IMG/VR virus record: IMGVR_UViG_3300021440_000105
Span: 1 to 26,497 of that record
DNA: 26,497 nucleotides
Strand: one strand, 5' to 3'
DNA from: a virus
The notes under the pieces are model-generated. The model did not search any database. It saw only the letters and a list, made by a program, of their open reading frames with translations, and was not told the DNA's origin. Positions 1-26,497 of the stretch are shown in pieces. The position numbers were made by a program, and so were the translations under genes. Position 1 is the stretch's first letter; each line of letters opens with the position of its first letter.

Positions 1-2522
1 TTAACCATATTTATAATTGGTTTATAATAAGCGAGCATACGCCCACTAGGTAAACGCATCATTAAAAAATCATTTAATACTTTAAATCTGATTCCATTGT
101 ATTCAGTAACGTAATTTCTTTTGACCGCTTCTCTTGCTGTCTCTTCTAGCCCATACCAAAGATTAACAATTTTTGGGTAATGGCTTCTATAGCTATCAAC
201 TATTTCTTTAGCTTGTTCTTCTGATAAAAAAACATTCCATTGAGTTTCACAAATTTCTTTGAATGTTTTTGCTCCTCCTCCATATCCACAAGAGAGAACG
301 CTTATCTTACCAAGTTGTCTTTGATCTTTTGTTACTTGATCATAAGGCACTTTATAAATACCACTAGCTACCCTTTTATATTGATCCACCCCATTTCTAA
401 AATCATCTAATGTTTTTGTATCTTTTGCTACCCAAGCTAGAACCCGATTTTCTATCGACGCAAAATCTGATACAAGTAACCTCATTCCTAAAGGAGCTTT
501 AACTACACTTCTTATTAATTCAATTCCACGATCAATAACATTGATATTTTCAGTATCATGAGATAAAAACTTTTTAATTAATTCTTCTGGATTTTTATTT
601 GTATCTCTTGGGAGATTTTGCATTTGGAAACCCGTTCCGCTATTTCCTGTAATCGAGATTAAACCATTTCTTCTTACCAAAAAAAAACCAGTGCTTGTTT
701 CAGGGCAAAAAACATTACCCCGATATTTAGTTAATTTAGAATGATTATTTGTGATTCTTGTATATTTAGAAGGCCTTATATAGACACGATAGTTAGTATT
801 CCATGAGGCCTGTCTCTCTCTTGCTATTACCCTAGCGGAATTCCCTGTTAAATGTGCTACAGTAGCACTAAAGTAAGCGTTGTTTTTAGAACAAGTAGAA
901 TACTCAAAAGATTTTTGCCCCTCGTAGGTATGCCCATCCCATTTTGGTAGTTCATCTATAAAAGCATAAAGGTCTAATTCAATAAACGAAAAAATATTAA
1001 AATCTTTATCCTCAAAATCGGACAACCACTTAGGAATGTTTTCCCAAGAAATATAAAAAACAACTTTGTTACTATATTGGGTTTCACTAAATTCAATTTC
1101 AGCTTCTTTTAACAATCGACGGCATCTCTCAATTTTTCTTTTTTTTACAAAAATAAATCTTAAATTCTTATTATTTTCATTATAGTTAAAATTACCATCT
1201 GCTTGAGTCATTACTATTACTCTAGTTTGGATTTCTTCTCCTGTTTTTTTTATTTCTCCGCTTAAAATATACTTATTTAGACCACGGCCTAGCATGTCTT
1301 TTGCTAATATTGTCATGAATTTTTCAGTGGATGTAAAAAAAGGTATAACATGTTCTTTAGTAATTATCATATCCGTAAATTTATTTTTTATATGAATTAA
1401 ATCATCATCTAACGGCCACATATTTATTTTTGTAGTCTCAAAAAAAATTTCGCCAGAATTTTTAGACCACACGGCAATAGGTTCTCGACATTCATAAACA
1501 TTAACCCATCCATTCTCGGTTAGCAACTCTGTGTCATCTGATAGGCAAAAACGGCCAGTAGATGCCTTATGGAAAATTAAATTTCCTTTTACAGTGCCAT
1601 CCTTGCAAACAGCTTCTTTAATAAAATCAAATTTTTTAATTGGGGTTCTTCCTAATTCACTTTTTATTTCCAAAAATCTTTTTACTTCAGGTAATAAATT
1701 AATCTTCTTAAGAGCAAAATTAACATCTTCTTTAGTATAATTTTTTAGAGATACCCCTTTATCATTTAACCACGCTAAAGATTTAGGACGTGAGTTAGTG
1801 GAGTCTAATTTTCCCTCCGTTAAGGTAAGAATTTCCTTAGCTAAATCCTTACTATATTTTTCTTTGGCCGTAAGAATAGCATTAGTTAATTCTATATCAA
1901 CTGGAATTCCACGTTCATTAATATCTAGTGTTAATCTAAAAAGCTCTAATTCAGATTGCTTAAGGTGACGTGTTAATGATTTATAGATCGCTATTTCCGC
2001 TCGTACGTCTTGCTTACAATACTCGTAGAATTCATTAAATTTTTCTGGATCGGATTCAATAGTTAATTGAGTAGATGGATTTTTTTTAGTCGCTTTTTTT
2101 GGCTTAGATAATTGGGTTATTAAAAGTTTACCTATTTTATCTTTTACTATATCAAGTCCTAAAGCTTTCCCACACGCCTCCAAAGAAGCTGGCAAACTTA
2201 AAGCAAGCGCATCAGTCATGGTGCATTCCACTTGATCTGAAGATACTTTAGGAAACCCATATTTTTTATGGCATACATTATTAATGATGTTGTACTCAAA
2301 AGTTACGTTCCATGATCTAATCGTTCCCATAGTCATAAAATGATCAAATACATCTTTAGGAAGAGGTTGCCCTGGGAGCCATAAACGGACTTCCTCCTCA
2401 TTAAAAGCGTAGGCCATACAAATAACATCAGTTGATGGGTGTTCGCTATAAGGGAACGTCCCATAAGATAAATCAAATTCTGAATAAGTCTCAAAATCAA
2501 TGAAAAGAATTTTTTTAGTCAT
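1..2522 (-). CDS. Family A DNA polymerase with 3'-5' exonuclease, interrupted by an intein; C-terminus off the left edge
   Basis: This is the replicative DNA polymerase. 840 codons are visible with no stop before the edge. The start ATG at 2520-2522 overlaps the end of the SSB gene by 8 bases. The proofreading exonuclease is intact by motif: FIDFET (D9, E11), N72-x2-FE76 and YCKQD (Y168, D172). Polymerase motif A is SDFASIENR (D686, E691). Motif B follows the family A spacing R735-x3-K739-x7-Y747-G. Palm motif C (usually HDE) must lie beyond base 1. Residues 326-627 are an intein inserted inside the conserved TGRF/S motif that contacts primer-template. Without the intein the visible polymerase is 538 residues. 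The position equivalent to E. coli Pol I F762 is leucine (L743). It is the last gene visible in the leftward replication operon. Confidence 0.95.
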   Translation of the reverse strand, partial: MTKKILFIDFETYSEFDLSYGTFPYSEHPSTDVICMAYAFNEEEVRLWLPGQPLPKDVFDHFMTMGTIRSWNVTFEYNIINNVCHKKYGFPKVSSDQVECTMTDALALSLPASLEACGKALGLDIVKDKIGKLLITQLSKPKKATKKNPSTQLTIESDPEKFNEFYEYCKQDVRAEIAIYKSLTRHLKQSELELFRLTLDINERGIPVDIELTNAILTAKEKYSKDLAKEILTLTEGKLDSTNSRPKSLAWLNDKGVSLKNYTKEDVNFALKKINLLPEVKRFLEIKSELGRTPIKKFDFIKEAVCKDGTVKGNLIFHKASTGRFCLSDDTELLTENGWVNVYECREPIAVWSKNSGEIFFETTKINMWPLDDDLIHIKNKFTDMIITKEHVIPFFTSTEKFMTILAKDMLGRGLNKYILSGEIKKTGEEIQTRVIVMTQADGNFNYNENNKNLRFIFVKKRKIERCRRLLKEAEIEFSETQYSNKVVFYISWENIPKWLSDFEDKDFNIFSFIELDLYAFIDELPKWDGHTYEGQKSFEYSTCSKNNAYFSATVAHLTGNSARVIARERQASWNTNYRVYIRPSKYTRITNNHSKLTKYRGNVFCPETSTGFFLVRRNGLISITGNSGTGFQMQNLPRDTNKNPEELIKKFLSHDTENINVIDRGIELIRSVVKAPLGMRLLVSDFASIENRVLAWVAKDTKTLDDFRNGVDQYKRVASGIYKVPYDQVTKDQRQLGKISVLSCGYGGGAKTFKEICETQWNVFLSEEQAKEIVDSYRSHYPKIVNLWYGLEETAREAVKRNYVTEYNGIRFKVLNDFLMMRLPSGRMLAYYKPIINMV
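642..1547 (-). other. Intein (302 residues) with LAGLIDADG-like endonuclease core inside the DNA polymerase
   Basis: The intein starts at Cys (codon 1545-1547, precursor residue 326) and ends at Asn (642-644), followed by Ser as the +1 extein residue. Block A reads CLSDDTELL...GWV. Block B has T63-x2-H66 (TKEHVIP). The C-terminal block reads STGFFLVRRNGLISITGN, so the penultimate residue is Gly and not the usual His. Between them lies an endonuclease-like region. It has one acidic motif, QADGN (D117 of the intein), followed by a basic KKRKIERCRRLL helix. A second motif is LPKWDG (D204), followed by a segment ending AHLTGNSARV. This layout fits a LAGLIDADG-type homing endonuclease, though both motifs are diverged. 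Removing the intein rejoins ...ASTGRF and SGTGFQMQNLP, a normal family A sequence. Confidence 0.93.
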
Positions 2523-3024
2523 TTAAAAAATCGCTAAAGTCTTGGTTAGCGGTAGTTTTAGAAGTAAACCGTTCTCCTTCTTTAACTTTCATCACATTAT
2601 CTAATGCTATCGCTACACCTTTAGAATTCTGGAATTCATAAGCATAAGGTCTAATAGATGCTCGATAAAATGCTCCACTATAAATTTCATCTTCTGAAAT
2701 TGGTTCTCTTAAATCATCCCCATCTTTAATAACTACCCCTGGTTTTTGTTTAGATGAAGCAGTCATTACACGACAATTTTTCCATCCATATTTTTCGTCC
2801 TCTTCATCCCCATCTTTAAAAAATGTTTTTAATTTTTTTGGTACTTCCCCCCATTTTTCCATGCACACCGCTTTAATTTCCCCATCAACTTTTTCCCAGA
2901 ATTTATCATCTTTAGGAAGAGCTATCGTGATGGAATATTTTGGTTGCACTCCTTCGCTATACGCTCTTGGTTGCATTAGGGTAACAAATGACCCTCTAAA
3001 TTCTGGCGTAACTAATTTTGTCAT
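2515..3024 (-). CDS. Phage single-stranded DNA-binding protein (DUF2815 / Enc34-type)
   Basis: This 169-residue protein resembles the DUF2815 family of phage ssDNA-binding proteins, which have an OB fold and cover single-stranded DNA during replication. Visible support includes the N-terminal pattern of MTKLVTPEFRGSFV, a central acidic loop (KDGDEEDEKYGW), the GAFYRASIRPYAY segment, and an acidic, aromatic C-terminus (DFSDFLND). Such tails in phage and bacterial SSBs bind partner proteins such as the polymerase. The ribosome site GGAGAAG lies 5 bases before the ATG. Its stop codon overlaps the polymerase start, and the nuclease gene ends 9 bases upstream, so the three are surely co-transcribed. 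Confidence 0.85.
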   Translation of the reverse strand: MTKLVTPEFRGSFVTLMQPRAYSEGVQPKYSITIALPKDDKFWEKVDGEIKAVCMEKWGEVPKKLKTFFKDGDEEDEKYGWKNCRVMTASSKQKPGVVIKDGDDLREPISEDEIYSGAFYRASIRPYAYEFQNSKGVAIALDNVMKVKEGERFTSKTTANQDFSDFLND

Positions 3025-3033
3025 AATCTTCTC

Positions 3034-4068
3034 CTATTTTATTTTACTAATGACCACAGTGGTCGCTTCACTTTTAATCAATTCATCTAAATCAATATTT
3101 AATTTTTGTGCTTTTATTTCTTTCTCTATTTTCGCTACTGATAGCATTTCAGTTTTTGTTTCCACTACTTTACTCGCTCCAAGTAACGGCCATAACTTTT
3201 CATACGCTATTTTCTCATCTATCCACGATCTTGTTTTTCTTCCAGGGACAAGGTGATACGTATCAATATTTCCCCCTCGTAAAAGAGTATTCATCGCTTC
3301 TTCTTCCGTTACTTTAATAAATATTTTTATCGCAGGGGTCATATCCAAACGCTCGTTAAGAGGGATAGTTAGAAAATCTTCTCTTGCTGCTTTTTGAGCT
3401 TGTTTTAATATTTCCGGACATGTATTAACCCGAGGACACCAACGACAATAAGATTCCCCTACTTCAAAATTAAAAATTCCATTTTTATAATTTGAAATAA
3501 TGGTATTAATCTTTTTTTCCAATGGAAGTAAATCTTTTAATTTTATTTGTTCTTTTTCAAAATTATTTTTTAGCGGTTGAACTATATGAACAAAAACATT
3601 GGCCACTGGTTTATTCATAGACAATATTTTTTTTACCGCTCCTATAGCATAAATTTGAAGTTGTGTATTACCATAAACCGAAACATAAATTCCTTCCCCA
3701 CATTTTAGATCAATAATATTTAGCGTCATTGTTTCGGAATCATAAACAAGAGCATCGGCCGTACCAAAACAATCCTCATTAACAAATAATTCTTGCTCAT
3801 ATAAACGTAATTCCCCTTTAACTTTAGCTACATAATCAATATATGGTTTAACAATTTCTTCTATATCTTTTTGAGTAGGGACATAATCATTATAAAATAA
3901 TTTTGGTTCCTTTCCTGATAAAATATCCTCACTCATTAAATGTAGGGCCGTACCTTTTTTGGCGTAGGGGCTATCTAGTTTAGTTTCTTTTTGGGTTACA
4001 TTTAAAGACTGAGAACAATTAAGCCAACGACTAGAAGACGACGGTGAAAATTTTGCATGTGTACTCAT
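3034..4068 (-). CDS. PD-(D/E)XK nuclease, RecB/Cas4-like with probable Fe-S cluster (DUF2800)
   Basis: This 344-residue protein fits DUF2800, a RecB-like exonuclease family found next to DUF2815 SSBs and Pol A in phages. The nuclease core reads KGTALH (H43), GTADA (D105), IIDLK (D120, K122) and the QLQIY helix (Q136, Q138), the expected order for a RecB-type PD-(D/E)XK site. Cys18 together with C208-x2-C211-x5-C217 reproduces the cysteine arrangement that holds an iron-sulphur cluster in Cas4 and AddB. Its ATG overlaps the stop of the SNF2 gene by 4 bases (ATGA), so translation is probably coupled. The likely role is processing of DNA ends in replication or recombination; the direction of digestion cannot be told from sequence. 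Confidence 0.85.
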   Translation of the reverse strand: MSTHAKFSPSSSSRWLNCSQSLNVTQKETKLDSPYAKKGTALHLMSEDILSGKEPKLFYNDYVPTQKDIEEIVKPYIDYVAKVKGELRLYEQELFVNEDCFGTADALVYDSETMTLNIIDLKCGEGIYVSVYGNTQLQIYAIGAVKKILSMNKPVANVFVHIVQPLKNNFEKEQIKLKDLLPLEKKINTIISNYKNGIFNFEVGESYCRWCPRVNTCPEILKQAQKAAREDFLTIPLNERLDMTPAIKIFIKVTEEEAMNTLLRGGNIDTYHLVPGRKTRSWIDEKIAYEKLWPLLGASKVVETKTEMLSVAKIEKEIKAQKLNIDLDELIKSEATTVVISKIK

Positions 4069-5306
4069 AGAATCCTTTCTATATTTTGTTTCTTGTTTAA
4101 AACCGTATTTATCATGATGGAATCAAGCGATTTAGCTATAGTTAATATCTCTGCTATAACCTTGTTTTTTTGCCCTATACGATGGCATCTATCTATCACT
4201 TGCATTAAAGCTGAATAACTCCAATCGGCTTCCACGATGATCACATGGGATGCTTGAGTAAGAGTTATTCCCACACCTGCGGCTTGTATTTGTCCGATAA
4301 AAACTCTTATGTCGGAATTATTTTGGAATTGATCTATAGCAAATTGTTTTTGAACGATAGAATCACGTCCATCAAGTTTTACGGGTTTAAATTCTTTTAA
4401 TTGAATTTTGAGCGCATCTATTACCTCCAAATGGCGTGCTACTACAAAAATCTTGCGAATAGATTCTAATCTCATTTGAATATGTTGAACCGCTTGATTA
4501 ATTTTCTTTATTCCTTCTTCTCTTAAATATGATGCCATATTAGAAAAATATTCAGGAATATTTTCTTCTGTTATTTGTTGGGGAATAAATTTTTGTTCGA
4601 TAGGTAAATCTAAATCAATTATTTTTATTATTTTTTCTGGAAGATCTAATACTTCTGATTTTAATTTTCTGAATATAAATGGTGAAATTAGTGATTTAAG
4701 TTTAGGTGCATTAGTTGATGAATCATAATCCCATATTGTTCTATTAAATTTTTTTACAATATGGGCACCACAATATTCTAATCCAAATTCATGAAATGTT
4801 GACGTAATAATTCCTAACGCTCTCATCTGCATATATAGATCTCTATGCCGTTCTAGTGGCGTCCCTGTTAAAAGAAGGACTTTATCTGTGTTAATACAAA
4901 TTTTTGTGGCGATTAAAGATCTAATGGCGGTGGGATTTTTGATGTAATGGCTCTCATCCAAAATAACTCTATTAAAAGGAGAAAAATCAAAATTTGGGGA
5001 GATGACTTTATTTTTTTTTCTTCCTAATAATTCATAATTAATGATGACGGTAGATGGGATAATAGGAAGAACATCACTCGATTTTTTAATGACGACAATA
5101 TTATGGGGAAAAGAAAATAATTTTAGTTCACGTTCCCAATTTAATTTAAGTGTCGCTGGACAAATAATGAGGGTGTGATCTTGAGGAGTAATAGTGGAGC
5201 ATGCTATTGCTGTTTTTCCTAATCCTTGTTCTAGGGCCAGGAGAAATTTAGGATGGGATTGATGAAACTCAATCGCTTCAAGTTGATGCTTGTATAGTGT
5301 CGCCAT
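4065..5306 (-). CDS. SNF2-family ATPase/helicase
   Basis: This 413-residue protein is a compact superfamily 2 ATPase of the SNF2 type with no extra domains. Motifs in order are: Walker A EQGLGKTA (residues 26-33), motif Ia CPATLKLNW (49-57), Walker B DESH (117-120), motif III TGTP (147-150), then near the C-terminus GVGITLTQASH and motif VI DRCHRIGQ. It begins 29 bases inside the 3' end of the primase gene and overlaps the nuclease gene by 4 bases. Similar SNF2 genes sit in the replication modules of many phages, where they are thought to remodel DNA-protein complexes or branched DNA. Whether it unwinds DNA is not decided by the motifs. Confidence 0.92.
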   Translation of the reverse strand: MATLYKHQLEAIEFHQSHPKFLLALEQGLGKTAIACSTITPQDHTLIICPATLKLNWERELKLFSFPHNIVVIKKSSDVLPIIPSTVIINYELLGRKKNKVISPNFDFSPFNRVILDESHYIKNPTAIRSLIATKICINTDKVLLLTGTPLERHRDLYMQMRALGIITSTFHEFGLEYCGAHIVKKFNRTIWDYDSSTNAPKLKSLISPFIFRKLKSEVLDLPEKIIKIIDLDLPIEQKFIPQQITEENIPEYFSNMASYLREEGIKKINQAVQHIQMRLESIRKIFVVARHLEVIDALKIQLKEFKPVKLDGRDSIVQKQFAIDQFQNNSDIRVFIGQIQAAGVGITLTQASHVIIVEADWSYSALMQVIDRCHRIGQKNKVIAEILTIAKSLDSIMINTVLNKKQNIERIL

Positions 5307-7596
5307 TTTCGTCTATCTCGCCATTTTTATTTTCTTCGACTAATTTATAAATCATACTTTTTTTAGATGTTTTATTATTTAGCAATTCAATTTTTTTATT
5401 CGCTAAAAGATAACTTATAACTTGGGATCTGAAAATCTTATTATTTTTTTGGAAAATATTTTTTATTAGATTGTCTGATATTTTAAATAGTTGTGTTTTA
5501 CTAGAAATTAATTTTTGTATTACTTTTTCTGCTAATAAACTTATTTTGTTGCTAGTCTCATCCGAATCAAAAATAGGTTCTAAATCTTGGGATAGACTTT
5601 CCACCATATAAAAATAAAACATATCTTCGGCCCATGTGATCGCATCCATCCGCACTTCTAACGAAGGTTCTTTTCTCCCAGCTAAAGCATAAATCATAGA
5701 TAATTTTTTTGTAAACTCGGAAAAAGAATTTACTATTATTCCTTGGGTAGTATCCCCTGATTTATGCGCTTTTATTTTTAGCTCATTCGATTTTTTGGTA
5801 TGGTCATTATTTAAATAAAATTGTGCTTCAGAGGATTCTATTATATTGTGTCTAACTTTCGGCTTCAAAACAAAATCATAATAAAAATATGAATTTGTTT
5901 TTTTATTAAAACCTTTTTCAATTTTAATTTGTGATATATCAACTTTATCAAATATCTCATGACTAAAATTTATTTTTTCAGGAGAAGAAAAATCATCAAA
6001 ATTATCTTCTTTTTCAAATACCCATTTACTAACAAAATTTTGGATAAATTTTATTTCTTCCTGATTAAAAAATTCTTTATTTTCATTTGTTGTCGGTTTA
6101 TTTAAATATAAATTATCATCAACTACCATAAAGGTACGTCTACCCATCCCCGCCATAAAATCTTTTTTATAAAATTCATTTTTAAATTCTGGTGTAGTAA
6201 ACATTAGCGATGAAAACCTAGGGCCGTAACAAACGCCATAACTCTCATTTTTTAATTGTATATGTTGTAAATTATCATCGCAAAAATCAGAATAGTATTG
6301 GCAAAAAAGTTCCGATAGCTCACTAGTAGCACTGTTACTCTTATTTTTCCCCTTTAAGATCTTAGTGTATTCATCTAAAAAATAAAAATTGATAGGACTA
6401 GAAGCAAAACTTTGGGTAAACGCTGCTTTTGATTCAATGTTGCTATTTTTCCAAGATTTATTTAGTGGTGGGATAATATTTTTTAAGCTCTGTAAAAGTT
6501 GAGATGACGTTGTTTTTCCGCTTCCTGATAGGGCCACATACAAAACCATTAGATTTGACCTAGTTTTCCCATAAACAATGGAATAGGACAATAACCAGGA
6601 TACTGCGGATAAAGCCGTAAAAAATGCCATTTGGCCCGCATTAGTATGTTGGTTTCTTAAGGTCGCTCTATAAAGAATATCGAGTAGCGAACCGACCTCG
6701 ACTTTGGGGTGATCTTTTAACGGGTTATTTAAAAAATCATGATGAGGCGATTCTTTTTGGTAAAAAACAGGAAAATCTCCTTTCTCCAAAAACTTTTTAA
6801 CCGCATTAGGGAACATATCTATTATTTCTTTTTTTGCCGTAAAAAAAGATCTGCGTGAACCATCCGAGGATAGTGACTTAAATTCAGGAGTTTCTAAAAT
6901 TTCTTGGTAAATCTCATGAGGAGGAACTCCCTTAAAAATTTGGGCATAAACGCTATTTCTTAGAAAATCGTGTCTAGCCCCAGATTTTTGATAAATTGGT
7001 TCTCTAAACCCATATTCTAATTCATATAAATCTATTATTTTCAGCAAGCATTCCTCTAAGAGAATGGGCATTTCCGCTGGTGTGTTTTCCCATAAATTTC
7101 TGTTTGGCCAGATGTACGAGTTAAATGTATCTTTATATCTCCCTAATGCGTTGCATCTTTTTCCTTTGACGATTAGATCTAATTTTGGTGGTTGGGATGG
7201 GATATCGAATGAATGGTCATAATTAAACCAGAATTGGCCCAATTTGAGCGGATTACCTATCCGCCTAAATAATTCGTCCTCTCTATAAAAACTCTTTAAA
7301 ACAGCAAAAATAGAGCTATTAAGATCTTGGGATAGTGAGTCAAAATCTAAACAAATAAAATTCAGGTAAAAATCAGGAATTAACGCTAACTCAGTCGTCC
7401 CTTCAGGGAATTTATCCAAATCTTCGACGCAAGTGAGAATATGGTTTTTGTCGGTTAATAACGTCCCCTTCTGATTATCTATATTGTTAAAAAAACCTTT
7501 TTTAATAGGGCGCAAAAACCACCCATTGGAAATCGCTCGAGATATATTAGGGATCTCCGATAATAATAGACTAGTATTTTTATGGAAAATAGGCAT
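5278..7596 (-). CDS. Bifunctional primase-helicase (AEP-like N-terminal domain plus P-loop ATPase)
   Basis: The protein has 772 residues. The N-terminal third carries FICLDFDS (D84, D86), which fits the metal-binding acidic pair of archaeo-eukaryotic primases. Further on, GKRCNALGRYKDT and SYIWP (about 146-163) recall the pattern around the later motifs of prim-pol proteins. The second half holds a P-loop, ALSGSGKTT (355-363), and a Walker B FYFLDEY (404-410), as in DUF3987 or D5-type phage helicases. It is the first gene of the leftward replication operon and probably supplies both priming and unwinding, since no other replicative helicase is visible. The ATG at 7594-7596 has a GGAA ribosome site 7 bases away. 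The family assignment of the primase half is the less certain part. Confidence 0.8.
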   Translation of the reverse strand: MPIFHKNTSLLLSEIPNISRAISNGWFLRPIKKGFFNNIDNQKGTLLTDKNHILTCVEDLDKFPEGTTELALIPDFYLNFICLDFDSLSQDLNSSIFAVLKSFYREDELFRRIGNPLKLGQFWFNYDHSFDIPSQPPKLDLIVKGKRCNALGRYKDTFNSYIWPNRNLWENTPAEMPILLEECLLKIIDLYELEYGFREPIYQKSGARHDFLRNSVYAQIFKGVPPHEIYQEILETPEFKSLSSDGSRRSFFTAKKEIIDMFPNAVKKFLEKGDFPVFYQKESPHHDFLNNPLKDHPKVEVGSLLDILYRATLRNQHTNAGQMAFFTALSAVSWLLSYSIVYGKTRSNLMVLYVALSGSGKTTSSQLLQSLKNIIPPLNKSWKNSNIESKAAFTQSFASSPINFYFLDEYTKILKGKNKSNSATSELSELFCQYYSDFCDDNLQHIQLKNESYGVCYGPRFSSLMFTTPEFKNEFYKKDFMAGMGRRTFMVVDDNLYLNKPTTNENKEFFNQEEIKFIQNFVSKWVFEKEDNFDDFSSPEKINFSHEIFDKVDISQIKIEKGFNKKTNSYFYYDFVLKPKVRHNIIESSEAQFYLNNDHTKKSNELKIKAHKSGDTTQGIIVNSFSEFTKKLSMIYALAGRKEPSLEVRMDAITWAEDMFYFYMVESLSQDLEPIFDSDETSNKISLLAEKVIQKLISSKTQLFKISDNLIKNIFQKNNKIFRSQVISYLLANKKIELLNNKTSKKSMIYKLVEENKNGEIDENGDTIQAST

Positions 7597-7639
7597 AAAA
7601 AAATTCCTTTTTTGTTATTAATAGACTATATTGGTAGGG

Positions 7640-7676
7640 AAATATTTACATGAATATCCTTTTTTTGTAAATATTT
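7640..7676. repeat. 10-bp inverted repeat upstream of the primase-helicase gene
   Basis: Perfect arms AAATATTTAC (7640-7649) and GTAAATATTT (7667-7676) are separated by 17 bases. The repeat lies 44 bases upstream of the primase start, within the expected promoter region of the leftward operon. On the minus strand, TTTACA and TAAATA occur with a 17-base gap across the repeat, so it could be an operator overlying a promoter. This reading is inference. Confidence 0.45.
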
Positions 7677-7706
7677 ATTCTCTTTTTTGTATCGTGTCAT
7701 ATTGGT

Positions 7707-7743
7707 AAAGCAGAGTGTCATAAAAAACACTCTGCTTTTTTTT
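7707..7743 (+). terminator. Rho-independent terminator, rightward
   Basis: A perfect 12-bp stem (AAAGCAGAGTGT at 7707-7718, ACACTCTGCTTT at 7727-7738) with an 8-base loop runs into eight T residues on the plus strand. The minus strand has only three T after the stem, so it works best for rightward transcription. No plus-strand gene precedes it. It therefore blocks rightward transcription out of the back of the replication operon, or ends a short unseen transcript. Confidence 0.85.
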
Positions 7744-7790
7744 GTCAAAAATTCTGTAAAAATCAATTAAAAATCGGGAAAATGTTATGG

Positions 7791-7991
7791 AGTACGGTTG
7801 AGGTACTTGCGGAAAATGACTCTAAAAAAAGTAGCTTAACCGTGGAAATTAAAGGGAAATTAGGGAAAAACATGTACGGTTGAGCAATGGAGTACGATTT
7901 CTCTAAAAGAAATATTTTAAGGGGAAATTAATAAGTAATAAATAAATAATAATATAAATATGTACTATATATACTATAGAGACGGTTGAGG
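7791..7991. other. Candidate replication origin: three GGTTGAG repeats with an AT-rich tract
   Basis: The non-coding gap 7597-8154 contains three direct copies of ACGGTTGAG: GTACGGTTGAGG at 7792-7803, GTACGGTTGAG at 7874-7884, and GACGGTTGAGG at 7981-7991. A GGAGTACG half-copy lies at 7889-7896. Between the second and third copies, bases 7925-7978 contain only four G or C. Repeated binding sites beside an easily melted stretch, just upstream of the primase-helicase gene, is the layout of an iteron-type origin. There is no direct proof. The rest of the gap holds the inverted repeat, terminator and tandem repeat listed separately; I see no gene in it. Confidence 0.45.
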
Positions 7992-8068
7992 AAATGTGAT
8001 TTCAACTACTTAGCTATTAGTAAAAAGGTAATACGCCATAAATACTCTTTAATAAAAAGTACACTGAA

Positions 8069-8153
8069 AGCGTTATTTCTGAGAAATAGCGGTTCTGTCC
8101 CTTGTCCAGAAGCGTTATTTCTGAGAAATAGCGATTCTTTTTTGTCCAGAAGC
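8069..8153. repeat. Tandem repeat (42 + 40 bases) with a hairpin in each unit
   Basis: Unit 1 (8069-8110) and unit 2 (8111-8150) share AGCGTTATTTCTGAGAAATA at the start and TTGTCCAGA at the end. A third partial copy (AGCGTTA) runs into the stop codon of the lipoprotein gene at 8155-8157. Each unit holds a stem of TTATTTC/GAAATA(G) closed by TGA, with outer GCG/CGC-type pairs. On the minus strand the two hairpins would form directly after the lipoprotein stop. They could protect or end that mRNA, or act as protein-binding sites near the candidate origin. Confidence 0.75.
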
Positions 8154-8154
8154 G

Positions 8155-8598
8155 TTAATCCTTATCCCAATAAATATTACCATTAGCGTCACAGTTTAAG
8201 GTTAGGTCCACAGTTGATGCGTTATAATTGCAGGTGTGTTTTCCTTTAGATAAACACACATCTACAAGGTCTTGCGGAGGTTCTTGATCAATCATGATGG
8301 TAGCGGTTCCGTTCTTAGGGAACCCTGTTATTTTTCCTGTTTGTCCGCATTTGTAGGTTAGGTTTATATCGCAATTGCTATATATGGTTAGGATTAAGGT
8401 AGGAACTGTGGAGTTAGACACATAAACCCCACTTAAATCGTTATTAAGGCACCTTAAAGCCTTTTTTTGATTCTCAATAGCGTGTTTTAGCTTTTTTTCG
8501 GGCTTTTCAGAAGGTTTAGCGCAAGATAATAGGAGTAGGGGTAAGGGTACAAAAGCCCTAATTAGGGCGTTTTTGTGTGTTTTAAGCCATGTTCTCAT
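8155..8598 (-). CDS. Phage-encoded lipoprotein, unknown function
   Basis: This 147-residue protein starts with a basic segment (RTWLKTHK), a hydrophobic stretch (FVPLPLLLL) and a lipobox LLSC with the acylated cysteine at residue 26. It is therefore exported, lipid-modified and held at a membrane. The residue after Cys is Ala, not Asp, which in Gram-negative enteric rules favours the outer membrane. The mature part has a short charged linker (KPSEKPEKK) and about six cysteines, including NCD, KCG, VCL, TCN and NCD, that could pair as disulphides in the periplasm. I do not recognise the family. Phage lipoproteins made in the cell often block superinfection by masking receptors; that role is a guess here. 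An AAAGGA ribosome site lies 5 bases upstream. Confidence 0.8.
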   Translation of the reverse strand: MRTWLKTHKNALIRAFVPLPLLLLSCAKPSEKPEKKLKHAIENQKKALRCLNNDLSGVYVSNSTVPTLILTIYSNCDINLTYKCGQTGKITGFPKNGTATIMIDQEPPQDLVDVCLSKGKHTCNYNASTVDLTLNCDANGNIYWDKD

Positions 8599-8614
8599 AT
8601 TTGTCCTTTTATTT

Positions 8615-8815
8615 TTAATTATCCTGTAGTGTTTCTAAAAATTGTATTAATTCACTATCCGAATAATCAGATTTACGGCCGTTTTCCAATTCGTTTATCA
8701 ATTTTTTGATTATTGTGGGGTGCAGCGTTAATACGTCCTCTTGTTTTTCCTTTAAATTTTTTTCTGCTTGCTCATTTAGGTCTAATATTTCAAAAATTAC
8801 TTGTTCTCTTTTCAT
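8615..8815 (-). CDS. Small acidic phage protein, unknown
   Basis: This 66-residue protein is probably all-helical and rich in Glu and Lys (EQAEKNLKEKQED, INELENGRKSD), ending in LIQFLETLQDN. It has no transmembrane segment or recognised motif. The start is well supported: AAAGGACAAAT precedes the ATG exactly as in its two neighbours. It sits between the lipoprotein and the ribbon-helix-helix gene, with 16- and 23-base gaps, so the three form one transcript. Small acidic proteins in such early phage blocks often inhibit host enzymes, but nothing in this sequence proves that. Confidence 0.7.
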   Translation of the reverse strand: MKREQVIFEILDLNEQAEKNLKEKQEDVLTLHPTIIKKLINELENGRKSDYSDSELIQFLETLQDN

Positions 8816-8838
8816 ATTTGTCCTTTGTTTTTTTTTTA

Positions 8839-9015
8839 TTATTTTTCGTTGCTGTTTCCATCATCAATCAAGTCATCTATTACTTGATCAATAAATTTTT
8901 GGATTGAACCGAACTCTTCAATGAGTTTAGCTAAAATGGCTTCTCGTATACGAATAGTTACGACTTTCTTAATGCCATAATCCGCAATTTGTTGGTGATT
9001 GTGAGGATTTTTCAT
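8839..9015 (-). CDS. Ribbon-helix-helix (Arc/CopG-like) DNA-binding protein
   Basis: This 58-residue protein has the look of a ribbon-helix-helix repressor. A short strand VVTIRI (residues 18-23) is followed by helix A (REAILAKLIEEFG), a turn, and helix B (SIQKFIDQVIDDLID). Such proteins dimerise, pair their strands and bind short inverted or direct DNA repeats. An upstream in-frame ATG at 9060 is less likely, because AAAAGGACAAAT sits directly before the ATG at 9013-9015. It is the only clear transcription-factor-like gene in the window. It is therefore a candidate ligand for the operator-like repeats at 9291-9319, 10579-10607 and 10757-11315. That link is inference. Confidence 0.65.
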   Translation of the reverse strand: MKNPHNHQQIADYGIKKVVTIRIREAILAKLIEEFGSIQKFIDQVIDDLIDDGNSNEK

Positions 9016-9028
9016 ATTTGTCCTTTTA

Positions 9029-9256
9029 TTATTTGTTATATTTCTCAAGATTACATACATGTCTTGAGTATAAATTGATGTAGTTACTCACTAATACCTT
9101 ATCGTTAACTTTTAACTCATCCCTGTTTTCGATATCCATCGCCACGGCCATTTGTCCGTTAGCTAAATAAATGTAAGCATCATAAGGATTCATTAAACTG
9201 TTGGGATCATCTATTTTTGTAATGGTAGTGATTTCTCTAAAATTTGATTTTTTCAT
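9029..9256 (-). CDS. Small phage protein, unknown
   Basis: The protein has 75 residues. A longer reading from 9319 is excluded because it would start inside the promoter at 9291-9319. The ATG at 9254-9256 has an AAAAGGA ribosome site 8 bases upstream. The sequence looks like a compact beta-rich domain: FREITTITKI, then YDAYIYLANGQMAVAMDI, then ELKVNDKVLVSNYINLY, with a C-terminal lone Cys. The segment VNDKVLVSN recalls beta-barrel folds of the OB or SH3 kind, but no family is recognised. It is the first gene of the small leftward block and overlaps nothing; the ribbon-helix-helix gene follows 13 bases on. Confidence 0.65.
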   Translation of the reverse strand: MKKSNFREITTITKIDDPNSLMNPYDAYIYLANGQMAVAMDIENRDELKVNDKVLVSNYINLYSRHVCNLEKYNK

Positions 9257-9290
9257 AAGTTTTTTCCTTTTCTTGTTATTCGTTATATTA

Positions 9291-9319
9291 ATTGTAATAC
9301 AATATCGTGTAACATGCAA
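9291..9319 (-). promoter_or_regulatory. Sigma70-like promoter A, leftward
   Basis: On the minus strand TTGCAT (plus 9314-9319) and TACAAT (plus 9291-9296) are separated by exactly 17 bases. The -10 box lies in a perfect palindrome, ATTGTA-A-TACAAT (9291-9303). It drives the small gene block starting at 9256. The spacer contains GTTACACGATA. An almost identical promoter lies at 10579-10607. Confidence 0.75.
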
Positions 9320-9390
9320 TATTTATTTAATGCATTGTATAATTATTTTATGTTTTTGGTGTAATTTTGAGGGGTTGAGGGGTAGATAGT

Positions 9391-9407
9391 GCCTCATCCA
9401 CTGAGGC
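9391..9407. repeat. Short GC hairpin after the antirestriction gene
   Basis: GCCTCA (9391-9396) and TGAGGC (9402-9407) form a 6-bp stem with a 5-base loop, 10 bases past the stop of the gene ending at 9417. No T-run follows on either strand, so it is at most a weak or processing hairpin between two leftward units. Confidence 0.4.
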
Positions 9408-9416
9408 GATTAGTGG

Positions 9417-10307
9417 TTATTCTAGTTCTTCCGCCCCATAACTTCCTAAAATATAATCCGCAGATTTTTGGGCTTTACTAGCTGCTTCAAAAAAGAATTT
9501 TTTGTCATTTTTAAGTACTTTAAGCCATGATTTAACGTAAGCTGCGGAATTCTCAAGTTGAGGAGATAAACCACAAATATTTAACAAGAAGGATGCGGAT
9601 ATTTCGGCAATTAACTCTTCTTTAGAGTAGCGGTGACTGCCAAAAGCTGCATTTTTTTCTAATCCTCTATTAAGTCGCGAAGTGTGCCCAGTGGAGTGGG
9701 ATAATTCGTGGAATAACGTATTGTAATAACCAGAATCCCCATTAAATTCGGATTTTTCTGGTATCACTACTAAGTCCCGCGATGGAGAGTAATAAGCTGC
9801 ATGTCCCCTAAATTCTATTTTAGGACTATTTTTGTATTGGGCAATTATGTTTTCGGCCATTTCATTTTTGTTGATGGGCGTTTTATCTAGTAGCGATAAT
9901 TCTAAATTGTAATCAATCACGTTTTTTGTTAATTCAATGTTTTCGCATTGTTCTAAATTAAAAACGTTAAAATGTTTTAACATTGGTATTGTCTCTTCCT
10001 CACCTGTTTTTTTATTGAGGATTTTTAACAGTTTCCAATAGACCACTAATTCTGATTTTTCGCCCCGTTTTACGTTACCGCCCAATTCTCTTATTTGGGC
10101 GTAAGTAGCCCAGAAAGGGGAGTTAAAGGAGGTGTTATTAAGCAAAAAATTATTGATGCCACGATATTGTTTATTAGATATCAAATTTCGTGGAGCCGAA
10201 TTTGATGTCCGCCAAGGTTTTTGCCATGGAATAATATCGTTCTCTAATTGGCTCAAAATTTTGTCAGTAACACGCTGATAAATGTCGATCTTTTCGAATT
10301 TTTTCAT
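9417..10307 (-). CDS. ArdC-like antirestriction protein (N-terminal ssDNA-binding domain, zincin-like C-terminal domain)
   Basis: This 296-residue protein matches the ArdC family, a two-domain protein of plasmids and phages that helps incoming DNA survive host restriction. The N-terminal part (residues 1-130) has the typical DIYQRVTDKILSQLE start, IPWQKPW (26-32), YRGIN (48-52) and the WATYAQIRELGGNVKRGEK stretch. The C-terminal metallopeptidase-like domain carries HELSH (200-204), then TGH, and a glutamate-rich helix EELIAE (230-235) that would supply the third zinc ligand. A SYGAEELE tail ends the protein. AAGGA precedes the start at 10305-10307. It is transcribed with two tiny upstream ORFs from promoter B and is probably expressed early after entry. 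Confidence 0.9.
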   Translation of the reverse strand: MKKFEKIDIYQRVTDKILSQLENDIIPWQKPWRTSNSAPRNLISNKQYRGINNFLLNNTSFNSPFWATYAQIRELGGNVKRGEKSELVVYWKLLKILNKKTGEEETIPMLKHFNVFNLEQCENIELTKNVIDYNLELSLLDKTPINKNEMAENIIAQYKNSPKIEFRGHAAYYSPSRDLVVIPEKSEFNGDSGYYNTLFHELSHSTGHTSRLNRGLEKNAAFGSHRYSKEELIAEISASFLLNICGLSPQLENSAAYVKSWLKVLKNDKKFFFEAASKAQKSADYILGSYGAEELE

Positions 10308-10325
10308 AAATTTTTCCTTTTCTTA

Positions 10326-10418
10326 TTATTGTGGGTACGTTACTTGGGATGCAATCAATATGATTGCGATAAGTAGCCCGTAAGTGGTAAAAATTGCAGT
10401 CATTGTTTCCTTAAACAT
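10326..10418 (-). CDS. Tiny membrane peptide (30 residues)
   Basis: The reading frame ATG at 10416-10418 to TAA at 10326-10328 encodes 30 residues. It has a charged N-terminus (MFKETM) and one hydrophobic segment (TAIFTTYGLLIAIILIAS), enough to span a membrane once. An AGGGGT ribosome site lies about 5 bases before the start, inside the preceding ORF, which it overlaps by 8 bases. Function is unknown. The coupling and ribosome site argue that it is translated. It could be a small membrane toxin, holin-like or regulatory peptide, but its place beside the ArdC gene favours an early accessory role. Confidence 0.5.
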   Translation of the reverse strand: MFKETMTAIFTTYGLLIAIILIASQVTYPQ

Positions 10419-10554
10419 AAATACCCCTATTTATTTTTTTTAGTGTTTTAGCTAGTAAGCTAGCCGTTTTAATTATTATTAGAGCTTTTTGCGCATCTAA
10501 TTTTTTCTGTTTTGCGTAGAATTCTTTTTTTAATTGTTTATAGTTAAGTATCAT
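10411..10554 (-). CDS. Short basic peptide (47 residues), unknown
   Basis: The frame opens at ATG 10552-10554 and stops at TAA 10411-10413. The product is strongly basic and probably helical: YKQLKKEFYAKQKKLDAQKAL, then IIIKTASLLAKTLKKI. A GGG ribosome site lies a few bases upstream. The start falls 25 bases after the -10 box of promoter B, so it is the first ORF on that transcript. Amphipathic basic peptides of this size can bind nucleic acid or membranes. No family is recognised and it may be only a leader for the genes after it. Confidence 0.5.
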   Translation of the reverse strand: MILNYKQLKKEFYAKQKKLDAQKALIIIKTASLLAKTLKKINRGIYV

Positions 10555-10578
10555 AATGTCCCTATTTGTTATTAATCT

Positions 10579-10607
10579 ATTGTAATACATTATCGTGTTA
10601 CATGCAA
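10579..10607 (-). promoter_or_regulatory. Sigma70-like promoter B, leftward, near-copy of promoter A
   Basis: On the minus strand TTGCAT (plus 10602-10607) and TACAAT (plus 10579-10584) have a 17-base spacer containing GTAACACGATA. Together with flanking AAATAAATA the similarity to promoter A covers about 50 bases with only a few changes. It would drive the two tiny ORFs and the ArdC-like gene. Confidence 0.75.
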
Positions 10608-10680
10608 TATTTATTTAGTGCATTGTGTAAAAATTATAAGGATTGGCTTTTAATTCGGTGAGTTATAAATACGTTTTGAA

Positions 10681-10696
10681 TGTTCCACGTGGAACA
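10681..10696. promoter_or_regulatory. parS-like 16-bp perfect palindrome
   Basis: TGTTCCACGTGGAACA is a perfect palindrome of 16 bases. It fits the bacterial chromosomal parS consensus TGTTNCACGTGNAACA at every fixed position, and the symmetry stops exactly at the parS boundaries. Host ParB proteins bind this site and load there as a CTP-dependent clamp. It lies in the divergent promoter region between the leftward accessory block and terS. No parA or parB gene is visible in this window. Confidence 0.8.
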
Positions 10697-10724
10697 ATTT
10701 GGGAAAAGTGGTAGTAACAAATAA

Positions 10725-10754
10725 TTGTTATGACCACGTTTTCGATGTTACAAT
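10725..10754 (+). promoter_or_regulatory. Candidate rightward promoter for terS
   Basis: TTGTTA (10725-10730) and TACAAT (10749-10754) are 18 bases apart. The -10 hexamer is the same as in promoters A and B, and the preceding bases ATGTTACAAT resemble the ATGTTACA in promoter A's spacer. Transcription would start near 10761 and run into terS. Confidence 0.5.
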
Positions 10755-10756
10755 CT

Positions 10757-10807
10757 ATCTAACAGTTAGATTAACGCAATGACATTGTATTGTCGTTGTG
10801 TTTAATC
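10757..10807. promoter_or_regulatory. Two dyads at the terS transcription start (operator candidate)
   Basis: The first dyad, ATCTAAC-A-GTTAGAT (10757-10771), is a perfect 15-base palindrome just after the -10 box. The second is imperfect. AACGCAATGACA (10773-10784) and TGTCGTTGTGTT (10791-10802) match at 10 of 12 positions, and GATTAA/TTAATC outer arms extend it to 10769-10807. The placement fits repressor control, or an RNA structure in the leader of terS. Confidence 0.55.
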
Positions 10808-10819
10808 TATATTGGGGGG

Positions 10820-11200
10820 ATGAGTAACAAAAAACAAAATATACAGTCCAAATATAAAGAGGAGTACGCCTCTAAATTAATCGAACACATGGGTAAAGGC
10901 TTTTCGTTTTCGTCGTTCTCAAAAATTGTGGATGTGACGCCCAAATGTCTTTACGACTGGGTAGATATACACGAATCATTTTCGGATGCAAAAGCTAAAG
11001 GCGAGCAACATGCTAAATACCTTTTCGAATCCAAATTATTAGAAAAATTAGATAACTATGAGTCAGCCCCCGATGCCGGCGTGGGTAAGTTCATGCTTAA
11101 CGCACGTTTCCGAGACGAATATTCCGAAAACAAAAATAATAATGTAAAAGTCGAACGACTTGAAGACTTGATCAATTCGCTAACTATACCAGAATCCTAA
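10820..11200 (+). CDS. terS: Terminase small subunit
   Basis: This 126-residue protein resembles phage small terminases, which recognise the packaging site and hand DNA to the large subunit. An N-terminal helix-turn-helix is visible (FSSFSKIVDVTPKCLYDWVDIHESF, about residues 27-51). A long helical region follows (DAKAKGEQHAKYLFESKLLEKL). The GVGKFMLNARFRDEYSE segment is a typical ending of this domain. The ATG at 10820 is directly preceded by six G, closer than ideal. An alternative TTG at 10790 would add ten residues (SLCLIYIGG...) that look non-functional and would lie inside a dyad. The large terminase follows, but only after an unusual 478-base gap. Confidence 0.75.
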   Translation: MSNKKQNIQSKYKEEYASKLIEHMGKGFSFSSFSKIVDVTPKCLYDWVDIHESFSDAKAKGEQHAKYLFESKLLEKLDNYESAPDAGVGKFMLNARFRDEYSENKNNNVKVERLEDLINSLTIPES

Positions 11201-11219
11201 TAATATCAAATACTTAAAC

Positions 11220-11314
11220 CCACTACAATGTTACGTAGATATTAATCCTAACTCATTGATATCATTATCTATGTAACATAGTGGATATTATGTTACATAA
11301 AATAATGTAACATA
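11220..11314. repeat. Cluster of four ATGTAACAT-type elements in two inverted pairs
   Basis: One pair is a long dyad: CCACTA-TGTTACGTAGAT (11220-11240, with a 3-base bulge) against ATCTATGTAACATAGTGG (11267-11284). The second is perfect: TATGTTACAT (11289-11298) and ATGTAACATA (11305-11314) with a 6-base spacer. The four copies lie in the gap between terS and terL. Related ATGTTACA or ATGTAACA words occur in promoters A, B and the terS promoter. Confidence 0.7.
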
Positions 11315-11330
11315 TTGGAATTATGGCAGT

Positions 11331-11354
11331 GCACGATAATATTTCTTATCGTGC
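11331..11354. repeat. Hairpin GCACGATAA / TTATCGTGC
   Basis: A perfect 9-bp stem (11331-11339 and 11346-11354) has a 6-base loop TATTTC. No T-run follows on the plus strand, so it is not a classical terminator. The CACGATA word is also found in the spacers of promoters A and B, which suggests a protein-binding site over an RNA hairpin. Confidence 0.6.
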
Positions 11355-11402
11355 GTTCTCAGCCAACTAATTGATATTTGGATTGGAAAAATTTTATTTT
11401 TT

Positions 11403-11608
11403 GAGGGGGTGTTTTTCCACAAGACACCGAGAAAATTTTTTCGACCGCCCCCCACTATATATCCACTCCTATAAAAATTAATGATTTTATAAAATAGAAA
11501 ATAAAATTATTATGAGTTAGCGAGGTGTATCTATAGAAGTTAGTGTGCTGATAAAAACCCGATTATTAGAGGGTCATTTTCCACAAGACTCCGCTATTAG
11601 ATTTTTCG
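11403..11608. repeat. Direct-repeat pair containing DnaA-box-like sequences in the terS-terL gap
   Basis: The gap 11201-11678 has no convincing gene. Two similar blocks (about 11403-11442 and 11570-11608) share GAGGG, then TTTTCCACAAGAC-CCG, then ATTTTTCG. Each holds TTTTCCACA (11413-11421 and 11577-11585), which fits the DnaA-box pattern TTWTNCACA. In the first block GGTGT/ACACC flanks the box as a small stem. The second has a similar but bulged stem. A G5/C6 pair encloses the first block. Packaging-site recognition, DnaA binding or a structured RNA are all possible. Confidence 0.6.
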
Positions 11609-11678
11609 TCTATATTCTTTTGCCCAAAATTTTATAAATAAAATTCCCAATCGCAATGTCTACTCTTACAATCAAGTA

Positions 11679-13124
11679 ATGGCCGAACAAATTGACCGAA
11701 AAATATCCGCACTCAAAACTCTCCGTAAGTGGAAAGAGGACCCGGTGCAATTTGTGAAGGATAACTTTAAGATCACCCCTGATGAATGGCAAAAAGATGC
11801 GCTCCTAGCGTTTCCTACCAACAAAAGAATGGCGTTTGTAGCGTCTAAGGGCGTGGGTAAGACCGCTCTCCTCGCCTGGATGATATGGAATTTTCTGGCA
11901 ACCAGACCCTATCCTAAGATTGCGGCGACTTCTATCTCTTTTGATAATCTTTCGGATGGTCTTAGGGCGGAATTAGCGTTCTGGCAAAACAAGTCCCCCT
12001 TTCTCAAAAAATATTTTACTGTTACTAAAACGAGAGTTAGCTCAAATGAGAACTCGGAGATCTGGTTCTGTTCTCTTAGAGGGTGGTCCAGAACAGCGGA
12101 TGCTCAATCTCAAGCTCTCACACTAGCGGGGCTCCACGCCGATTATATGCTCTTTGTATGCGATGAGGTCGGATCTTACCCCGAATCTATTATTGCTACG
12201 GCAGAGGCCGCTCTTGCGTCTGGTATTGAGTCTAAATTAATTATTTGTGGGAATCCCACTGATATAGATGGACCTCTCTATAGGGTTACTCATAAGAACC
12301 AAAAAGATTGGTACGTCCAACATATAAACTCGGACCCCGATAACCCCAAACGTTCCCCACGAGTTTCCTTAGAATGGGCCAAACAACAAATAGAAACATA
12401 CGGGCGTGATTCTGCGTGGGTTAAAATTAACGTCTTCGGAGAATTTCCCGAATCTGGGTTAAACCATATTCTTTCGCCAGCAGAAATAGATGAAGCTACT
12501 CGTCGGTTTCCTGATCCATCCCAATATCAGCATTTCCAAAAACGTCTTGGAGTGGATGTGGCGAGATTTGGGGGGGACGCTACGATTTTATTCCCAAGAC
12601 AGGGATGTATGGCGTTTAACCCAGTAAAAATGCAAGATGCTAAAACGCAGGACATAGTTTCTAGGATAATACTTGCGGTTGAGCGATGGGGAAATGAGGT
12701 TGAATTTGTGGATGGGACGGGCGGTTTTGGTGCGGGGGTAGTTGATTCTTTAATTGCGATGGGAAGGACTCCGTATGAGGTCCATTTTGCATCAAAGGCC
12801 AATGATCCACGCTACGCCAACATTAGATCCGAGATGTATTTTTCCATGGCAAATTGGGTTAAAAAAAATGGGTGCATTCCAAATGATCCAGAGTTAATAG
12901 AGGAAATGAACTCTATTACGTATGCCTTTAACTCAAAAGGGCAATTCATAATAGAAAATAAAGAACAAATAAAACAGAGATTAGGAAGGTCCCCCGATAA
13001 ATTAGACGCGTTAATTCTTAGTTTTTTTATCCCAGACGGAATAAATTTACCTGGATTTGAGTCCTCTCATCAGGACTCCAATAAAATAAAATCCGAGTAT
13101 GATCCTTTTAACCCCTCTAATTAG
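11679..13124 (+). CDS. terL: Terminase large subunit (ATPase/nuclease packaging motor)
   Basis: This 481-residue protein has both terminase domains. The ATPase half holds Walker A ASKGVGKT (55-62) and Walker B MLFVCDE (157-163), with the coupling segment IICGNPTD (188-195). The RNase H-like nuclease half has GVDVARFGGD (D293), FVDGTGGFG (D345) and SPDKLDALI (D443), the three acidic positions that bind metal for cutting concatemers. Its length is normal. The ribosome site is weak (AATCAAGT before ATGGCC), the reverse of the strong sites elsewhere, which may keep motor levels low. It begins the main rightward structural operon. Confidence 0.97.
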   Translation: MAEQIDRKISALKTLRKWKEDPVQFVKDNFKITPDEWQKDALLAFPTNKRMAFVASKGVGKTALLAWMIWNFLATRPYPKIAATSISFDNLSDGLRAELAFWQNKSPFLKKYFTVTKTRVSSNENSEIWFCSLRGWSRTADAQSQALTLAGLHADYMLFVCDEVGSYPESIIATAEAALASGIESKLIICGNPTDIDGPLYRVTHKNQKDWYVQHINSDPDNPKRSPRVSLEWAKQQIETYGRDSAWVKINVFGEFPESGLNHILSPAEIDEATRRFPDPSQYQHFQKRLGVDVARFGGDATILFPRQGCMAFNPVKMQDAKTQDIVSRIILAVERWGNEVEFVDGTGGFGAGVVDSLIAMGRTPYEVHFASKANDPRYANIRSEMYFSMANWVKKNGCIPNDPELIEEMNSITYAFNSKGQFIIENKEQIKQRLGRSPDKLDALILSFFIPDGINLPGFESSHQDSNKIKSEYDPFNPSN

Positions 13125-13183
13125 TACTAATATCGTACTATCAATAATTGCCAGAATATCCCCCGCCAAGCATAATTAATTTC

Positions 13184-13624
13184 ATGAAGTACCAAATTGA
13201 GACTATTCAAGATATTGAATCCGAGATCAAAATTCTTTCTCAACTTCATTATGAGGAGATCAAAGATTTTGGTATTCCTCTACAACTAGATTTATCTACT
13301 TATTATTCTCATGAACAAAACAATTCACTAAAAATATTTACAGCAAGAGCGTCAACTTCAAATCGTCTTGTAGGGTATGCGTCTTTTTTTCTCTTTAATA
13401 ATCATCATTATGATAATCAACTTGAAGCGAATCAGGATGCGATTTTTGTTCATCCAGAGTTTCGGGGTGTAGGCCGGCAATTTATAGATTTCATTGATAT
13501 TCATTTGAAGGAATTTGGTGTGAAGATTGTTTATCATCATGTGAAAACAAATCTGGATTGGTCCCCAGCTCTTCTTTCTCATGGGTACAAGCACATTGAA
13601 AATATTTTTGCTAAGATTTTATAG
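13184..13624 (+). CDS. GNAT-family N-acetyltransferase
   Basis: This 146-residue protein shows the GNAT fold in order. After an N-terminal helix come LVGYASFFLF (strand 4), DAIFVHPEFRGVGRQFIDFIDIHL (strand 4 end, the R/Q-x-x-G-x-G/A-like acetyl-CoA loop RGVGRQ, and helix 3), and a C-terminal ALLSHGYKHIENIFAKIL typical of the last strands. The ATG at 13184 lacks a clear ribosome site; the frame opens earlier with a TTG at 13148, which would add 12 residues (PEYPPPSIINF). GNAT genes are found in the same place, between terminase and portal, in other podoviruses. The substrate is unknown; a virion protein or a host protein is possible. Confidence 0.8.
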   Translation: MKYQIETIQDIESEIKILSQLHYEEIKDFGIPLQLDLSTYYSHEQNNSLKIFTARASTSNRLVGYASFFLFNNHHYDNQLEANQDAIFVHPEFRGVGRQFIDFIDIHLKEFGVKIVYHHVKTNLDWSPALLSHGYKHIENIFAKIL

Positions 13625-13667
13625 TTGGTTTTTATTTTTTATTTTTTATTTTTAAAGGATTTAATTT

Positions 13668-14159
13668 ATGGGCAGTGGCGGAAAAAAAAGTAAACCTCTT
13701 ATTGGTAAAGGTGGGATTATAGACAGTCCATATTTATCTAAGAAAGGTACTTTGTTAGATCAAACAAAAAATGTGGTTCAAGCTCAAGCGGATCTCGTTA
13801 CGGGAAAGTTGGCCAAAAATGAGATCCAAAGACAATTATTAGATGTTACTGGAGTAAATGATAATAATAAAAAATTGCAAAATCTTTCTAATGCGCAAGC
13901 AAGTGCTATAAATGACCAAACAAAAGCTATAGAACTTGCGAATAAAAATAATGAAATTCAGCAAAATAAGGACAGACAAGCCGTTCAAGATCAAGAAGCG
14001 GAACTTCAAGCGCAGTTGGCTAAAGATGAAAATCGAAAATCAGCAAGAGCAAGACAGTTAGCACGATCACGAGGACAGCAAGGACGACAATCAACGATTC
14101 TCGCTAATTCCTCTATTGGGGCGTCTCTTACGTCACCTAAAACTTTATTAGGACAATAA
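13668..14159 (+). CDS. Small virion-associated protein upstream of portal, unknown
   Basis: The protein has 163 residues and a good AAAGGA ribosome site. The N-terminus is Gly/Lys-rich (MGSGGKKSKP). The centre, residues 35-125, is a long Gln/Ala/Asn-rich predicted helix (QAQADL, NKNNEIQQNKDRQAVQDQEAELQAQL). The basic C-terminal part reads ARARQLARSRGQQGRQSTIL and ends KTLLGQ. The ending GR-STIL...KTLLG recurs in proteins next to the portal in many podoviruses, which supports a real structural gene. It ends two bases before the portal start. A role in head assembly or as an internal head component is likely; no function is proven. Confidence 0.7.
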   Translation: MGSGGKKSKPLIGKGGIIDSPYLSKKGTLLDQTKNVVQAQADLVTGKLAKNEIQRQLLDVTGVNDNNKKLQNLSNAQASAINDQTKAIELANKNNEIQQNKDRQAVQDQEAELQAQLAKDENRKSARARQLARSRGQQGRQSTILANSSIGASLTSPKTLLGQ

Positions 14160-14161
14160 CA

Positions 14162-15886
14162 ATGTTTGAAAGAAAAGATTTAGAAGTTCTCCGCGCTCAA
14201 CTTGAAAATGAAAGATCTTCTTTTATTTCTCATTGGCGGGATTTAGTTGATCATCAACTACCGCGAAGAGGAAGGTTTTCTATCACCGATACAAATAAAG
14301 GTGATAAGAAAAATACTAAAATCATTGATTCCACCGCTACTCTTGCTTTACGTAATCTTAGATCAGGCATGATGAGTGGGATTACCTCTCCTGCTAGACC
14401 TTGGTTTAAACTAGCGACACCAGACCCGTCATTAAATGAATTTCAGCCAGTGAAAGATTGGCTTACTTTTGTAGCGGATCGAATGAATACTGTATTTTTA
14501 AGGTCAAACTTGTATAATGTACTTCCTATCGTCTACGGTGATATTGGCTCGGTAGGTACCGCTTGCATCCTTATGGAAGAGGATAGTGAGCACACTATCA
14601 GATTTTATCCTTTTCCCATCGGTACTTATTCTTTGGCCCAAGATCATACTCTTAGAACCAATACTTTTTTCCGTGAATTTAGAATGACGGTATGCCAATT
14701 GGTGGAACAGTTTGCAGAGTATTCTCCTAGTGGAGAAATTATTTGGGATAATTTTTCGACCTATGTAAAAGACATGTATCAAAATGGAAATAAACAAGTA
14801 TGGATTGATCTTTACCATTTTATTTTCCCTAATAAATACTTTGATCAAAATAAATTTTCAGCTAAATATAAAAAATATAGTTCTATTTATTGTGAGAGAG
14901 GTACTTATTCAGGAGCGTTTAACTCGTTATCTGATATTTACCAAAATCGTTTTCTCCGAGTTTCGGGATATGATTTTTTCCCAATCCTTTCCCCACGCTG
15001 GGAAGTAGCGTCTGAAGATGTTTATGGGACTGATTGCCCGGGGATGACGGCGTTAGGTGATATTAAACAACTTCAATTAGGGGAAAAACGTGCGGCCCAA
15101 GCAGTGGAGAAAATGATTAACCCACCGATGACAGGTCCGACGTCAATGAAAAATTCTAAAGCGTCAATTCTCCCAGGTGATATTACTTATGTGGATACTA
15201 AAGGGAATGATTCTTTTAGAGCGTCTCATGAAGTGAGATTTGATTTAACCCCACTTGAAAATAAACAAGCCCAAATAAGAGATAGAATTCGTCGTTGTTA
15301 TTTTGAGGATTTATTTTTAATGATGGCCAATTCTGATAGAAGACAAATTACCGCAAGAGAAATAGAAGAGCGGCATGAAGAAAAACTTCTTGCTCTAGGA
15401 CCTGTGTTAGAACAGCTTAATCAAGATTTACTCAATCCACTTATAGATAACACTTTTCAAATTATGGTGAATCAGGGGCAAATCCCAACTCCTCCAGAGG
15501 AACTTCAAGGAATGAATCTTAAGGTTGAATATATTTCCATTATGGCCCAAGCACAAAAATTAGTGGGTATTGGTGCGCTAGAAAGAACAGTAGGGTTTGT
15601 GTCTCAAATGGCGCAACTTAATCCTGAAGCCTTAGATAAAATTGATATAGACCAAACAATAGATATTTATTCGGATTTAACGTCAGTTCCACCAGGAGTT
15701 ATTAGATCTGATGAAGTAGTAGCGTCTCTTAGAGCAGACCGAGCTAAACAACAACAAATGCAGCAAGAACAACAACAAATGCAGCAACAAGCAGTGGCCG
15801 CTAAACAATTATCAGAAACTAATCTTGAAGGGAAAAATGCTTTATCTGAAATAGTGAAGCGTAGTGAAATAGGGGAACTCGTATGA
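14162..15886 (+). CDS. Portal protein (head-to-tail connector, T7 gp8/P22-like)
   Basis: This 574-residue protein matches the podoviral head-to-tail connecting protein family. It forms the twelve-subunit ring through which DNA enters and leaves. The opening region shows LPRRGRF and then ATLALRNLRSGMMSGITSPARPWFKL, a strongly conserved stretch of these portals. GDIGSVGTACILMEED follows, as does WEVASEDVYGTDCPGMTALGDIKQLQ. The C-terminal barrel region ends in a Gln-rich helix (KQQQMQQEQQQMQQQ). TTAGGACAATAACA precedes the start, inside the last codons of the gene before. The stop overlaps the next ATG (ATGA). Confidence 0.95.
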   Translation: MFERKDLEVLRAQLENERSSFISHWRDLVDHQLPRRGRFSITDTNKGDKKNTKIIDSTATLALRNLRSGMMSGITSPARPWFKLATPDPSLNEFQPVKDWLTFVADRMNTVFLRSNLYNVLPIVYGDIGSVGTACILMEEDSEHTIRFYPFPIGTYSLAQDHTLRTNTFFREFRMTVCQLVEQFAEYSPSGEIIWDNFSTYVKDMYQNGNKQVWIDLYHFIFPNKYFDQNKFSAKYKKYSSIYCERGTYSGAFNSLSDIYQNRFLRVSGYDFFPILSPRWEVASEDVYGTDCPGMTALGDIKQLQLGEKRAAQAVEKMINPPMTGPTSMKNSKASILPGDITYVDTKGNDSFRASHEVRFDLTPLENKQAQIRDRIRRCYFEDLFLMMANSDRRQITAREIEERHEEKLLALGPVLEQLNQDLLNPLIDNTFQIMVNQGQIPTPPEELQGMNLKVEYISIMAQAQKLVGIGALERTVGFVSQMAQLNPEALDKIDIDQTIDIYSDLTSVPPGVIRSDEVVASLRADRAKQQQMQQEQQQMQQQAVAAKQLSETNLEGKNALSEIVKRSEIGELV

Positions 15887-16191
15887 AACCTCTAGTTCAA
15901 AATTCAGCCGATCCTGATCAAGTAAAAAAAGCTAAAGATAAAGAAAAATATAATAGAGAAGATGAACTCCACGATCTTAAGCAAGTGCTCTCTACAAATG
16001 AAGGGAAGCGTTTCATTTGGAGATATTTGGAAAAATGTGGAGTTTTTACGTCATCTTTTACAGGGAACTCCGAGACCTTTTTTAAAGAAGGCGGGCGTAA
16101 CATTGGACTTCAACTTCTTGCTGATGTGCAAGAAGCTAACATAGAATCATTAATAGAGATGATGAAATTAAAAGGAAAAATGAATGAGTGA
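15883..16191 (+). CDS. Bbp19-like structural protein
   Basis: This 102-residue protein resembles the Bbp19 family named from phage BPP-1. The pattern is a charged lead (DPDQVKKAKDKEKYNREDEL), then DLKQVLSTNEGKRFIWRYLEKCGVF, then SFTGNSETFFKEGGRNIGLQLL, a segment typical for this family, and a final helix. It overlaps the portal stop by 4 bases and the scaffold gene by 8, so all three are translationally coupled. In other phages it sits at the same place between portal and scaffold. Its precise task is not known. Confidence 0.8.
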   Translation: MKPLVQNSADPDQVKKAKDKEKYNREDELHDLKQVLSTNEGKRFIWRYLEKCGVFTSSFTGNSETFFKEGGRNIGLQLLADVQEANIESLIEMMKLKGKMNE

Positions 16192-16597
16192 GGAAAAAGT
16201 TTCACAAGAATCCACTAAGGAAACTTCCAATCAAGATTCATCTTCTGTTTCGGCCAAACTTTACCCTGATCAAGGAAAAGAATCCGGCAAAAAAGTAGAA
16301 GGTGAAGCGGTAAAAGAAGAAGCCCCACAAGTCGAATATAAATTCGATTTAGGGGAAGACGTGCATTTAGAAGCGGACTATCTTGAGAAGATTGCCCAAT
16401 TTTCAAAGGAGCAAGGATTCTCTAATGAGGTTGCTAATAAGATTGCACAAAGAGAGAATTTACTTCTTTCAAATTACATTTCCAAACAAGAAGCCGATCA
16501 TGAGAAACAAGTAAATGATTGGGCCAAACAGATTGAAAATGATAAAGAATTTGGGGGAGAAAAATTCAAGGACAATGTTAACTACGCTCACCAGTGA
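16184..16597 (+). CDS. Scaffold-like protein, N-terminal part (gene split)
   Basis: The frame encodes 137 residues: a disordered acidic N-terminus (SEEKVSQESTKETSNQDSSS), then a helical region beginning YKFDLGEDVHLEADYLEKIAQF, ending EFGGEKFKDNVNYAHQ. Low complexity, charge and the position between Bbp19-like protein and capsid point to a head scaffold. The last residues match the usual middle of such proteins, and the expected continuation lies in the next frame (16594-16785). The stop TGA at 16595-16597 overlaps a GTG start at 16594. This may be a one-base deletion, a coupled split, or a sequencing error. Confidence 0.7.
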   Translation: MSEEKVSQESTKETSNQDSSSVSAKLYPDQGKESGKKVEGEAVKEEAPQVEYKFDLGEDVHLEADYLEKIAQFSKEQGFSNEVANKIAQRENLLLSNYISKQEADHEKQVNDWAKQIENDKEFGGEKFKDNVNYAHQ

Positions 16598-16785
16598 TTA
16601 ATAAATTTGGTGATGAGGATTTTAAGAAGTCTCTTAATGAGAGTGGCTATGGTAATCACCCAGGGCTTTTTAAAGTTTTTGCTAAGATTGGTCAAGCGAT
16701 GAAAAACGATGAACTTGTTCATGGGCAAGCTCACACATCTAAAGCACCAAAATCAGCAGCGGAGTTATTATACGGAAAAATTTAG
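16594..16785 (+). CDS. Scaffold-like protein, C-terminal part
   Basis: The frame encodes 63 residues from GTG at 16594. The reading frame is closed just upstream (TAA at 16579-16581). FGDEDFKKSLNESGYGNHPGLFKVFAKIGQAM followed by a PKSAAELLYG ending is the normal C-terminus of phage scaffold proteins of this type, where it binds the capsid protein. Joining it after Q of the preceding ORF gives ...NYAHQ-VINKFGDEDF, a smooth fit. If translated only by reinitiation at GTGA, the C-terminal capsid-binding piece would be made as a separate small protein. Confidence 0.65.
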   Translation: MINKFGDEDFKKSLNESGYGNHPGLFKVFAKIGQAMKNDELVHGQAHTSKAPKSAAELLYGKI

Positions 16786-16831
16786 ATATTAAAATTTAGT
16801 TTATTAACAATAAAAAATAAGGAGATTTTTT

Positions 16832-17833
16832 ATGGCAACTTTAGGCGCAAGTGTACTTACTCTAGCCGATTGGGCAAAACGATTAGATCCAGATGGAAAA
16901 GTTCCAGCAATCGTTGAACTACTCGGTCAATCAAATGAAATTTTATCAGACATGTTATTCAAAGAAGGAAACCTTCCTACAGGTCATCGTACTTCAGTAA
17001 GAACAGGTTTACCTACTGCTTATTGGCGTTTAATCAATCAAGGTATTCAGCCATCAAAATCCACTACTGCTCAAATTGATGAGGGTATTGGGATGCTTGA
17101 AGCTTATGCTGAAATTGATAAAGATTTGGCCGAACTTAATGGGAATACAGGCGCATTTAGATTAAGTGAATCTAGTGCTTTCTTAGAAGCGATGAACCAA
17201 GAAATGGCGCAAACAGCATTTTATGGTAACTCAGGACTCGCTCCAGAAGAATTTAATGGTCTTGCTATTCGTTATTCTTCTTTATCTGCGGTTAATGCCC
17301 AAAATATTATTTCAGGCGGCGGTTCTGGTTCTGATAACTCTTCTATATGGCTAGTAGGTTGGGGTGAAAATACTGTTCACGGAATTTTCCCTAAAGGTTC
17401 TAAAGCAGGACTTATGCACGAAGATTTAGGTCTAGTGACAGTAGAAACAACTGCGGGAATTGCCGGGAATAGAATGAGAGCGTACCAAGATCATTTCCAA
17501 TGGAAATTAGGTATCGCACTTAAAGATTGGAGATATGTTGTTCGTATCCCGAACATTGATATTTCTAACTTAGTAGCAAAATCATCAGCAGCCGATTTAC
17601 TCGAGCTTATGATTAAAGCTACTCATAGAATCCCTAATCTAAATAATTGTAAGCCAGTGTTCTATATGAACAGATCATGTTTTCAAATGCTAGACATCCA
17701 AAGACGAGATGACGTTCAAGTAGGTGGGCAATTAACTTATGATGTAGTGGATGGTAAACGAATAGCTTCGTTTAGAGGAATTCCTGTTAAACTATGTGAC
17801 CAATTACTTGAGACTGAAAGCGTTGTGTCATAA
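16832..17833 (+). CDS. Major capsid protein (Bbp17-like)
   Basis: This 333-residue protein matches the major capsid proteins of BPP-1-like podoviruses, which adopt an HK97-type fold. The N-terminus MATLGASVLTLADWAKRLDP is characteristic. It continues with VELLGQSNEILSDMLFKEGNLPTGHRT, then FYGNSGLAPEEFNGLAIRY. In the C-terminal half are VRIPNIDISNL, LNNCKPVFYMNRSCFQMLDIQ and FRGIPVKLCDQLLETESVV. It has the strongest ribosome site in the region (AAGGAG, 6 bases before ATG), as expected for the most abundant virion protein. No processing site is obvious. Confidence 0.93.
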   Translation: MATLGASVLTLADWAKRLDPDGKVPAIVELLGQSNEILSDMLFKEGNLPTGHRTSVRTGLPTAYWRLINQGIQPSKSTTAQIDEGIGMLEAYAEIDKDLAELNGNTGAFRLSESSAFLEAMNQEMAQTAFYGNSGLAPEEFNGLAIRYSSLSAVNAQNIISGGGSGSDNSSIWLVGWGENTVHGIFPKGSKAGLMHEDLGLVTVETTAGIAGNRMRAYQDHFQWKLGIALKDWRYVVRIPNIDISNLVAKSSAADLLELMIKATHRIPNLNNCKPVFYMNRSCFQMLDIQRRDDVQVGGQLTYDVVDGKRIASFRGIPVKLCDQLLETESVVS

Positions 17834-17842
17834 GGGTTTATT

Positions 17843-18033
17843 ATGCAATCTCCTAAACAATCTTTGTATAGTGTTTGGAATACGATGTTAACAAGATGTA
17901 ATAATCCTAAACATAATACGTACAAAAATTATAGGGTTAAAGGAATCACGGTTTGCAAAAAGTGGAACGTAGAACGAACGGTAACTACACCTCAAATAAT
18001 TACAAAAGTATCCAAAAGATACAGAACAAAGGA
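17843..18033 (+). pseudogene. Decayed HNH/AP2-type phage endonuclease remnant
   Basis: Frame 2 from ATG 17843 reads SLYSVWNTMLTRCNNPKHNTYKNY, then GITVCKKW, the start of a common phage homing-type HNH endonuclease family. The middle of the protein is absent. Frame 1 then gives VERRTNGNYTSNNYKSIQKIQNKG (from about 17962), which resembles the family's C-terminal motif RIDNNGNY-p-NCRW-tkkeQ-N. The conserved Cys and Trp of that motif are lost. So an endonuclease gene inserted between capsid and cement genes has lost an estimated 35-40 residues and shifted frame. The tail end runs in frame into the following gene. Confidence 0.75.
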
Positions 18034-18039
18034 GTTTTT

Positions 18040-18474
18040 ATAATACTAGATGCTCACAATCAATTTTCAGATAGCCAAGCTTTAACAGCTACAGCGGCTT
18101 CAACTAACATAATCGACTTTGGTGCAGATAGAAATATCGGCATCGGAGAAAAATTATCGGCCATAGTAAATATTGAAGTAGCTTCAGATTTTACGACTGG
18201 AAATGAAACTTATGTTATCGGAGTGGAAACTGATGATAACTCAAGTTTTTCTTCCCCAGCAGTTTTATCTACAACTACTTTAGTAGGGTCCGTTGCTGCG
18301 GGTACTATTATTTCTATTCCAATCCCTGCGGATTTAAGAATGGAAAGATATTTAAGACTTAATTATACTTTAGGTGGAACTACCCCTTCCGTAACATTAA
18401 GTGCGCATTTAATGCCATCAAATAATGGTGTGGAAGTGATTTCTCATTATGCTGATGGATTAACAATTTCTTAA
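18040..18474 (+). CDS. Capsid cement/decoration protein (Bbp16-like), ATA start likely
   Basis: The product (about 145 residues) matches the Bbp16 family, the jelly-roll cement protein stabilising the BPP-1 head: LDAHNQFSDSQALTATAAST, FGADRNIGIGEKLSA, TGNETYVIGVETDD, and an RLNYTLGGTTPSVTLSAHL ending. Family members begin with M-I-L/I-D. Here the matching codons are ATA ATA CTA GAT at 18040-18051, with AAAGGAG (18028-18034) perfectly spaced in front. No ATG, GTG or TTG is near. The open frame extends back to TTG 17953 through the endonuclease remnant, so the alternative is an N-terminal extension of about 29 residues. Confidence 0.8.
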   Translation: MILDAHNQFSDSQALTATAASTNIIDFGADRNIGIGEKLSAIVNIEVASDFTTGNETYVIGVETDDNSSFSSPAVLSTTTLVGSVAAGTIISIPIPADLRMERYLRLNYTLGGTTPSVTLSAHLMPSNNGVEVISHYADGLTIS

Positions 18475-18484
18475 GGAGTGATGC

Positions 18485-18703
18485 TTGAAAGTTAAAGCGA
18501 TTAAATTAGGTTTTTTAGGTAATCGTAGAATTAGAGAAGGCGAGATTTTTAATCTTGCTGATAAAAATCTTTTTTCGTCTGTTTGGATGGAAGAAGTGGA
18601 CGTGGAGAAAAATGCGGAGTTAAAAGACCGCCCACTACCAAAACTTAAATTTAATGCTGAAAATTTTGGTAAAAAAAATCCTGTTAATAAAGATGTGATT
18701 TAA
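18485..18703 (+). CDS. Small structural protein (Bbp15-like)
   Basis: This 72-residue protein starts at TTG 18485. AAGGAG lies at 18475-18480, and the ATG at 18481 opens a frame closed after four codons, so TTG is the real start. The sequence KVKAIKLGFLGNRRIREGEIFNL resembles small head proteins next to the cement gene in BPP-1-like phages (a KVKAL..G..G..RR.GD.F.. pattern). The remainder is charged (VDVEKNAELKDRPLPKLKF). It closes the head module, since a strong terminator follows. Confidence 0.65.
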   Translation: MKVKAIKLGFLGNRRIREGEIFNLADKNLFSSVWMEEVDVEKNAELKDRPLPKLKFNAENFGKKNPVNKDVI

Positions 18704-18717
18704 TATCTCATCTTTAT

Positions 18718-18757
18718 AGGCGTAGAGGTTTTATTCATTTCCTCTACGCCTTTTTTT
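18718..18757 (+). terminator. Rho-independent terminator after the head genes
   Basis: AGGCGTAGAGG (18718-18728) pairs with CCTCTACGCCT (18741-18751) in an 11-bp stem with a 12-base loop, followed by T to 18757. It separates head genes from tail genes; readthrough or a new promoter in 18758-18795 must serve the tail block. I see no convincing -35/-10 pair there. Confidence 0.9.
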
Positions 18758-18795
18758 AGTACGAAAAAATGTTTTATTTTAAGTAGGTAAAATAA

Positions 18796-19404
18796 ATGAG
18801 TAGTTCTAAAACAGAAATTTGTAATTTAGCTTTATCTCATTTAGGTACGGCCAAAAGAATATCTAATCTTGAAACGGATACCTCAGGGGAAGCGACTAAT
18901 TGCCGAATATTTTTTGATATTGCTTTAGAAGAGGTATTAAGGGATTTCAAATGGCCGTTTGCTACTAAGATAGAAGCACTCGCTCTTATCGAGGAAAATC
19001 CTAACACAGAATGGACTTATTCTTATCGCTACCCTTCTAATTGTTTAACTATTAGACGTATTCTTTCAGGAATACGAAAAGATACTCGTCAAAGTCGGGT
19101 CCCTTATCGAGTGGCCTTTGATGATTCTGCTAGGATTATTTATACAGATCAAGTAGAAGCTTATATTGAATACACTTATAATATGACCGACCCTGCTTAT
19201 TTCCCGAGTGATTTTACTTTAGCTCTTTCCTACAGATTAGCTACCCTTCTTGCTCCTATTTTAACGGGGGGCGATCCATTTAAATTAGGAGTAGCAACAT
19301 TTGAACTTTATCAAATGCACTTAAAAAAAGCGGTGGTTAATTCTTTTAATGAAGAGCAAGATGAAGAATTACCTGATAGCGAATTTATTCGCACGAGGGA
19401 ATAA
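18796..19404 (+). CDS. Tail tubular protein A-like adaptor (T7 gp11 type)
   Basis: This 202-residue protein resembles the tail tube/adaptor proteins that bind below the portal. Visible support is ICNLALSHLGTAKRISNLETDTSGEA at the start, FFDIALEEVLRDFKWPFA, then WTYSYRYPSNCLTIRRIL, DQVEAYIEYTYN and FTLALSYRLATLLAPILTG. This order is standard for the family. An AGGT ribosome site lies 8 bases before the ATG. Its stop is directly followed by the ATG of the nozzle protein gene. Confidence 0.88.
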   Translation: MSSSKTEICNLALSHLGTAKRISNLETDTSGEATNCRIFFDIALEEVLRDFKWPFATKIEALALIEENPNTEWTYSYRYPSNCLTIRRILSGIRKDTRQSRVPYRVAFDDSARIIYTDQVEAYIEYTYNMTDPAYFPSDFTLALSYRLATLLAPILTGGDPFKLGVATFELYQMHLKKAVVNSFNEEQDEELPDSEFIRTRE

Positions 19405-21975
19405 ATGAGTAATGTTACGATTAGATCATTTACCGGTGGGGAACTAGCCCCTTCTCTTTATGCGAGGGTAGATCTTCAAAAATATCAGCAAGGTTTACGT
19501 ACTTGTAAAAATTTTTTTATCCAACGTCATGGTGGGGCCGCTAATAGATCGGGTACAAAATTTATTGGCGAAACTTCTATTGCTAATAAAGAGGTTCGGT
19601 TAATTCCTTTTATTTTTAATGCTGATCAAACGTATGTTTTAGAGTTTGGTCATCAATATATGAGGGTTATCCATAATGGTGCTTATGTTGTGGCCGCTGC
19701 TAAAACTATCACTGGAATTACTCAGGCTAACCCAGGAGTTATTACAAGCAATGCCCATGGGTATTCGAATGGGGACGAGATCGCCATTAGTGGCATCTTA
19801 GGGATGACCCAACTTAATAATAGAAATTTTAAAGTAGCTGGTGCTACGGCCAACACATATACATTAACTACTCTTACCGGGGTAGCGGTTAATACTACTT
19901 CTTATACTACTTATATTTCAGGGGGTTCTACTTATAAGGTTTATCAAATTTCTACTTCTTATGTAGAAGCTGATTTGATGGATATTCAGTATGTTCAAAG
20001 TGCGGATGTAATTACTTTAGTTCATCCGACTTACCCCCCAGCGGACTTATCGAGGAGTTCTCATAGTTCATGGACACTTTCTAATATTACTTTTGCTCCT
20101 ACTATAGCCGCTCCTGGCGGGGTGACTAATAGTGGTGCGGCGGGGGCTACTTCATCATGGGTAGTAACCACTATAGAAAGTGAATCTTATCAAGAGTCTC
20201 TTGCTTCTACGGCCACTACTTCATCGGCGGTCCCAAGTTCAGGTGCGCCTATTACTATTTCTTGGTCGGCCGTAACAGGAGCTTTAGAATATAATATTTA
20301 TCGTTATAAAAATGGGGTTCATGGTTTTATTGGGATTGCTAGTGGGACCTCTTTCGTGGATGACGGGATAACCCCAGATACAGCGTCAACTCCTCCTATC
20401 TCAAGAAATCCTTTTGGTAGTTCGGGGAATTATCCGAGTGTTGTTACTTATTTTCAGCAACGAAGATTTTTTGCCAATACTACTAATGATACGGAAAAAG
20501 TATGGGGTTCAAGGACAGGAGCTTTTACTAATTTTACCATAAGCTCCCCTCTCCAAGATGATGATGCGGTTACTTTTAATATGGCGGGAAGACAAGTAAA
20601 TGAAGTACGCCATTTATTAGATATTGGTAAATTTATTGTCATGACCAGTGGAGCGGAATGGTCCGTACAAGGAGGGACTAATGGGGTGGTTACACCTAAT
20701 GATATTAATCCCCAACAACATAGTTATGCTGGGTCTAATACTCTCCCACCAATCATTATTTCAGGAAACGCTCTTTATGTTCAAGCACGAGGGAATATAG
20801 TTAGGGATTTAGGTTTTGACGCCGATGTGGAAGGCTATAGAGGAAATGATTTAACAATTTTTTCTACGCATCTTTTTAGTGGGTATACTATTTCCGATTG
20901 GTGTTATCAGCAAGTACCTAACTCCATTATATGGGCCGTAAGAAATGATGGGGTTTTATTAGGTCTTACCTATGTAAGAGAGCATCAAGTATTAGCGTGG
21001 CATAAACATGAATTTGAAAATGGTATTGTGGAAAATGTTTGTTCTATCCCTGAAGGGGATGAGGATTATTTATATTTAGTAATAAAGAGAGTGATCAATG
21101 GGGAAACTAGGAGATTCGTGGAGAGACTTAGTTCTCGTTTTATTTCTGCTACTACTATTGAAGAGGCTACTTACTTAGATAGCTATCTTACTTACGATGG
21201 TAGAAATACAGGTTCAACTACAATGACTTTAAGTGGGGGGACCGATTGGGTTTATACCGAGACATTAACTCTTACGGCAAGTGCTGCTTTTTTTTCTTCC
21301 TCGGATATTGGTAATCAAATTTTCCTTTATGATGCAGATGAAGATATTATCCGCTTTTCTATAACTGGCTACACTTCTACTACAGTAGTTACAGGAACCC
21401 CTCATAAGACTGTTCCTGTTTCACTTCGGTCTACTGCTAGAACTACATGGTCAAGAGCGGTAGATATGGTATCGGGAATTTGGCATTTAGAGGGGCAAGA
21501 CGTATCTGTTTTTGCGGATGGTTTTGTCGTCGCTAACCCTAATAATGATTCTTACACAAGTCAGACCGTAACTAATGGGGCCATAACATTAGATAAACCT
21601 TACGCTGTTATTCATGTGGGTTTACCAATAACATCCGATCTTGAAACATTAGATATTGATGCGATTGAAGGTGAATCACTTTCAGATAAAAAGAAAAGAG
21701 TAAATAGAATAACTCTTTTTCTTGAATCTTCTCGGGGAGTTTTTGCGGGTAATTCCGCTCCTACAGGAACAGATATTTTAGAAGGGTTAGAAGAATTAAA
21801 AATAAGAAATGAAGAAGGTTATGACGACCCTGTTTCTCTTAAGACAGGTGTTGTTGATATTAATATTAGACCTGAATGGAATTCCAATGGGAGAGTTTTT
21901 ATTAGGCAAACAGACCCTCTTCCAGTGAGTGTTTTAGCTATAGTTCCATCAGGATTATTTCCATTTAATAAATAG
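19405..21975 (+). CDS. Tail nozzle / tail tubular protein B-like (T7 gp12 type)
   Basis: This 856-residue protein has the conserved opening FTGGELAPSLYARVDLQKYQQGLRTCKNF-GGAANRSGTKFIGE, then RLIPFIFNADQTYVLEF. It carries a Thr/Ser/Ala-rich insert (about 120-330) with a fibronectin-like stretch SWSAVTGALEYNIYRYKNG, which may be an exposed Ig-like domain. The downstream body includes TYFQQRRFFANT and EWSVQGGTNGVVTPN, conserved in these nozzles. It forms the distal tail tube that contacts the host cell envelope. The stop is 10 bases before the next gene. Confidence 0.88.
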   Translation: MSNVTIRSFTGGELAPSLYARVDLQKYQQGLRTCKNFFIQRHGGAANRSGTKFIGETSIANKEVRLIPFIFNADQTYVLEFGHQYMRVIHNGAYVVAAAKTITGITQANPGVITSNAHGYSNGDEIAISGILGMTQLNNRNFKVAGATANTYTLTTLTGVAVNTTSYTTYISGGSTYKVYQISTSYVEADLMDIQYVQSADVITLVHPTYPPADLSRSSHSSWTLSNITFAPTIAAPGGVTNSGAAGATSSWVVTTIESESYQESLASTATTSSAVPSSGAPITISWSAVTGALEYNIYRYKNGVHGFIGIASGTSFVDDGITPDTASTPPISRNPFGSSGNYPSVVTYFQQRRFFANTTNDTEKVWGSRTGAFTNFTISSPLQDDDAVTFNMAGRQVNEVRHLLDIGKFIVMTSGAEWSVQGGTNGVVTPNDINPQQHSYAGSNTLPPIIISGNALYVQARGNIVRDLGFDADVEGYRGNDLTIFSTHLFSGYTISDWCYQQVPNSIIWAVRNDGVLLGLTYVREHQVLAWHKHEFENGIVENVCSIPEGDEDYLYLVIKRVINGETRRFVERLSSRFISATTIEEATYLDSYLTYDGRNTGSTTMTLSGGTDWVYTETLTLTASAAFFSSSDIGNQIFLYDADEDIIRFSITGYTSTTVVTGTPHKTVPVSLRSTARTTWSRAVDMVSGIWHLEGQDVSVFADGFVVANPNNDSYTSQTVTNGAITLDKPYAVIHVGLPITSDLETLDIDAIEGESLSDKKKRVNRITLFLESSRGVFAGNSAPTGTDILEGLEELKIRNEEGYDDPVSLKTGVVDINIRPEWNSNGRVFIRQTDPLPVSVLAIVPSGLFPFNK

Positions 21976-21985
21976 GGGTTTTGAT

Positions 21986-22459
21986 ATGGGTGCAGCCGCA
22001 GCCGCAATGGTAGGACTTAATGTTTTGCAAGGAACCGCAAACGCTTCTATGCAAAAAGCTCAAGCTAAATACCAAGCTAGTCAGATGAATCAAAATGCTA
22101 AACTTGCTAATATGCAAGCGGAGGATTCTTTACGACGAGGGGAAGAACAAGCCTACCAAATAAGAAAACAAAGTAAATCTCTTATTGGTTCTCAACGTGC
22201 TAGTTATGCGGCCCAAGGAATAGATGTTTCAAGTGGGAGTGCGCTTGATGTTCAAGGAGACACAGCGGCTTTAGCAGAACTTGATGCGCTCACTATTAAG
22301 AATAATGCGTTTAAAGAAGCTATGGGGTACAAGATCCAAGCGTCCCAATTAAAATCAAATGCAAAAGCAGTAAAATCTTTCGGCCAGATGCAATCTAATC
22401 TTTCTCTTTTAGGAGGAGGAATAGGAGCGGTTGGAAGTTATTACCAATACAAACAATAA
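21986..22459 (+). CDS. Internal virion/ejection protein (T7 gp14-like)
   Basis: This 157-residue protein has an Ala/Gly-rich N-terminus (MGAAAAAMVGLNVLQG). A long Gln/Ala helix follows (QKAQAKYQASQMNQNAKLANMQ), then the hallmark RASYAAQGIDVSSGSALDV. It ends with a glycine-rich segment (LLGGGIGAVGSYYQY). This is the pattern of the smallest of the three podoviral ejection proteins, which leave the head before DNA and build a channel across the envelope; the glycine-rich ends would insert in membrane. GGGG lies before the ATG. Confidence 0.8.
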   Translation: MGAAAAAMVGLNVLQGTANASMQKAQAKYQASQMNQNAKLANMQAEDSLRRGEEQAYQIRKQSKSLIGSQRASYAAQGIDVSSGSALDVQGDTAALAELDALTIKNNAFKEAMGYKIQASQLKSNAKAVKSFGQMQSNLSLLGGGIGAVGSYYQYKQ

Positions 22460-22468
22460 GGTAGTTTT

Positions 22469-24163
22469 ATGCCTATAGTACCTAAATATGAAAGACAAAT
22501 ACGAAGTACAGGGCTTAATCTCCCTCAAAATAATTTTAATGCCCCTGATCTATCAGCTAATTTTAATAATGTATTTGATCAAGCTAAAGGGGCGGTTAAA
22601 GCAATTCATTCAGTTCAATTAGAAGAAAAAGCAAAAGCGGATAAGCTTTCTTTAATGAAAGCGCAAAATGATTATGATTCTTTTTTAGGGGAATACCTCC
22701 ATAATAAAGATACAGGTGCACTTACAAAAAAAGGTGAAAGTGCTTTTAATTTAGACGATGATTTTGAAGTACAACATAAAGCTAAGATAGAAGAGATAAA
22801 TAAAACATTAAATAATGATGAACAAAAACAATCTTTTAATTTTTACGCTTCTGATAAAAAAATTAGCTCAAAAAATTTAATCTATGGGCATATAGAAAAA
22901 GAAAAGAATGATTTTTCTAATACTCAAGCTACGGCCAGAGTAAATCTTCTCCAAGAACAAGCCTCCCAAAATCCATATTCTCCTAAAGCAATTGCGGATA
23001 GTCTTAAAGAACAAAACAAAGCGATTATTAATTTAGGTCAATTAAATGGTTTACCTCAAGAAAAAGTCGATCAATTAATTTTAGAGGCGAATTCAAAGAC
23101 TCATCGAGGAGTGCTTAATACTTACCTTAATAAAGGTGAGGATGTAATTGCTCAACAATATTTTAATCATGTTAGTAAAGATATGACCTCTTCTGATAGG
23201 GAAATGGTTCAAAAATCTTTAGAAGTAACTTCCACTTTAGGGCAATCCCAAAGACTCACTGAAAATATTATGGGTGCTAATTTAAGTCAGAGTGAATCTT
23301 TAAAAAAAGCAAGATTAATTCAAGATCCTAAAATTCAAGATATGGTGGTTCAACGAATTAAAACTAGATTTGATGAGGATCATGAAGCTAAAGTTTACGC
23401 ACAAAATGATGCTTTTACCGAACTTTATAATAATGTTGTTCATGATAAATTAGATATTAGTAATTTAGATAAAGAGAAATTAACTTCATTACCACCTTCC
23501 ATGCAAGCGACGATTCTTTCTATGAAAGATGGACAAAAAGAAAGTGATTTAACTAAATACCAAGATTGGCAATTTATGGCCAACGATTCTAGCCAGCATA
23601 AAGAATTTATGCGAATAGATGCGAGTGAGTTTGTTAAACATCTCACTCCTACTGATGCTAAACACATGATCCAATTACAAGCGGATATTAGAAAAGGAAA
23701 ATTTGATTCCCTTGAAGGGCAAGGGTATCTTTCCCAAAAAGCGTTGGTAGATCAAAATTTAAGAGAACTAAAAATAAAAGATAAAGTTGAGCAAGCATCT
23801 TTTCATAAATACATAAATCAAAAAGTAGAAGAATGGTCTACTACTAATAATAAAAAACCATCAAAAATGCCGAGGGAAGAATTACAAAAAATTATAGATG
23901 AGGGTTTAATTGAAGGTGAAGTGAAGAGTGGGTATCTATTAAAAATTGATCCGAATAAAAGGGCCTATCAAGTTAAAACAGAAGAACTTCCTAATTTTGT
24001 TCCTGATAATGAAGAGGATGCGGCTAAATTAAAAAATTATAAAGAAACTGTTCTTCTTGAACAAAAAGTTAAACAAAAATTAAAAGATGCTGGTCGTCCG
24101 CATTCACCTCAAGATGTAGAGTTAGTCATAAAAAATATTAAAAAAATAGCTGGTAAACAATAA
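22469..24163 (+). CDS. Internal virion/ejection protein (T7 gp15 / P22 gp20-position)
   Basis: This 564-residue, highly charged and almost wholly helical protein starts with MPIVPKYERQIRSTGLNLPQ. The MP-VP-YerQv start is shared by many podoviral ejection proteins. Gln/Lys/Glu-rich repeats with regularly spaced hydrophobic residues suggest coiled coils throughout; no cysteine or membrane segment is seen. Position second in the ejection gene trio and size agree with the gp15-type tube component. The last base of the stop is the first base of the next ATG (TAATG). Confidence 0.75.
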   Translation: MPIVPKYERQIRSTGLNLPQNNFNAPDLSANFNNVFDQAKGAVKAIHSVQLEEKAKADKLSLMKAQNDYDSFLGEYLHNKDTGALTKKGESAFNLDDDFEVQHKAKIEEINKTLNNDEQKQSFNFYASDKKISSKNLIYGHIEKEKNDFSNTQATARVNLLQEQASQNPYSPKAIADSLKEQNKAIINLGQLNGLPQEKVDQLILEANSKTHRGVLNTYLNKGEDVIAQQYFNHVSKDMTSSDREMVQKSLEVTSTLGQSQRLTENIMGANLSQSESLKKARLIQDPKIQDMVVQRIKTRFDEDHEAKVYAQNDAFTELYNNVVHDKLDISNLDKEKLTSLPPSMQATILSMKDGQKESDLTKYQDWQFMANDSSQHKEFMRIDASEFVKHLTPTDAKHMIQLQADIRKGKFDSLEGQGYLSQKALVDQNLRELKIKDKVEQASFHKYINQKVEEWSTTNNKKPSKMPREELQKIIDEGLIEGEVKSGYLLKIDPNKRAYQVKTEELPNFVPDNEEDAAKLKNYKETVLLEQKVKQKLKDAGRPHSPQDVELVIKNIKKIAGKQ

Positions 24164-26497
24164 TGAATGAATACGATTCACTTATAGACCAATACATAAA
24201 ATCTACCCCACCTAAAATTGATCCAGTGGATTCTTCCATTAATGAAGTTAAAGATATTCAAGAAACACAATTTAAGATTAATGAAAAACAAGTTTCTAAA
24301 GAACACCCAGATGATTATGCAAAATATGTAAAAGTAGCGGAGGAACAAAATATCCCAGTCGCTATGGTTCAACGTAATTGGGATAGATTTAAACCTAAAG
24401 AATATGAAATTGATTATGAAGATTTATCTAATAACTCCCCTAAGACGAGAGATTTTTTAAACGATCCAACTAATCTCTCCTTATTTAAAGATGAGATTAA
24501 TTCATTAAAAGAATCTGAATATATTTCTAAACAAATCCCTTCTAAAGATAAAGGATTTATTAATGATACTATTTTAGCCGGCCAACAAGGGTTTGTTTCT
24601 TTAGGTTCCTCAACTCTTGTGCTTGCTTTAGCTCATGGTATTGGTGATGAAGAATTTGTTTCTAAAGCTTTAGCTGATTCGGTTAAAACCCAAAGATCTT
24701 TAGATTTAATTACCCCTACTCATGTACAAAATTTCCAAGAATTAATGAGTAAAGAACGCCAAGATTTAAATTTAGCAAAAGATAAATTTTTAGTTGGGTA
24801 TGATGAGTTAAAAGATGGAAGAATTTTAGATGGGTTAGAAAAAGCGGCTAAAGGTGGTTTTGAAACTGTCTATGAAGCTTTAGATTTTGCTAAAGAGTTT
24901 ATTTCTAATCCTAGAAGTGCCTCTTACACAATTGCGCAAAATATTCCTAATGCTATTCCTTCTATAGGTGGTTCTATCGCTGGCGTCCCCTTAGGGCCAA
25001 TAGGAATTTATGCGGGAAGTTTTACGGGAGGGGTTTCTACTGAAGTTGGTTCTTCTATTTTGGAAGATCTTGAAAAACAAGGGGTGGATACTTCTAATCA
25101 GGATGCCATAAAAAAAGCGTTTAGAGATCCTAAAATAATTGATGAAATTAAAACTCGTGCTTATAAAAAAGGGATCACTACTTCGGCCATTGATTCTTTA
25201 TTTACGGTATTTGCTGGAAAACTACTTAAAGGTGCCGCTGGTAAATCACTTAAAGCTAAAGCTATAGCGGGATTAAAAGAATTAGGGGTTCAATCCACTG
25301 GCGAATCTTTATCCGAATTTGGTGGGCAATTAGCAAGAGAAGGAAGTTTATCTAAAGTTGATCTAGGTGAATCTCTTCAAGAGGGTTTAACTTCTTTAGG
25401 TCAATCCGTAGCGGATACTTCTGTAGGAGCGGTTAGAAGAAAAGCCACTTCTCTTAGAGATCTTTCCAATGAAACTAAAACATTTATTAATTCATTTAAA
25501 GATTCCCAAGGAATCCAAGCGATAAAAGATTTATCTAATAAAATAAGAGATTCAAAATCATTTAATCGTTCACCTAAAAAAATAGAACAATTAGTGGGTA
25601 ATCTTACACAAGGTGAATCTATTTATTTCCAAGCAAGTGATTGGGAAAAATTATTTAAAGAGGGTATTTCTCCATTAGAAAAAGCGGATGAATTATTACC
25701 AGAAGGACGAAAACAATATTTAGAAGCTAAAGAAAGTGGGAATCCGATAGAAGTAAAACAATCCCATTACATAACCAAAATAGCTCAAAGTGAAATTCAG
25801 GATTCATTAGAAGGTTCTATTAAGTTAACCCCTAATGGGTTATCTAAAAATGAGATTCAAGAATTTACTAATAATTTTGAAAACACTATTCAGCAATTAG
25901 CAAAACCCGCTCAAGAAGAATTAATTACTAAAAAACAGATTAATGATTCTTTTGAAGCGGTAAAAGAAGATGTTGCGCTCCAATTAATGGAAGCAGGTCA
26001 TTCTAAACAGACCGCTCAAATTTATGCCGAAGCTATGACCCCGTTAAGAGTTTTAGCTGAAAGAGCCAATATTGACCCTTATGCTCTTTATGAAAAATAT
26101 AATATTAGAATCCAAAAACAAAAATCAGGGGATGCTTCTAATTTTGATTCTACTCAAAAAAATAATGAAAAATTTTATTATGATGAAGAATTAAAAAACA
26201 TGTTGGATGAAGTACGAAAAGATCCAAAATCCAATTTAGTAAAAGAATTAGGGTTTAAAAATAAAACTTCATTTGTTAAAGCGGCTACTGACCCTAAACA
26301 TAAAGATCATAAAATAATTAAAAATGCTATTAACCAAAGATTACAAAATATAGAGCATTTTCAAAAAGACAAAAATACTCCACAAGGAAGTTTAAAAATT
26401 TCTCCTAAAAGAGAAATGACTATTTCACTTTTTGAGAATGCAGATAAATCAACTTTTCTCCATGAGACAGGGCATTTATTTCTTGAGATTTTAGGAG
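24163..26497 (+). CDS. Large ejection protein with zincin-like motif; 3' end beyond window
   Basis: The frame is open from ATG 24163 to the right edge (778 codons), overlapping the previous stop by one base. The N-terminal 230 residues are charged. A Gly/Pro/Ala-rich segment (ASYTIAQNIPNAIPSIGG-SIAGVPLGPIGIYAGSFTGG, about 252-290) could enter a membrane. A VDTSNQDAIKKAF region and long helices follow. At residues 767-771 stands HETGH within STFLHETGHLFLEIL, the zinc-binding HExxH signature of a metallopeptidase-like domain common in very large phage internal proteins. It is the third ejection protein (T7 gp16 position). A catalytic role in crossing the envelope or cleaving host proteins is possible. 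Confidence 0.82.
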   Translation, partial: MNEYDSLIDQYIKSTPPKIDPVDSSINEVKDIQETQFKINEKQVSKEHPDDYAKYVKVAEEQNIPVAMVQRNWDRFKPKEYEIDYEDLSNNSPKTRDFLNDPTNLSLFKDEINSLKESEYISKQIPSKDKGFINDTILAGQQGFVSLGSSTLVLALAHGIGDEEFVSKALADSVKTQRSLDLITPTHVQNFQELMSKERQDLNLAKDKFLVGYDELKDGRILDGLEKAAKGGFETVYEALDFAKEFISNPRSASYTIAQNIPNAIPSIGGSIAGVPLGPIGIYAGSFTGGVSTEVGSSILEDLEKQGVDTSNQDAIKKAFRDPKIIDEIKTRAYKKGITTSAIDSLFTVFAGKLLKGAAGKSLKAKAIAGLKELGVQSTGESLSEFGGQLAREGSLSKVDLGESLQEGLTSLGQSVADTSVGAVRRKATSLRDLSNETKTFINSFKDSQGIQAIKDLSNKIRDSKSFNRSPKKIEQLVGNLTQGESIYFQASDWEKLFKEGISPLEKADELLPEGRKQYLEAKESGNPIEVKQSHYITKIAQSEIQDSLEGSIKLTPNGLSKNEIQEFTNNFENTIQQLAKPAQEELITKKQINDSFEAVKEDVALQLMEAGHSKQTAQIYAEAMTPLRVLAERANIDPYALYEKYNIRIQKQKSGDASNFDSTQKNNEKFYYDEELKNMLDEVRKDPKSNLVKELGFKNKTSFVKAATDPKHKDHKIIKNAINQRLQNIEHFQKDKNTPQGSLKISPKREMTISLFENADKSTFLHETGHLFLEILG

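Follow-up and report, generated by a model that had tools for sequence, protein, structure and literature searches.

Inteins in phage family A DNA polymerases are already known, as in Lactococcus phage KSY1 (NC_009817, annotated 'intein-containing DNA polymerase I'), and phage inteins with a penultimate glycine are both known and tested. The mycobacteriophage Bethlehem gp51 RDF intein (Kelley et al. 2016, PMC5050341) is a class 1 phage intein with Cys1, a penultimate glycine and an endonuclease domain. It was shown to splice, and to completion, whereas its G316H variant takes more than 5 h for about half (PMC5050341). The AceL NrdHF split intein (PDB 6ZGQ; PMC7891396) lacks the histidines of both block F and block G and ends in T144-G145-N146; its G145H variant is inactive and its R69A variant is slow. 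The distance from R69 (position B:11) to the scissile carbonyl is 2.5 Å, and the authors left unexplained what polarises the asparagine side chain (PMC7891396).

The DNA analysed here (the window) is the whole of IMG/VR record IMGVR_UViG_3300021440_000105, 26,497 nucleotides long. Its minus-strand ORF 2522-3, an open frame of 840 aa cut off by the end of the record, encodes a phage family A DNA polymerase (phrog_17 DNA polymerase, E = 9.6e-77), in which the TGR motif and the DNA_pol_A motifs A and B are all present. Within this ORF we identified a 302-aa intein (Cys1 to Asn302, positions 642-1547 of the minus strand, on which all features of this gene lie), delimited by translation, full-length tblastn matches, a structural model and fold comparison. 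The N-extein (positions 1548-2522; phrog_17, E = 5e-35) aligns with intein-free polymerases; it comprises the 3'-5' exonuclease part and the beginning of the polymerase domain, and its last residues are TGRF. The C-extein (positions 3-641; Pfam DNA_pol_A, E = 5.7e-21), delimited by translation and alignment, carries the polymerase domain with motif A (VSDFASIENR) and motif B (RQLGKISVLSCGYGG), motif C lying beyond the end of the record. Both ends of the record fall inside ORFs, the polymerase at window 1-3 and a large ORF with an LPD22 domain at window 24163-26497; the record is therefore a fragment. We read the insert, with a probability of about 0.9, as a full-length class 1-type intein belonging to a phage family with a Gly-Asn end, predicted to be capable of splicing and homing. 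It adds a well-delimited phage polymerase intein to the known set.

The translated intein begins CLSDDTELLTENGW and ends LVRRNGLISITGN, followed by Ser, and the insertion point lies exactly between TGRF and SGTGFQMQNLPR. In-silico removal of positions 642-1547 yields KASTGRF-SGTGFQMQNLPRD, colinear with the intein-free polymerases L034 (KATTGRY-AGSGFQIHNLPRD) and L027 (TGRW-SGTGVQLQNLPRDT); the two extein halves thus rejoin to a standard polymerase motif, as the initial annotation had claimed when it placed an intein in the TGR motif of a phage family A polymerase. An alignment to five intein-free phage polymerases places the insert exactly between TGR[F/W/Y] and the next [S/A]G..xQxxN. The closest polymerase found (L034, IMGVR_UViG_3300024520_000216; identities of 54% and 58% over the two exteins) has no insert. 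Among the best 80 viral-contig matches to the C-extein, TGRx directly precedes the match in 73 and the sequence is continuous on inspection in 6 more; in the last one (L112) the match begins past the site, and its 669-aa ORF has the length of an intein-free polymerase. An insert at the TGR site was found in none of the best viral polymerase matches, and L034 and the other top matches provide the intein-free alleles that the initial annotation had proposed to seek in related phages. The insert is in frame, and the conserved host protein is continuous in relatives across TGR[WFY]-[SA]G. A chance resemblance to an intein is discounted because full-length tblastn matches (residues 1-302) exist and its residues are found again in 112 distinct relatives. 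We considered a foreign base composition of the intein and rejected it, its GC content being 0.311 versus 0.328 and 0.326 in the exteins; this similarity gives no sign of a recent arrival.

The AlphaFold model of the intein, built with 63 sequences, has a pLDDT of 96.3 and scores above Z = 14 against many intein structures, as expected of a Hint fold. Structural comparison (VIA-align) gave end-to-end matches to the intein-endonucleases TliVMA (Z = 22.8, 290 residues) and PI-PfuI (Z = 22.1, 293 residues). Among entries consisting of a splicing domain only, AceL NrdHF (6ZGQ) comes first (Z = 20.1, 1.7 Å over 141 residues), followed by hedgehog (16.5) and Pab CDC21-1 (16.4); the sequence profile of the family likewise finds AceL NrdHF as its best match (E = 2.7e-14). 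No clear intein match for the window copy came from searches with its sequence alone (Pfam, NCBIfam, PDB by sequence). The initial annotation had named a lack of Hint-domain similarity in a profile search as grounds for refutation. Taken literally that test would misfire, since single-sequence Pfam finds no Hint domain whereas family profiles and fold comparison do.

Searched alone against phages by tblastn, the intein gives full-length matches with E-values down to 2e-26. At E up to 0.01 it matches 211 phage records, and in 195 of these the match covers at least 80% of the query. The host proteins of the full-length matches include ribonucleotide reductase (RNR) alpha and beta, a RecD-like protein, a nicotinamide phosphoribosyltransferase, a terminase, primase/helicases and DNA polymerases, among others. 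The best full-length matches among named phages are the inteins of Silviavirus RNR alpha and of Pectobacterium phage phiTE/PcCB7V RNR beta, which share the Gly-Asn end at 28-29% identity but reside in another host protein. The Bethlehem RDF intein, compared by its published description, differs in both host protein and site; no RDF-located relative of the mycobacteriophage primase intein was among the matches listed. Relatives were recovered by DNA patterns across the junction and by a profile from a four-row alignment. Single-protein searches for related loci found none with P0002 or P0004, and only L002 with P0003. One pattern match (L033) was rejected as chance, its frame not being a polymerase.

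In total 112 distinct relatives were collected from phages, a plasmid, viral contigs and genomes, and 63 sequences were aligned. All 20 loci that were read show a Gly-Asn end of the insert followed by Cys, Ser or Thr. The end is Gly-Asn in 106 and Gly-Gln in 3 of the 112 relatives, and the +1 residue is Ser, Cys or Thr in 111; the members L132, L145 and L176 have the Gly-Gln end. Within the alignment, Cys1 of block A (positions 1545-1547), the predicted first-step nucleophile, is invariant (63/63). The block B motif TKEH (positions 1350-1361) supplies Thr63 (B:7; Thr or Ser in 63/63) and His66 (B:10; 63/63). Cys281 at block F position 4 (F:4; positions 705-707) is conserved in 61/63, and Arg292, ten before the terminal asparagine (positions 672-674), is Arg in 58 and Lys in 4. 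The block G end Thr300-Gly301-Asn302 (positions 642-650) has Gly in 62/63 and Asn in 60/63, with Gln in the remaining 3; Thr at G:5 is found in 37. The translation then gives Ser+1 (positions 639-641), the predicted second nucleophile. The window intein thus belongs to a phage Gly-Asn family, defined by the present alignment, with Cys1, the B:10 histidine, the F:4 cysteine, an arginine at -10 and a Gly-Asn end, and without a block F histidine.

Cys1, the terminal asparagine, Ser+1 and the block A and B motifs listed in the initial annotation are all found in the translation. That annotation also pointed to the penultimate glycine and the TSTGFF segment without the block F histidine, from which it concluded that asparagine cyclisation must be helped differently. 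Both features are present, but they are not unusual: given the Gly-Asn end in 106 of 112 relatives and the residues conserved in the 63 aligned sequences, the missing histidines are a shared family trait, and splicing with a penultimate glycine has demonstrated precedents in Bethlehem RDF (PMC5050341) and AceL NrdHF (PMC7891396). In a large and predominantly phage intein family that has an F:4 cysteine and a conserved arginine, a Gly-Asn end with no catalytic histidine is the usual state, and asparagine cyclisation in such inteins, of which AceL NrdHF is a case (PMC7891396), becomes approachable by comparison across the family.

The class 1 route is the best reading of the splicing reaction because Cys1, T63xxH66, Asn302 and Ser+1 are all in place. 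After translation, Cys1 would attack the Phe-Cys bond (N-S shift), Ser+1 would then take over the N-extein to form a branched ester, Asn302 would cyclise without either of the usual histidines and release the intein, and TGRF would be joined to SGTG in a working polymerase. Class 2 (KlbA type, Ala at position 1) was rejected, the window intein having Cys1. So was class 3 (no nucleophile at position 1, WCT at B:12, F:4 and G:5), given Cys1 and the triplet Ile68-Cys281-Thr300. We also weighed a route that would be chiefly class 3-like, with Cys281 hitting the N-terminal junction first and Cys1 dispensable. It draws on the near-universal F:4 cysteine and the frequent G:5 threonine of the family, and on AceL NrdHF, whose splicing domain is the closest one solved. 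That intein belongs to class 3, though without the Trp of WCT, has a Thr-Gly-Asn end (PMC7891396), and shares with the window intein the lack of both histidines, the F:4 cysteine and Ser+1. It differs from the window intein in having Ala1, in being naturally split without an endonuclease domain, in residing in a ribonucleotide reductase and in carrying Arg at B:11. However, class 3 is defined by the absence of the very Cys1 that is invariant here, block B is of the class 1 type TxxH, and cysteine is the second commonest residue at F:4 among inteins generally (PMC4031507), so that we regard such a route as unlikely.

The one peculiarity of the window copy, as read from its sequence, is Val67 at B:11 (positions 1347-1349). 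Among the 63 aligned sequences this position is Arg in 27 and Lys in 20, and each of the 13 same-site relatives compared has Lys or Arg there. With Val67 in place of a basic residue, splicing may be slower; we would predict slower C-terminal cleavage or another helper, the candidates for assisting Asn302 being Thr300, His66, Cys281 and the conserved Arg292. It is conceivable, if rather doubtful, that the lineage without both histidines, with the window copy also lacking a basic B:11 residue, uses an undescribed way of polarising the asparagine (for instance Arg292 with the F:4 cysteine), and that Cys1 together with the F:4 cysteine may permit either a class 1 or a class 3 first step, as in a living intermediate between the classes. 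The departure from the Lys/Arg of the same-site relatives could also be taken as a mark of decay, with inefficient splicing or a dead endonuclease and a poorly made polymerase. We consider this very improbable, as the frame stays open for 840 codons, neither the splicing residues nor the two endonuclease aspartates have been lost, and the fold is confidently modelled.

The endonuclease core noted initially is also recovered. A LAGLIDADG homing endonuclease domain spans about residues 105-243 (positions 819-1235), as judged from the model helices 105-117 and 193-202 and from the fold comparison, in which this part matches I-DmoI and PI-SceI. The two helices terminate in the predicted catalytic acids of a two-motif LAGLIDADG enzyme, at the residues given by the initial annotation: Asp117 of motif 1 (QADG, positions 1197-1199; Asp in 55 and Glu in 8 of 63) and Asp204 of motif 2 (KWDG, positions 936-938; Asp in 63/63). 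Pfam LAGLIDADG_3 scores under the cut-off for the window intein and is detected in 15 of the 63 aligned members. The domain would cleave the TGR site in co-infecting phages that lack the intein, and the intein would then be copied in during repair.

Using DNA patterns across the junction and the family profile, we found inteins at the same residue in at least 12 other polymerases (L114-L119, L195, L196, L198-L200, L214); L122 has a further one at TGRW^C in a very divergent polymerase. Carriers are viral contigs (L114-L119, IMG/VR) and bacterial genomes from several phyla, among them Sutterella wadsworthensis 2_1_59BFAA (L194), Parablautia muri (L197) and Lachnospiraceae, Synergistales and Spirochaetales MAGs. 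These inteins resemble that of the window in host protein, in the TGR[W/F]^C...GN^S junction, in length (301-308 aa) and in their LAGLIDADG motifs (M.QADG, ELxxWDG). They differ in showing only 30-36% identity, in having Lys or Arg at B:11, and in polymerases that are not close kin. A limited search of the open-access literature, which is no proof of absence, returned no published description of a TGR-site intein group.

The 13 same-site rows, counting the window and leaving out L122, fall on one side of a branch of the intein tree (1 change versus 12.1 in shuffles), this group having moderate support only (SH-aLRT 79-82). The extein tree requires 11 changes for its 14 intein-bearing rows, close to the 12.4 obtained with shuffled labels, with 103 of 500 shuffles as low, and on it the window polymerase is sister to the intein-free L034 with support of 100. 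One intein lineage at one residue in scattered polymerases is the pattern that site-specific homing leaves; a single conserved loop of phage family A polymerases emerges as a site of repeated homing, both among phages and in bacterial genomes from several phyla. The initial suggestion that mobility may still be active is upheld for the lineage, by the same-site inteins and the conflict between trees, but not for the window copy itself, which keeps both aspartates and may, by prediction, still cut. The same distribution bears on whether the phage retains a splicing intein as a timing or stress switch activating its polymerase rather than as a mere mobile element. Insertion in a conserved polymerase motif would make activity dependent on splicing, and the penultimate residue sets the splicing rate in a mycobacteriophage intein (PMC5050341). 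Yet the sporadic occurrence, absent from the top viral polymerase matches and dispersed over the polymerase tree in the manner of a selfish element, makes a retained switch quite unlikely, and we keep to a homing intein.

The alignment to phage polymerase inteins proposed in the initial annotation, besides giving same-site relatives with the same junction, places the KSY1 intein in the same family at another site, motif B (..KA^..^CNFSLLYG), with Cys at +1. Members of the window intein's family are also found at three or more other sites in phage family A polymerases: past TGR and ahead of QN..P (L132, L176 and L190, whose inteins cluster on the intein tree with support of 98), in motif A at VADY^C (L175), and in motif B before NF.LIYG (L004, L145, L202). 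In another contig (L031, IMGVR_UViG_3300035337_000113, positions 6337-9676) the polymerase gene is fractured at the same TGR residue. Its N-part runs into TGRW^CLAEDTQVL... and includes blocks A and B, a separate GIY-YIG endonuclease ORF follows (7737-8636; Pfam E = 2.5e-05), and the C-part reads ...ERTYDIINAGPKNRFFVKGGIVSN^SGRGPQPQNMPR before the remainder of the polymerase. A natural split intein of a different type appears to occupy this site, in an arrangement as reported for AceL NrdHF.

Two protein families, phrog_32482 (PhoH-like) and phrog_12229 (ribonucleotide reductase), match the window intein alone. The names 'PhoH-like phosphate starvation-inducible' on helicase or primase genes (for example in L009, L015 and the Vibrio phage 1202-1268 set) probably stem from intein-containing profiles. 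'PhoH-like' and 'ribonucleotide reductase' should be read with caution in annotation, as they can be transferred from the intein and not from the host protein.

Elsewhere in the window, a head-tail connector (14162-15886) has 48.6% identity to an epsilon15-type Salmonella phage connector, and no match to it was found in the record of L034, the closest polymerase; replication and particle modules therefore travel separately. Near the replication genes, positions 9417-10307 encode an ArdC-like protein (ArdcN and zincin-like metallopeptidase domains), a possible anti-restriction factor.
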